DNA from: Treponema sp. UBA3862
Lineage (GTDB): Bacteria > Spirochaetota > Spirochaetia > Treponematales > Treponemataceae
Length of the DNA stretch: 51,432 nucleotides
Direction: 5' to 3'
Assembly (NCBI GenBank): GCA_002392405.1
Contig: DGGY01000037.1
Span: forward strand, 1-51,432
The translations under genes were made by a program, and so were the position numbers. Each line of letters starts with the position of its first letter. Position 1 is the stretch's first letter. Below the pieces are notes generated by a model. The model searched no databases. It was not told the origin of the DNA and was given only the letters and a program-made list of their open reading frames with translations. Below, piece by piece: positions 1 through 51,432 of the stretch.

Positions 1-827
1 CGGTAATTCTGTTCAAGGCGGATTTCCTTTACATCAGGAAAATCTTTTTCAAAATTGATAATGTTCTGGTAATCGGCTCCCCGCCATGAATAAATGCTCT
101 GGTCATCATCTCCTACAACTGCAACGTTGTTTTCTGCAAGAAGATGCATCATTTCGTACTGCTGGTGGCTTGTGTCCTGAAATTCATCGACCATTATGTA
201 CTTAAAACGCTGTTTGTAGCTTTCAAGGATTTCAGGAAACTCTTTGAAAAGTCTTATTGGAAGAACGATTAGGTCGTCAAAATCTACTGCATTATAAAGT
301 TTTAAGCCTTCCTGATAGCCTTCATAAAGTTCCCTGTAGATTTCATTTTCTGCATTCCAATGTTTTCTGCCTGTTTTTATGTCTGAGATAAGAATTCCAA
401 TCTGATAGATGTCAAGCTGTTCCTGTGAATAGTGAAGTTCACGGCCTGTTTCTTTGATGAGGGTATTTCTGTCGGTTTCATCGTAAATAGAAAAATTTTC
501 CCTCCAGCCGAGTCTGCCTATATCCTGACGGAGGACTTTGACTCCAAATGCGTGGAAAGTAGAAATTGTAAGAAAAGGAAGTTTTTTTCCTGTCAGTTCC
601 TTGATGCGCTCAACCATTTCCCTGGCAGCTTTGTTTGTAAAGGTGAGGGCAAGAATCTGACTCTGAGGAATTCCTGAATCGAGCATGTGTGCAATCCTGA
701 AAGTGATTACACGTGTTTTTCCTGAACCTGCACCTGCAATGATGAGAATTGGACCGTTAATTGTCATTACGGCCTCGTACTGTTCAGGGTTCAGTTCATT
801 TTTTAAATCTGATAAATCTGCTGCCAT
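1..827 (-). CDS. UvrD/PcrA-type superfamily 1 DNA helicase (3' part beyond window)
   Basis: This is an ATP-dependent 3'-5' DNA helicase of the UvrD/Rep/PcrA family, which works in nucleotide excision and mismatch repair and at stalled forks. Only the first 275 residues are in the window. Visible are the Q-motif (LNPEQYEAV), Walker A (GAGSGKT), the motif Ia region (LTFTNKAAREM), motif Ib (TFHAFGVKVLR), Walker B (VDEFQDT) and motif III (GDDDQSIYSWRGA). The start is the ATG at 827, giving MAADLSDLKNELNPEQ. No Shine-Dalgarno is seen, and a -10 (TATATT, 838-843) lies 10 nt before the ATG, so the mRNA probably has almost no leader. The gene diverges from the hexokinase gene with overlapping promoters. 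The motifs do not separate UvrD from PcrA or Rep, so no symbol is given. Confidence 0.93.
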   Translation of the reverse strand, partial: MAADLSDLKNELNPEQYEAVMTINGPILIIAGAGSGKTRVITFRIAHMLDSGIPQSQILALTFTNKAAREMVERIKELTGKKLPFLTISTFHAFGVKVLRQDIGRLGWRENFSIYDETDRNTLIKETGRELHYSQEQLDIYQIGILISDIKTGRKHWNAENEIYRELYEGYQEGLKLYNAVDFDDLIVLPIRLFKEFPEILESYKQRFKYIMVDEFQDTSHQQYEMMHLLAENNVAVVGDDDQSIYSWRGADYQNIINFEKDFPDVKEIRLEQNY

Positions 828-888
828 AGGTTTAAAGAATATAGTGATTTTTTTGATTTTTGTCACATAAAACTGATATAATTAATGT
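828..888. promoter_or_regulatory. Overlapping divergent promoters for the helicase and hexokinase genes
   Basis: Minus strand: -35 GTGACA (861-866) and -10 TATATT (838-843), 17-bp spacer, 10 nt from the helicase ATG. Plus strand: -35 TTGATT (853-858) and an extended -10, TGA-TATAAT (TATAAT at 877-882), 18-bp spacer, 6 nt from the hexokinase ATG. The helicase -35 lies inside the spacer of the hexokinase promoter, so polymerase cannot occupy both at once. Neither gene has a Shine-Dalgarno. Confidence 0.6.
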
Positions 889-2226
889 ATGAATTCTTTA
901 AGTTTTTCTGCAGTATTTTTTTGTCTGGCTGCAGTCTTTTTTGTTTTATTTGTAGTGTTCAAAAGAAAATCAGTCAAAGCTTTTCTTAAAAGAAACGGCT
1001 TTGCTTCAAAAATGATTACTGATGACATAATGTACGATTTTACGCTTCCAAAGCCTAAAGCATGCGGCTGTGATATGAGCGAAACTTATCTTATGCCGCC
1101 TGAAAAAACTCCATGCAGTCAGAGTGTTATAGTTATTGATGCAGGAGGAACAAATTTCAGAAGCTGTCTGGTAAGTTTTGATGAAAAAGGAAAGGCTGAG
1201 ATTTCTGATTACAATAAGACATCCATGCCGGCGCTTGACAGGGAGTACTCAAAGGAAGAGTTTTTTTCTGCAATAGCAGACAGAATAGAGTATTTGAGGG
1301 ATAAGGCAGACAGAATTGGTTTTTGTTTTTCCTACAGCCTTGATATGACTAAAGATGGAGATGCAGTACCGAATGCTTTTTCCAAGGAGATTAAAGCTCA
1401 GAGTGTTATTGGTGTGCCCGTTGGAAAGAACTTAAAAGATGAACTTGAAAAAAGAGGCTGGAGGCCGTTAAAAAAAATTACTGTAGTAAACGATACTGTA
1501 AGCGCCCTCATGGCAGGCAAAACCTGCGGCACTGATTTTGATTCTTACATAGGTTTTATTTTAGGCACAGGAATGAATGCCGCCTTTATAACTCAAGGCG
1601 GTATGTTTGCAGATGAGCAGCAGATTATTGTCTGTGAAAGCGGAAAATGCTGCACTTTTAAGCTCAGCCGTTTTGACCTTGATGCAGATAACCGCACGGC
1701 AGTTCCAGGTTCTTTTCCTTTAGAAAAATGCTGCAGCGGGGCATATCTTGGAAATACAGTCCAGTCGATGCTTAATTTTGCAGGGCGGGAAGGTCTTTTT
1801 TCTAACCGGGCAAATAAAGCGTTTGCTTTCTTAAAAGAACTTACTACTGTTCAGGCAGATGATTTTCTGCATTCTTACGCACAGGACAAAGACTGTTCTA
1901 AGGATAACCCGGTTGCAGAGTGCTGTTTTTCTAAAAGTGACTTAAAGACTGCTTTTAAGATTATCGACAGTGCCGCAGACAGATGTGCGCATTATGCTGC
2001 TTCTGTCTTAAGTGCCTGTGCCCTGGCTTCGGCAAAAGGAAAAAATCCTGAGAAACCTTTATGTATTGTATTAAATGGAACTACACTTTTTAAAACCTGG
2101 AAATTAAAAGAGCGTATTGAAAAATATCTTTATGATTATCTGACACAAAAACGAAAAATCTATTTTAAAACTGTAACTGTTGAAAATGATATAATTCTTG
2201 GAACTGCTGCAGCGGGGCTGATCTAA
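889..2226 (+). CDS. Hexokinase-family sugar kinase with N-terminal membrane segment
   Basis: An actin-fold kinase of the eukaryote-like hexokinase family, expected to phosphorylate glucose or another hexose with ATP at the entry to glycolysis. Phosphate-1 motif DAGGTN is at residues 84-89, the sugar-binding region around 145-180, the catalytic-type Asp in VVNDTVSAL (D202), and phosphate-2 motif LGTGMN at 225-230. At 445 residues it has normal family length. The first 25 residues are a strongly hydrophobic stretch followed by KRKSVK, which reads as a membrane anchor with the kinase domain in the cytoplasm. The ATG at 889 has no Shine-Dalgarno and sits 6 nt after a -10. The next gene starts immediately after the stop, so the two are probably co-transcribed. 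Sugar specificity is not visible. Confidence 0.85.
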   Translation: MNSLSFSAVFFCLAAVFFVLFVVFKRKSVKAFLKRNGFASKMITDDIMYDFTLPKPKACGCDMSETYLMPPEKTPCSQSVIVIDAGGTNFRSCLVSFDEKGKAEISDYNKTSMPALDREYSKEEFFSAIADRIEYLRDKADRIGFCFSYSLDMTKDGDAVPNAFSKEIKAQSVIGVPVGKNLKDELEKRGWRPLKKITVVNDTVSALMAGKTCGTDFDSYIGFILGTGMNAAFITQGGMFADEQQIIVCESGKCCTFKLSRFDLDADNRTAVPGSFPLEKCCSGAYLGNTVQSMLNFAGREGLFSNRANKAFAFLKELTTVQADDFLHSYAQDKDCSKDNPVAECCFSKSDLKTAFKIIDSAADRCAHYAASVLSACALASAKGKNPEKPLCIVLNGTTLFKTWKLKERIEKYLYDYLTQKRKIYFKTVTVENDIILGTAAAGLI

Positions 2227-4968
2227 ATGAAAAAATTACTATCTTTATTTGTTTTATTTTTAATTTCCTTTAATGCCTTTTCATACGGAAAATATTTAAG
2301 CGGCGCAAAGGGAAAACTTAATGTCATTAAGACTGAGTATTTTGATATTATCTTTCCGGATAAAAGTGAAGAATCGGCCTTAAAAATCAGTGCTGTTTGT
2401 GATGATTATTACAGGCAGCTTTGTTCATTGTTTGAATATGAGCCTTATCAGACTTTTTCTGTTGTCTTAACAGATCAGGTAGAAATGTCCAATGCTTTTT
2501 TTACTCTTGCGCCCTATAACATGATTGTCGTTTTTGACTATCCTGTGGCACTTGAAATAAATAACAATAAATACGAAATAGAAACTGTCTTTTATCATGA
2601 ACTGACTCATGCGGTTTCCCTTAATTCTAAGGCTCCGGGCTGGCGTGTTATGTCTTTTTTCGGACAGATTTTTACACCTGCAGGACTCTCACTTACAAGT
2701 TTCTGGTATGAAGGTGCTGCCGTAAGTGTTGAAAGTCTTGAGGATGGAGGACGCCTTAACGATCCATATTTTAACCAGATAATTTTAGATGCAAAATTTA
2801 AAGATGTAACAGGGGTAAAAAAGTTTCCTTCCTGGCGTGATGTAACTGGGGCGAGGGATGTATATCCTTATGGCAATGATGCATATGTATTTGGTGCACA
2901 TTTTGCCCGTTATCTGATTGAGACCTATGGTTTTTCTAAATACGCAGAATTCTGGAAAAATGCAGGAACTTCTACAAATCTTTCTTTCTGTGCAGGAGTT
3001 TTTAAAAAGACTTACGGAATAGCTCTTAGTGATGCATGGAAAAGTTTTTATGAGGATATTGAACTTCCTGAAATTGATCTTGAAAAACGTAAGGCATTTG
3101 TGAGCACATCAAATCTGATTTCTAAAAACGGGGCTGTAACTCAGACGGCAGATTCATACTTTAACCCTCAGACAGGAAAGTATGATTTAGTCTGGTTTGA
3201 TTCTCTTTCCCAGGGAATTTTCTTTAACTCAAAAAGACTGTTTACAATTAAAAATGTTGAATCAATCCGCTTCAGCCCGGACGGCTCTAAACTTTATGTA
3301 AACCGTCTTAAAGATAAAGATAATGTAAAAAATGTAGATTTTATCTATGACCTGAAATCAAAAAAACGTTCTTTTGCTGAGCACGATTCAGCTAATTTTG
3401 AAAAGTCTCATGATGCTTCTTTTGTAAAGGAAGGTTTAACCTGGTATCTTCAATACGAAGATAGAAAAGGCGGTCAGAAAGTACGCTGGAACTTAGGTTC
3501 AAGAATCTTACATCACCTGCATTTTGTGAGTGAGGATGAAAACTCGCTTTCGTTTGTATTTACCTGGGCAGAACTGTTTACAAAAACAATGGCAAGGGCA
3601 GGACTTGTCAAAATCGATAAAAATACTCTGGAAGCTAAAATTCTTCTTGAAAAAAATGATAATTACACAGGCTTAATTGAAACTCTTGCCTGTGACGGCG
3701 AATATGAGTTTTATGTAATTTCAGAGGAATATGATTCAAGACCGTTAAGAAAACTTAAGCTTACTGAAGACGATTTTGAAGTTTTTGAGGCAGAAAAAAC
3801 TGTCCTTTCTGAGGACGGTGAGCACTCAAAAATCGAAGCTGCGCCGTCTGTTAAACCAGAGGAATCTTCTGAGAATAAAATATCTTTTAAAGCGGAGTAT
3901 GCTTCATATAATCCTTTTAAGTATTATGTTCACGGAATAATACTTCCTTTCGGTACTGCAGGTGAATATAATCATGACCTTGAAGAAGAGTCTGTCTGTT
4001 TTTACGGGGCTTCGTTTATTTCATCAAATCCGTGGCTTGATAAACTTATACAGCTGAGTTTTGGCCTTGATGCAGTGACTATGAGCGGAGGAGCTCTTTT
4101 AGGATTTTCAGGCGGAGATGATTCTTTTGCTTATTCACTTTCTGGAACTGCCATTTTTGACAGAAACGGTTTTAAGCAGACCTTTGATTCCGCTTCTGTT
4201 TCAAAAGTTTTATGGCAGGGTGATTATGCTTCCCTTAGTTTTGAAGCTGCAGGAAATCTTCTTTATGGAAAAGACGGTCTTGAAACAGAGTATAAAGCAA
4301 AAGATAAACTTGATCCGTCTAAAAAGATTACAGTGACCAGCTTAAGAAAAGGTCTTACTGCAAGAGGTGTTCCTGATTTATTGTTTTCTGCCGTTCACAG
4401 AGTGCGTCCAGGTTATAATCAGACGGCAGGCTTTTATCTGCAGCCATTCGGGGATTTTGAATACCAGAAATATAAAACATTCTGGGAAGATGATTTTAAA
4501 CCTGAGGAGGAAACTTCTTCCGTGTACTATAATGCAGGCGGAACACTGGGACTTGTATTTCCGGGGCTTTTCCCTGCAAATCTTGCTTTTTCTTTATTTC
4601 CTCAGAAAGGATATTTTGTTTCAGCCCAGTCAAAAATCATGCTCTATGACCTTGAACTTCATAAAGGAATTCCTGCTATCTCACTTTATGCACAGCGTCT
4701 TGTTTTTAATCTTTTGTATACAGGCTGGTTTGAGTACATTAATCAGGAAAAATGGGATATTAAACGGACTCGTGAAATATTCGACGGTCTTGAAAAAGAT
4801 GACTGGGAAGATTACTTAAGGCTTGCCGCAGAAATACAGCTCAGCCTCAATACAAGTTATTTTGCATCTTCCGGGGCAGCGGGTATCGGCGGATATTTAC
4901 AGTACAATTTACATGGAGAAGATAAAAACACATGGAAAGCAGGTCTTTATGTAAATGTTGCGTGGTAA
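2227..4968 (+). CDS. Secreted gluzincin-like metalloprotease with propeller-like middle and probable beta-barrel C-terminus
   Basis: A 913-residue exported protein with signal peptide 1-19 (KKLLSLFVLFLISFNAFSY). The N-terminal third is a zinc-peptidase domain: HELTH at 124-128 supplies two His ligands and the catalytic Glu, and FWYEGAAV (E162) fits the third ligand of gluzincins (peptidase MA-like). About residues 290-540 contain short beta repeats with TolB/WD-like phrases such as RFSPDGSKLYVN. The last 330 residues are rich in alternating aromatic/polar strands with many Gly and Tyr and end in LYVNVAW, consistent with an outer-membrane barrel whose final residue is aromatic. It follows the hexokinase stop directly. 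Substrate is unknown. The peptidase call is firm on motif; barrel and location are inference. Confidence 0.72.
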   Translation: MKKLLSLFVLFLISFNAFSYGKYLSGAKGKLNVIKTEYFDIIFPDKSEESALKISAVCDDYYRQLCSLFEYEPYQTFSVVLTDQVEMSNAFFTLAPYNMIVVFDYPVALEINNNKYEIETVFYHELTHAVSLNSKAPGWRVMSFFGQIFTPAGLSLTSFWYEGAAVSVESLEDGGRLNDPYFNQIILDAKFKDVTGVKKFPSWRDVTGARDVYPYGNDAYVFGAHFARYLIETYGFSKYAEFWKNAGTSTNLSFCAGVFKKTYGIALSDAWKSFYEDIELPEIDLEKRKAFVSTSNLISKNGAVTQTADSYFNPQTGKYDLVWFDSLSQGIFFNSKRLFTIKNVESIRFSPDGSKLYVNRLKDKDNVKNVDFIYDLKSKKRSFAEHDSANFEKSHDASFVKEGLTWYLQYEDRKGGQKVRWNLGSRILHHLHFVSEDENSLSFVFTWAELFTKTMARAGLVKIDKNTLEAKILLEKNDNYTGLIETLACDGEYEFYVISEEYDSRPLRKLKLTEDDFEVFEAEKTVLSEDGEHSKIEAAPSVKPEESSENKISFKAEYASYNPFKYYVHGIILPFGTAGEYNHDLEEESVCFYGASFISSNPWLDKLIQLSFGLDAVTMSGGALLGFSGGDDSFAYSLSGTAIFDRNGFKQTFDSASVSKVLWQGDYASLSFEAAGNLLYGKDGLETEYKAKDKLDPSKKITVTSLRKGLTARGVPDLLFSAVHRVRPGYNQTAGFYLQPFGDFEYQKYKTFWEDDFKPEEETSSVYYNAGGTLGLVFPGLFPANLAFSLFPQKGYFVSAQSKIMLYDLELHKGIPAISLYAQRLVFNLLYTGWFEYINQEKWDIKRTREIFDGLEKDDWEDYLRLAAEIQLSLNTSYFASSGAAGIGGYLQYNLHGEDKNTWKAGLYVNVAW

Positions 4969-5040
4969 ACAAAAATATTATAAAATTGTATTATTAAGCA
5001 GGTGGCCTGAATAAATGGCCCGGCCAAAAAGAGGGGAACA

Positions 5041-5670
5041 ATGGCAAGAGGAAGAGGACTTGGAAAATCAATAGCACTGCTCATTTTAATTGTAATTATG
5101 GTTATGGGCGGTCTTTTATGGTTTGATTATCTTGGAATCATTCAGGCAAAAACAGTTTTTGCTCCTGTTTATAAACTTTTTGGTCTTCAGGTACAGACTT
5201 CAGTAACAGCAACACAGACAAAACCTCTCGAGGCAGATTTAGATGATGATCGCCTTGCAAAACGCCTTGAAGCTTTAGATATCAGGGCTCAGGAACTTGA
5301 TAAACGTGAATCAGATATATCCCGCACAGAAAATGCCAACGAAGCTATAGCCAGAGAACTCGAAGACAGGCAGAAATCGCAGGAAGAACGTGAAAAAACA
5401 TTCAACAATGAGGTCAAAAAGTACGATGATAGAAATACAAACATCGAACAAATTTCGACCTATCTGCAGAGTATGCCTCCGAAAACCGCGGTTGAGCAGC
5501 TGATGAAGATGGATGATCAGGATATCATCGATATTTTCAGAAAAACTGACGACCTGGCAGAGGCTGCGAGAACCACCTCAATGACTTCTGTATGGCTTAT
5601 GTACATGAACAGTGAGCGTGCTGCAACAATCCAGAGAAAAATGGCAAACAAGCCTGAATCACTGGATTAA
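5041..5670 (+). CDS. flbB: Flagellar protein FlbB (spirochaete periplasmic flagellar collar)
   Basis: A 209-residue protein with one N-terminal transmembrane helix (about 10-28), a charged coiled coil (about 70-135) and a C-terminal helical domain (PPKTAVEQLMKMDD to the end) like the MotE/MgtE-N fold. In Borrelia, FlbB is the base of the periplasmic collar around the motor and is needed for collar and stator assembly. Identity rests on this layout plus its place directly before fliK, flgD and flgE, the order found in spirochaete flagellar operons. A good Shine-Dalgarno (GAGGGG) precedes the ATG. The usual upstream fliF-fliG-fliH-fliI genes are not here; an unrelated peptidase gene lies 72 bp upstream. 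Confidence 0.8.
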   Translation: MARGRGLGKSIALLILIVIMVMGGLLWFDYLGIIQAKTVFAPVYKLFGLQVQTSVTATQTKPLEADLDDDRLAKRLEALDIRAQELDKRESDISRTENANEAIARELEDRQKSQEEREKTFNNEVKKYDDRNTNIEQISTYLQSMPPKTAVEQLMKMDDQDIIDIFRKTDDLAEAARTTSMTSVWLMYMNSERAATIQRKMANKPESLD

Positions 5671-5744
5671 ACTTTAAGAACTTAAAAACTTAAAGAAAAC
5701 CGGCCGGACTTTTTCGATTGTATTTAAAATTGGAGGTCCTGCCG

Positions 5745-7085
5745 ATGCAAGCAGTACAGCTTGATACGCTTTTACCGCAGATTCAGACGCAAAACTCATC
5801 TCCAGAAAATCTCATGACAGGGGACACTTCCTTTATGGATATGCTCCGTTCAAAAATTGAAGGGATTGAAAGAGAAGAGAATGAAGTCAGTGAATCTCAG
5901 GTAGAAACTGATGAAGACAACACTCAAACCGCATCTGCAAAAAAATCCGGACAGAAAACTGAAAACGGCACTGAATATGAGTATATGCTCAATCTTTCAG
6001 AGAACCGTGAAAAAATTACGCAGGTTAATGCAAAACCTGATGTAAATACTGCTGAAAACGTTACTGTTCCGGACCAGGAAGTTTTACCGCCATTAACAGA
6101 AAAACAGCTTTCGTGGCTCCGTCAGGGTGTAAACAGGGCAATGTCAGAAAATGAAATGTCCAGTGAAGACTTTGAGAGCATGATTGAAGCTGCAGTTGAG
6201 TTTATCCCGGGAGAGATTTCTGAAGAAGAACTTCTTGAAAAAGCCCGTAATCTTGCACTCAGCGATCCTGAAATGTTCCTGGAAAAAACAGCAGAAAAGA
6301 CTGCGTTAAATGCGGATGTAGAGATAAGCGTAAAGGAAAATCCAGCGTCTTTTAAAGATTTTGATTTAAAGCCAAAGGATTCTGAATTAAAAGGTCATAA
6401 AAAGGATTTAAAAATCCAGGTTACAGACCTCAGAACACAGAAAATAGACCCTGCCTCTGCTGAAATTCAGGTGAATAAAGTTCAGGCCAGAAAAGATTAC
6501 AATCTTTCGTATAAGAGAGAAAGTGCAGAGTCTTTTCAGGTGACAATGGATTTGACCGGAACAGTAAATCAGAACATTACTTCATCTTCTGCACAGGCAG
6601 CAGGTGCTGACGGCTCTGTATTTCAGTCAATGCTTGCCAGTGCTGTTCAGGAAAATGCCGGTGAACTTATAAAAGCAGGAAATATCGTCTTAAAAGACAA
6701 TAAACAGGGCAGCATCAATCTGATTGTTCATCCTGAAAAGCTTGGAAATGTAAAAATTTCTTTAAATCTTTCAGACAAGGTGATTTCAGGTTCAATTACC
6801 GTTCATTCAAAAGAAGCCTATGAAGCAATGAAAGAAAGCATTGCCTCGTTAAAAAATGCTTTTGCTGAAAGCGGATTTGAAACAGGTGACTTTAATTTAA
6901 GTTTCAATGATTCTGGCAGTCAGTTTGCCCAGAATTCTGAGCATCACGGAAACAACGGACAGGCTGCGTTTATGGCAAAAAGTTCTTACAGTGACTGGAC
7001 TGTTGGAGAAGCTGCAATGCAGGAAATTCAGTCAAATTCTTCTTTCGAAGACTTATCTGAGTTTTCCGTAAATATTGTTGCATAA
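5745..7085 (+). CDS. fliK: Flagellar hook-length control protein FliK (FlbC)
   Basis: FliK is secreted by the flagellar export apparatus, measures hook length and switches export from hook to filament subunits. The 446-residue product has a long, acidic, low-complexity N-terminal part (ruler-like) and a C-terminal Flg_hook domain at about 300-395, including GSINLIVHPEKLGNVKISL, GSITVHS and LKNAFAESGF. The chosen start is the ATG at 5745, 8 nt after GGAGG (5732-5736). An upstream TTG at 5718 in the same frame has no ribosome site and is rejected. It sits between flbB and flgD as in other spirochaetes, where it is also called Tap1 or FlbC. Confidence 0.88.
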   Translation: MQAVQLDTLLPQIQTQNSSPENLMTGDTSFMDMLRSKIEGIEREENEVSESQVETDEDNTQTASAKKSGQKTENGTEYEYMLNLSENREKITQVNAKPDVNTAENVTVPDQEVLPPLTEKQLSWLRQGVNRAMSENEMSSEDFESMIEAAVEFIPGEISEEELLEKARNLALSDPEMFLEKTAEKTALNADVEISVKENPASFKDFDLKPKDSELKGHKKDLKIQVTDLRTQKIDPASAEIQVNKVQARKDYNLSYKRESAESFQVTMDLTGTVNQNITSSSAQAAGADGSVFQSMLASAVQENAGELIKAGNIVLKDNKQGSINLIVHPEKLGNVKISLNLSDKVISGSITVHSKEAYEAMKESIASLKNAFAESGFETGDFNLSFNDSGSQFAQNSEHHGNNGQAAFMAKSSYSDWTVGEAAMQEIQSNSSFEDLSEFSVNIVA

Positions 7086-7194
7086 AACTCTAAACCCGGC
7101 ACCGTATTTGCCGACAAATTTGATATAGGGCTTCGTCGAAAGACGGACAGAAAAAGCTTCCGCAAAAGGCGGATATATTTAGGGAGACTGAAAG

Positions 7195-7635
7195 ATGGAT
7201 TTTACAGCTACAATGAGTGCTTCAGAAAAAGTTCAGGCACAGACTGCAGTTGATTCTTTCAACAAAACACTGACTGTAAACGGACGTAAGGCCAGTAATG
7301 AGTTGGGCAAGGATGACTTTCTTAAAATTTTGATTGCACAGCTTTCAAACCAGGATCCGACCAGTCCGATGGAAAACACTGAATTTATTGCTCAGATGGC
7401 ACAGTTCAGTTCCCTGGAACAGATGACAAATATGAGTCAGAGTTTCGAAAAGATGACAGGTTATATCAATTCGTGCGAAGCCCAGTCAATGCTCGGTAAG
7501 ACGGTAGAACTTGATCTTGGCGATACACAGGTAACAGGACAGGTTGAAGCTGCTACAAGAGGTCTTCAGCCGCAGATTCTTGTAAACGGAATGTATTACA
7601 ACATGGATCAGGTAAGGGCAGTTTACGGAATGTAA
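7195..7635 (+). CDS. flgD: Flagellar hook-capping protein FlgD
   Basis: FlgD is the scaffold that caps the growing hook so that FlgE can polymerise. The 146-residue protein carries the conserved N-terminal block LGKDDFLKILIAQLSNQDP...MENTEFIAQMAQFSSLEQM (about 40-85) and a short tail (MLGKTVELDLGD...GMYYNMDQVRAVY). It is shorter than enterobacterial FlgD and lacks room for the full tudor/Ig pair, as is usual in spirochaetes. The 109-bp gap before it contains a small hairpin (TCCGC/GCGGA near 7160-7174) and a Shine-Dalgarno (AGGGAG) before the ATG. Confidence 0.92.
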   Translation: MDFTATMSASEKVQAQTAVDSFNKTLTVNGRKASNELGKDDFLKILIAQLSNQDPTSPMENTEFIAQMAQFSSLEQMTNMSQSFEKMTGYINSCEAQSMLGKTVELDLGDTQVTGQVEAATRGLQPQILVNGMYYNMDQVRAVYGM

Positions 7636-7675
7636 AGGCAGTCAAAAAAAAGTATTTTAAAACGAGGGTAGATAT

Positions 7676-9067
7676 ATGATGAGATCACTTTATTCTGGAG
7701 TTTCAGGACTTCAGAATCACCAGACAAGAATGGACGTAATCGGTAACAACATTTCCAACGTTAACACAACAGGTTTTAAAAGAGGCCGTGTTAACTTCCA
7801 GGATATGATCAGCCAGCAGATGGCAGGCGCTGCAAAGCCTACAGAAGAAAAGGGTGGTGTAAACCCTAAAGAAGTAGGACTTGGTATGACTGTTGCATCT
7901 ATTGATACAGTATTCACACAGGGAAACCTTCAGTCGACAGGAATCGCAACTGATGTTGCAATCCAGGGAAACGGTTTCTTCCTTGAGAAAAACGGCGAAA
8001 AATCATACTACACTCGTGCCGGTGCTTTCTCTCTTGATTCAAACGGAACTCTTGTAAATCCTGCAAACGGTTTCCGTGTTCAGGGATATATGGCAAGAGA
8101 AGTTGACGGAGAAATGATTCTTCAGACTTCAGCAAGCCCGGAAGACCTGGTAATTCCGGTAGGTTCAAAAGACCCGGCTAAAGCTACTGTAAATGTTAAT
8201 TACGCATGTAACTTAAATAAAAACACACCTGTTATTCCGGCAGATGCAAATGCAGCAGATATCGCTAAAGGTACATGGAATACAGAATTCAAGATTTACG
8301 ACAGCTTTGGTAACACACATCTCCTTACTTTAAGCTTTACCCGTGTTCCTGATAATCCTAACCAGTGGCGTGCAACAGTAAACGTAGATGAAGACAATGC
8401 AGACTTCACACAGACTCGGGTTGGTCTTAACACAACAGACGGTGTGGGAAATACCTTCCTGGTAAACTTTGACAACACCGGAACACTGGCTTCAGTAACA
8501 GATGAAGCCGGAAACATTACAAATCCTGCAGGTGAAATCATCCTTCAGGCAAGTTACACAGTTCCTGATGCAAATCCAAATGAAGACGGAACTCCATACC
8601 GTCAGACAATGAACATCAACCTGGGTACAATCGGAAGCCAGAAGAACACAATCACCCAGAGTGCTTCAGCTTCTTCAACAAAGGCTTTCTACCAGGACGG
8701 ATATACAATGGGTTATCTTGATAACTTCAAGATTGACTCGTCAGGTATCATCACAGGTGTTTATTCAAACGGCACAAACCGTACCATCGGACAGATTGCC
8801 CTGGCAACATTTACAAACCAGAACGGTCTTGAAAAAGCCGGTGAAAATACATATGTTCAGAGCAACAACTCTGGTATCGCAAACATCGGAACTTCTGGAA
8901 TCGCAGGCAAGGGAAGCCTTTTAGCCGGCGCTCTGGAAATGTCAAACGTAGACCTTTCAGAACAGTTTACAGACATGATTGTAACTCAGCGCGGTTTCCA
9001 GTCAAATGCAAAAACAATTACAACAGCAGATACCCTGCTGGAAACAGTTCTTTCACTTAAGCGCTAG
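7676..9067 (+). CDS. flgE: Flagellar hook protein FlgE, with lysinoalanine cross-link residues
   Basis: The structural subunit of the hook joining the periplasmic filament to the motor, 463 residues. The N-terminal rod motif ([20 protein letters not shown], then [12 protein letters not shown]) and the C-terminal helix ([19 protein letters not shown] through [10 protein letters not shown]) form the D0/D1 core. Residues K165 (in PVGSK) and C178 (in NYAC) match in number and context the Lys165-Cys178 pair that Treponema denticola FlgE joins as lysinoalanine, making the hook a covalent polymer. Two ATGs are adjacent; the first is 7 nt after GAGGG (7664-7668). The gene ends at a strong terminator, and flbD-motA-motB, which follow flgE in other treponemes, are absent here. 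Confidence 0.95.
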
Positions 9068-9103
9068 TATTGAGCGTAATTAAAAATAATTAAAAAAAGT
9101 AAG

Positions 9104-9138
9104 GAGCATATCACCTGTGCGTGGTGTGCTCTTTTTTT
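9104..9138 (+). terminator. Rho-independent terminator after flgE
   Basis: An 11-bp stem (GAGCATATCAC at 9104-9114 with GTGGTGTGCTC at 9121-9131, two G-U pairs), a 6-nt loop, then seven T residues. Confidence 0.9.
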
Positions 9139-9245
9139 ACCTTTTTCTTTCCTCCGTAATCCCGCTTTTGTTCCAAGTCCTCGCCGCCTGCCGGCGGCTC
9201 CGGTCTTTTCACGGCAATCGGGGCTAAGAATGGCGGACAGGGATT
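9139..9245. other. GC-rich non-coding stretch with a strong palindrome
   Basis: No gene is seen between the flgE terminator and the next ORF. The centre is much richer in GC than its surroundings and contains a perfect 6-bp hairpin, GCCGCC (9183-9188) with GGCGGC (9193-9198). The core GCCTGCCGGCG also appears, inverted, in the third 198-bp repeat unit near 15210-15221, so it may be a decayed relative of that repeat family; the match is short. Confidence 0.4.
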
Positions 9246-9253
9246 CTTTATGC

Positions 9254-9266
9254 TATTATAAAAAAA
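9254..9266 (+). promoter_or_regulatory. Extended -10 element immediately before the TIGR01212 gene
   Basis: TGC-TATTAT (hexamer at 9254-9259) lies 7 nt before the ATG at 9267, the spacing expected for a leaderless transcript. No good -35 and no Shine-Dalgarno are visible. Confidence 0.45.
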
Positions 9267-10250
9267 ATGCTTTTACTTTCTGATTTTTACAAATCCATCT
9301 TCGGCTGTAAAGTTTACAAAGTTTCTCTTGATGCAGGTTCTACCTGTCCCAACCGCGACGGCACAAAAGGGCGGGGAGGGTGTATTTTCTGCAGTCAGGA
9401 GGGGAGCGGGGATTTTATTTTTAATGTTTCTTCAATAAAAGAGCAGTTTGAAAACGGCGTAAAACTTGTTCAAAACAAAGCAAAGGGAAGGAGTGGAGAA
9501 AATAAGGTTATTTATCTTCCATATTTTCAGGCCTTTACTTCTACTTACGGGAATTTTGAAAGACTTAAAAATCTTTATCTTGACGCACTTGAGTTATCAG
9601 ACGGAGCAGGGCTTTGTATTGCAACCCGTCCTGACTGTATAAGTGAAAAAATGCTGGAACTCTTTTCTGAGATTTCAAGAAAGCATTTTCTTCAGATTGA
9701 ACTGGGACTTCAGACTTCAAATGAAAAAACAGGAGCCTTGATTAACCGCTGCTATAATAATGAAGATTATAAAATTACCGTTGAGAAAATAAAAAAGGCC
9801 GCACCTTGTGCTCATATTGTTACTCATATTATATTCGGACTGTCTGAGGAGACCAGAAAGGACATGCTTGATACTGTAAGGTTTGTCTGTGATATTAATA
9901 AAAGGTCTGTTTCTTTTAACTTTGTTTCTGGAGCAGAAAAAATAACCTTAAATGAAAAATATAATAATCCAGGATGTTATACCGGTCTTAAAATCACAAA
10001 TCTTTATGTCCTGAAAAATACTCCTCTTGAAAAAATGTATAAAGCAGGTGAATACAAGTGCCTTGAAATGCAGGAATACTTTTCAATATTAAAAGAGGCT
10101 CTGGAATTCCTGCCTGAGAATTTTGTGCTTCACAGATTTACCGGTGATCCGCCTAAAAAATATGCACTGGCCCCTGACTGGTGTCTTGATAAAAAAAAGA
10201 CTCTTAATTCTGGAAATTTATTCATAAACAGTTTTCTAAATCGTGACTGA
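9267..10250 (+). CDS. TIGR01212-family (YhcC/YtqA-like) radical SAM protein
   Basis: A 327-residue radical SAM enzyme of the TIGR01212 family, whose substrate has not been firmly established. The N-terminal iron-sulfur motif has the family's unusual spacing: C27, then RDGTKGRGG, then C39 and C42 (C-x11-C-x2-C). Other conserved blocks are YFQAFTSTYG, IATRPDCI, QIELGLQTSNEKT and HIIFGLSEET. Length is normal. There is no Shine-Dalgarno, and a -10 ends 7 nt before the ATG, so it is probably a monocistronic leaderless gene. The neighbours (flagellar operon upstream, pyrophosphatase downstream) give no hint of function. Confidence 0.88.
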   Translation: MLLLSDFYKSIFGCKVYKVSLDAGSTCPNRDGTKGRGGCIFCSQEGSGDFIFNVSSIKEQFENGVKLVQNKAKGRSGENKVIYLPYFQAFTSTYGNFERLKNLYLDALELSDGAGLCIATRPDCISEKMLELFSEISRKHFLQIELGLQTSNEKTGALINRCYNNEDYKITVEKIKKAAPCAHIVTHIIFGLSEETRKDMLDTVRFVCDINKRSVSFNFVSGAEKITLNEKYNNPGCYTGLKITNLYVLKNTPLEKMYKAGEYKCLEMQEYFSILKEALEFLPENFVLHRFTGDPPKKYALAPDWCLDKKKTLNSGNLFINSFLNRD

Positions 10251-10368
10251 ATTTTTTAAGTATTGGTAAATAATTTTATAATAATATTGTAGAAACTTAA
10301 CTCCTTTTTCGATATTATAAAATTACTAAAAATTTTCTTTTTAAAAAGAAATAAAGGAGTTTAAGCAA

Positions 10369-12534
10369 ATGACACTTACTGTCTTAATGCTGCTTGCATC
10401 GCTTTTAGCTTTAGCGTATGCAGCCTTCAGCTTCTTTAAGGTAAAAAATCTTGAAGAAGGCAATGAACTGATGCAGAAAATTGCATCTTTTATCCGTGGT
10501 GGTGCTAATACATTTATCAGCATCGAATACAGAATTTTAGCTGTTGTAGTTATTGTTGTAGCTGCAATTGTATGGCTTGCACTTGACTGGTATGTTGCAG
10601 CCGCACTTCTTCTTGGTTCACTTATGTCTGCTTCTGCAGGTATGGTTGGTATGAAGATTGCTACTTATGCAAATGTACGTGTTACAAATGAAGCTAATAA
10701 AACTGAAAATATTGGTAAGACTTTAAAAGTTGCTTTCCGCGGCGGCTCTGTAATGGGTCTTTGTGTTGCAGGTTTTGCACTTTTAGGTCTTGTAATCGTT
10801 TATATCGTATTTGGTTTAAAAGCAGGCTGGGTTGGTTCAATGGATGCCGTTGAATGCTGGCTTACAAAAATCAAGATCATCCGTTTCCCTAACGTTCTTT
10901 CCGGTTATGCTTTAGGCTGTTCACTTGTTGCAATGTTTAACCGTGTAGGCGGCGGTATTTATACAAAGGCTGCAGATATGGGTGCTGACCTTGTAGGTAA
11001 AACTGAAGCACACCTTCCTGAAGATGACCCTCGTAATCCTGCTACAATCGCAGATAACGTTGGTGACAACGTAGGTGATGTTGCAGGTCTTGGTTCTGAC
11101 CTTCTTGAATCTTATGTTGCTTCTATCGTTGCTGCAATTGCACTTGGTTATAACATTATTAAACACGCAGGTGTTTCAGGCGATTCTCTTTCAGCTCTTT
11201 ACACATTCCCGATGGCTTTTGCTGCTGTAGGTCTTATTTCCTGTGTAATCGGTGTTGCTTCGCTTTTAGTTCGCGATCTTTCAAAATCAAAGAATGTTCA
11301 CGGACAGCTCAATGGTGCTACATGGTTCGGTGCTGCTGTAACTATGATTGCAGGCGGCCTTCTTTCCTATAAACTTTTCCAGAACGTAGATCTTGCAAAT
11401 ACTGGCTTTAAGTTCGGTGCAATTTCTCCATGGATTGGTGCTGCTGTAGGTATAGTTGCAGGTATCCTCATTGGTATTTACGCTGAATACTACACATCTT
11501 CTGATTATAAACCTACAAAAGTTCTTGCTGAATCTTCAAAAGAAGGTCCGGCCCTTACAATTACAACAGGTCTTGCACTTGGTATGAGATCATGTATGGC
11601 TCCTTGCGTTATTCTTGGTCTTGGAATCATCATTTCTTACTACACTGCAGGTCTTTATGGTGTTGCGATGTCTGCTATGGGTATGCTTTCTTTCGTAGCA
11701 CTTACAGTTTCTGTTGATACATACGGTCCAATCTCTGATAATGCCGGTGGTATTGCTGAAATGTCAGAACTTCCTGAAGGTGTACGCAATATTACTGATA
11801 CTCTTGATGCTGTAGGTAATACAACAGCCGCTATCGGTAAAGGTTTTGCAATCGGTTCTGGTGGTCTTGCAGCCCTCGCTCTCATGCTTTCTTATATGTA
11901 CTCACTCCCTGGTGAATCAATTGTAAACGGTCTTCCTACACTTAATATCATGGAACCAATGACTCTTGCAGGTGCAATTGTCGGTGGCGCTCTTCCATTC
12001 CTTTTCTCAGGTATGCTCATTGATGCAGTTGCTGTTGCAGCACGTAAAATGGTAGACGAAGTTCGCCGTCAGTTCTCTGAACATCCTGCAATCCTTGAAG
12101 GTACAGAAGATCCTGATCACAATCAGTGTATTAAGATTTCTACAGAAGGTTCTATCGGTCAGATGAAAGTTCCTGCTTTAATGGCAGTTGTAATTCCTGT
12201 TGCAGCAGGTCTTCTTTTTGGTGCTCACTTTGTAGGCGGTATCCTTATCGGTTCTACAATCTGTTCTATCATGATTGCCATCTTTACTGGTAACGCCGGT
12301 GGAGCATGGGATAACGGTAAAAAATACATTGAACAGGGCGGCATTGAAGGAGCAGGAAAAGGTTCTCCTGTTCACGATGCAGCTGTAGTAGGAGACACTG
12401 TAGGTGATCCTCTTAAAGATACAGTTGGTCCTTGTATGGATATCTTCATCAAGATTATGTCTACTGTATCTCTCGTTGCTGTTTCTGTATTTGCAGAATA
12501 CAACCTCTGGAGCATTCTTTTTCCAAAGTTCTAG
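10369..12534 (+). CDS. hppA: Membrane-bound ion-pumping pyrophosphatase (K+-dependent type)
   Basis: An integral membrane pyrophosphatase that couples pyrophosphate hydrolysis to pumping H+ and/or Na+ across the inner membrane. The 721-residue protein has about 16 hydrophobic helices and the catalytic loops DMGADLVGKTE (203-213) and EDDPRNPATIADNVGDNVGD (218-237), plus GNAGGAWDN and the C-terminal DTVGDPLKDTVGP. The residues that set potassium dependence are A487 and G490 (NTTAAIGKG), matching the K+-dependent class rather than the K/T pair of the K+-independent class. Sequence alone does not settle H+ versus Na+. The start has a strong Shine-Dalgarno (AAGGAG) and a leader of at least 50 nt with candidate -10 boxes at 10277-10282 and 10313-10318. 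A terminator follows the stop. Confidence 0.96.
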   Translation: MTLTVLMLLASLLALAYAAFSFFKVKNLEEGNELMQKIASFIRGGANTFISIEYRILAVVVIVVAAIVWLALDWYVAAALLLGSLMSASAGMVGMKIATYANVRVTNEANKTENIGKTLKVAFRGGSVMGLCVAGFALLGLVIVYIVFGLKAGWVGSMDAVECWLTKIKIIRFPNVLSGYALGCSLVAMFNRVGGGIYTKAADMGADLVGKTEAHLPEDDPRNPATIADNVGDNVGDVAGLGSDLLESYVASIVAAIALGYNIIKHAGVSGDSLSALYTFPMAFAAVGLISCVIGVASLLVRDLSKSKNVHGQLNGATWFGAAVTMIAGGLLSYKLFQNVDLANTGFKFGAISPWIGAAVGIVAGILIGIYAEYYTSSDYKPTKVLAESSKEGPALTITTGLALGMRSCMAPCVILGLGIIISYYTAGLYGVAMSAMGMLSFVALTVSVDTYGPISDNAGGIAEMSELPEGVRNITDTLDAVGNTTAAIGKGFAIGSGGLAALALMLSYMYSLPGESIVNGLPTLNIMEPMTLAGAIVGGALPFLFSGMLIDAVAVAARKMVDEVRRQFSEHPAILEGTEDPDHNQCIKISTEGSIGQMKVPALMAVVIPVAAGLLFGAHFVGGILIGSTICSIMIAIFTGNAGGAWDNGKKYIEQGGIEGAGKGSPVHDAAVVGDTVGDPLKDTVGPCMDIFIKIMSTVSLVAVSVFAEYNLWSILFPKF

Positions 12535-12570
12535 TTTTTAGAAAATAACTAAAAAGAAAACTCTTAAATT

Positions 12571-14217
12571 ATGAACCGTCTGTCAAAACTGGCAGGCGGT
12601 TTTTTTTCCGGCTGTTCTGATTTAACCGTTATTGATGCCGCTTCCTGTGAAGCAGGTGAGCGTGCTGTAATTACAGGTGCGTCCGAGCTTTATTCAACTG
12701 CCTTTACTAAAAGCGCAACCCTTACAGCAAAAACGGATTCAGGTAATTTTGCAGTTTATGCAACAAGCAGCAAAAAAGTTACGATACCTTCAATTAAAAG
12801 TGTAACCGTTAACGGAAAGTCCCTCGACAGAAAAATTGCACTTGGCGGAGGAGGTTCTGCAGGTAATTACCGCTGTATTGCCTTTCAGACTGGCGGTGCT
12901 GCTTCTGTTACTGTAAGTGCTGCCGGTGCGAGCGGAAGATATCTTGCCTTAACTAATTCAAGTGGCACTGTACTTACAAAATATGAAGTTTCTTCTTCAA
13001 TTTCTTCATATTCTTATTCAGTTTCTTCTTCCGGTACATATTATCTTATGTCAACGGCTTCAGGAATCGATATTTATTACGTAAAAGTAGACGCTTCTTC
13101 ATCCGGCAGCAGTTCATCGTCCGGTTCCTCATCTGGTTCTTCTTCCAGTAGCAGTTCCTCATCCGGTTCATCATCATCTTCTTCTTCTGAAACTGCAATT
13201 ACACTTTATAAATCAAACTCTAAGCAGGGAACTTACAGTACTATTCAGAAAGCCTTGAGCGCTGTCGGCAGTTCAGGCAGCTATACTCTCGTTATTCCAA
13301 AAGGAACATATAATGAAAATTATTTAAATTACAGTGGTTCTGCTTCAATAACAATTAAGGGCGGTACATCATCTTACAGCGATACTGTTATTAAAGGTCA
13401 TGGTAAAAATATGAAAACACAGAAAGGCCGTGAACTTATGGAACTTCAGGGAAGCTGTAATATTGTACTTCAGAATATTTCTCTTGTAAGTGACTATGAC
13501 AGAAAGACTTACGGTACCTGTCAGACAGAAGTAATCGGTTTTGATTCTACAGGAACTCTTGCTGCATATAACTGTGCATTTAAGTCTCATCAGGATACAA
13601 TGCGCACAGCAGGTAAAGCCTGGTTCTATAACTGTTATGTTGAAGGTGATACTGATTTTATCTGGATGGAATCTAACGGAATTGTAGCTCTTTATGAAAA
13701 ATGTACAATAGTTTCTGTTTATGACAGTTATGCTGATGCCTATGAATCATATGTTATGGCACCGCGTACAACAAAAGCTTCAACTATTGGAAAAGGTGTT
13801 GTTCTTTTAAACTGTTCATTAAAGAATTCTAATAAGGCTGCTTATCTCTTCAGAAATCCATGGGGAAGTAATTCAAGTTATTATAATCAGGGGGCTGTTG
13901 TGGGCTGTACATTCAGCGGATCCGGATGGGTAAGTTCATGTGCTAAGAACGCTGCGATGGGAACAAATGACCAGCAGTATATCGGATGGAAACTTGATTC
14001 TACCGTTGCCTCAAATTTCAGCGGTAAGCTCAGTTCAATCGGAACTCTTTCAAGCTCAGTAAAATCTTCTGAGTATTCAGGACGCCGTGCAATTCTCAAC
14101 AGAAATGTAAATACAAGCGGAAAATTCAGTAAAGATACAAGTAAATACTGGGATATTGACAAGACAATCAGTAATAACGGATGGTCAGTAGTTTCAGACT
14201 CTTCAAGTGCCGGCTGA
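12571..14217 (+). CDS. Pectinesterase (CE8) lacking a signal peptide, probably 5'-truncated
   Basis: The C-terminal 330 residues are a pectin methylesterase right-handed beta-helix that would demethylate homogalacturonan. Visible are YSTIQKALSAV at the domain start, FKSHQDTMRT (active-site Gln and Asp), YVEGDTDFIWM (second catalytic Asp) and FRNPWG, where most CE8 enzymes have GRPW. Before it come a beta-rich module (about 75-165) and a long Ser/Gly linker (about 172-207), typical of secreted modular polysaccharidases. The first ATG (12571) lies on the hppA terminator, an in-frame TAA is two codons upstream, and there is no ribosome site, promoter or signal peptide. The gene therefore looks cut at its 5' end, or its true start is far inside. 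It may be a pseudogene. Confidence 0.7.
   Translation: MNRLSKLAGGFFSGCSDLTVIDAASCEAGERAVITGASELYSTAFTKSATLTAKTDSGNFAVYATSSKKVTIPSIKSVTVNGKSLDRKIALGGGGSAGNYRCIAFQTGGAASVTVSAAGASGRYLALTNSSGTVLTKYEVSSSISSYSYSVSSSGTYYLMSTASGIDIYYVKVDASSSGSSSSSGSSSGSSSSSSSSSGSSSSSSSETAITLYKSNSKQGTYSTIQKALSAVGSSGSYTLVIPKGTYNENYLNYSGSASITIKGGTSSYSDTVIKGHGKNMKTQKGRELMELQGSCNIVLQNISLVSDYDRKTYGTCQTEVIGFDSTGTLAAYNCAFKSHQDTMRTAGKAWFYNCYVEGDTDFIWMESNGIVALYEKCTIVSVYDSYADAYESYVMAPRTTKASTIGKGVVLLNCSLKNSNKAAYLFRNPWGSNSSYYNQGAVVGCTFSGSGWVSSCAKNAAMGTNDQQYIGWKLDSTVASNFSGKLSSIGTLSSSVKSSEYSGRRAILNRNVNTSGKFSKDTSKYWDIDKTISNNGWSVVSDSSSAG
12574..12608 (+). terminator. Rho-independent terminator of hppA
   Basis: A 10-bp stem, ACCGTCTGTC with GGCAGGCGGT (two G-U pairs), 6-nt loop, followed by eight T residues. 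It overlaps the first codons of the downstream pectinesterase reading frame, whose first ATG is at 12571. Confidence 0.92.
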
Positions 14218-14304
14218 TAAAAGAATAAAAGGCGCCCTCTCTGCTTTGATTTTGCTCATTCATCTGCGGCGAGTGAAGATTTTTTTTCGTCTTTTCTAAA
14301 AAGA

Positions 14305-14349
14305 GCTTTAGGATAATGAAGTGTACTTCAATATCCTGAGGCTTTTTTT
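14305..14349 (+). terminator. Rho-independent terminator downstream of pectinesterase
   Basis: An 18-bp stem (14305-14322 with 14325-14342, one mismatch and two G-U pairs) and a run of seven T. The rest of the gap between the pectinesterase stop and the tRNA promoter shows no ORF or other signal. Confidence 0.85.
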
Positions 14350-14416
14350 GTATTGAGGGGCCGGAAAGTTCAGTTAAAAAGATCCATAAAAATTCACAAA
14401 ATTAGACTAAAAACTA

Positions 14417-14445
14417 TTGAATAAAAAAAATATTTTTGATATATT
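14417..14445 (+). promoter_or_regulatory. Promoter of the tRNA-Val/Val/Pro cluster
   Basis: TTGAAT (14417-14422), 17-bp spacer, TATATT (14440-14445); the first tRNA begins 22 nt after the -10. Confidence 0.65.
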
Positions 14446-14467
14446 ATTTAAGTCGCTTGACGATAAC

Positions 14468-14540
14468 GGACAGTTAGCTCAGTTGGTAGAGCCCCTGGTT
14501 TACACCCAGGTTGTCGGGAGTTCGAGTCTCTCACTGTCCA
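14468..14540 (+). tRNA. tRNA-Val (anticodon TAC), copy 1
   Basis: A 73-nt cloverleaf: acceptor GGACAGT/ACTGTCC, D-arm GCTC/GAGC, anticodon arm CCTGG-TTTACAC-CCAGG with anticodon TAC, T-arm GGGAG-TTCGAGT-CTCTC, discriminator A. The 3' CCA is not encoded. It is repeated identically 105 bp downstream. Confidence 0.97.
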
Positions 14541-14572
14541 TTTTTTTATCATTAAGCACAAAAATACAAACC

Positions 14573-14645
14573 GGACAGTTAGCTCAGTTGGTAGAGCCCC
14601 TGGTTTACACCCAGGTTGTCGGGAGTTCGAGTCTCTCACTGTCCA
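14573..14645 (+). tRNA. tRNA-Val (anticodon TAC), copy 2
   Basis: Identical to copy 1 over all 73 nt; CCA not encoded. The 32-nt spacer between the copies has a T-rich start and no obvious promoter, so both tRNAs are probably cut from one transcript with tRNA-Pro. Confidence 0.97.
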
Positions 14646-14650
14646 CTTTC

Positions 14651-14723
14651 CGGGATGTAGCGCAGCTGGTAGCGCGCTTGGTTTGGGACCAAGATGTCGC
14701 AGGTTCGAATCCTGTCATCCCGA
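14651..14723 (+). tRNA. tRNA-Pro (anticodon TGG)
   Basis: A 73-nt cloverleaf: acceptor CGGGATG/CATCCCG, D-arm GCGC/GCGC, anticodon arm CTTGG-TTTGGGA-CCAAG with anticodon TGG, T-arm GCAGG-TTCGAAT-CCTGT, discriminator A. CCA is not encoded. It lies 5 nt after the second tRNA-Val. Its last 13 nt are the first bases of a 198-bp tandem repeat, so its 3' end is present three times. Confidence 0.97.
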
Positions 14724-14730
14724 CTGTTTA

Positions 14731-14760
14731 AGTCTTCTCATTTTGAGAAGGCTTTTTTTT
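14731..14760 (+). terminator. tRNA operon terminator (repeat copy 1)
   Basis: A 10-bp stem AGTCTTCTCA/TGAGAAGGCT with a 3-nt loop and eight T, starting 7 nt after tRNA-Pro. Confidence 0.92.
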
Positions 14761-14928
14761 ACCACAGCGGATTTTTTATAAAGACGAAGCAGGATTCGAA
14801 CCGGAACGAACGCCGACCAGCGGGAGGAAGAGCGCACAGGGATGTGCGCGGAAGTGAGTGCAGGCGCCTGGCGGGAGCGCACAGGAAGTGCGTGACCAGA
14901 AGGCGAATCCTGTCATCCCGACTGTTTA

Positions 14929-14958
14929 AGTCTTCTCATTTTGAGAAGGCTTTTTTTT
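14929..14958 (+). terminator. Terminator, repeat copy 2
   Basis: The same hairpin and T-run as at 14731, duplicated with the 198-bp unit. Confidence 0.85.
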
Positions 14959-15126
14959 ACCACAGCGGATTTTTTATAAAGACGAAGCAGGATTCGAACC
15001 GGAACGAACGCCGACCAGCGGGAGGAAGAGCGCACAGGGATGTGCGCGGAAGTGAGTGCAGGCGCCTGTCGGGAGCGCACAGGAGGTGCGGGACCAGAAG
15101 GCGAATCCTGTCATCCCGACTGTTTA

Positions 15127-15157
15127 AGTCTTCTCATTTTGAGAAGGCTTTTTTTTT
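15127..15157 (+). terminator. Terminator, repeat copy 3
   Basis: The third copy of the same hairpin, with a slightly longer T-run. Confidence 0.85.
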
Positions 15158-15307
15158 ACTACAGCGGATTTTTTATAAAGACGAAGCAGGATTCGAAGCG
15201 GAGTGAGCGCGCCGGCAGGCGAAGAGTGTGCACGGATGCACACGGAAGCGAATGAAGGCGCCTGTCGGGAGCGCACAGGAAGTGCGGGACACTAAATGAA
15301 TAAAAAA

Positions 15308-15594
15308 CAGCGCAGGACGCGCTGTACAGTGTGCAAGAGTTTTCGAAGAAAAATCTTGCAAATCACTAAAATCCATGGATGGATTTATACAAAAATAGAA
15401 AAACATCAGCGCAGGACGCGCTGTACCTGTGAGCAGGAATTTTCGAAGAAAATTTCTGCAAATTACAAAATCCATGGATGGATTTATACAAAAATAGAAA
15501 AACATCAGCGCAGGACGCGCTGTACCGGTGTGCAGGAATTTTCGAAGAAAAATCTTGCAAATCACTAAAATCCATGGATGGATTTTAGTGATTT
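15308..15594. repeat. 99-bp tandem repeat with paired hairpins (three units)
   Basis: Units start at 15308, 15407 and 15506 (period 99 bp). Each has hairpin 1, CAGCGC-AGGAC-GCGCTG; hairpin 2, built on ATTTTCGAAGAAAAT with arms that differ between units but stay paired (GCAAGA/TCTTGC in unit 1, GCAG/CTGC in unit 2); and a third palindrome around ATCCATGGAT. The last unit ends in a perfect 17-bp inverted repeat (15559-15594) just before the stop of the converging ComFB gene. A fourth copy lies at 51072. No spacers, cas genes or transposase are present, so it is neither a CRISPR array nor an insertion sequence. Confidence 0.9.
15559..15594 (-). terminator. Long hairpin 3' of the ComFB gene (putative terminator)
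   Basis: A perfect 17-bp inverted repeat (15559-15575 with 15578-15594) with a 2-nt centre, beginning 2 nt after the minus-strand gene's stop codon. There is no strong T-run, so termination is likely but not certain. It is also the end of the last 99-bp repeat unit. Confidence 0.5.
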
Positions 15595-15596
15595 AC

Positions 15597-16328
15597 TTAT
15601 TCCTTAATCATCCTGTCCATATTGTTGATTATTTCAGAACGGAACATGACCAGATCCATAATTTTTAATGAAACTGTTGTATCAAGTTCGCCTTTAATAA
15701 CTGTTTCCGATACCAGATTAAGATCAAAAGAATAAGTTATCGGGTCATAACCAGGACAGGTAATATCAAGTGTAAAATTGAATTTTTTAGTCTCGTTTTC
15801 TTTCTTTGCTGAAACGGCTTTAGGCCAGAAACTGTAGGTGGCTTTTGTACTGTTGTATGTGTTGATTGGATTAGCCCAGGTAACGTCTGCCATTACGACC
15901 GGTTTTCCGTCTGCTTTTAATACGACTGTGGCACCTACTAAAGGTTCAAATGTATTGCCTTCAAGGACAGTTCCCTGAATTGTAGGGAAATTGAATACAG
16001 GTTCAGCATTAGCCAGAACAACACATTCTTTTCTTGGAGAAGAGTGGAAAGGCCGTTTTGTACCTGAAACAATACGGATTCCTTCAAGACCCAGTGAATC
16101 AATGTCTGCACGAACCTGAGGATCTTCCATTACGTCTCTTGCATGAGTTACTCCACGTCCGCTTACAACATAACGCGGTGCAATTCTGTTTAAGACATAA
16201 CTTATTGTATCCATGCGGCAGTTGTCGCAGTCACAGGTGAGCCAGCTGGTCTTTACTTCTTTTACCTGATCGTAAAGTTTGTTTATGCGATAGGTAACGA
16301 CTTCTTCCATCAAATTATGTATATTCAT
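15597..16328 (-). CDS. ComFB-domain protein fused to a beta-sandwich (carboxypeptidase-regulatory-like) domain
   Basis: 243 residues. The N-terminal 90 are a ComFB domain: NLMEEVVTYRINKLY, the cysteine cluster C32-x-C34-x2-C37, and ISYVLNRIAPRYVVSGRG. Cyanobacterial members of the family bind cyclic di-GMP, so a signalling role is plausible. Residues about 115-218 form a beta-rich domain (IQGTVLEGNTFEPLVGATV, later ITCPGYDPITYSFDL) resembling carboxypeptidase-regulatory-like folds, an unusual partner for ComFB. No signal peptide is present, so the protein appears cytoplasmic. It has its own sigma-70-type promoter and an AGGA ribosome site. Despite the family name there is no sign here of competence genes. 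Confidence 0.75.
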   Translation of the reverse strand: MNIHNLMEEVVTYRINKLYDQVKEVKTSWLTCDCDNCRMDTISYVLNRIAPRYVVSGRGVTHARDVMEDPQVRADIDSLGLEGIRIVSGTKRPFHSSPRKECVVLANAEPVFNFPTIQGTVLEGNTFEPLVGATVVLKADGKPVVMADVTWANPINTYNSTKATYSFWPKAVSAKKENETKKFNFTLDITCPGYDPITYSFDLNLVSETVIKGELDTTVSLKIMDLVMFRSEIINNMDRMIKE

Positions 16329-16365
16329 TAACTGTCCTCAAACTCTCTTTATAAACTTAAATATA

Positions 16366-16394
16366 ATTATAATTCATAAAGTGGATGTCCGCAA
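16366..16394 (-). promoter_or_regulatory. Promoter of the ComFB gene
   Basis: Minus strand: TTGCGG (16389-16394), 17-bp spacer, TATAAT (16366-16371), about 38 nt before the ATG. Confidence 0.65.
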
Positions 16395-16400
16395 CTTTAT

Positions 16401-18428
16401 TTAGTTACCGCCTTTTCTTGTGTAAGCGGCAAGACCGCCTGCCATAAGGATTTCTGCAGAACGTTTTGCGATGTCGTTTGTACAGTTGATTTCTGTTTTG
16501 CCGTTGATGAGAACTCTGAAAGGTTTTCCGTTTTTCAGTGAATCATCAATATCAACAAGTTCAAGTGTATCTCCCTGATTTATTTTGTCATAATCCTCTG
16601 GATTTGCAAAAGTCATAGGAATGATTCCGTAGTTGATAAGGTTTGCTTTATGAATGCGTGCAAAACTCTTTGTGATTACTGCGCGTACACCAAGATACAT
16701 AGGTCCTAAAGCAGCATGTTCGCGGCTAGAACCCTGACCGTAGTTTTCTCCGCCAACTACACAGCAGTCTGCAAATCCTGCTTCTTCTGAGCGGGTGTAG
16801 AAAGTTTCATCAAGTCTTGTAAGTGTGAACTTTGAAATTTCCGGGATGTTTGAGCGTAAAGGAAGAACTTTAGCTCCTGCAGGCATAATATCATCTGTAG
16901 ATACATTGTCTTTTGCCTTCAGGCGTACCGGAAGAGAAAGATTTGATTTGTATTCACGGCATGGAGGACACGGCTTGATGTTAGGACCGCGTAAGATTTC
17001 AACTTTTTCTGCTTCTTTTTCAGAAAGAGGAGGAATTATCATTCCGCGGTTTGTAGTGCAGTTAAGGATTTTAGGGGTATCGAGGCGTTCATCTTTACCG
17101 TCGAGCATTGAAATGCGTACACCTGTTTTATAAGCTGGATCTTCGTAGTCAAGAGTTTCTGCCTCTGTGAATACACCTGTTATTGCTGCAGCGGCTGCAG
17201 TTTCCGGAGATACAAGATAAACATTGGCATCTGCAGTTCCTGAGCGGCCTTTAAAGTTTCTGTTGAAGGTACGCAGTGTAACACCTTCTGAATTAGGAGC
17301 AAAGCCCTGTCCTATACATGGGCCGCAGGCACTTTCGAGAATACGGAAGCCTGCTTCATAAAGGGTTTCAAGGATACCGCTTTTTGATGCCATGAGAATT
17401 GTTGTGCGGCTTCCTGGTGCAATACCTGCTTCAACGCCCGGAGCAATATGCTTTCCTTTAACGATTGCTGCAACACTTTCAAGATCATCAAGAGACGAGT
17501 TTGTGCATGAACCGATTACAACCTGAGTTACTTTTTTTCCTGCGAGGGATTTTACTGTATTAATAACATCTGGATTATGCGGACATGCTGCAAGGGCAGA
17601 AAGTTTGTCGAGATTGATTTCAATTACTTTATCGTAAACTGCGCCTTCATCTGCCTTAAGTTCAACCCAGTCTTCTGCGCGGCCCATTGATTCAAGGAAT
17701 TTTTTTGTTTTAAGGTCAGACGGGAAGATAGAACAGGTTGCTCCAAGTTCAGCACCCATGTTTGTAATTGTAGCTCTCTGAGGAACTGTGAGTGTTTCAA
17801 CTCCGTCTCCAAAATATTCGTAAACGGCACCAGTACCGCCTTTTACTGTTTCAAGTCTGAGAACTTCAAGAATGATGTCTTTTGCAGCAACACCTTTTCT
17901 TAATTTTCCTGTAAGTTTTACACCAAAGATTTTTGGCATCGGTGTATGGAAAGCACCGCCTCCCATTGCTACTGCAACGTCAAGTCCGCCTGCACCGATG
18001 GCAATCATTCCGATTCCGCCGCCTGTAGGAGTGTGGCTGTCTGAACCTAAGAGTGTTTTTCCCGGTTTACCAAAAAATTCAAGATGAACCTGGTGACAGA
18101 TGCCGTTACCCGGGCGTGAAAAGTAAAGACCGTATTTTGCAGCAACAGACTGAAGATAGCGGTGATCATCCATGTTCTTAAAGTCTGTCTGAAGTGTGTT
18201 GTGGTCAATATATGAAACAGAAAGCTCTGTTTTTACGCGTGGAATTCCGATTGTTTCAAACTGAAGATAAGCCATTGTTCCTGTGGCATCCTGAGTTAAA
18301 GTCTGATCGATGTGAATTGCAATATCCTCTCCGCGTGGAATAGGAGTGCCTTTTTTAAAATCAATATTTTTGCAGGCTTCCGGAACGATGTGTTCCTGTA
18401 AAATTTTTTCTGCTAAAGTAAGAGCCAT
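16401..18428 (-). CDS. Aconitate hydratase (monomeric iron-sulfur type)
   Basis: Aconitase interconverts citrate and isocitrate through a [4Fe-4S] cluster in the cytoplasm. At 675 residues it fits the short TIGR01342-type aconitases rather than AcnA (about 890) or AcnB. Cluster ligands are C308 (GSCTNSS) and C368/C371 (CGPCIGQG). Other conserved blocks are SDSHTPTGGGIG (129-140), SRTTILMAS, and YGQGSSREHAALGP in the swivelling C-terminal domain. The ATG at 18428 has AGAGGT 6 nt upstream and a consensus promoter. Many treponemes lack a full TCA cycle, so the enzyme may serve a partial branch toward 2-oxoglutarate and glutamate; no partner enzymes are in this window. Confidence 0.94.
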   Translation of the reverse strand: MALTLAEKILQEHIVPEACKNIDFKKGTPIPRGEDIAIHIDQTLTQDATGTMAYLQFETIGIPRVKTELSVSYIDHNTLQTDFKNMDDHRYLQSVAAKYGLYFSRPGNGICHQVHLEFFGKPGKTLLGSDSHTPTGGGIGMIAIGAGGLDVAVAMGGGAFHTPMPKIFGVKLTGKLRKGVAAKDIILEVLRLETVKGGTGAVYEYFGDGVETLTVPQRATITNMGAELGATCSIFPSDLKTKKFLESMGRAEDWVELKADEGAVYDKVIEINLDKLSALAACPHNPDVINTVKSLAGKKVTQVVIGSCTNSSLDDLESVAAIVKGKHIAPGVEAGIAPGSRTTILMASKSGILETLYEAGFRILESACGPCIGQGFAPNSEGVTLRTFNRNFKGRSGTADANVYLVSPETAAAAAITGVFTEAETLDYEDPAYKTGVRISMLDGKDERLDTPKILNCTTNRGMIIPPLSEKEAEKVEILRGPNIKPCPPCREYKSNLSLPVRLKAKDNVSTDDIMPAGAKVLPLRSNIPEISKFTLTRLDETFYTRSEEAGFADCCVVGGENYGQGSSREHAALGPMYLGVRAVITKSFARIHKANLINYGIIPMTFANPEDYDKINQGDTLELVDIDDSLKNGKPFRVLINGKTEINCTNDIAKRSAEILMAGGLAAYTRKGGN

Positions 18429-18462
18429 TATTGTACCTCTGAAAATCTAATAAACTTAAAAA

Positions 18463-18491
18463 ATTATATAGATTTACAGTGAAATTTTCAA
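18463..18491 (-). promoter_or_regulatory. Promoter of the aconitase gene
   Basis: Minus strand: TTGAAA (18486-18491), exact 17-bp spacer, perfect TATAAT (18463-18468), about 34 nt before the ATG. Confidence 0.8.
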
Positions 18492-18506
18492 GAATACTCA
18501 TATCCC

Positions 18507-18535
18507 TTTAATTTTATAATTTGTTATGCTAAAAT
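18507..18535 (+). promoter_or_regulatory. Extended -10 promoter of the 18543 lipoprotein gene
   Basis: TTTAAT (18507-18512), 17-bp spacer, TGC-TAAAAT (hexamer 18530-18535), then 7 nt to the ATG with no Shine-Dalgarno, so a leaderless start is likely. Confidence 0.5.
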
Positions 18536-18542
18536 AAATTAG

Positions 18543-19229
18543 ATGATTAAAATGTGTTTACCTGTCATTTTGATTTTTTCACTTCTGTCCTTTGTTTCCT
18601 GTTCAAATGGATCAAAAAATGATTTTGCAGGGGATGAAGATTCTTTAAAAAATCTTGCAGAAAAAAAATACAATGAAACTCAGTGGGCTAAAGAACTTGA
18701 AGGAGACAGACTTTTAAAGGATATAAGCAAGCTCGAAACCGTTGAAAAAAATATCCGTCTTACGCCGCAGATTTTCCTTAATACATCTTATTCTAAAAAT
18801 CTTGAAACAATTTATCCTTATCTTGACGGCTTTGCTTCACTTAATCTTTCTAATTTTAATGCTTCAATAAAAGAAGCTGCAGTAAAATTTTGTGAGGGAT
18901 TATGTAAAAATCAGTTTGAAGAATCACTGTTTTTTAAAGATGATATTTATGAATTTGCACTTTTTATAAAGGATATTAAAGCAAACTGGAAAACTGTGTT
19001 TGATGAGCCTTATCCTGAAGCTGAAGGAGAAAAGGACGGACAGGTTTTATTTCAGGAGTATTATATCGGCGAGCCTTTTGATTTGAATACTACGTATGAG
19101 GTTCCTCTGCGCTTTGTAAGAGAAAAAAAAGGCTTTCTTGATGTAATGCTCTATTTCTCAAAAAAGAAAGATGAATGGAAAATTGAACAGCTTAAAGTAA
19201 TTAAAATGGAGGGAACAGATGGAAAATAA
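18543..19229 (+). CDS. Lipoprotein of unknown function
   Basis: 228 residues with a lipoprotein signal (LLSFVSC, lipid on C21) and a polar mature part containing NTSYSKNLETIYPYLDGF and IYEFALFIKDIKANWKTVF. I recognise no family. The C-terminal half (YEVPLRFVREKKGFLDVMLYF, then WKIEQLKVIKME) resembles a small beta/alpha fold of the NTF2 or DUF4348 kind, but weakly. The next gene overlaps it by 11 nt, so the two are translationally coupled and probably act together. The mRNA appears leaderless. Confidence 0.75.
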   Translation: MIKMCLPVILIFSLLSFVSCSNGSKNDFAGDEDSLKNLAEKKYNETQWAKELEGDRLLKDISKLETVEKNIRLTPQIFLNTSYSKNLETIYPYLDGFASLNLSNFNASIKEAAVKFCEGLCKNQFEESLFFKDDIYEFALFIKDIKANWKTVFDEPYPEAEGEKDGQVLFQEYYIGEPFDLNTTYEVPLRFVREKKGFLDVMLYFSKKKDEWKIEQLKVIKMEGTDGK

Positions 19230-20172
19230 TGAATTGACCGGAATAGAGCGTCAGCTTGTTCTTCAGTATCTTATGGATGCAAATGTTCCCGTTACTTTGA
19301 TTGAAAATGATAAAACTGAAAAAGATGCAAAAGATGCAAAAGAAACGAAGGATACAAAAGATGTAAAAATTAAAAAACTTGCTTCAGGTGTTTTTCCTGT
19401 AGCGCTGCCGGGTGAACAGCTTACGGTGCTTGACCAGGGAATCATTCTTCTTCAAAATCCTCCGGAAAGTGTAAAAGCTTTTAACGGAAAAGAGGTCAGG
19501 GTTCAGTTTTATTTTAACCGTCTGGGACTTTATTTTATTACAACTGTAAAAACAGTTAAGTCTGGTCTTGCTCTTGTTATTCCGTCTGTAATTAAAAAAA
19601 TAGAAGAAAAAAAATCTGTAAAAAAAGAAATATTCACAGCGCTTTTATATTATTCAAAAAAATCAGAGAACGCTTCATTAAAATGCGGTTTTATTGATGA
19701 CTGTCCGCCTTTTTCAGTTCCTGTGTGGTCTGAAGTTGAAGAAGACAACCAGGTTACTGCAAAAAACTACCTGGAGAGGTTTGTGATGCAGTGCCGTTCA
19801 GACGGTAAATCAATCGGAAACGGACTTTATCTTATCAGAGTAGTAAAATTCCTTGCGGAGAAAAATAAAACTGATGCTCAGGCAATTGAGGGAAGAAAAA
19901 ATCCTCCTTCAGTTCTTTATGTTGATGAGCAGCGGATTGTATTTGCTTCTTCAAAAGAAGAACTTGTTTTTGACGAGGGCGCTAATTATTCAGTTCTGCT
20001 TTCTTTTCCGATTTTACAGGGACCAATAAAAGAACGCACAGTTTACATTGATATAAGAGTAGAAAATATCTTTGAAGATGATGATAAGTCAAAATGCTGT
20101 ACAGTATGCTCTTTTACCAAAATTAAAGAAGAAGATGCCCGTTATCTTGAAGATAAAAAATGCACCGCTTAA
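19219..20172 (+). CDS. Hypothetical protein, possibly PilZ/YcgR-like
   Basis: 317 residues, no signal peptide. The N-terminus (about 1-27) is helical; residues 34-50 are a Lys/Asp/Ala/Thr tract (DAKDAKETKDTKDVK) encoded by short direct DNA repeats; the rest is mainly beta-strand with two similar halves (FNGKEVRVQFYFNRLGLYFITTV and GANYSVLLSFP...RTVYIDIRVENIF). That two-barrel layout, and TAKNYLERFVMQCRSDGKSI, recall YcgR/PilZ-type proteins of spirochaetes, but no clear RxxxR...DxSxxG motif is present, so this is only a suggestion. The start overlaps the lipoprotein gene and has GGAGGG upstream. A bidirectional terminator follows. Confidence 0.6.
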   Translation: MENNELTGIERQLVLQYLMDANVPVTLIENDKTEKDAKDAKETKDTKDVKIKKLASGVFPVALPGEQLTVLDQGIILLQNPPESVKAFNGKEVRVQFYFNRLGLYFITTVKTVKSGLALVIPSVIKKIEEKKSVKKEIFTALLYYSKKSENASLKCGFIDDCPPFSVPVWSEVEEDNQVTAKNYLERFVMQCRSDGKSIGNGLYLIRVVKFLAEKNKTDAQAIEGRKNPPSVLYVDEQRIVFASSKEELVFDEGANYSVLLSFPILQGPIKERTVYIDIRVENIFEDDDKSKCCTVCSFTKIKEEDARYLEDKKCTA

Positions 20173-20227
20173 AGCAATTTATTAATCTGCCTTAAGGGTG
20201 CATTTTCTTTAATCAGCTTTAAGCTGA
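20161..20227. terminator. Bidirectional terminator between the 19219 gene and serS
   Basis: An 11-bp stem with one bulge (20161-20172 with 20192-20202) has a T-rich tail on the plus strand and a TTTTTT run on the minus strand, so it can serve both converging genes. A second palindrome (TCAGCTTTAAGCTGA, 20213-20227) follows with its own plus-strand T-run. Confidence 0.75.
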
Positions 20228-20228
20228 C

Positions 20229-21557
20229 TTATTTTTTTGCAGCGTGATAAACAGGATCTTTTTTCTGTGTTTTTGGTCCGATTTTATCAAAACCGCAGAA
20301 TGGAACGAGTGCAGGCGGTACTGTTATTGAACCGTCTTCATTCTGATAGTTTTCCATGATTGCAAGCATAGCTCTTCCTACGGCAATTGCAGTTCCGTTA
20401 AGCATGTGAACGTACTTATTCTTTCCGTCATCGTCGTGATATTTAACATTCAGGCGGCGTGCCTGGAAGTCAGTACAGTTTGAAGTTGATGTAACTTCAC
20501 CGTAATCGCCTTCAGGTTTTTCTTCTGTTGCGCGGCTTGGCATCCATGCTTCAAGGTCCCATTTTCTGTAAGCCGGTGCACCAAGGTCTCCGGTACAGGT
20601 ATCAACAACATGGAACGGAAGTCCAAGGCCTTCAAAAATTTCTTCTTCAATTAAGCGGAGCTTTTCGTGAATTTTGTCAGAATCTTCAGGAAGACAGTAA
20701 ACAAACATTTCTACCTTGTCAAATTGATGAACGCGGTAAAGTCCCTTTGAGAACTGACCTGCAGCACCTGCTTCGCGGCGGAAACAGTGAGAAAGACCGC
20801 AGTAGAAGAGCGGAAGGGCAGACTTGTCTAAAATTTCTCCTGAGTGGTAGCCGCCCAGGGTAATTTCTGCTGTTGCTACAAGACATGTGCCTTCTTCTTC
20901 AATTGCATAAACGTTTGATTCATTACCCCTTGGATTAAAGCCGATTCCCTTTAATATTTCTTCTTTTGCAACATCAGGAGTAATGAAAGTTGTAAATCCA
21001 TGTTTGCGGAGGATGTTTAATGCATACATGATTAAAGCTTCTTCAAGGAATACTGCTTCGTTTTTAAGATAATAAAATTTTGGACCAGAAACTTTTGTTC
21101 CTCTTTCAAAGTCAATCAGGTCAAGTTCTTCACCAAGTTCAACATGACTTTTTGGCTTGAATGTAAACTTGCGTGGTGTTCCGACTTTTTTTACTTCAAG
21201 GTTTTCTGTATCAAGTTTTCCAATCGGTGTGTCCGGGTGGCACATGTTTGGAAGTGCACGTGCAGCTTCATCGAGTTTTGCTTCTGTTTCAGCAAGTTCT
21301 TTTTCTGCGGCGGCTACATCTTCCTTGATTTTTTTACCTTCTTCAATGTATTTCTGGCGTGTTTCAGGATCAAGTTTCTGCTTCATGTTTGAAGCATTTT
21401 CGTTTCTCTTCTGCTGCAGAGCCTGAAGCTTAGTTGTAAGGGCAGTACGCTCATCATAAAGTTTTACAACAAGGTCTGCGTCTGCAGTCATATTGCGGTT
21501 TTTAATATTTTCTTTTACTTCGTTAAGATGTTCCTTTACAAATTTTAAGTCTAACAT
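20229..21557 (-). CDS. serS: Seryl-tRNA synthetase
   Basis: Charges tRNA-Ser (and tRNA-Sec) with serine. 442 residues, class II synthetase. Residues 1-110 form the long antiparallel coiled-coil arm that reads the tRNA variable arm. The catalytic domain shows motif 2 (FRREAGAAGQFSKGLYRVHQF) and motif 3 (GTAIAVGRAMLAIMENYQ), with EVTSTSNCTDFQARR between them. The start MLDLKFVKEHLNEV is canonical and has an AGAGGA ribosome site. It is the last gene of a minus-strand run from smc, 76 bp after the SIMPL gene. Confidence 0.97.
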   Translation of the reverse strand: MLDLKFVKEHLNEVKENIKNRNMTADADLVVKLYDERTALTTKLQALQQKRNENASNMKQKLDPETRQKYIEEGKKIKEDVAAAEKELAETEAKLDEAARALPNMCHPDTPIGKLDTENLEVKKVGTPRKFTFKPKSHVELGEELDLIDFERGTKVSGPKFYYLKNEAVFLEEALIMYALNILRKHGFTTFITPDVAKEEILKGIGFNPRGNESNVYAIEEEGTCLVATAEITLGGYHSGEILDKSALPLFYCGLSHCFRREAGAAGQFSKGLYRVHQFDKVEMFVYCLPEDSDKIHEKLRLIEEEIFEGLGLPFHVVDTCTGDLGAPAYRKWDLEAWMPSRATEEKPEGDYGEVTSTSNCTDFQARRLNVKYHDDDGKNKYVHMLNGTAIAVGRAMLAIMENYQNEDGSITVPPALVPFCGFDKIGPKTQKKDPVYHAAKK

Positions 21558-21633
21558 TTCATATCCTCTATTTTTATTTTATTATTTTGTTCTTTTTGTT
21601 GCAATTATGTATTTTAGGTGAACTTAAGATGCT

Positions 21634-22356
21634 TTATTTTAATTCATACACAACATCGACTGTAAAGCTGATGGTTGTTTTTCCTGCAGAAATCGGAGTC
21701 GGAACAGAGGCTGCTTCTTCCATTGCATCGTTTGCTGATGCGCGTGCAGATGCAACTTTATAGAGCGCAAAAGAATTTGTGTGTTCGTTTATCTTCTGTA
21801 CCTTGCCAAGCATAGCTCCGCTTGTTGTTGCAATAAGATTTGCTGCATCATGAGCATTCTGTACTGCAAGTGTTCTTGCCTGTTTTACATATGATTCTTT
21901 ATTACTTATTCCGTACTGGAATGAAGAAAGCTGATTTGCGCCGGATTTAAGGGCTGTATCTATTATATTACCTGTGAGTGAAAGGTCTTTTACAAAAACC
22001 TTTATCTTATTTGTGACAGTGTAATCACCGTAAGAGGTTCTGCCGGTGTTGTGGTTATAAATAGTTTCCTGTTCTACGTTGTAACGTTCTGTCGTAACAT
22101 TTTCTTTTGTAATTCCAAGAGAAATAATATTTTCCTGAACTTTTGACATTTTTTCTGCGTTTTCTTTTGCTGCAAGTGCAACATCTTTTCCGCGGGTAAT
22201 TACTGAAAGAATGATTGTGGCATTATCAGCCTCAACTTCAACTGAGCCTGAACCTGTTACGCTTACAGTACGCTTTTCAACATTTGTAGTTTTAATTGAG
22301 CAGGAAGTTAAAAGTAAAACTCCTGCAAGTGCTGCCGCTAATCTGATTTTTTTCAT
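21634..22356 (-). CDS. SIMPL-domain (DUF541) lipoprotein
   Basis: 240 residues with a lipoprotein signal (LLLTSC, lipid on C19), so anchored to a membrane. The mature part is a SIMPL domain: VSVTGSGSVEVEADNATIILSV at the start, then QENIISLGITKENVTTERYNV, TVTNKIKVFVKDL and ARTLAVQNAHDAANLIA, ending TISFTVDVVYELK. SIMPL proteins are periplasmic and form large ring oligomers in some bacteria; their role is unclear. The start has a strong GGGAGG. It follows the TPR lipoprotein gene by 15 nt. Confidence 0.9.
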   Translation of the reverse strand: MKKIRLAAALAGVLLLTSCSIKTTNVEKRTVSVTGSGSVEVEADNATIILSVITRGKDVALAAKENAEKMSKVQENIISLGITKENVTTERYNVEQETIYNHNTGRTSYGDYTVTNKIKVFVKDLSLTGNIIDTALKSGANQLSSFQYGISNKESYVKQARTLAVQNAHDAANLIATTSGAMLGKVQKINEHTNSFALYKVASARASANDAMEEAASVPTPISAGKTTISFTVDVVYELK

Positions 22357-22371
22357 TTTTATTTCCTCCCT

Positions 22372-24012
22372 TTACCAGATATTTACATAATACCTGTTAA
22401 GATAAATTTTTCTTTTATTTGCATCCTGCCACCAGCGGCTGGCAGGGTATTTTTTTATAAGGGCGTCATAGCAGTCAATTGCACTTTTTATATTTCTAAC
22501 AGGACTGTCTGCTTCAAGAATCTGTCCCTGGACATACAGTGCTTCATCGATTTTTTTTGTTTCTGAGTCTAAAAATGCCTGAATCTGGGCAAGGGCAAGT
22601 TCATATTTTTTGTTTTTTAATGATTCTTTTGCCTGTTCAAGAAGCGATTTAGACGGATTTGTGTTTATATTCTGCGTTTCAGAAACTGTCTGATTTTCTG
22701 CCTTTTCCTCTGATTTTTTTGGTATAACAGAAGATGTGACTGTCTGGGCTGATTTCTGAGTGTTTTCTGCTGTTGTCTGAATAATTGTTTTTACGTTTTT
22801 ATCATCCTGTACTGATGAGCTTTCATGAGAAGATGAGTTTTTTTCATGCTTCTGATAGTTTTGAGCAGTATTACTTTCTGATTTTTTTACTTCTGTTTCT
22901 TTTTCTTTTAAAGCGTTTTTTTCAGGAGTTGAGGAGATACTGCCCTCAGGTGAAATCTGTGTAACGCCGCGTACAGGTTTTGGAGGAACTACTTCTGCAT
23001 AAGAAGGTGCCTTTGCTTTTTCATTTGATTTAGCATTTTCATTGATGACTTCGATTTCAAGATAATCGTCAATATACTGTGCGGTCAGTACGTCGTTTTT
23101 ATAGAAATGGAGAAGTGTTTTTCCTGGTTTTACTGAGCGTAGTGTAAATGTTGTATCTGAAGTTCCAAGTTTACGTCCGAAATATCTGAAGCGGTTTTCA
23201 GTCTCTGTTTCGCCGATATATATCCAGCCGTTACCAGGATAAACAACATCCACATACTGGTTGTTTTTTACTTTCATTGAACGGCTTGGAATAATTACTG
23301 CAGGATTTTTAAATATATCAATATTGCTTTCAGTTCCGGTGGTCGCTGTTTCTGAGCTTTGTGCTGTATCCTTAGTTTCAGAGGCGGTGCTTTCTTTATT
23401 TTTACTGTCTGAAGGGGATTGTGTGTTGCTGGCACTGCTGAGAGAAGCATTATTTGTTTTTGTGTTATTTGTAACTGCCGGGGATTTTGAAAGTGACTGC
23501 GCTTGAATTTCCGTTTTATCTGTATTTGCGTTATCAGAATCTGCATCATCAGCTGAAAGAACTGTTACCTCTGGTGTTTTTTGTGATTTTTTCGATTCAC
23601 TTTCATTAACAGGCTGTGGAAGCGGCTGTGAGTTTTCCTGTTCTTCTTTTTCAAAAAGAGCCAGATCTGCTGAAAGTTCATCTTCACTTATTTTTTCAGC
23701 ATATATTTCTTCTTCTACAGCCCGCTGCTCTGCGCTGGTTTCAGAAATTTTTGCTTCTGTTTCAATGCTATCATTTTCCGTCTGGCTTTCTTTGTCTGCG
23801 CTGTCAGAAGAATTATCTGATTCAACTGCCGCTGAATTGTCATTGTCATTGTGAGAAATATCATCACCCGGCTTTGTTTCTGTGCTGTTTTGAGAAATAT
23901 CAGAAGAGGGTGATACATCATTTTGTATTTTTGGTGTTGAACCGCAGGAGAATAAAAATATAAGAGAAAATAAAACTGCTGAAAAACTTAAGGACTTACG
24001 GTAACTTTTCAT
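22372..24012 (-). CDS. Lipoprotein with low-complexity region and C-terminal TPR repeats
   Basis: 546 residues. Lipobox FLFSC (C23). Residues about 28-230 are a Ser/Glu/Asp/Thr/Asn-rich disordered tract. A small beta domain at about 235-325 (VDVVYPGNGWIYIGE, FTLRSVKPGKTLLHFYKND) is followed by a second disordered stretch and then TPR-like helices (LLEQAKESLKNKKYELALAQ; AIDCYDALIKKYPASRWW) to the end. The ending resembles the tetratricopeptide outer-membrane assembly lipoproteins of spirochaetes, but no specific role can be given. Its ATG overlaps the preceding stop by 1 nt (TAATG), so translation is coupled. Confidence 0.7.
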   Translation of the reverse strand: MKSYRKSLSFSAVLFSLIFLFSCGSTPKIQNDVSPSSDISQNSTETKPGDDISHNDNDNSAAVESDNSSDSADKESQTENDSIETEAKISETSAEQRAVEEEIYAEKISEDELSADLALFEKEEQENSQPLPQPVNESESKKSQKTPEVTVLSADDADSDNANTDKTEIQAQSLSKSPAVTNNTKTNNASLSSASNTQSPSDSKNKESTASETKDTAQSSETATTGTESNIDIFKNPAVIIPSRSMKVKNNQYVDVVYPGNGWIYIGETETENRFRYFGRKLGTSDTTFTLRSVKPGKTLLHFYKNDVLTAQYIDDYLEIEVINENAKSNEKAKAPSYAEVVPPKPVRGVTQISPEGSISSTPEKNALKEKETEVKKSESNTAQNYQKHEKNSSSHESSSVQDDKNVKTIIQTTAENTQKSAQTVTSSVIPKKSEEKAENQTVSETQNINTNPSKSLLEQAKESLKNKKYELALAQIQAFLDSETKKIDEALYVQGQILEADSPVRNIKSAIDCYDALIKKYPASRWWQDANKRKIYLNRYYVNIW

Positions 24013-24374
24013 TATGGCGCGGCTCCTGTGATTTCATTTACAATTCTATCATTTGCTTTTTCAAGTTCGTTTATCATTTTCGGATCAGATGGGGTAAACC
24101 ACTGTTTTATTTCTTCATCTGACCAGCTTTCCTTTGTGGTTCTTGAATGATAATAATCTTTTTCAATATCAGGTCCGTCAGGGTAGAGTGGTTTTGAATC
24201 TAAGATGATATCTGTCCGTTCGTATTTCTTTGGTTTTGGCTTTGAGGTTTGAATTAAAATGATTACAAGTGCAGTCATAAAGAAAAAAAGCACTATCGCT
24301 GCAATCCGTGAGAGAAGCGGGTTTTCTTCAATAAAATCTGAAATGTTTTCCCTTAAATCCTCAAAATCAAGCAT
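24012..24374 (-). CDS. Small single-span membrane protein
   Basis: 120 residues with one transmembrane helix (about 23-43, IAAIVLFFFMTALVIILIQT) flanked by an acidic N-terminus and a polar tail (TKESWSDEEIKQWFTPSD). I do not recognise the family. It starts 2 nt after the smc stop and overlaps the next gene by 1 nt, so it is locked into the smc operon. A membrane partner for the exported lipoprotein that follows is possible but unproven. Confidence 0.65.
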   Translation of the reverse strand: MLDFEDLRENISDFIEENPLLSRIAAIVLFFFMTALVIILIQTSKPKPKKYERTDIILDSKPLYPDGPDIEKDYYHSRTTKESWSDEEIKQWFTPSDPKMINELEKANDRIVNEITGAAP

Positions 24375-24376
24375 TT

Positions 24377-27300
24377 TTATTCCTGCTTTTCTCCGTCTTT
24401 TTTGATTTCGTCATTGTTTTCAGAAAAATCTGCCGGGGGCTGAGCCTGAGATTCTGTGTATTCCTGTTTTTCAGCTGATTCAGAAAGTTCTGCCTCGTTT
24501 TCAGCTTCCTGTTTTGCTCGTTCTGCTTCTTCCTTTGCCTTTCTGGCTGCAGCACGTGCTTCTTCCTTACGGATTTCTATCTGAGGATCAGTTATTGTTC
24601 CGTCAGGATTGTGAATGCGTTTTGCGGGACGAGGCGGAATATAAACATTTTCTTCAGGAGGAACATCCTCTTCAATGAATTCTTTTTCCGTTTCTTCTGC
24701 TTCAGGGGTAATTTCTTTATCAAGACGCATTGTCATTATTTTTGAAACACCCGATTCCTGCATTGTAACGCCCAGCATTGTGCTTGCACACATTACTGTC
24801 TTTTTGTTGTGTGTGATTACAACATACTGTGAAAGTTTTGCGAATGAGCGGAGTGCTGCAACAAGACTTGAAACGTTTTTATCATCAAGGGCAGCATCGA
24901 TTTCGTCGAGGAGACAGAATGGACTTGGACGAACCTGATAGGTAGCAAACAGAAGTGCAATTGCCGTCATTGTCTGTTCTCCGCCTGAAAGCAGGGTAAT
25001 GTTCTGAAGTTTTTTTCCAGGAGGCTCTGCGTAAATGTCGATACCTGAGGTAAGAACGTTCTGCGGATCAATAAGACGAAGTTCGCCTCGGCCGCCGCCA
25101 AACATACGGCGGAACATATTGTGGAAATTCTTTTTTATTTTATTGTATGTATCGAGGAACATTTCAGTTGATTTGTTTTTGATTTCCTCAGATACACGGA
25201 TAAGGTTTTCGAGGGATTTGTTTGTGTCATCATAACTGATCTGAAGTTTCTCGTATCTTTCTTTCTGTTCCCCGAATTCTTCAGGAGCCATAAGGTTAAC
25301 CTGACCTAAATTCTTAAGGTCTTCCCGTGCCTGGGCAAGTTTTTCCCTTAAAACTGCAGAAGAGGTTGTAATTTTATACATCCTTTCTTCAAATTCCATG
25401 AGGTCACGGCTGTGTGTGTCAATGAAGTTCTGCTTAATGTTTCTGATGTCACCATCGCTCTGAACAAGACTCATCGTAAGTTTTTCATACTGGGCCTGTG
25501 TTTTGAGCTGTTCTTCCTGTTTTTTATCGAGTTTTGCCTGGATCCCGCTTACAGAAGAATTACAGCGTACAATTTCCTTACTGATTTCGCCCATTTCTTC
25601 TGCACATTTCTGTCCGCGTCTTTCGATTGAGGCAAGTTCACTCTGAATATCAATAATCTGATCGTTTAAATCATCCTGACGGCGCTGTTCTTCTTCGAGT
25701 TCTTCCTGGTTCTGCCTTAAGTTGTTCTGTTCGCTTACAAGGGAACGCTTTAATATTTCAATATTCTGTTCAGCCCCGAAAATTTCCTGGTTCATTGCGG
25801 CTTCAGATACGCGCAGTTTACTTAAAGTGTCACGGTCTTCATTAATTTTTTTTGCAAGTTCCGTGTTCTGTGAATGATAGGCAGCGATTCTTTTATTAAT
25901 CTGTTCAATTTTGACTTTGATATTTGAAATTTTAGTATCAATTGAACGCTTTTTTGTGATAATACCTTCAGGCGAAAGAAAATCTTCAATAAAGTCAGGC
26001 ATTGCTTTTTCGTAGCCTGTTACTGCATTTTCGATTTTTCCTGCTACTGCTGAAACTTCTTCAAAAGCCTTGATTGCATCCTGTACGATTTTTTCATTTT
26101 CCGAAGGACTGTGTCCTGTGATTGACGCATAATCTGTAAAGATGTTTTTTCGTCCTTCTGCAAAAATTTTGAGTTTTGCAACAGAGGCTTCAAGTTCTTC
26201 TTTTGCAGTTTTAGCGGCATTTGAACTGAATCCTGAATCTTTGAGCTTTGCATCGAGCTCTTTTACTATATCTTCTGTAATCTCACCGAGCTGTTTCTGT
26301 AAATCAGCTGTTTCAAGATTTAACTCTTCGATTTCCTTTGCACCAAGCTGAGAGAGCCTGTCATTTTCAGAAATTTTTTCGTTTGAAGAAGTAATGCTGT
26401 CTGTATAAGAACTGATGTTTTCTTTTACAGTTTCAAGCTGTTTGTTTTTTGAGTGAAGGTCAGCTTTCCTTTCGTCAATTTCTTCATTATAGGTGTCGAT
26501 TTTATCCTGGATTGAAGATTTTTTTACTTCAAGAATTCCGATTTTTTCTTTAATCTGATTGGCCTGAAGATTGTATTCCTGTGCACGCTGAACCTTGTTG
26601 GATTTTTCAGTCTGAACTGTAGCAAGTTCAACCTGAAGAGAATTCATTTTATCTTTTAAGCCTTTGATTTTATCGTCGTTTTCAAAAAGGGAAGCCTGTA
26701 TTTCTTCGATTTCGGCCTGAATCTTCTGTCTTTTTTCTTCAATTTCTTTTTTTGAAGCTTCCTGACGAGCCTTGTCCTGTGTAAAATCCTTGAGCTTTAA
26801 GAGCTGTATGTCAAGTTCATAGTTAAAGATGTCTTCTTTAAACTGACGGTATTTGATTGTTTTTTCGCTCTGAATTTTTAAGGTTTCGTAATTCTTTTTG
26901 TTTTCTGCCAGGGCACCTTCAATCTGGGCAAGATTCTGTCTTGTTCTTTCAAGTTCACGCTCTGCTTCTGCACATTCAGCCTTTGATCTTGAAATACCTG
27001 CTGCTTCTTCAAAAAGATAACGGCGGTCTTCAGGCTTTGAAGAAAGAATCTGGTTTACTTTTCCCTGTTCCATTACAGAGTAGGCTGCTTTTCCGACACC
27101 CGTATCCATGAAAAGACGGCGGATTTCTGTAGGACCTACCTGGCGGTTGTTGATGTAGTATTCACTTTCGCCTGAGCGGTATAAACGGCGTTTGATTGCA
27201 ATTTCTGAATCATCAAGAGGAAGAAGACCGTTTTCGTTAGCAATTGTCAGTGTAACTTCTGCAATGTTGAGCGGAGGTCTTGTTTCTGTACCGCTGAAGA

Positions 27301-27493
27301 TTACAGATTCCATTGTGTCTGCGCGGAGATTTTTTGCACGGTTTTCTGCAAGAACCCATTTTACTGCATCTACAACATTACTCTTTCCACAACCGTTTGG
27401 TCCGAGAAGGGCTGTAATGCCGTCTGCAAATTCGATATGAGTTCTGTCGGCAAATGATTTAAATCCAAAGATGTCCAGACTTTTAAGAAACAC
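24377..27493 (-). CDS. smc: Chromosome segregation protein SMC, atypical middle domain and C-terminal tail
   Basis: The ATPase of the bacterial condensin that loops and segregates the chromosome. Walker A GPNGCGKSN (31-39), conserved EEAAGIS (162-168), ABC signature LLSGGEQ (834-840) and Walker B FCLLDEIDAAL (859-869) are all present. At 1038 residues it is shorter than typical SMC (about 1180) even though it carries an extra, highly charged 110-residue tail after the head. The middle (about 411-515), where the glycine-rich hinge should be, has no recognisable hinge motif and reads as helices. The start is a GTG, 8 nt after GGAG. It heads a minus-strand operon reaching toward serS. Confidence 0.9.
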   Translation of the reverse strand: MFLKSLDIFGFKSFADRTHIEFADGITALLGPNGCGKSNVVDAVKWVLAENRAKNLRADTMESVIFSGTETRPPLNIAEVTLTIANENGLLPLDDSEIAIKRRLYRSGESEYYINNRQVGPTEIRRLFMDTGVGKAAYSVMEQGKVNQILSSKPEDRRYLFEEAAGISRSKAECAEAERELERTRQNLAQIEGALAENKKNYETLKIQSEKTIKYRQFKEDIFNYELDIQLLKLKDFTQDKARQEASKKEIEEKRQKIQAEIEEIQASLFENDDKIKGLKDKMNSLQVELATVQTEKSNKVQRAQEYNLQANQIKEKIGILEVKKSSIQDKIDTYNEEIDERKADLHSKNKQLETVKENISSYTDSITSSNEKISENDRLSQLGAKEIEELNLETADLQKQLGEITEDIVKELDAKLKDSGFSSNAAKTAKEELEASVAKLKIFAEGRKNIFTDYASITGHSPSENEKIVQDAIKAFEEVSAVAGKIENAVTGYEKAMPDFIEDFLSPEGIITKKRSIDTKISNIKVKIEQINKRIAAYHSQNTELAKKINEDRDTLSKLRVSEAAMNQEIFGAEQNIEILKRSLVSEQNNLRQNQEELEEEQRRQDDLNDQIIDIQSELASIERRGQKCAEEMGEISKEIVRCNSSVSGIQAKLDKKQEEQLKTQAQYEKLTMSLVQSDGDIRNIKQNFIDTHSRDLMEFEERMYKITTSSAVLREKLAQAREDLKNLGQVNLMAPEEFGEQKERYEKLQISYDDTNKSLENLIRVSEEIKNKSTEMFLDTYNKIKKNFHNMFRRMFGGGRGELRLIDPQNVLTSGIDIYAEPPGKKLQNITLLSGGEQTMTAIALLFATYQVRPSPFCLLDEIDAALDDKNVSSLVAALRSFAKLSQYVVITHNKKTVMCASTMLGVTMQESGVSKIMTMRLDKEITPEAEETEKEFIEEDVPPEENVYIPPRPAKRIHNPDGTITDPQIEIRKEEARAAARKAKEEAERAKQEAENEAELSESAEKQEYTESQAQPPADFSENNDEIKKDGEKQE

Positions 27494-27549
27494 TTTTTAA
27501 GCTCCGCTTTTTAGTAATTTACGTTTTTGTTTATATTACGTATCTTATT

Positions 27550-27578
27550 ATTATAGCGTTAAAAGCGTTTAATGTGAA
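27550..27578 (-). promoter_or_regulatory. Promoter of smc
   Basis: Minus strand: TTCACA (27573-27578), exact 17-bp spacer, TATAAT (27550-27555), about 50 nt leader to the GTG start at 27493. Confidence 0.7.
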
Positions 27579-27623
27579 TATCTCAGTAAAAGGCGTTTTT
27601 TTTTATCTTCTGATGCTAATTAA

Positions 27624-28808
27624 TTAAAGCTGTTCTTCAAGTTCCGATGGTGAGATAAGTTTTCCTTTGTAAAGCATTTTCGGATAAACAGTGATACCGA
27701 GTTTTTTTTCAAGTTTTGAAAACAAAATCATTTCCCTTTCATCACCGATTACAATGTTTATTCCTGTTTTGCCAGCTCTTGCAGTTCTTCCTGCACGGTG
27801 AATAAAAAAGTCTTCATTTGAAGGTAAGTCCATCTGAATGACATGAGTTATGTCAGGAATATCAAGTCCGCGGCTTGTCAGATCGCTTGTAACTAAAATG
27901 TCAATCTTTCCGCTTCTGAAACGGTCTATTGCTGCCTTGCGCTCTGTTTTATCTGTTTTTGCGTGCAGGGCTGTACATTCAATTTTTTTGTATTTAAGTT
28001 TAGAAACAATATTTTCAACCTGGTCAAGACGGCCTGTGAAAATAAGACATTTTGAAGGATTTTCTGCATTGAGGATTCTCCGCAGAGTGTCAATTTTATC
28101 CCGGCGCTCTGCGAAAACTGCATAGTGTGTAATCCGCTTTTTTAAAACATCTTCCGGCGGTAAAAACAGAGTTTCAACTTTCTGTCCTTCAGTACCGTCT
28201 GTTTTGATTTTTGTTTCCTGAAGAATCTTCTGTGTTGTTTTTGTAATTGTTGCACTGGCACATAACAGCTGTACATCTTTTTTAGGAGATTTAAGTAACT
28301 CAAGCGTATAGCCTTTTAGTTCTGGTGAAAGAAGTCTGTCTGCTTCATCAAGAACAACTGCTTCAAGGCTGTCGAGTTTAAGCTTTTTTAAGTTATATAA
28401 TTCAAGAAGACGTGCCGGTGTCCCGCAGACAATTTCCGGTTTTTCCTTTAAGCTTTCTGTCTGTCTTTTTATTGGGGCACCGCCAATCAGAAGTGCTGTT
28501 TTTATGCTGCTTACAAGCTGAATCTGTGTTTTAATCTGGCCTGCAAGTTCAAAAGTAGGGGATACAATGAGTATTTTCACTGCTTTTGTGGGGTTCTGTG
28601 AATTAATGATTTTAGTAAGCAGGGGAAGAAGATAGGCGTAGGTTTTTCCTGTTCCTGTTTCACTCTGGAACAGCAGGGATTTTCCTGAATTTATAAGAGG
28701 AATTGCCTGTGCCTGTACTGCTGTCGGAGTAGTTATATTGTTTTCTTTGAGTTTTTCAATAAGTGATTTTTCAATAGTAAGTGAATTAAAAGTGATTTCT
28801 TCTGCCAT
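27624..28808 (-). CDS. DEAD-box ATP-dependent RNA helicase
   Basis: A 394-residue two-domain RNA helicase that remodels RNA structures, for example in ribosome assembly or mRNA decay. Q motif FNSLTIEKSLIEKLKENNITTPTAVQ, motif I SETGTGKT, motif II DEAD (VVLDEADRLL), motif III SAT, then the C-terminal domain with TSDLTSRGLDIP and HRAGRTARAGK. There is no long C-terminal extension. The start is the ATG at 28808 (MAEEITF). A longer frame from 28892 would run into the divergent glycosyltransferase and gives a non-homologous leader, so it is rejected. A -10 ends 6 nt before the ATG and no Shine-Dalgarno is present. Confidence 0.93.
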   Translation of the reverse strand: MAEEITFNSLTIEKSLIEKLKENNITTPTAVQAQAIPLINSGKSLLFQSETGTGKTYAYLLPLLTKIINSQNPTKAVKILIVSPTFELAGQIKTQIQLVSSIKTALLIGGAPIKRQTESLKEKPEIVCGTPARLLELYNLKKLKLDSLEAVVLDEADRLLSPELKGYTLELLKSPKKDVQLLCASATITKTTQKILQETKIKTDGTEGQKVETLFLPPEDVLKKRITHYAVFAERRDKIDTLRRILNAENPSKCLIFTGRLDQVENIVSKLKYKKIECTALHAKTDKTERKAAIDRFRSGKIDILVTSDLTSRGLDIPDITHVIQMDLPSNEDFFIHRAGRTARAGKTGINIVIGDEREMILFSKLEKKLGITVYPKMLYKGKLISPSELEEQL

Positions 28809-28856
28809 GGCAAAACTATAGCATGTAAAAAAAATGTCTGCTATACTTTTATTATT
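28809..28856. promoter_or_regulatory. 48-bp divergent promoter region, two extended -10 elements
   Basis: Plus strand: TGC-TATACT (hexamer 28842-28847), 9 nt before the GT4 ATG. Minus strand: TGC-TATAGT (plus coordinates 28815-28820), 6 nt before the helicase ATG. The gap is too short for two promoters with leaders, and neither gene has a Shine-Dalgarno. The -35 regions are poor, as expected for extended -10 promoters. Confidence 0.6.
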
Positions 28857-29975
28857 ATGAAAATCGGTATTGATACCTTTGGTTGTGCCCACGGAAAATC
28901 AGGTCTTGGATCATATCTTTCTTCTCTTTCAGCTCAGTTAAAAAATACAGACGAAAATACTTTTGAACTTTTTGGCTCAGAAATCGACCGATATACTTAT
29001 GGTGCAGAAAACGGGCTTACATATTCTTCAGTAAAACTTCCTGATAACAGAAGCTATGAAAAATTCTGGCATTACGCCTTTGCAAATCTTTTTGCCCGCA
29101 AGCATAAATACAATGCCGTCCTCTATGCAGCAGGGGCCCGCTATCTGCCTCTTTTTTATACAGTCCCTGGCGTTGCTGTCGTATATGATGTACTTTCAGA
29201 AATGTATGCTTCAGAAATACTTGAAAGTAAGACTATGCGTATTCTTATCGGATTAAAAAATGCCTCACGCGTTATTGCCGCAAGTCATTTTATCCGTAAA
29301 GACCTTATTAAACTTGGTGTTCCTGAAGAAAAAATTACTGTAATTTACAACGGAATAAATCATTCTGAGTTTTATCCTCGTGAAGATTTATCTCCAAATC
29401 TTCTTGATATAAAACCATTTGCAATTAAACGTCCGTATTTTATTTATCCTTCACAGATTTCTTCATCCAGTAAAAAACATGTCGAACTGATTAAGGCTTT
29501 TACTATTTTTAAAGAAAAAACCCGCCTGGAACATAGACTTGTCCTGACAGGAACAGAAGGCGATTCAATTGAAGATGTAAAAAATGCAATAATGGAATCA
29601 AGCTGCCGTCAGGATATTTTTATTACGGGCTTTTTCCCGCACGAAAGTTTTCCTCTTTTGTATGCAGGTTCAGACGGCTGTATTTTCCCGTCTGTAAACG
29701 AAGGAGTAGGGCTTCCTGTCCTTGAATCACTTGCAGCAGGAATTCCTGTTGCCTGTTCAGATGCAGGTGCTCTTCCTGAAATTGCAGGTGATAATGCAGT
29801 TTATTTTAACAGCGATGATATAATGGATATTGAAAAGGCAATGGAAAAACTTGCTTTAGACAATATCCTGCGTAAAAAGCTTAAGGAAGGCGGAATTGAA
29901 TGGACAAAAAGATTCAGCTGGGAAAAGACTGCAGAAAAAACAATTGAAGTCCTTTCTGAAGTGGCTGCCAGGTAA
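28857..29975 (+). CDS. Glycosyltransferase family 4 protein
   Basis: A 372-residue GT-B-fold retaining glycosyltransferase. The N-terminal acceptor domain has GLGSYLSSLSAQL (GKSGLGSY near residue 18). The C-terminal donor domain shows PYFIYPSQISSSSKKHVELIKAF, GFFPHESFPLLYAGSDGCIFPS and EGVGLPVLESLAAGIPVACSDAGALPEIAG with the EX7E-type motif. Such enzymes build lipopolysaccharide-like, glycolipid or protein glycans. Its divergent partner is the DEAD-box helicase and there is no co-transcribed gene, so acceptor and donor cannot be inferred. Confidence 0.9.
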   Translation: MKIGIDTFGCAHGKSGLGSYLSSLSAQLKNTDENTFELFGSEIDRYTYGAENGLTYSSVKLPDNRSYEKFWHYAFANLFARKHKYNAVLYAAGARYLPLFYTVPGVAVVYDVLSEMYASEILESKTMRILIGLKNASRVIAASHFIRKDLIKLGVPEEKITVIYNGINHSEFYPREDLSPNLLDIKPFAIKRPYFIYPSQISSSSKKHVELIKAFTIFKEKTRLEHRLVLTGTEGDSIEDVKNAIMESSCRQDIFITGFFPHESFPLLYAGSDGCIFPSVNEGVGLPVLESLAAGIPVACSDAGALPEIAGDNAVYFNSDDIMDIEKAMEKLALDNILRKKLKEGGIEWTKRFSWEKTAEKTIEVLSEVAAR

Positions 29976-30026
29976 AAAAAATCAGGCCTCAGGCCTGTAA
30001 AACTTTCATACTGAAGGTCTTAATGC

Positions 30027-30071
30027 AAAAAAAAATCCTGAAAAAATATTATTTTTTCAGGATTTTTTTAT
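30027..30071. terminator. Bidirectional terminator between GT4 and the RsbW-like gene
   Basis: A long perfect stem centred at about 30049 (ATCCTGAAAAAATA with TATTTTTTCAGGAT), flanked by an A-run and a T-run so it works in both directions. A second hairpin (CAGGCC-TCA-GGCCTG) sits just upstream near 29983-29998. Confidence 0.85.
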
Positions 30072-30085
30072 ATACAGTGTCCGGA

Positions 30086-30652
30086 TTATTCTCCGTCTAC
30101 AGCAACACCGTGATGTTTTTTCTGGAAACGTTTAAGCATTGCTACGCCGTTTTTCTTTCCGTTGTAAACATATCCGCCGTCCCAGTATTCAAGGGCAGCA
30201 AAGAGTGCGTTACCGCCGTCCTGATCATCAGAACGCTTTGTACGGAATGAAACGTAATTTGCAAGTTCTTCAAAATTGTGATTCTGAAGACATTCAATAC
30301 GTTTTCTGTTGAATTCATTCCATTTTTCAAGATCTTTAAATCCTTCGCCTTCATCTTTTACGATGATGTGTGCATGTGAAGGGCTGAATGAATACCATAC
30401 ATGTACTTTTTTATTGATGTCACAGTTATTTCCGTGCTTTACTGCATTTTTAATAACTTCTGAAATCTGCTGTTCAAGAAGGTTGATTTCCTTGATTTCG
30501 AGAGGTGCTGACTGAACTATTAAAAGAGTAAAATAACGGATCTGACGGAAATCAGAAGGAAACTCTTTATAAAGCATATTTGTTGTATCGAACAACGGAT
30601 CGTTATCATCTGAACGAAGTTCTTTGTACTGTTCCATATTTATAAACTCCAC
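30086..30652 (-). CDS. RsbW-like anti-sigma/serine kinase (HATPase)
   Basis: A 188-residue GHKL-type ATPase of the RsbW/SpoIIAB group. The N box is EQQISEVIKNAVKHGN, and the G1 box DEGEGF is preceded by HAHIIVKDEG. In partner switching such kinases bind a target (often a sigma factor) and phosphorylate their STAS antagonist. It is the last gene of the set RsbU-like, STAS and RsbW-like, with 16 nt between it and the STAS gene. The extra C-terminal region (SFRTKRSDDQDGGNALFAAL) is longer than in RsbW. No sigma factor gene is adjacent, so the target is unknown. Confidence 0.86.
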   Translation of the reverse strand: MEFINMEQYKELRSDDNDPLFDTTNMLYKEFPSDFRQIRYFTLLIVQSAPLEIKEINLLEQQISEVIKNAVKHGNNCDINKKVHVWYSFSPSHAHIIVKDEGEGFKDLEKWNEFNRKRIECLQNHNFEELANYVSFRTKRSDDQDGGNALFAALEYWDGGYVYNGKKNGVAMLKRFQKKHHGVAVDGE

Positions 30653-30668
30653 TAAGCCTTATATTTTT

Positions 30669-31007
30669 TTATTCGTTTACCATGAGAAGTGCTTCTTCAA
30701 TGCTGTTTGCAATAGGGAAGTAGCCCATGAGTTTTGTAAGTTCAATTACCTTTTTAACTGAACCGTGAATGTTTGAGATGGCAAGTTTTAAATTCATCTT
30801 TTTGATAGTAGAGCAGATGTAAATTAAGGCACCGATTCCAGAAGAGTCGATGTAATCAACCTGTTCGAGGTTAATAATGAAACTCTTTACGTTCTTTTCC
30901 AGCATTTTCATTACCAGTTCTTTTAATTTATAAGAATTGTAAAGATCCATTTCCCCATTTACATCAATGATATAAACCTCTCCATTTTTACGAATCTTCA
31001 GTTCCAT
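30669..31007 (-). CDS. STAS-domain anti-sigma factor antagonist (RsbV/SpoIIAA-like)
   Basis: 112 residues, a single STAS domain. The phosphorylatable serine is in the loop VDYIDSSGIGALIYI (S55, with S56 adjacent). Unphosphorylated, it should sequester the RsbW-like kinase encoded just downstream; the phosphatase encoded upstream should reverse its phosphorylation. Shine-Dalgarno AGGAG precedes the ATG, and the gene lies 20 nt after the RsbU-like gene. Confidence 0.92.
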   Translation of the reverse strand: MELKIRKNGEVYIIDVNGEMDLYNSYKLKELVMKMLEKNVKSFIINLEQVDYIDSSGIGALIYICSTIKKMNLKLAISNIHGSVKKVIELTKLMGYFPIANSIEEALLMVNE

Positions 31008-31027
31008 ATGTAAAACTCCTTTTTATT

Positions 31028-32677
31028 TTACTGAATTTTTACTACAAGAAGTGTCTGGTCATCGTGCAGCGTTTCGGAACCGACGAACTTCTTTATGTCA
31101 GCCTTAACCAGATCAGCAATAGCTTTTCCGGTAGACTTGCTGTTTTCTTTTATAATATTTGTAAGACGGGCAGTCGAATACTGTTTTCCTGCAGAATCCA
31201 GTGCTTCAACCAGACCATCTGTATATGTAATTATAATATCACCCGGCGAAACTGTAAACTGAATATCTTTATAAGCTGTAGTTTTTTCTACTCCAAGCGG
31301 TTCACTTGATGTAGATTTACGTTCGATTGTTCCTTTTGCAGCAGAATAAAGATAAACAGGTGTAGAACCCGCAGATGCAAACTGTACTGTTTTTTTAGTC
31401 GCGTTGTAGTTAATCAGTGCGGCAGAAGCAAAATGTTCAAAGTTAAGCTCTCCGCAGATTTCACGGTTGGCAAGAGAGAGAATTGTTGAAGCAGGCTGTG
31501 GTGTATTAACCAGAAGCCTTATCATTGAACGGATCATTGACATAACAAGAAAAGATAATGTTCCTTTACCTGCTACATCAAGAAGCATGAAGGAAGTTCT
31601 GTCCTGCCTTACAGGAAGAACATCATATGCATCTGAGCAGACACCTTCTGTATGTGCTGTATATGCACCGAAGTTTACGCCTGGAAGCGGCGGAAGTTTT
31701 TTAGGAAGAAGAATGTTTACGAGATTTTCAGCAATCTTGCTTTCCTTTGAGATTTCATTTTTTTCACTGTATTCAGAAAAACTGATTGTTGTTTTGAAGG
31801 CAGATTCTGCAAAATGAGCAAGTGTCATTGCCCAGTCAAATTCATCCTGTGTAAATTCTTTTCCAGGATTTTTTGAAAGTGCAATCAGACCGATAACAAT
31901 ATCTTTTCCCGGCAATTTTACAGGAATAAAGATGAATGAACCGAGTTTTAAGAAATCCTCCGGCCCGTTTTCAGTAATTCTGGAGTCTTCTTTAGGATTG
32001 TTTATTATTTCTGCCTTTCCTGAAGAGGCAACTTCACCGAAGATGTTGTCACGAAGAGGGAAAGAGGCAAATTTAAAGCTTGTTGATACACGGAGTTCTT
32101 TGTGCGGAAGTTCTTCCGGAAGAGTGTATGGCGGCGGGAAATTTCCCATAAAAGATTTTACATTGATTGAATCTTCAAAATCATCAACCATAAGTACGGC
32201 TCCGCCGTCACTGCCTGTAATATCTATACAGGTTTTGTTTATGCAGTCTAAAAGTGTCTGTAAACCTTCTTTTTTGCCGAAAGACTCTGAAGCAAGGGTT
32301 ACAAAAGCATGGCCTCTTTCAATCAGGTTTACTTCTTCAGGCTTTATTTCTTCTACGATAATTTCCGGCTTTTTTTCTTCTTCTTCCGGTAAAAGCTGAG
32401 CTGATAAATCTTCTTTTGGTTTACCGAAAGCAAGCATGATCAGGTAAGGAAGCTGGATTGCAGCGGCTAAAAGCAGTAACAGGACAAAACGCATCATTCC
32501 GGGATGTGTTGCCGTATAAAGACAGTCACCGGCTACAATACCGAGTGAGAGGAATGTCAAATAACTTGCTTTTGCAGTTTTTCTTGTTTTAACGATTACG
32601 AGGACCACAAAAAGAACGGCTGCCAGCACTGCTGTACCGAAAAGCGGGATGTAGGCAATTGCGTCTGAATTAAACAA
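31028..32677 (-). CDS. Membrane-bound GAF-PP2C (RsbU/SpoIIE-like) serine phosphatase
   Basis: 549 residues. N-terminal membrane segments (about 8-28, and two more up to about 85), a GAF-like sensor (about 125-300, ITGSDGGAVLMVDDF...GLIALSKNPGKEFTQDE) and a C-terminal SpoIIE phosphatase domain with metal-site motifs VCSDAYDV, LLDVAGKGT, YTDGLVEA and LHDDQTLLVV. It should dephosphorylate the STAS protein encoded next, turning an external or membrane signal into release of the RsbW target. The start is TTG at 32677 with GGAG 7 nt upstream. It has its own promoter. Confidence 0.88.
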   Translation of the reverse strand: MFNSDAIAYIPLFGTAVLAAVLFVVLVIVKTRKTAKASYLTFLSLGIVAGDCLYTATHPGMMRFVLLLLLAAAIQLPYLIMLAFGKPKEDLSAQLLPEEEEKKPEIIVEEIKPEEVNLIERGHAFVTLASESFGKKEGLQTLLDCINKTCIDITGSDGGAVLMVDDFEDSINVKSFMGNFPPPYTLPEELPHKELRVSTSFKFASFPLRDNIFGEVASSGKAEIINNPKEDSRITENGPEDFLKLGSFIFIPVKLPGKDIVIGLIALSKNPGKEFTQDEFDWAMTLAHFAESAFKTTISFSEYSEKNEISKESKIAENLVNILLPKKLPPLPGVNFGAYTAHTEGVCSDAYDVLPVRQDRTSFMLLDVAGKGTLSFLVMSMIRSMIRLLVNTPQPASTILSLANREICGELNFEHFASAALINYNATKKTVQFASAGSTPVYLYSAAKGTIERKSTSSEPLGVEKTTAYKDIQFTVSPGDIIITYTDGLVEALDSAGKQYSTARLTNIIKENSKSTGKAIADLVKADIKKFVGSETLHDDQTLLVVKIQ

Positions 32678-32721
32678 TTTTCAACTCCAGATAATGTCGG
32701 AAAAAATTCCGTAATATAACA

Positions 32722-32750
32722 ATTTTAATATCGGCGTTTTTGTGCGTCAA
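32722..32750 (-). promoter_or_regulatory. Promoter of the partner-switching operon
   Basis: Minus strand: TTGACG (32745-32750), exact 17-bp spacer, TAAAAT (32722-32727). The -35 overlaps the stop codon of the upstream ParB-like gene. A small hairpin (CGGAA/TTCCG, about 32698-32712) lies in the 40-nt leader. Confidence 0.7.
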
Positions 32751-33679
32751 GTTAAGGAGTTTTCAATTTCCTTTTTGAGAATGATTTTCTGAATCCTGTT
32801 GATTATTCTCTTGTAAAGCGGGGTTCCGAATTTTAATGTAAAGGAATCTGCAGCTTCATCAAGGCTGAAATCACTTCCGAATTTCATTTTCATTTCGTCC
32901 CAGTATTTGATTACATAAACATACATGTCGCTTTTGGTACGGCCCTTAAAATATTTCATTACATGATGACGGTCGAGAACCTTGATTACAGGAATATAAA
33001 TTGTACTGAACCACGACAGCATCGCCCTGTCCATAGGGATTTCTTCCGTCTGGTTCATGTTGATATAGTATTTGTGGGTTAAGATATGGTTATAAATCAC
33101 GTCGTACTGTCCCGGTACTGAAAAATCCAGGCCCCAGAAATCTGTTACATCGCCAAAACCTGTCTCTCCGTAGAAAACTTTTTTTTCCCAGTTTATAACC
33201 TGTTTTGTCATTTTTAAAAGTGAATCTTTTGGATTTAAGTGTATTTCACTCTGAAGACTGACAACTTCTGCATCAATAAATTCTACTCCCTTTGCCTTTG
33301 CTACAGAGACACGGTGATTTCCGTCCCGGACAAAATATACTCCGCCGAGTTCGTAAAGGGTTATTGGCGGCAGATTGATGTCTTTGATGTGGGCCATATC
33401 AATATGTTCCCAGCGTGTCTTTAGGTGCATTTTTTTTGGAAAGAAGCGGTTGTCAAAATCCTGGTAACGCGATTCACTTCCGACAATCTGGTTTACCGGA
33501 ACTGTTTTCATTCCAAGATAAGTTTCATTGTCGGGTTTGAGCATCTTTTTTATATCTGAAAATGAAATCAAAGTCGTTTCTTCAGGGTTTAAGAAATGCT
33601 GGATTTCGTTGAAGAGGGCTTTGTTTCGTGCTTTTGCAAAGTCTTCGTTTGTTTCTGAAGACAGAAGCGATTCATTCAT
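32747..33679 (-). CDS. ParB/sulfiredoxin-fold (ParB-like nuclease domain) protein
   Basis: 310 residues from the ATG at 33679 (MNESLLSSETNEDF). The ParB/Srx-like core is at about 60-140: VPVNQIVGSESR, INLPPITLYELGGVYFVRDGNHR (D119-G-N-H-R) and VSVAKAKGVEFIDAEV. The rest (GFGDVTDFWGLDFSVPGQ; HHVMKYFKGRTKSD) is specific to this group. DGNHR-type proteins include nucleases, kinases and CTPases; which activity applies is not visible, and no helix-turn-helix typical of ParB is seen. It overlaps the phosphoesterase gene by 8 nt (ATGAATGA), so the pair is translationally coupled. A longer frame from 33736 has no ribosome site. Confidence 0.75.
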   Translation of the reverse strand: MNESLLSSETNEDFAKARNKALFNEIQHFLNPEETTLISFSDIKKMLKPDNETYLGMKTVPVNQIVGSESRYQDFDNRFFPKKMHLKTRWEHIDMAHIKDINLPPITLYELGGVYFVRDGNHRVSVAKAKGVEFIDAEVVSLQSEIHLNPKDSLLKMTKQVINWEKKVFYGETGFGDVTDFWGLDFSVPGQYDVIYNHILTHKYYINMNQTEEIPMDRAMLSWFSTIYIPVIKVLDRHHVMKYFKGRTKSDMYVYVIKYWDEMKMKFGSDFSLDEAADSFTLKFGTPLYKRIINRIQKIILKKEIENSLT

Positions 33680-34436
33680 CTGTTTCTCCTGCCGGTTTTG
33701 TTTCTTCAAAGTCAAGAACAATATGGCTGTAGGCATTTACAACAAGTGTATTTTTCCCTGAGCTGTTTTTGACTTCCGTAATTCGTTCTTCATTCGCATC
33801 GTAGAGATGAATGTGCCCGTGAATAAGAAAGCGGGGAGAGAACTTTTTAATAAAAGTGTTGAAACATTCAAATCCCTGATGGCACGGATCTTCTTTATCA
33901 TGTATATGACGAGGGGAGGCGTGGGTCAGAAAAATATCAAGATAAGTTCCCCATCGGATTTTATTCCAGATAAGACCGGGTACCATTTTAAGCAGGGCAA
34001 ATTTCATCTGTTTTTCAGTGTACTGGTTTAAGCCCCGGTTGTAGCGCCTGGAACCAGATACTCCTGAAATTAAAAGAGGGCGTTTTTTACCTGTGAAAGG
34101 GTCTGTAATTAAAATGTGACGGTCACGTAGATTCTTAAAACCTGCGTATTCGGCACCGAAACTTCCGCGCATGTCAAAAACACTGATTTCCTGTTCTTTT
34201 ACAGGATGTGCGCCTTTGTGTTTCTGCTTTTTTTTATGGTAATAGCGGAATTCACTTAAATTATGGTTTCCGAATATAAAAAATGCAGGTTTATTAAGGG
34301 TTGATACAATAAAATCAATGTAATCTGAAGGTAAATCACCCGCACTTAAAATGACATCAACTGAGGCAAAACGTTCTTTAGCCAGATTACTGTAAACCAG
34401 CGGATCTATCTGGTCGGAAACACAGAGTATTTTCAT
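33672..34436 (-). CDS. Calcineurin-like metallophosphoesterase
   Basis: A 254-residue two-metal phosphoesterase. Motifs in order: D8 (SDQID in place of the usual D-x-H), GDL (33-35), GNHN (56-59), LTHASPRH and the C-terminal HGHIH. The first-motif histidine normally present (DxH) is replaced by Q-x-D, which may alter metal binding. The substrate could be a nucleotide, protein phosphate or lipid. It overlaps the ParB-like gene downstream and lies 24 nt after the TPR/nuclease-like gene, so the three form one transcription unit. Confidence 0.86.
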   Translation of the reverse strand: MKILCVSDQIDPLVYSNLAKERFASVDVILSAGDLPSDYIDFIVSTLNKPAFFIFGNHNLSEFRYYHKKKQKHKGAHPVKEQEISVFDMRGSFGAEYAGFKNLRDRHILITDPFTGKKRPLLISGVSGSRRYNRGLNQYTEKQMKFALLKMVPGLIWNKIRWGTYLDIFLTHASPRHIHDKEDPCHQGFECFNTFIKKFSPRFLIHGHIHLYDANEERITEVKNSSGKNTLVVNAYSHIVLDFEETKPAGETDE

Positions 34437-34460
34437 TTTTTAAGAAAGGTTATCTCCGTT

Positions 34461-35828
34461 TTAAATTCCGGCTTTTGAAAGAATCATTTCAAGCCTTTCT
34501 TTGCCGACAAGTTCAATCGGACGGTTTTCTGCAAAACCTGAAGCAGAACTTGTAAAGCCTGCAGAAGCACAGACTATTGCCTTTGTACAGTTGGACTGTT
34601 TGCTCAGGTCAAGAAGCTGTCGGATCAATGAATCTTCTATTGCATCTGTGTCGCGGCTGAAAACTAAAAGATAAAGCTGTTTTCTCATGTTCATCCAGTC
34701 GTCTGATTTCTGCTCTGTACAGGTCATCTGAACGCCCCATTTTCTTGATTCGATTTTCTGAGGTGCCATAGAAAAGCCTGCGGCTGCTGCTTTTTTGCAG
34801 ATTTCAAGGAATTCGTCATTTGAACAGGTGAGGTATTCTTTGAGAGAGTCGTTTGACTGAAGGTCGCGGTATTCAGAAAGTTTTGCGCTTACATCACGGA
34901 AAGAATGGTTGTGCTGGTAAACAATCTGCCACTGTTCAATTGCTTTATCGATGTCGCGGTTCCGTTCGTAGCAGGCTGCAAGGAAATAGCGGGCATAAAG
35001 TGTTTCTGGGGCATTTTCGTCTTTTGAGGCTTTTACAGCCCGGTCAAATTCTGCAAGTGCATTGTCAACGGAATTTGCCATCATGTAGCAGGAACCTCTT
35101 TCCAGCAGGGCACGCTGACGGTATTCAGGATCGCGGAGTGCTTTTTCGAATGCGTTTACAGCTCCAGGATAATCTTTGTTTTCCTTCAAAATCTTTCCAA
35201 GATAATAATATGTTGAATAAGTTTCAGGACTTAAGCGGATTGCAAGGTCAATTTCTTTTTTTGCTTCAGCAAACTGTTTTGAGCGGAAAAGAAGAAGTCC
35301 CATTGCGGCGTGTGCCTTTACATGGCGGCTGTTATACTGAATTGCTTTCTGATAGAAGCCGAGCGCTGAATCTGCCCGGTTTTTGTTTTCGTAAATTTTT
35401 CCGCAGTTAAAGTAGTTTTCTGCATTTGAAGGTTCAAGTTTTGTAAGAAGGAGAAATTCCTTGAGGGCTTCATCCGGCTGATTGAATTTTAAGTAGAGCT
35501 GTGAAAGCTGTTTTCTGAAATCTTTTTCAGGAATTTTTGAATCAAAGATAGCATTTGAATTAACTACCTTATATTCCATAAGCGCCAGTTCATTTTTTTT
35601 GTCAGCAAGATAGGCTCTACCAAGATAGTAGTGTGCAAGATAATTGCGTGAATCTTTTGCTATGATTGATTTTGCGAGTTTTTCTGCGGCGTTGTATTTT
35701 CCGGCTTTAATCAGTTTTGTAATGTTTTCCAGCTGTTTAGGCTGCATGAGTGATTTTGCAATGATAACTGCAAGGAAGATGATGAATACAGCAAGTACAG
35801 CGTAAATTACAATCTGAATAGGCTCCAT
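34461..35828 (-). CDS. Membrane-anchored TPR protein with C-terminal restriction-endonuclease-like domain
   Basis: 455 residues: a transmembrane helix (about 7-25), TPR repeats from about 35 to 310 (for example YLAHYYLGRAYLADKKNELAL, VKAHAAMGLLLFRSKQFAEA), then a 115-residue alpha/beta domain whose end (KAIVCASAGFTSSASGFAE, then RPIELVGKERLEMIL) matches the Mrr-like restriction endonuclease fold. The catalytic D-x(n)-ExK residues are not clear, so the domain may be inactive and bind a ligand or protein instead. It has a strong promoter (TTGACA, 35885-35890) and an AGAGGA ribosome site. Confidence 0.72.
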   Translation of the reverse strand: MEPIQIVIYAVLAVFIIFLAVIIAKSLMQPKQLENITKLIKAGKYNAAEKLAKSIIAKDSRNYLAHYYLGRAYLADKKNELALMEYKVVNSNAIFDSKIPEKDFRKQLSQLYLKFNQPDEALKEFLLLTKLEPSNAENYFNCGKIYENKNRADSALGFYQKAIQYNSRHVKAHAAMGLLLFRSKQFAEAKKEIDLAIRLSPETYSTYYYLGKILKENKDYPGAVNAFEKALRDPEYRQRALLERGSCYMMANSVDNALAEFDRAVKASKDENAPETLYARYFLAACYERNRDIDKAIEQWQIVYQHNHSFRDVSAKLSEYRDLQSNDSLKEYLTCSNDEFLEICKKAAAAGFSMAPQKIESRKWGVQMTCTEQKSDDWMNMRKQLYLLVFSRDTDAIEDSLIRQLLDLSKQSNCTKAIVCASAGFTSSASGFAENRPIELVGKERLEMILSKAGI

Positions 35829-35861
35829 TTTTGTCCTCTGTCCGTTTTTATATCTATTATA

Positions 35862-35890
35862 AGAATAATCTTTTGATCTGCATATGTCAA
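35862..35890 (-). promoter_or_regulatory. Promoter of the TPR/nuclease-like gene
   Basis: Minus strand: TTGACA (35885-35890), 17-bp spacer, TATTCT (35862-35867), about 34 nt before the ATG. Plus-strand TATAAT boxes at 35908-35913 and 35914-35919 in the same gap probably belong to the divergent OmpA-type gene. Confidence 0.65.
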
Positions 35891-35983
35891 ACTTATGATT
35901 TTCTTATTATAATTATAATGTAGATTTTTCAGTTTACCCTGAATCATCTTAAAAATCATTGTTTTTGACCCGATATTTTAACT

Positions 35984-38035
35984 ATGAAAAAGATAGTCTG
36001 TTGTTTTTTGATTTTCACTGTTGCATTTGCAGGTTTTTCTCAGGCAAAGAAAAATCTTTCTGCAAAAAAAAGTACTCTTAAACCTGCTTCTAAAAAAACT
36101 GTAAAAGAAGAACCGGTTATTGTCTATAATGAAGATTATGAAAAAGGGGAAGAACTTTTCGGTTTAAACCGTCCTGAAGAAGCAATACCATACTTTGAAA
36201 AATGTGTTGATGTAAAAGATGTTAATCCGAATGTCTGGATTCACCTTGGAGTTGCCTATTATCAGACGGGAGATTTTACGCGTTCCCTTGCATGCTGCAC
36301 AAAAGGACTTACAAAAGAAAATACAGATCACAAGATTCTCGCCTATAATGCAGGAAATTCTGCCTATGCGCTTACAAATTATGCCAGGGCTGATGCCTGC
36401 TATGCGATTGCGCTGAAAGAAGATGAAAATTTTGCTCCGGCATATTTAAATCGTGCCAATTCACAGCTTAAACAGGATCATCTTCAGGACGCTAAAGAAA
36501 ATTACATAAAATATCTTGAAAAAGAACCTGCTTCCCGTCAAAAAGACGAAATTGAAAGGCTGATTGCCCTTCTTGATGCAGAAATTATCCGCCGTGCAAA
36601 AGAAAAACCTGAAAAAATTGACCTGGATTTTGCAAATGTTAAAAATGACGAAATGATAGTTTCTGATGATGCTGAAAAAGTTGACCTTGACCTTCCTGAA
36701 GAAAAAAATCACGAAGAAAAAAGACCTCAGGAACTTGTTAAGGCAGAGATAGAAACTGCTCCTGCAGAAAAAGAAGAACTTGTCCTTCAGCATGTCAAAC
36801 CGGATGATATGCCTGTAGAAAAAGAAGAGGAGCCTTTGATTGCCGAACTTGTTGAGAAAGATGCTGCAAATCCTCCTGCACCGGTTTTAATTGAAGGGGC
36901 GCAGAAGTTTGAAAGTGATAAAATCGCGTCAGCTAAGCAGAAAGAAACTCCTGTCAAAGGCGAAGCTTTCCATGAAGAGGATCTTGCAGATGCAATTTAT
37001 AATCTTCCTGCAGGTTCTGTGTCTTTAGCTCCTGTTTCGTTCGGCTTTTCACCTAATTCAAGTGATTCAAAGTATAAAAAAGAGCATTTTACTGTTAGTG
37101 CGAGTGATTCTGGAAAAATTGCTTCATATGTTTTCGAAATTTTAGATGAAAGCGGTAATACGGTTCGTACCATGAAAGGAAAAAAACTACCTTCAAAACT
37201 TGAGTGGGACGGCCGGACTGATGAAGGAATTTTGGGTGACGGACGTTATACTTCAAGAATTACCGTAGACTATAAACAGGGTGGTTCAGTTACGGCTGAA
37301 AGTGCTGCTTTCCGCTGTTTCAGTGATGTGCCGCAGGTTTCGCTTGCTTCTCAGACTGAAAACTTTTCACCAGACGGAGACGGTGTTGATGATTTAATGA
37401 AGTTTAAGGTCAATTTTGAAGGTCAGACACCTGTTGACAACTGGCGCTTTGAAGTAAAAAGAAACAATAAGACTATTTATTCTCACAGCGAAAACGGAAC
37501 TCCTCCTTCAGATATCGAATGGGATGGAAAAACATCATCAGGAGAAACCGTTAAAAACGGAGATAAATTAAGTTATTCAATGTCAGTAACTGACAGTTTT
37601 GGAGTTCAGGCGCAGGACAGCGGTAAGACTGAAGTTACAAAAAGTAAACCGGATCCTGTGGTAGTTAAAAAGGTAGAAGTAAGTGAAAATCTGGACGGTA
37701 CAGTTGATATCCAGATTCCAACGCTTTCTTTTAAAATCAACAGTTCTGATTTGATTAATACTTCATCTAATAATGACACAATAAAAAAGGTATACGATAT
37801 TCTCGTCGATGAAAAATTTGAAGACTATAAGGTAACTATTACAGGTTATGTTAATCCTGACGGTGAAAAGTGGACAAATGAAGAAATAATGCTTGCCTTA
37901 AGGCGTGCTCAGTCCGTTGAAAATAAACTTCGTGAACTTGGGGTTGATTCTAACCGTATGAAGGCAGTTGCCGGCGACGGAAAAACGAATAATAAAGAAT
38001 ATAACCGCCGTGTTGAATTTAAGCTTGAAAAATAA
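35984..38035 (+). CDS. Exported TPR / FlgD-like Ig / OmpA-domain protein
   Basis: 683 residues with signal peptide 1-19 (ends FAGFSQA). TPR repeats at about 45-200 (VWIHLGVAYYQTGDFTRSLAC, APAYLNRANSQLKQDHLQDA), an acidic Glu/Lys-rich linker to about 330, two FlgD-type Ig domains (LEWDGRTDEGILGDGRYTSRI; FSPDGDGVDD...IEWDGKTSSGETVKNG), and a C-terminal OmpA peptidoglycan-binding domain (about 575-683, including GYVNPDGEKW, RAQSVENKLRELGVD and NRRVEFKLEK). It probably ties the outer membrane or periplasmic assemblies to peptidoglycan. No Shine-Dalgarno is seen before the ATG. Confidence 0.8.
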   Translation: MKKIVCCFLIFTVAFAGFSQAKKNLSAKKSTLKPASKKTVKEEPVIVYNEDYEKGEELFGLNRPEEAIPYFEKCVDVKDVNPNVWIHLGVAYYQTGDFTRSLACCTKGLTKENTDHKILAYNAGNSAYALTNYARADACYAIALKEDENFAPAYLNRANSQLKQDHLQDAKENYIKYLEKEPASRQKDEIERLIALLDAEIIRRAKEKPEKIDLDFANVKNDEMIVSDDAEKVDLDLPEEKNHEEKRPQELVKAEIETAPAEKEELVLQHVKPDDMPVEKEEEPLIAELVEKDAANPPAPVLIEGAQKFESDKIASAKQKETPVKGEAFHEEDLADAIYNLPAGSVSLAPVSFGFSPNSSDSKYKKEHFTVSASDSGKIASYVFEILDESGNTVRTMKGKKLPSKLEWDGRTDEGILGDGRYTSRITVDYKQGGSVTAESAAFRCFSDVPQVSLASQTENFSPDGDGVDDLMKFKVNFEGQTPVDNWRFEVKRNNKTIYSHSENGTPPSDIEWDGKTSSGETVKNGDKLSYSMSVTDSFGVQAQDSGKTEVTKSKPDPVVVKKVEVSENLDGTVDIQIPTLSFKINSSDLINTSSNNDTIKKVYDILVDEKFEDYKVTITGYVNPDGEKWTNEEIMLALRRAQSVENKLRELGVDSNRMKAVAGDGKTNNKEYNRRVEFKLEK

Positions 38036-38045
38036 ATACTGCCTT

Positions 38046-39998
38046 TTAAATTGTTCTTCTTACACGCGCAAAAAGCTGTTCTTTTGAAAGAGTAGTCCAG
38101 ACAGGTCTTCCGTGCGGACAGTGGGGGTCAGGGAGCTCTAATGCCTGCCGGGCAAGTTTTTCTGCAGCCGCCCTGTCTAAAATATCCCCGTCCATTACGG
38201 CTGAACGGCAGGCGCTCATTGCCGCAACAGAATAGAGAATATCTTTGGGAGACTGCATTTTATCGAGAAGGGCTGTTTTTAAATCTTCTTCAGTGCCTTT
38301 CCAGCGGGCTGGGGAAGTCGTAAATTCAAAGCGCCCTTCAGCTGTCTGTTTTCCTGTAAATCCTGTTTTTTCAAGGTCGTTAAGGGACTGTTTTACTGCA
38401 TTGCTTTCTTCTTCTGTCTGAGTTTCGATTATAAGCGGGATTAAAAGATTCTGTTTTTCAGTGCCTGTTTCCATGATTTTATTAAAAAGAATTCTTTCGT
38501 GTGCTGCATGCTGGTCAATAAAATACAGGGTATCTTTAACCTGGGCAAGAAGAAAGCAGTTTAAGACTGTTCCAATGTAGGAAAATCCGTCTTTGTCTGA
38601 CTGTGTAAACTGAGGTGCATTTTTAGTAAATATGCCGCTTTCTGGCTGTGTACCGTTTTGCGTGCTGCCATTAGAGGAAGATTTTTCAGACTGTGTGATT
38701 TTATCTGCAGAATCGAAACTTAAGGCCATTGAAGCAAGGGCAGAAGAACTGCTTTTTTCATAGTTGAAAAATCTGGAGCGGAGGTCATTTTCCTTAACTT
38801 TTTTAGAATAAGAATAAGATGGAGAATAATCTGAAGAAAGGCTTCCCCTTCCACTGGCAGACGGCTCATTTATTTTAAGGGATGTGCCGGAAGAAGAACT
38901 GTAACTAAAGTCAAAGCCAGGTAAATCAGAGTTTTCTTTAAGGTCTTTTGCTTCGTATTCCTGAGAGGATTTTATGCCCAGTGCAGAAAAATGCTGTTTT
39001 ACAGTAGAACTTACACCGTGATGAAGCCCTGAAATATCCTTAAATCGAACTTCTTTTTTTGCAGGATGAATATTAAAATCGACACTGCCGGGATTTACTT
39101 CTGCGAAAAGGGCCGCAACAGGATGTGTACCGTTTGGAAAGAATCCCTGACAGCCGTATTCAATTGCCTGAAGAAGTGAATATTCCTGAACGCGCCTTCC
39201 GTTTACGTAAATGAAAATCTGTTTTCTGTCAGTTCTGTAAACGTCACTTTCTCCGATTACGAGGGTAAACTTCCACTCATCTCCATTTTCTGCCTTTAAA
39301 AGTGCAAATCTTTCAGGACTGTATTTTAATTCAAGCGCTGAAACAAAACGTTCTTCCGGGCTGACTCCTTTCTGTAAATCGAGCCTTAATTCTTTGTCGA
39401 TTGTAAGGCGGAAATGTATGTCTGTTCTTGCAAGGGCTTTTTCTACAAAAGTTTCCCTGCACATAAGTGTTTCTGAAGCGGGCCTTTTTAAAAATACGCG
39501 CCGGGCAGGGTAGTTTTCAAAAAGACCTTCGCTCATGACTATGGTTCCCTGTCCGTTCTGTACAAGCGGAATCTGCTCTAAAATATGGTCTTCTGTAAGG
39601 CTTGCCCTCATCTTCCAGTTTCCTGAAGCAATTGAAAGGCGTGATACTGCAGCAATGGAGGCAAGTGCTTCTCCGCGGAAACCTAAGGTTGTCAGCTTCA
39701 TTAAATCTGCCGCATCAGTAATTTTACTCGTTGCATGCGGACGGGCACAGGAAAGAAGGTCTTCTTTTGTCATTCCGTAGCCGTTGTCGCTGATTCTGAT
39801 TCTGTCAATTCCACCGCCTTCTATTTCTACGCTGATACTGTCAGCGCCGCTGTCTACTGCATTGTCCAGTAATTCGCGGACAATCGCGTTAGGTCGGTCA
39901 ATTACTTCGCCGGCTGCAATTTTTCTTGCAACTTCAGGGCTTAAAGTCCTGACAGGGCGGCGGGGCTTTAGATTTGAAAGCGGAGAAGAAGATGTCAT
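38046..39998 (-). CDS. mutL: DNA mismatch repair protein MutL
   Basis: Couples mismatch recognition by MutS to strand removal. 650 residues. GHKL ATPase: ELLDNAVDSGA, DNGYGM, ARPHATSKI, GFRGEALASI. A Ser-rich linker (about 330-460) leads to the C-terminal dimerisation domain, which has most endonuclease motifs: DQHAAHE (495-501), MSACRSAVMDGD and DPHCPHGRPVW. In the first motif the final Glu is replaced by Asn (N506), so nicking activity is uncertain. Its ATG overlaps the xseB stop (TAATG). Forms an operon with xseB and xseA. Confidence 0.96.
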   Translation of the reverse strand: MTSSSPLSNLKPRRPVRTLSPEVARKIAAGEVIDRPNAIVRELLDNAVDSGADSISVEIEGGGIDRIRISDNGYGMTKEDLLSCARPHATSKITDAADLMKLTTLGFRGEALASIAAVSRLSIASGNWKMRASLTEDHILEQIPLVQNGQGTIVMSEGLFENYPARRVFLKRPASETLMCRETFVEKALARTDIHFRLTIDKELRLDLQKGVSPEERFVSALELKYSPERFALLKAENGDEWKFTLVIGESDVYRTDRKQIFIYVNGRRVQEYSLLQAIEYGCQGFFPNGTHPVAALFAEVNPGSVDFNIHPAKKEVRFKDISGLHHGVSSTVKQHFSALGIKSSQEYEAKDLKENSDLPGFDFSYSSSSGTSLKINEPSASGRGSLSSDYSPSYSYSKKVKENDLRSRFFNYEKSSSSALASMALSFDSADKITQSEKSSSNGSTQNGTQPESGIFTKNAPQFTQSDKDGFSYIGTVLNCFLLAQVKDTLYFIDQHAAHERILFNKIMETGTEKQNLLIPLIIETQTEEESNAVKQSLNDLEKTGFTGKQTAEGRFEFTTSPARWKGTEEDLKTALLDKMQSPKDILYSVAAMSACRSAVMDGDILDRAAAEKLARQALELPDPHCPHGRPVWTTLSKEQLFARVRRTI

Positions 39999-40285
39999 TA
40001 CTGTCTTAATCCTTCAAAAGGAGCATTGTCTGTTCCGTTCTGAACGCCAGAGAAAAGTCCTAACTGAGGCGGATTTTCAGTTCCTGAAGGCGAATCTTCT
40101 GCTTTTACAGGCTGGTTCGTAAGAATCTGAATTTTCCCCTCAATTTTGTTAAGGTCAGCTTCAAGGGATTTTGCAAGCTTAATTCCTTCTTCAAAATCTT
40201 TTAAAGCATCTTCAAGGGAAATGTCTGTGCGTTTAATGTCATTAGTGAGTTCTTCAAGTTTTGCAAGGTTTTCTTCGAATGTCAT
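39998..40285 (-). CDS. xseB: Exodeoxyribonuclease VII small subunit
   Basis: Forms the bidirectional single-strand exonuclease VII with XseA. The family core MTFEENLAKLEELTNDIKRTD...SLEDALKDFEEGIKLAKSLE is intact; the C-terminal tail is variable. The start is the ATG at 40285, 5 nt after GGAG; a longer frame from 40318 adds a non-conserved leader. Product 95 residues. It overlaps mutL by 1 nt. Confidence 0.93.
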   Translation of the reverse strand: MTFEENLAKLEELTNDIKRTDISLEDALKDFEEGIKLAKSLEADLNKIEGKIQILTNQPVKAEDSPSGTENPPQLGLFSGVQNGTDNAPFEGLRQ

Positions 40286-40368
40286 ATTGTCTCCGTATTG
40301 TCTTTGTAAAAACGGCATTGTCAGCGCTTTAAGAAGACTGCATTGTTTTTCTGCCGCATTGTTTTTAT

Positions 40369-41577
40369 TTAATCTGCTGTTGCAGTTATTTTTCCCTGTG
40401 CAGGATAGATTTCAAGTTTTTCGCCCGAACTTACGTCCTGTGCTTTTCTTACTATTTGGCCGTCAGCGGTTTTTACCATTGAGTAGCCGCGTGCAAGTAT
40501 TGTCGCAGGACTTGCTCCTTCAAGAATACCGGTACATTCCCTTAAATGCTGCCTTATATCTTTAATTTTGTCTGCGATGTTTTCTCTTAATGCTGTCTTT
40601 GCATTGTCGAGCCTCATCATGAGAGGTCCTTCGATTGAGCGGAACCTGGTTTCAAGATGCTCTGGATCAAAGGTTTTTATCATCATTTTCATCCGTTCAA
40701 CTTTTGAATTGATGGTTAAAAGCATTTCGTTTTTATAGCCGTTTAAGTCATTTAAAAGATCTGATAACTGGGGTACAGAAACTTCAGCCGCTGCAGATGG
40801 TGTCGGAGCACGGTAATCAGCAGCATAATCACATAAAGCCCAGTCAATTTCATGTCCAACAGCACTAATTACAGGAATTTTACTTTCGTAAACTGCGCGG
40901 ACAACACTTTCATCACTGAAAGGAAGCAGGTCTTCAATCGAACCACCGCCGCGTCCTACAATCAGAACGTCTCCGAGCTTAAAATCATTTGCGGCTTTTA
41001 TCTGTCTTACAATTGAGGGCGCTGCATCATTTCCCTGAACTATGGCAGGAAGAATATTTACATTTACTGAAGGATTTCTTCTTTTTGTAATCTGAAGGAT
41101 ATCGCGTAAAGCTGCTCCCGTCGGACTTGTTATAACTGCGATTGTGCGTGATAAAACCGGAATCTTTTTTTTGTGTGCGGCGTCAAAAAGACCTTCTTCA
41201 GCGAATTTTCTTTTGCGCTGTTCAAGCAGCTGTAAGATTTCACCTTCGCCTGCAATTTCCATTTTTGAAATAATAATCTGGTAGCTTCCGCGCGGTGCAT
41301 AAACTGAAATTGTGCCTGTGCAGCGGACTTTCATTCCGTCTCTGGGTATAAATGTAAGCGCTGAGGCTTTTCCGCGAAACATTACTGCGCTGATTTGAGC
41401 ATTTTCATCTTTTAATGTAAAATATAAATGTCCGCTGGAATTCGGACGGAAACCCGAGATTTCGCCTTCAAGGCAGATACCGGTAAATGAGTTTTCAAGA
41501 GTATCCTTTATTAACGAGGTTAAGTCTGAAACTGAATATACCATCTGCTCTGGCTGCGGGAAAAAATCTCTATCCAT
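40369..41577 (-). CDS. xseA: Exodeoxyribonuclease VII large subunit
   Basis: The catalytic subunit of exonuclease VII. 402 residues: N-terminal OB-fold (VYSVSDLTSLIKDTLENSFT, then GEISGFRPNSSGHLYFTLKD), catalytic region with ITSPTGAALRDILQI, DVLIVGRGGGSIEDL, and SAVGHEIDW followed by DYAADYRAPTPSAAAE, then the coiled-coil arm and the short C-terminal segment ILARGYSMVKTADGQIV. The ATG at 41577 has no Shine-Dalgarno and lies 11 nt after a -10, so the leader is very short. Confidence 0.96.
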   Translation of the reverse strand: MDRDFFPQPEQMVYSVSDLTSLIKDTLENSFTGICLEGEISGFRPNSSGHLYFTLKDENAQISAVMFRGKASALTFIPRDGMKVRCTGTISVYAPRGSYQIIISKMEIAGEGEILQLLEQRKRKFAEEGLFDAAHKKKIPVLSRTIAVITSPTGAALRDILQITKRRNPSVNVNILPAIVQGNDAAPSIVRQIKAANDFKLGDVLIVGRGGGSIEDLLPFSDESVVRAVYESKIPVISAVGHEIDWALCDYAADYRAPTPSAAAEVSVPQLSDLLNDLNGYKNEMLLTINSKVERMKMMIKTFDPEHLETRFRSIEGPLMMRLDNAKTALRENIADKIKDIRQHLRECTGILEGASPATILARGYSMVKTADGQIVRKAQDVSSGEKLEIYPAQGKITATAD

Positions 41578-41588
41578 AACTGGTTTTA

Positions 41589-41617
41589 ATTTTATACAAT
41601 CAGTTTATCTTGTTCAA
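41589..41617 (-). promoter_or_regulatory. Promoter of the xseA-xseB-mutL operon
   Basis: Minus strand: TTGAAC (41612-41617), exact 17-bp spacer, TAAAAT (41589-41594), 11 nt before the xseA ATG. The divergent spiro-SPASM gene starts only 61 bp away. Confidence 0.6.
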
Positions 41618-41638
41618 TTACGGGACGTTGTTCGTATA

Positions 41639-43216
41639 ATGAAAAGTATTGTTGTAGTTTATGCCGGAGGTAAAACCGGTTACAGATTTGAAAAAGCTTT
41701 TGATTCAAAATCTGCCTTTGACAGGGTAATTGAATGGTCTTTTTTGTTTGAATCTTCTGTTCAGACCCTTGTTTTTACCGACCCTGATAATCTTTCTTTT
41801 GTTAATAAAGAACTTTCAAATATAAAAAATGTATCAGTAGTTACTAAAGAAAACTGGACTAATGCCCTTATCGCTTCAGAGACAGCTGCAGCACAGGCTT
41901 CCTTTAAGGCTGATTATGCTGTTTTAGCCTGGGCGGATACTCCGTTTTTAAATAAAGCACTCTGCCTTGAAATCGAAAAAACTCATGTTCAGTACCGCGC
42001 TGAATATACATTTGCAGACGGTTTTGCCCTCGGACTGACCTGTTCAGCCGCTGATAAAGGGGCCTGTTCAATAATAGCAGCCCTCGCACAGGATAGTCAG
42101 AAGGCCTCAGGTGAAAAAGCTGCTTCGCGTGACGCGCTTTTTTCAATAATGAGCGGAGATATTAATTCTTTTGAAGTTGAAACTGTGATTGCAGATAAAG
42201 ACTACCGGATGCTCAGGCTGAATTTTGAATGTACGACAAAAGCAGGCTTTACTCTGTGCAGAAAACTTTATGAAAAGGCCCGGGAAAATAACTTAAGTCT
42301 TGAAAGCGCAGATTTTGATATTTATAAGATAAGTGACCTTGCAGAAAGGTCTGCTGAACTTCTTAAGACACTTCCGTCTTTTTATAACATTCAGATTTCA
42401 GCAAAGTACAATACAAAAAGCCTTTATATTCCATGTGACAGGCTTTCTCAGGTAAAAAATCTTTCTGACATGAAACTTGAAGATTTTAGAGCACTTGTAA
42501 AAAAGATTTATGAATTTTCTGAAAATGCTTATGTCAGTCTTTCACTCTTTGGTGAACCTTCAGACAATGCAGACTTTAAGGAATTTGCCTGTGAAGTTTT
42601 AAAATATCCTTCGTTAAATCTTTTTATTGAAACTGACGGCCTTAACTTTTCGAAAGAAACAGCCGCTGCAATCGCAGAATGCAATTCCAGGGAAAGAGTA
42701 GATATTGCAGTCCGTCTTGATGCAGTTGATGAGAATATGTATTCAAAAATCAACGGAACAGACGGAAGTAACTTCAAAAAGGCCCTTGAGTGCGTTTCTT
42801 TGCTTAACGGTTATTTTGAAGGACATGTTTATCCTCAGTTTACCAGAATGAAGGCAAATGAAGGACAGCTTGAAAGTTTTTTCAGGTTCTGGAATGAAAA
42901 GACAGGCCCGTCTTCAGGTAAGTTTATCATTGTAAAATATGACAGTTTTGCAGGTCTTTTAAGTGATGAAAAACCTGCAGACCTTTCGCCGCTTGAACGA
43001 AATCCGTGCTGGCATTTAAGACGGGATATGAACATTTTAAGTGACGGAACAGTCATAATGTGCCGTACAAGGTTTGAAGAAGCGTGCGGAAATGCATTTA
43101 AAGCTTCACTTGAAGAAATCTGGTCAAACCTTACTGCAGAAGTTCAGAGCCATATAGAACAGAATTACTGTGAGAAATGCAGGAACTGTGATGAATACTA
43201 TACCTTTAATTTTTAA
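41639..43216 (+). CDS. Spiro-SPASM protein (radical-SAM-like without the radical SAM cysteines)
   Basis: 525 residues of the spirochaete-restricted spiro-SPASM family. The N-terminal part (about 1-230) resembles a nucleotidyl/sugar-nucleotide-binding domain (VVVYAGGKTGYRFEKAF, YAVLAWADTPFL). The middle is TIM-barrel-like in pattern (YNIQISAKYNTKSLYIPCD, AYVSLSLFGEPSDN, VDIAVRLDAVDENMYSKI) but lacks the C-x3-C-x2-C needed for S-adenosylmethionine cleavage. The C-terminus is a cysteine-rich SPASM domain: C457, C475, C483, C511, C514 and C517. It heads the sugar-modification operon. The function is unknown; a cofactor-binding or electron-transfer scaffold is possible. Confidence 0.82.
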   Translation: MKSIVVVYAGGKTGYRFEKAFDSKSAFDRVIEWSFLFESSVQTLVFTDPDNLSFVNKELSNIKNVSVVTKENWTNALIASETAAAQASFKADYAVLAWADTPFLNKALCLEIEKTHVQYRAEYTFADGFALGLTCSAADKGACSIIAALAQDSQKASGEKAASRDALFSIMSGDINSFEVETVIADKDYRMLRLNFECTTKAGFTLCRKLYEKARENNLSLESADFDIYKISDLAERSAELLKTLPSFYNIQISAKYNTKSLYIPCDRLSQVKNLSDMKLEDFRALVKKIYEFSENAYVSLSLFGEPSDNADFKEFACEVLKYPSLNLFIETDGLNFSKETAAAIAECNSRERVDIAVRLDAVDENMYSKINGTDGSNFKKALECVSLLNGYFEGHVYPQFTRMKANEGQLESFFRFWNEKTGPSSGKFIIVKYDSFAGLLSDEKPADLSPLERNPCWHLRRDMNILSDGTVIMCRTRFEEACGNAFKASLEEIWSNLTAEVQSHIEQNYCEKCRNCDEYYTFNF

Positions 43217-44147
43217 TGAACGGCAGGTTAACAGGGTAGTCCTGGGCGGAAAAGAAGCCCAGCCTGAAGTAAAAATCAACCTCGCTCTTATCATTTTAAA
43301 TACCCGTGGAAGCCAGTTTCGTGACAGTGTCCTTAAAAATCTTTCTCAGATGGGTTTTGAACAGATTGTATCAATCGAAACTTCTGCAGACAATTATTCG
43401 CTGGAAGATTTCGTCCATAAGTTTCCGTATATTAAGTTTATTGCTCCCTTAGAGCCTGCAACGGAAGGGGAACTTTTAAACATCGGAATGAGCGAAATAA
43501 AAACAGATTATGTTCTTGTCATAAAAGATACACTTTCACTTACAGGTGATTTTATAACTTCTGGAATTGCAGAAAAAATTACTGCCCTAAAAAAATTTGC
43601 TGTCTTTCCGCGGCTCCTTTCTCAGGGCGGAGAAGCGTTCCCGATAGTTTTTTCACCGGGTGTTTCAGGCTCTACTTTTAAGATTAATTCTTCTGCTTCA
43701 GCTGTTGACGGACTTCCGTCTTTATATCCTTTTGACAATATTGCAGTCTATAACAGAAAGAAATTCATACAGCTCGGCGGTTTTGATTATACGATTTCGT
43801 CACCGCACTGGCAGACAGTAGATTTTTTTATGAGGGCGTGGCTCTGGGGTGAGAAAGTAGAACTTTCAACACTGTTTTTTATGACCTATTCTTCAGCTTT
43901 TCCTCTGGAAGATGTGAGTGCAGATCTTTCGTACGGCCGCTTTTATATGAAAAATCTTCTTCCAAAATTTGATGATGATCACGGAGTTATTCCAAAATCT
44001 TCGCTTTTAGTATATCTTTTTAGATCAGGGTGCGGATTGATGGAATCTTTCAGACAGTTCTTTGATGCCCGTTCCTGGGTAAATAAAAATAAATACAGAT
44101 TTACTCTTGATGCAAAGTATCTTGTTGAAAACTGGGGAAAAATATAA
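43191..44147 (+). CDS. GT-A-fold glycosyltransferase-like protein
   Basis: About 318 residues from the ATG at 43191 (AGGA 6 nt upstream); GTG codons at 43170 and 43188 are alternatives. The start lies 26 nt inside the previous gene. The pattern fits a family 2-like nucleotide-sugar transferase: INLALIILNTRG at the start, YVLVIKDTLSLTGDFI where the DxD loop would be (only one acidic residue visible), and FIQLGGFDYTISSPHWQTVDFFMRAWLWG, typical of the acceptor side. The weak DxD leaves activity uncertain. It ends overlapping the SpsF fusion (TAATG). Confidence 0.6.
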   Translation: MNTIPLIFNERQVNRVVLGGKEAQPEVKINLALIILNTRGSQFRDSVLKNLSQMGFEQIVSIETSADNYSLEDFVHKFPYIKFIAPLEPATEGELLNIGMSEIKTDYVLVIKDTLSLTGDFITSGIAEKITALKKFAVFPRLLSQGGEAFPIVFSPGVSGSTFKINSSASAVDGLPSLYPFDNIAVYNRKKFIQLGGFDYTISSPHWQTVDFFMRAWLWGEKVELSTLFFMTYSSAFPLEDVSADLSYGRFYMKNLLPKFDDDHGVIPKSSLLVYLFRSGCGLMESFRQFFDARSWVNKNKYRFTLDAKYLVENWGKI

Positions 44148-46621
44148 TGACGATTCTTGTTGTTCAGTGCCGTATTTCTTCAACACGGCTTCCTGGCAAA
44201 GCTCTTTTACCTCTCGGAAATAAAACTGTTCTTGACTGGACTCTTGCTTCAATGAGAAAAGTTAAGGCAGATAAATATATAGTAGCAACGGACGAAGAGA
44301 GCCTTGAAGAATTAAAGCCTGTTTCCCTCCGTAATGATTTTGAAATAATTGCAGGTCCGCTTGAAGATGTTCTGGAACGTTTCTGTTTGGTTATAGAAAA
44401 AACAAAAGCAGATACTGTAATACGTGCAACTGCAGATAATCCATTTTTATTTTATGAAGCCGCTTCTGCTTTACTTGAGCAGTACAATCACAGGCAGGAA
44501 ACTTCTAAATGCGACTATATAACATGGACAGGTCTTCCTCATGGAAGCGGTGTTGAAATTTTCAATGCGCATTCACTTCTCAGGGCAAAAGAACTCACTT
44601 CTGAAGCCTATGATCATGAGCATGTAGGTCCGGCCCTTTATAATCATCCTGAAAACTTTACAAGCGTTATGCTCAACGCACCTGAACAGTGGAATTATCC
44701 TGATTTAAGGACAACAATTGATACAGCTGCTGATTACAGAAGGGCTGTCTGGGCAGTTGAAGCACTCGGCGGAGAAGGTCCTTATTCATGTGAGCAGATT
44801 GTAAAAACTTTTGAAGATGAAAATATCCGTTATCCAGTTCTTTGTGTTCCCTGTGTAAAAAAAGGCAGGGGAACAGGCCATTTAAGAAGATGTCTTTCCA
44901 TTGCTGTTTCCCTTCATTGTGATGTTTATATTCCTGAGGATGCAGATCTTGAAGAAAAAGATGAACTTCTTGAAAGTGCCGAAAAGGAAGGTTTTTCTCC
45001 TTCACAGATTGTTACTTCGCTTCCTGAGAAAGGACAGTATGCCCTGATTCTTACAGATGCATTTGTACTTGACCGTGAACTTGCCTTAAAACTTTCTTCG
45101 GTTTCTAAACTTGTATCAATTGATGAAGGTTCATTAAATACAGATCTCTGTGATTATCTTTTAGATATTATTCCGTCATACGGACTTCAGCGCCCGTCAA
45201 ATGTTTCTGACCCGAGTTATGTAACTCTTCCTGAACACAAACGTGAAAAGAAACTTGAAACTGCTGAGGAAATTAAAAATATTTTAGTTACTGTAGGCGG
45301 AGAAGATCCTGCGGATCTTGTTGTTCCTGCAGCCGTTTCCTATGCTTCTTTAGGTTATAGCGTTACGGCAATTGTGCAGGATCCGGAGAAAGCACAGGAG
45401 AGAGCCGGAGAAGAACTTTCTAAAAAGATTAAATTCATTAAGCCTGTTCATAACCTCAGGGAAAAGCTGTATAAATACGAAGTCGTAGTAACTCATTACG
45501 GCTTTACTGCCTTTGAAGCAGTTGCCGCAGGCTGTGGAGTTGTGCTTTTGGGTACTTCAGCCCTTCATGTGAATCTTGCAAATAAATACGGCTTTAAATG
45601 CCTTTCTGCCCAGAATATTAACGAAACAGGAGCGCTTTATTCGCTCAGTGATGTAAAGGAACTGTATCCTGACAGTCCGTTTGCCCGCAGAAACGGCCAG
45701 AAAAATGACCTTGCAAAATTTGTCAGGCTTCTTTCAAAAGGCCAGCGCTTAGAGTGTCCTGTATGTACTTCTTCTCATCAGACATTTGAAGACCAGATTG
45801 TATGCCGTACAAATCAGCGTACTTTCAGAAGATGTAATACCTGTGGCATCCTTTATATGTCTTATACCACAGATTCTCAGAATACTTCTTACGATGAAAA
45901 ATATTTCTTTGAAGGCTATAAAAAACAGTACGGAAAAACCTATCTTGATGATTTTGCGTCAATAAAGGCACAGTGTGTAAGAAGAATTTCTCATATTGAT
46001 TACATATACAGAAACTCTCATAAACTTATTACTCCGACTGTCCTTGATATCGGCTGTGCTTTTGGTCCTTTTATGGATGCCGCAAATGATTCTGGCTGGC
46101 AGGTTTTCGGAACAGATGTTTCAAAAGAAGCAGTAAGCTATGTTCAGGAAAAACTTCATTTTCCTGCAAGCTGTGCCCGTTTCCCGCTTTTTGATTCGGC
46201 TGCGGAATTCGGTGTAAGTGAGTTTGATGCCGTTACAATGTGGTATGTAATTGAGCATTTTAAAGACCTTGACAGTGTATTAAAGGCCGTTTCAAAAATC
46301 TTGAAGCCGGGCGGAGTGTTTGCATTCAGCACACCTTCAGCAAGCGGTGTTTCGGGTAAGTTTAATACACAGAGCTTTTTTGCCGGCAGTCCTGCTGACC
46401 ATTATTCTTTGTGGGAACCAGTGCGCTGCGCTTCAATTTTGAGGAAATACGGATTTAAGGTTGAAAAAATAGTCAGTACAGGTCATCATCCTGAAAGGTT
46501 CCCGAACCTTCAGGGCGCTAAGCCGAACAGTATAAAATGGGCTTTATATTCTGCTTCAAGTCATTTCTTCGGGCTTGGGGATACTTTTGAAGTCTACTGC
46601 AAAAAGGAAAAAGACCTGTAA
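44147..46621 (+). CDS. SpsF cytidylyltransferase - PseG-like hydrolase - methyltransferase fusion
   Basis: 824 residues, three enzymes in one chain. Residues 1-230: SpsF/NeuA-type nucleotidyltransferase (VQCRISSTRLPGKAL, ATADNPF). Residues 232-530: GT-B-like PseG domain (GRGTGHLRRC with H245, TDAFVLD, VTVGGEDPAD, VTHYGFTAFEAVAAG), which in pseudaminic acid synthesis hydrolyses a UDP-sugar. Residues 535-570: zinc-ribbon-like C537/C540 and C563/C566. Residues 610-824: SAM-dependent methyltransferase (LDIGCAFG, 633-640; AVTMWYVIEHFKDL). This could activate, release and methylate an uncommon sugar. It is coupled by overlap to the gene before and lies 19 nt from the ATP-grasp gene. Confidence 0.87.
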   Translation: MTILVVQCRISSTRLPGKALLPLGNKTVLDWTLASMRKVKADKYIVATDEESLEELKPVSLRNDFEIIAGPLEDVLERFCLVIEKTKADTVIRATADNPFLFYEAASALLEQYNHRQETSKCDYITWTGLPHGSGVEIFNAHSLLRAKELTSEAYDHEHVGPALYNHPENFTSVMLNAPEQWNYPDLRTTIDTAADYRRAVWAVEALGGEGPYSCEQIVKTFEDENIRYPVLCVPCVKKGRGTGHLRRCLSIAVSLHCDVYIPEDADLEEKDELLESAEKEGFSPSQIVTSLPEKGQYALILTDAFVLDRELALKLSSVSKLVSIDEGSLNTDLCDYLLDIIPSYGLQRPSNVSDPSYVTLPEHKREKKLETAEEIKNILVTVGGEDPADLVVPAAVSYASLGYSVTAIVQDPEKAQERAGEELSKKIKFIKPVHNLREKLYKYEVVVTHYGFTAFEAVAAGCGVVLLGTSALHVNLANKYGFKCLSAQNINETGALYSLSDVKELYPDSPFARRNGQKNDLAKFVRLLSKGQRLECPVCTSSHQTFEDQIVCRTNQRTFRRCNTCGILYMSYTTDSQNTSYDEKYFFEGYKKQYGKTYLDDFASIKAQCVRRISHIDYIYRNSHKLITPTVLDIGCAFGPFMDAANDSGWQVFGTDVSKEAVSYVQEKLHFPASCARFPLFDSAAEFGVSEFDAVTMWYVIEHFKDLDSVLKAVSKILKPGGVFAFSTPSASGVSGKFNTQSFFAGSPADHYSLWEPVRCASILRKYGFKVEKIVSTGHHPERFPNLQGAKPNSIKWALYSASSHFFGLGDTFEVYCKKEKDL

Positions 46622-46640
46622 GGAAAAACCGGGTGGGGTT

Positions 46641-48269
46641 ATGAATAAAAAAACTGTAATGATTTTAGGTGCAGGCCTGATGCAGGGACCTGCAATAAAA
46701 GCTGCTAAGGAACTTGGCTTTACGTCTTTTGTAGCAGATGCAAACTCAAAGGCAGTGTGTGCAAAGGATGCTGATTACTTTGCACCAGTTGATTTAAAAG
46801 ATAAGGAAAGTCTTCTTGAGTGTGCCCGGATAATTAATTCACAGGAAAAAGTTCTTGCAGGTGTCTTTACGGCGGGAACTGATTTTTCTGCTAATGCAGC
46901 ATATGTTGCAAAAAAATTCGGGCTTCCGGGGCATGAATATGAAGCCTGCCTTAACGCTTCTGATAAAGTCCGTATGCGCGGATGTTTTCAAAAAAATAAT
47001 ATTCCTTCCCCTGGTTTTGAAGAAGTTGATGAAAAACGACTTTTGCAGATTTTAGAAGATGCAGAGAATGGAAAAGTAAAATTTCCAAAGGTAGTAAAGC
47101 CTGCTGACAATATGGGCGGCAGGGGCTGTCGTCTTGTAAGGAATAAAGAAGAATTAAAAGAAGCTGTCCTTCACGCTGTAAAATACAGCAGAACTTCCAG
47201 AGCGATTTTTGAAGATTACATGGAAGGCCCTGAATTCAGTATTGATGCGGTTGTCTATAAAGGAACTCTGACAATTACAGGTTTTGCTGACCGTCATATC
47301 TATTATCCGCCTTATTTTATAGAAACAGGTCATACAATGCCTTCAGTGGCAGATGAAAAGACAAAAAATGAACTAATAGCGACTTTTGCGCTTGGAATAA
47401 AAACTTTAGGCCTTACAGAAGGAATTGCAAAGGCTGATATAAAATATACACAGAACGGACCTATGATAGGAGAAATTGCAGCGCGTCTTTCAGGCGGGTA
47501 CATGAGCGGCTGGACATTTCCTTATTCTTCAGACTGCTTTCTTACAAAAGAAGCTCTTAAAATTGCCGCAGGACTTGAACCTTCATATATTCTTGAAAAC
47601 AGAACTCCGCTGAACTGGACTCCTCATAAAAGCGTTTCAGACAGGGAAAAGCCTTTTGAACTTTATGAATTAAAATCTGTCAGGACAAGTGCAGAAAGGG
47701 CCTGGGTAAGTATTCCGGGAAAAATAGCATCTGTAAAAGGACTTGATGAGGCAGCTGAATCTGACTATGTAAAAGATGTTTTCCCAAGATGTAAAGAAGG
47801 GGATAGCGTCGATTTTCCAAGAAATAATGTGGAAAAATGCGGTAATGTTCTTACCTGTGCTCCTGACTATAAAACTGCAGTTGAAGCAGCTTATAAGGCA
47901 CTCAATAAAATAACACTTGTTCCTGAACTTAATAATGACCGTACTGATGCATTTCTTGAAGGAATTGAACAGGACGATGAAAAGAACTTTCCTCCGTCAT
48001 TTTTTGAAATTGACTGTGATTTAAGTTCTGCCTCAAAGATTCCTGCAGGAAAAAAGGCATGCGGTTATGTTCCTGATTCAATCGCAAAAGTATGGGATAA
48101 TGTACGTGATCCAAACCACTGTACTTTGCATCAGGCAGTAAAGCGTTTTGATGAACTTTATCCTGATCATCCGGAACTGGACGGAGTAAAATTCTGGAAG
48201 GCATGTTTACGGGGCTCAATTCAGGCGATGCTTTATGTATCATCGTATAAAGATTCTGACAGAGTTTAA
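46641..48269 (+). CDS. ATP-grasp carboxylate-amine ligase-type enzyme
   Basis: 542 residues from the ATG at 46641, preceded by GGTGGGG; a frame from 46575 overlaps the previous gene and is not used. The N-terminal pre-ATP-grasp domain (MILGAGLMQGPAIKAAKELG) leads to the ATP-grasp fold (VVKPADNMGGRGCRLV, FEDYMEGPEFSIDAVV, GIAKADIKYTQNGPMIGEIAARLSGG). It resembles carbamoyl-phosphate/BL00235-type ligases that form an amide from a carboxylate. The C-terminal 80 residues (CGYVPDSIAKVWDNVRDPNHC) are unassigned. It probably attaches an amino acid or amine to the sugar made by the neighbours. It is the fourth gene of the operon. Confidence 0.84.
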   Translation: MNKKTVMILGAGLMQGPAIKAAKELGFTSFVADANSKAVCAKDADYFAPVDLKDKESLLECARIINSQEKVLAGVFTAGTDFSANAAYVAKKFGLPGHEYEACLNASDKVRMRGCFQKNNIPSPGFEEVDEKRLLQILEDAENGKVKFPKVVKPADNMGGRGCRLVRNKEELKEAVLHAVKYSRTSRAIFEDYMEGPEFSIDAVVYKGTLTITGFADRHIYYPPYFIETGHTMPSVADEKTKNELIATFALGIKTLGLTEGIAKADIKYTQNGPMIGEIAARLSGGYMSGWTFPYSSDCFLTKEALKIAAGLEPSYILENRTPLNWTPHKSVSDREKPFELYELKSVRTSAERAWVSIPGKIASVKGLDEAAESDYVKDVFPRCKEGDSVDFPRNNVEKCGNVLTCAPDYKTAVEAAYKALNKITLVPELNNDRTDAFLEGIEQDDEKNFPPSFFEIDCDLSSASKIPAGKKACGYVPDSIAKVWDNVRDPNHCTLHQAVKRFDELYPDHPELDGVKFWKACLRGSIQAMLYVSSYKDSDRV

Positions 48270-48292
48270 AAAGGAGAGTTATAATTAATTTT

Positions 48293-49318
48293 ATGATTAA
48301 AAAGTTTTCTGCCTTTATTACAGTTTTATTTTCGCTTTCAGGGCTTTTTTGCCAGAGTCTTAATCTTGTTGAAGAGGCTTCAAAAACCGGAATTACCGTT
48401 TACTGGGACACGCTTTCAGGTTCGGGAATACTTGAAAAAAACGGGCACCAGATTTCTTTTAAAGCCGGTGATAATTTTATTCTTGAAGATTATACAAAAC
48501 TTGTTCTGACAGATGTTCCTGAAATTAAAGACGGAGCAGTCACAGTTTCAAAAGCATTTCTTGATGAAGCAGAAAAACTGTTTAAGACAGAGAATACTCA
48601 AAACGGCTATAAAATCGGTGCAATTTTAATAGACCCGGGGCACGGCGGAAAAGATCCGGGGGCTTCCTTTACTCATAAAGTCAACGGAAAAAGCATCACG
48701 GTTACAGAAAAGGACGTTAACCTTAAAGTCGGCAAAATGCTTTACTCAAGGCTTAAGTCTGCTTATCCTGACAAAAATATTCAGATGACCCGTTCAACAG
48801 ATGTTTTTCTTTCTCTTTCACAGCGCACTGATATTGCAAATGCAATTAAATTAAAAGATAAGGAAGCAATTCTTTACATTTCAATTCATGTAAATGCTTC
48901 ACTGGACAGAAAGGCTTCAGGCTATGAAGTCTGGTATCTTTCTCCAGGGTACCGCCGTAATGTTCTTGATAAAAAAGCAGTTGAAGACAAAGATCTTTAT
49001 GCGGTTATGAATTCAATGATGGAAGAAGAGTATACAACAGAAAGCATTCTTATCGCCAAGTTCATAATGGACGGAATGCAGGCTCAGGCAGGAAATCTTT
49101 CAACTGCCCGCGGAATTAAGGCAGAAGAATGGTTTGTTGTCCGTAATTCAAACATGCCTGCCGTTTTAGTAGAACTCGGATTCCTCACAAACCAGAAAGA
49201 AGGTCTTCTTCTCAGTGACAGCTCATACTTGCAGAAACTTTCTCTGGGAATATATAATGGCTTGTCCGCTTTTGTAACTCATTTTGAGCGTTCAAGAGGA
49301 TTTACGGGTTCAAAATAA
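48293..49318 (+). CDS. N-acetylmuramoyl-L-alanine amidase (Amidase_3), exported
   Basis: A zinc amidase that cuts the stem peptide from the glycan of peptidoglycan, in daughter-cell separation or remodelling for flagella. 341 residues with a signal peptide (about 1-20). An AMIN-like segment precedes the catalytic domain, whose ligands are H117 (DPGHGG), E139 and H199 (SIHVNAS), with catalytic E294 (VLVELGFLTN). An insert at about 205-250 (GYEVWYLSPGYRRN) is typical of spirochaete enzymes. It follows the ATP-grasp gene by 23 nt and is followed directly by the GerMN gene. Confidence 0.93.
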   Translation: MIKKFSAFITVLFSLSGLFCQSLNLVEEASKTGITVYWDTLSGSGILEKNGHQISFKAGDNFILEDYTKLVLTDVPEIKDGAVTVSKAFLDEAEKLFKTENTQNGYKIGAILIDPGHGGKDPGASFTHKVNGKSITVTEKDVNLKVGKMLYSRLKSAYPDKNIQMTRSTDVFLSLSQRTDIANAIKLKDKEAILYISIHVNASLDRKASGYEVWYLSPGYRRNVLDKKAVEDKDLYAVMNSMMEEEYTTESILIAKFIMDGMQAQAGNLSTARGIKAEEWFVVRNSNMPAVLVELGFLTNQKEGLLLSDSSYLQKLSLGIYNGLSAFVTHFERSRGFTGSK

Positions 49319-49798
49319 ATGAAACATTTTCTGGAATTATTAAAAAACAATAAAAAAATTCTTCTTCTTGCGTCCCTGCTTTTTCTTTTTCTGATTTCTT
49401 TTATTAATTTTATTGTCTGTTTCCGCGGCTCTAAATATACTTTCCGCTATCATGAAGCAGGTTCTGATCGTATTCTTTACGAGAGCAGGGTGGTTTCTTC
49501 AGTTAAAAATACACCAAAAATAAAGCTCTATGTTGAAGAACTTCTTCTCGGACCGTCTGTAAGGCGCGGAGTTCCTCTTTTTCCGCTTCAGACCAGAGTG
49601 ATTTTCTGCTTTGTCCGCGGGAATGAACTTTTTCTCAATCTCTCTGAACAGGCCGTAATGAATTTTTCACCTGAAATGGACCTTGAAGAAAGTTACAGAA
49701 TGCTTTCAGATAATGTCTGCCGTAATTTTAGTAATATAAAAAAAGTGAATCTTTTTATTGACGGAAATTCTGTATTTTCTGATGTTAAAATACAATAA
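49319..49798 (+). CDS. GerMN-domain membrane protein
   Basis: 159 residues: a transmembrane or signal segment (about 14-34) and one GerMN domain (KIKLYVEELLLGPSVRRGVPLFP, then FLNLSEQAVMNFS and IKKVNLFIDGN). GerMN domains occur in spore and envelope proteins, often next to amidases, where they bind or regulate them. Here the gene starts directly at the amidase stop (TAAATG), so the pair is co-translated and likely acts together on the periplasmic peptidoglycan. Confidence 0.83.
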   Translation: MKHFLELLKNNKKILLLASLLFLFLISFINFIVCFRGSKYTFRYHEAGSDRILYESRVVSSVKNTPKIKLYVEELLLGPSVRRGVPLFPLQTRVIFCFVRGNELFLNLSEQAVMNFSPEMDLEESYRMLSDNVCRNFSNIKKVNLFIDGNSVFSDVKIQ

Positions 49799-49805
49799 AT
49801 TTCCG

Positions 49806-49834
49806 TTGACAAAATAACACTCTTATACAATAAT
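49806..49834 (+). promoter_or_regulatory. Putative flaA promoter
   Basis: TTGACA (49806-49811), 17-bp spacer, AATAAT (49829-49834); TACAAT at 49826-49831 is an alternative -10 with a 14-bp spacer. A sigma-70-type promoter, not sigma-28-like. A Shine-Dalgarno AAGGAG (49868-49873) lies 6 nt before the ATG. Confidence 0.55.
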
Positions 49835-49879
49835 TATTTATTATACAAGGCTACATCAATCGAAAATAAGGAGCTTCGA

Positions 49880-50995
49880 ATGAAGAAAACTTTCGTTTTA
49901 TCTGCTGCAGTAATGATGCTCTTCGGTACATCAGTATTTGCAAAAGAATCAACACTTATCGATTTCACAACACTTGATGCTGATATTACTATCAAAGCTC
50001 AGGACAGCGATGTTGAAATCCCTGAAAACAGCCGCACAATTATGGATTATGGTGTTGCAGCTGGTGCAACTTTTGACCAGGATCAGAAAGATCTTATGAA
50101 GACTTCTCTGTACCTCGGTGACTGGGAAGTACAGCTTAACAGCTCTGCTCAGACAGTTCCTGCTCTCGCAAACTCACAGGTAGTTCCTGCTCCTGTTCGC
50201 GACAGTGCAAAAGTTCCTTTCGCAGGCAAGAATGTAATGGGTGTTCGCGTAGTATTCCCTACAGGTGCTTACAACGCTAACGCTAAAATCGTTCCACCGT
50301 TTGAAATTCCGGCTTACGAACCACTTTCAACAGCTGATGAAAATGGTAACCGCCAGCCACAGACTGATGAACAGAAGGCTTCTGGCCGCACACTGTTCGA
50401 AGCTGATGATGATGATTCTCCGGCTTACGGTCTCGTAAAGAACGTTGGTACAATCAAATCAATCGCAGTTACAACAATGGGTATGAACTTCCCTCACGGT
50501 CTTTATGTTCTCCTTGGAGACACAGACGGTGTAGTACGCCGCTACTTCATGGGTTACCTTGGATTCGACGGATGGAAGACACTCGTATGGAACAACCCTG
50601 ACTATATTTCAGATGTTCGCACACGCGAAATCCGTGTTTACCCGATTTATCCACGTGGACTTCCATTTGTTAAGTTCGCTGGTTTCCAGGTTACACGTGA
50701 CGCTGCTCACATCGGTGATGACTTCATCGGTTACTTCAAAGATGTAAAAATCATCTACGACAAAGCAGAACTTACATCAGAACGTGATATTGCAGACGAA
50801 GACCTCTGGGGTATCGTAACAAAGAAAGAATCTGCACGCCAGAGCCTCGAAATGAGCCGCTTCGGTAACAAGCAGGTTAACCGCTACCTCGAAAAGTCTA
50901 AGCAGGCTAGAGAAGAAGCATTCTCATCTTCACTTGATGAAAATTCTACTTCTAATGCTCAGTCTAATGGTGGTCAGGCTGCCAATGCAAAATAA
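49880..50995 (+). CDS. flaA: Flagellar filament outer layer (sheath) protein FlaA
   Basis: Coats the FlaB core of the spirochaete periplasmic flagellum. 371 residues; signal peptide 1-21 (ends SVFA, then KEST). The mature protein has the family blocks LYLGDWEVQLNSSA, VMGVRVVFPTG, KNVGTIKSIAVTTMGMNFPHGLYVLLGDTDGV, YFMGYLGFDGWKTLVWNNP and FVKFAGFQVTRDAAHIGDDFIGYFKDVKIIYD. The C-terminal tail is polar (Ser/Asn/Gln). It has its own promoter, a strong ribosome site and a terminator. Codon choice is more strongly biased than in neighbouring genes, as expected for an abundant protein. Confidence 0.94.
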   Translation: MKKTFVLSAAVMMLFGTSVFAKESTLIDFTTLDADITIKAQDSDVEIPENSRTIMDYGVAAGATFDQDQKDLMKTSLYLGDWEVQLNSSAQTVPALANSQVVPAPVRDSAKVPFAGKNVMGVRVVFPTGAYNANAKIVPPFEIPAYEPLSTADENGNRQPQTDEQKASGRTLFEADDDDSPAYGLVKNVGTIKSIAVTTMGMNFPHGLYVLLGDTDGVVRRYFMGYLGFDGWKTLVWNNPDYISDVRTREIRVYPIYPRGLPFVKFAGFQVTRDAAHIGDDFIGYFKDVKIIYDKAELTSERDIADEDLWGIVTKKESARQSLEMSRFGNKQVNRYLEKSKQAREEAFSSSLDENSTSNAQSNGGQAANAK

Positions 50996-51024
50996 GTTTT
51001 CTGATTAAAAAGGAAACTTCTGAA

Positions 51025-51056
51025 AACCGTCCGGAAAACCGGGCGGTTTTTTTTTT
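51025..51056 (+). terminator. Rho-independent terminator of flaA
   Basis: A 10-bp stem AACCGTCCGG/CCGGGCGGTT (one G-U pair), AAAA loop, then ten T. Confidence 0.93.
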
Positions 51057-51071
51057 ATAGGTTTAATAATG

Positions 51072-51128
51072 CAGCGCAGGACGTGCTGAACTGACAGACA
51101 GGAATTTTCGAAGAAAATTGCTGTGAAT
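51072..51128 (+). repeat. Isolated fourth copy of the 99-bp hairpin repeat
   Basis: Shares CAGCGCAGGACGTGCTG and ACAGGAATTTTCGAAGAAAAT with the array at 15308-15594. Hairpin 1 keeps pairing through a G-U change, and the arms of hairpin 2 read ACAG/CTGT instead of GCAG/CTGC. The conserved part ends near 51128 and lacks the ATCCATGGAT palindrome. Confidence 0.85.
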
Positions 51129-51142
51129 AACGACTGGTTAGT

Positions 51143-51171
51143 TTGCTTTTATAAAAGTTCAATGTTAAAGT
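51143..51171 (+). promoter_or_regulatory. Promoter of the RelA/SpoT-domain gene
   Basis: TTGCTT (51143-51148), exact 17-bp spacer, extended -10 TGT-TAAAGT (hexamer 51166-51171), 6 nt before the ATG, no Shine-Dalgarno; probably leaderless. Confidence 0.5.
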
Positions 51172-51177
51172 TAAAGT

Positions 51178-51432
51178 ATGAGTAAAATTACTGTTTCAAT
51201 TCCACACAAGGATGAGATTAAAAAAACTTATGAGTCTTATAATGTAGTTCTTACAGAAATACTGCAGAAGGTGGAAGCAAAATTAAAAAAGACAATAAAA
51301 CTTGCGTCTATGCCGACTTATAAATCAAGAATAAAGTCTTTTAATTCCTATTACAGAAAGGTTCTGCGCCTTAAGGCAGAGGAAGTTTCTAACCGCGGTA
51401 AACTTGTTGAACTTACCGACATGATGGGAATC
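51178..51432 (+). CDS. RelA/SpoT-domain protein, probable (p)ppGpp synthetase (3' end beyond window)
   Basis: The first 85 residues are visible. The N-terminal helix (IPHKDEIKKTYESYNVVL) is followed by the start of a RelA/SpoT nucleotidyltransferase fold: MPTYKSRIKSFNSYYRKVLR, where KSRIKSFNSYYRK matches the family's R-x-K-S-x-x-S motif, and LVELTDMMGI, matching D-x-x-G-I-R. The domain starts close to the N-terminus without an HD hydrolase domain, suggesting a small alarmone synthetase. The catalytic centre is outside the window. Confidence 0.78.
   Translation, partial: MSKITVSIPHKDEIKKTYESYNVVLTEILQKVEAKLKKTIKLASMPTYKSRIKSFNSYYRKVLRLKAEEVSNRGKLVELTDMMGI

Follow-up and report, generated by a model that had tools for sequence, protein, structure and literature searches.

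Gene content and order at the locus

The window, by which we mean the whole 51,432-nt stretch of Treponema sp. UBA3862 DNA that was analysed, carries four co-directional frames on the + strand between 41639 and 48269, as an ORF check confirms. Beyond the last of these, a ligase gene, the unit continues: an amidase gene follows after 23 nt, a GerM-like gene after 0 nt and flaA after 81 nt. The features are as follows.

41639..43216, + strand: spiro-SPASM protein, 525 aa (NCBIfam TIGR04321 spiroSPASM, 490.6 bits, cut-off 250)
43191..44147, + strand: GT-A-fold glycosyltransferase-like protein, 318 aa, with its start codon within the spiro-SPASM gene
44147-46621, + strand: fusion gene with three domains (PF02348, PseG-like, PF13489)
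44147..44830, + strand: fusion domain 1, about residues 1-228, SpsF-type cytidylyltransferase, proposed CMP-NulO synthetase (PF02348, 111.4 bits)
44849..45721, + strand: fusion domain 2, about residues 235-525, putative PseG/SpsG-like UDP-sugar hydrolase (TIGR03590, 29 bits, far below the equivalog cut-off of 153.55)
45734..46621, + strand: fusion domain 3, about residues 530-824, zinc-ribbon-like CPVC/CxxCG motifs and SAM methyltransferase (PF13489, 75.8 bits, and motifs)
46641..48269, + strand: predicted ATP-grasp carboxylate-amine ligase with LAL_C2 domain, 542 aa (PF18603, 60.9 bits; PF13535, 49.1 bits)
48293..49318, + strand: N-acetylmuramoyl-L-alanine amidase (PF01520, 152.4 bits)
49319..49798, + strand: GerM/Germane-like protein (PF10646, 25.3 bits, cut-off 23)
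49880..50995, + strand: flaA, flagellar filament sheath protein, the end of the conserved unit examined (PF04620, 242.7 bits)

The initial annotation had the first four genes packed with overlaps of 26 nt (spiro-SPASM/GT-A) and 1 nt (GT-A/fusion) and a gap of 19 nt (fusion/ligase), and all three spacings are exact on re-check. It had also proposed a search for conserved order in treponeme genomes. On running this search we found, among the best 80 of 223 loci, that spiro-SPASM adjoins GT-A in 67 of 67 treponeme loci with both, GT-A adjoins the fusion in 75 of 75 with both, and the fusion-ligase distance is at most 300 nt in 70 of 75. Because this adjacency is kept across treponeme loci, the four-gene block is not a matter of chance. 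Also, the 26-nt overlap recurs with exactly this length and an ATG start in all 67 distinct loci from the best 80 of 223, the script having picked the in-frame GT-A start nearest the expected spot, and in 27 of 30 loci of a further set, some of which perhaps belong to the same genomes as the first. Towards the other end, again in the best 80 of 223 loci, the amidase gene lies at most 300 nt from the ligase in 65 of 67 cases, the GerM-like gene adjoins the amidase in 60 of 60, and flaA is at most 300 nt from the GerM-like gene in 58 of 59. Four loci (L010, L014, L015 and L020) have insertions between fusion and ligase, and the inserted genes look unrelated by eye. In 5 of 31 Treponemataceae genomes the ligase is unlinked from the fusion; these include the presumed T. 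denticola genome, with 310 kb between the two genes, and the presumed T. pallidum genome. In a sister family (L192) the unit is kept together with amidase, GerM-like gene and flaA. Outside Treponemataceae the genes are contiguous in 23 of the 28 genomes for which all three gene coordinates are listed, split over contigs in 4 and apart in 1. The flaA linkage is present in two families and also in one outlier family, there without ligase and GT-A. A scan for the -10/-35 consensus gave no more matches than chance would (78 against 81.8 expected). T. denticola is reported to transcribe flaA together with the four genes upstream of it (PMC9481697), which we considered as a counterpart of the present operon. 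This was rejected: the presumed T. denticola genome has fusion and ligase elsewhere, and therefore the published co-transcription covers the flaA end only.

Domains and motif states of the encoded proteins

In the predicted model of the spiro-SPASM protein, residues 1-250 take a cytidylyltransferase fold and residues 240-522 a radical-SAM/SPASM fold. The CxxxCxxC [4Fe-4S] motif is absent from the window protein, and since Y257, S261 and I264 replace the three motif cysteines, we rejected radical chemistry for it; the window's copy is not an intact radical-SAM enzyme. The motif is present in 25 of 95 aligned sequences and absent in 70, the window's included, and it is likewise absent in two outlier genomes examined. 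On a quick tree with the motif columns kept in, its distribution takes 5 changes by parsimony, or about 8 losses by hand count if regain is impossible. The four cysteines of the putative SPASM/twitch auxiliary cluster, C457, C475, C514 and C517, are each kept in 99% of the 95 sequences. Compared with the radical-SAM/SPASM enzymes BtrN and SuiB, the family mostly lacks CxxxCxxC (70 of 95) and has an extra N-domain of cytidylyltransferase fold. The overlapping GT-A gene scores 16.2 bits with Pfam PF10111, below the cut-off of 27.3, and the predicted model of its product has a GT-A glycosyltransferase fold. Its nearest solved folds are polypeptide GalNAc-transferases (GT27), at an identity of only about 10%, and in comparison with these the metal motif is down to a single Asp, D113. 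This residue is present in 44 of 50 GT-A sequences, mostly followed by any residue and then a hydrophobic one, position 115 being mostly L, M or I. We put forward, as a tentative and on the whole unlikely proposal, that spiro-SPASM and GT-A form a conserved complex handling the nucleotide-bound nonulosonic acid (NulO), in which a pseudo-cytidylyltransferase domain sits on what was once a radical-SAM sugar enzyme, its radical cluster having been lost repeatedly and its SPASM cluster kept. Such proteins would make up a class of pseudo-radical-SAM proteins that contribute to flagellin glycosylation by non-radical means; alternatively, those lineages that have CxxxCxxC would possess a radical enzyme for the CMP-bound nonulosonic acid.

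The fusion was matched in all 135 genomes of the family Treponemataceae. Its SpsF domain matches PDB 6oew (E 3e-17) and keeps the RxSSxRLPxKA and RATADNPFLF motifs, and in the PseG domain the GRGTGHLRR (GxGTGHLRR) and HYGFTAFEA regions are conserved. In the ligase both ATP-grasp_4 (PF13535) and LAL_C2 (PF18603, an L-amino-acid-ligase domain) are over the gathering score, and the protein matches the L-amino acid ligase PDB 3vot (E 6.6e-19). We propose that it may be an N-acyl ligase that takes the place of PseH. In distant spirochetes the ligase is fused to an FMN 2-hydroxyacid-dehydrogenase (FMN_dh) domain, present in all 10 outlier proteins examined for it (from 11 outlier ligase loci, L201 being left out as it had no frame passing the filter); in L189 and L202, of one genus, only the latter half of the FMN_dh model is matched. 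The domain resembles lactate dehydrogenases/oxidases, the substrates of which are 2-hydroxy acids.

Companion genes and distribution among spirochetes

Companion genes were sought in a panel of 31 genomes picked from the 135 family genomes. All 31 have NeuB/PseI-like and PseC-like genes outside the operon (a partial PseC match only in G007), PF01973, which we take to be Maf, over its cut-off, and the ligase, whose match in G024 has internal stop codons. The curated cut-offs of PseC and PseI are passed in 1 of 31 genomes each, G006 alone, which carries an extra classical cluster; weak PseC matches also occur in 13 of the 14 control genomes, and weak PseI matches in 8. Next to PseC lies a PglF/CapD-type dehydratase (CoA_binding_3 in 1 of 2 tested), which fits the legionaminic as well as the pseudaminic route. 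Maf-type genes had been expected beside the flagellin genes; this is not so, and the Maf pair lies in a separate conserved block. PseH is over its cut-off in 0 of 31 panel genomes. This cut-off is an insensitive test, since 22 of 31 genomes give some weak PseH/GNAT match and the PseH-like gene beside PseI in G006 reaches only 49.6 of the 93.1 bits; the model also gives matches in 13 of 14 control genomes. In 9 of 31 genomes, including one of 1,139,633 bp and the window's own (incomplete) genome, there is no PseH match at E<=1e-3, and a PseH of the G006 type would show there because that gene has an E value of 6.7e-13. The 1.14-Mb genome retains the set of fusion, PseC-like, NeuB-like, ligase and PF01973 genes.

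Across 296 genomes of the phylum, flagellin is found in 269, spiro-SPASM in 237 (over its curated cut-off in only 221), a fusion relative in 242 and the ligase in 229 (E<=1e-20). The three genes track flagellin except in one small-genome family (f6), probably Borreliaceae, where 35 genomes have flagellin without spiro-SPASM, fusion relative or ligase. This leaves 234 flagellin-positive genomes, against which spiro-SPASM has 3 more, the fusion relative 8 more and the ligase 5 fewer (missing in G228, G272, G286, G287 and G356). The profiles were compared by eye and arithmetic, with matching genomes listed in full and non-matching ones in part. Within f9, g52 has flagellin and all three genes, and g36 is without flagellin. 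The absences cluster in few clades, perhaps as three independent events. Spiro-SPASM matches in G356, G359 and G263 (E 1e-5, 2e-4 and 4e-8) are at or near the level of flagellin-free genomes. In distant genomes the E values of fusion relatives go up to 4e-14, the strongest match without flagellin being 2e-8, and the weak distant ones may partly be generic methyltransferase/cytidylyltransferase matches.

Proposed pathway, precedents and alternatives

The genes with their domains and order, their co-occurrence, the predicted folds and the state of the motifs are what was observed; from these we infer the catalytic steps, substrates and target that follow. We consider it fairly probable that the operon encodes the late half of a NulO pathway, yielding a CMP-activated sugar whose N-acyl group is extended and O-methylated and which would be O-linked to FlaB, the periplasmic flagellins. 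Two enzymes encoded elsewhere in the genome, a dehydratase resembling PglF/PseB and an aminotransferase resembling PseC, would supply a UDP-4-amino-sugar; the ATP-grasp ligase, in place of the acetyltransferase PseH, would couple the 4-amino group through an amide bond to a polyhydroxylated 2-hydroxy acid, and the PseG domain would take off UDP. A NeuB-family synthase, also encoded elsewhere, would then add phosphoenolpyruvate and the SpsF domain would make the CMP sugar, the methyltransferase domain methylating the acyl chain at some stage. Finally, Maf transferases encoded elsewhere would put the sugar on Ser/Thr of FlaB. Spiro-SPASM and GT-A, the genes of which overlap, would be partners that are probably coupled in translation and that perhaps serve as a scaffold or bind the substrate as a complex, without radical chemistry. 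The four genes, initially taken as a pathway, would thus cover its late steps and only part of the whole, as aminotransferase, synthase and transferases lie elsewhere. FlaB core flagellins are a more likely target than FlaA, going by the title of a 1998 paper.

The earlier annotation had left the role between flagella and surface. The same chemistry could serve a NulO for a lipid-linked or capsular outer-surface glycan, with an incidental flaA linkage, and NeuB relatives are indeed strong in some flagellin-free genomes (G296, G313, G351 and G361). We rank this lower because the genes follow the flagellin profile, and regard it as improbable: among the 27 flagellin-free genomes the ligase is found at E<=1e-20 in none, with weak matches to spiro-SPASM in 3 and to the fusion in 8, the flaA linkage recurs across families, and the 1.14-Mb genome retains the set. 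Leptospira are reported to express di-N-acetylated NulOs, the exact context of which the authors leave open in the excerpted account (PMC3438082), which would suit a surface glycan. For Leptospira biflexa, one study found no identifiable NulO (PMC3438082), which counts against the NulO reading, although another reports putative FlaB1 glycans and, for Leptospira filaments, putative glycans between core and sheath (PMC13144727). Co-occurrence and flaA linkage point to the flagellin side.

The FlaB reading also agrees with known glycans. Our literature search found no gene set for spirochete flagellin glycosylation; a 2017 T. denticola study, which may assign genes, reportedly describes the flagellin glycan as a NulO with a methylated N-acyl chain. 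The computed mass of a monoacetyl NulO residue (274.12) and a 2-methoxy-trihydroxyhexanoyl group (176.07) is 450.18, isomeric acyl groups giving the same mass. The T. denticola FlaB glycan is reported at 450.2 Da, and neither filament assembly nor motility is reported to be possible in this species without flagellin glycosylation (PMC9481697). It thus fits the operon chemistry by mass, isomers being indistinguishable; being on a treponeme flagellin, it matches in mass and in the reported structure and differs in the 310-kb separation of ligase and fusion in the presumed genome.

The closest precedent is the experimentally studied Shewanella sfm operon, and so the initial description of the pathway kind as undescribed does not stand, the T. 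denticola glycan also being chemically known. In Shewanella oneidensis, sfmABCDE encodes an ATP-grasp_4 ligase and a SAM methyltransferase together, alongside a protein with a PseI-like N-terminus, and the flagellin carries on Ser a 274-Da mono-acetyl NulO with an apparently nitrogen-free, methylated extra moiety of 236-264 Da, compared with the 176-Da acyl group computed for T. denticola (PMC3765264). PseB and PseC homologues are present there, and clear PseH, PseG, PseI and PseF orthologues are reported lacking; unlike the window operon, sfm includes a TPP enzyme as well as a reductase, and neither an SpsF-PseG-methyltransferase fusion nor a spiro-SPASM or GT-A gene is described in it (PMC3765264). 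As of 2013 the system was reported in one further Shewanella species, and the ATP-grasp mutant still swam, a point against the present reading (PMC3765264). The window operon likewise has an ATP-grasp ligase and a methyltransferase together with NulO-type enzymes, and no TPP-enzyme or oxoacyl-reductase domain was found among the genes of 41639-50995. The Bacillus subtilis sps products SpsC, SpsE, SpsF and SpsG lead from UDP-linked precursors to CMP-legionaminic acid as separate proteins, for the spore crust and not flagella, and the excerpted description has a putative acetyltransferase, SpsD, and no ATP-grasp ligase (PMC7439481).

Slightly less probable still is a ligase that attaches an amino acid, N-methylated or not, with a methyltransferase that modifies nitrogen, in line with the LAL_C2 domain and the L-amino acid ligase similarity. 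Such groups are said to be attached to the legionaminic acid of Clostridium botulinum. The lactate dehydrogenase/oxidase-like FMN_dh domain of the outlier ligases points instead to 2-hydroxy-acid substrates, and the Shewanella moiety is reported nitrogen-free (PMC3765264). Also, an acyl group without nitrogen agrees with the mass of 450.2 Da. That the grouping reflects expression timing only, with NulO enzymes, amidase and FlaA doing different jobs in periplasmic flagella assembly, is very improbable. In its favour, no NulO role is known for the amidase and GerM-like genes, and the ligase is far from the fusion in the presumed T. denticola and T. pallidum genomes. Against it, a shared function is indicated by the overlap of spiro-SPASM with GT-A and by the fusion of domains, and absences of spiro-SPASM, fusion and ligase go together.

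For the NulO pathway towards FlaB, the CMP-activated, methylated, amide-bearing flagellar sugar proposed at the outset is now supported independently by conserved order, flaA linkage, flagellin co-occurrence, NulO/Maf companions and the T. denticola glycan mass. Judged from sequence matches, the pathway looks like one found in most flagellated spirochetes. For a large part of the phylum the operon would provide candidate genes for most glycosylation steps; a single family with small genomes, probably Borreliaceae, is without them. The replacement of PseH by an ATP-grasp ligase suggests a way to diversify nonulosonic acids, and a poorly understood flagellar sugar coat becomes testable gene by gene.

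Gene order and the dual-coding overlap

The packing described in the initial annotation (overlaps of 26 nt and 1 nt and a gap of 19 nt) was confirmed at the following window coordinates:

41639-43216, + strand, spiro-SPASM gene
43191-44147, + strand, GT-A-like gene
44147-46621, + strand, SpsF-PseG-methyltransferase fusion gene
46641-48269, + strand, ATP-grasp ligase gene

Its domain assignments were borne out overall; the GT-A gene and PseG domain are exceptions, both falling under curated cut-offs. xseA lies divergently 61 nt upstream of spiro-SPASM, and the ligase is followed by an amidase gene (after 23 nt), a GerM-like gene (0 nt) and flaA (81 nt). Just 5′ of flaA (49806-49834) is a promoter-like sequence with one mismatch to consensus; such sites occur window-wide at chance level. 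The window makes up a single contig of a genome of 1.59 Mb that is 65.5% complete, and the closest named relative among the matches listed is Treponema berlinense (fusion identity 77%).

Conservation of the four-gene order in treponemes, proposed as a check, was found among the best 80 of 223 loci (80 named loci), where the recurring series is spiro-SPASM, GT-A, fusion, ligase, amidase, GerM-like gene and flaA. Counting loci of this panel that hold both members, successive genes lie within 300 nt in 67/67 (spiro-SPASM/GT-A), 75/75 (GT-A/fusion), 70/75 (fusion/ligase), 65/67 (ligase/amidase), 60/60 (amidase/GerM-like) and 58/59 cases (GerM-like/flaA). The GT-A gene is missing beside the fusion in loci L023, L029, L030 and L031 with upstream sequence present, and the ligase in L018, L023 and L031 with downstream sequence present; the ligase is unlinked in genomes G015, G016, G021, G024 and G028. 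In the overlap at 43191-43216, CDEYYTFNF-stop (spiro-SPASM) and MNTIPLIFN (GT-A) share their bases. This overlap measures exactly 26 nt in 67/67 distinct loci and in 27 of 30 from a second, phylum-wide spiro-SPASM search, the remaining 3 being one GTG start three bases earlier and two loci without overlap; it is kept across several families, and the two protein termini involved are strongly conserved.

In 23 of 28 tabulated genomes outside Treponemataceae (nine families), the genes for spiro-SPASM, PseG-methyltransferase and ligase fit within 9 kb; SpsF and PseG-methyltransferase are often two neighbouring genes there. Locus L192 (sister family) has the whole series through flaA, its GerM-like gene slightly under the Pfam cut-off. 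In L194, from another class, the order is an xseA-like gene (by eye), spiro-SPASM, SpsF, PseG-methyltransferase, amidase and flaA, with GT-A and ligase absent from this series.

Candidate nonulosonic acid genes in treponeme genomes

In 31 genomes selected out of 135 with a fusion match, a NeuB/PseI-like gene, a PseC-like gene (partial in G007), a ligase match and PF01973 above cut-off were each found in 31/31. PF01973 is labelled MptE-like in the Pfam copy used, and we take it to be the family covering Maf flagellin transferases. Of the 14 control genomes, four matched it, each of them archaeal; weak PseI (8/14) and PseC (13/14) matches there are less specific. PseH was above cut-off in 0/31, weakly matched in 22 and without match in 9. 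That the search is able to detect classical clusters follows from G006, where contig C32 (~81-89 kb) carries an extra pseudaminic-acid cluster besides the core set, with PseI and PseC above cut-off.

The window's genome has its PseC-like and NeuB-like genes on contig C33. A dehydratase of the PglF/CapD kind stands directly 5′ of the PseC-like gene in G031 and a 1.14-Mb genome. In L134 (302-4882), L135 (13566-18178), L136 (5885-10592) and L139 (6573-11192) the PseC-like gene is followed by three molybdenum-hydroxylase-like genes (named by eye). The sole ligase match of G024 (contig C1, 2556714-2558196) contains several internal stop codons, which may reflect assembly error or decay. A conserved block with a tandem PF01973 (Maf-type) pair is present in L182 (7830-10879), L183 (6741-9673), L184 (5937-8866) and L185 (5985-8943) and also encodes proteins of ~300 and ~630-870 aa; a string check of these stretches found no flagellin signature.

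Chemistry of the proposed sugar

The Treponema denticola glycan is reportedly (2017) a mono-acetyl nonulosonic acid (NulO) with 2-methoxy-4,5,6-trihydroxyhexanoyl on N7, for which we computed a mass of 450.185. The FlaB glycan of this species is 450.2 Da and essential for filament assembly and motility, according to PMC9481697. The ATP-grasp ligase would form the amide and the methyltransferase the O-methyl of such a flagellin NulO. In Shewanella, one study (PMC3765264) describes flagellin modified with a 274-Da NulO bearing a methylated moiety, and full modification of this flagellin needs sfmD (methyltransferase) and sfmE (ATP-grasp protein); the sfmE mutant retained filaments and swimming, with reduced spreading. 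One study could identify no NulO in Leptospira biflexa (PMC3438082), which slightly lowers our confidence in the NulO reading; an extended N-acyl form might have escaped it.

All 10 of 10 ligases tested from distant spirochetes (L189, L190, L191, L197-L200, L202-L204) carry a fused FMN-dependent 2-hydroxyacid-dehydrogenase domain (PF01070) of the lactate-oxidising kind, which was not found in the ligases of the window, L187, L188 and L192. This fusion hints independently that the ligase uses a 2-hydroxy or 2-keto acid.

Co-occurrence with flagellin

Among 296 spirochete genomes, flagellin was found in 269, spiro-SPASM in 237 (221 above cut-off), a fusion relative in 242, the ligase (E<=1e-20) in 229 and NeuB in 259. 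Family f6 (35 genomes of 0.9-1.9 Mb), probably Borreliaceae judging by size, has flagellin and no match to spiro-SPASM, fusion, ligase or NeuB. Borrelia burgdorferi FlaB is described in PMC7431986 as having neither of two serines that Treponema glycosylates. The 27 flagellin-less genomes (family f12 and genus f9/g36) gave only weak matches to spiro-SPASM (3) and fusion (8), none to the ligase (0/27, E<=1e-20), and mostly weak NeuB-domain matches in 25. Of the flagellin-positive genomes outside f6, five gave no match to the ligase and three matched spiro-SPASM at a level near background. As the absences are confined to a few clades, the profile is supportive rather than conclusive.

The best-supported reading, which we hold to be fairly probable, is that the operon is a spirochete variant of the flagellin NulO pathway, for which we infer the enzyme steps, the acyl group and the acceptor. 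Under this reading, the pathway would span most flagellated families sampled in the phylum.
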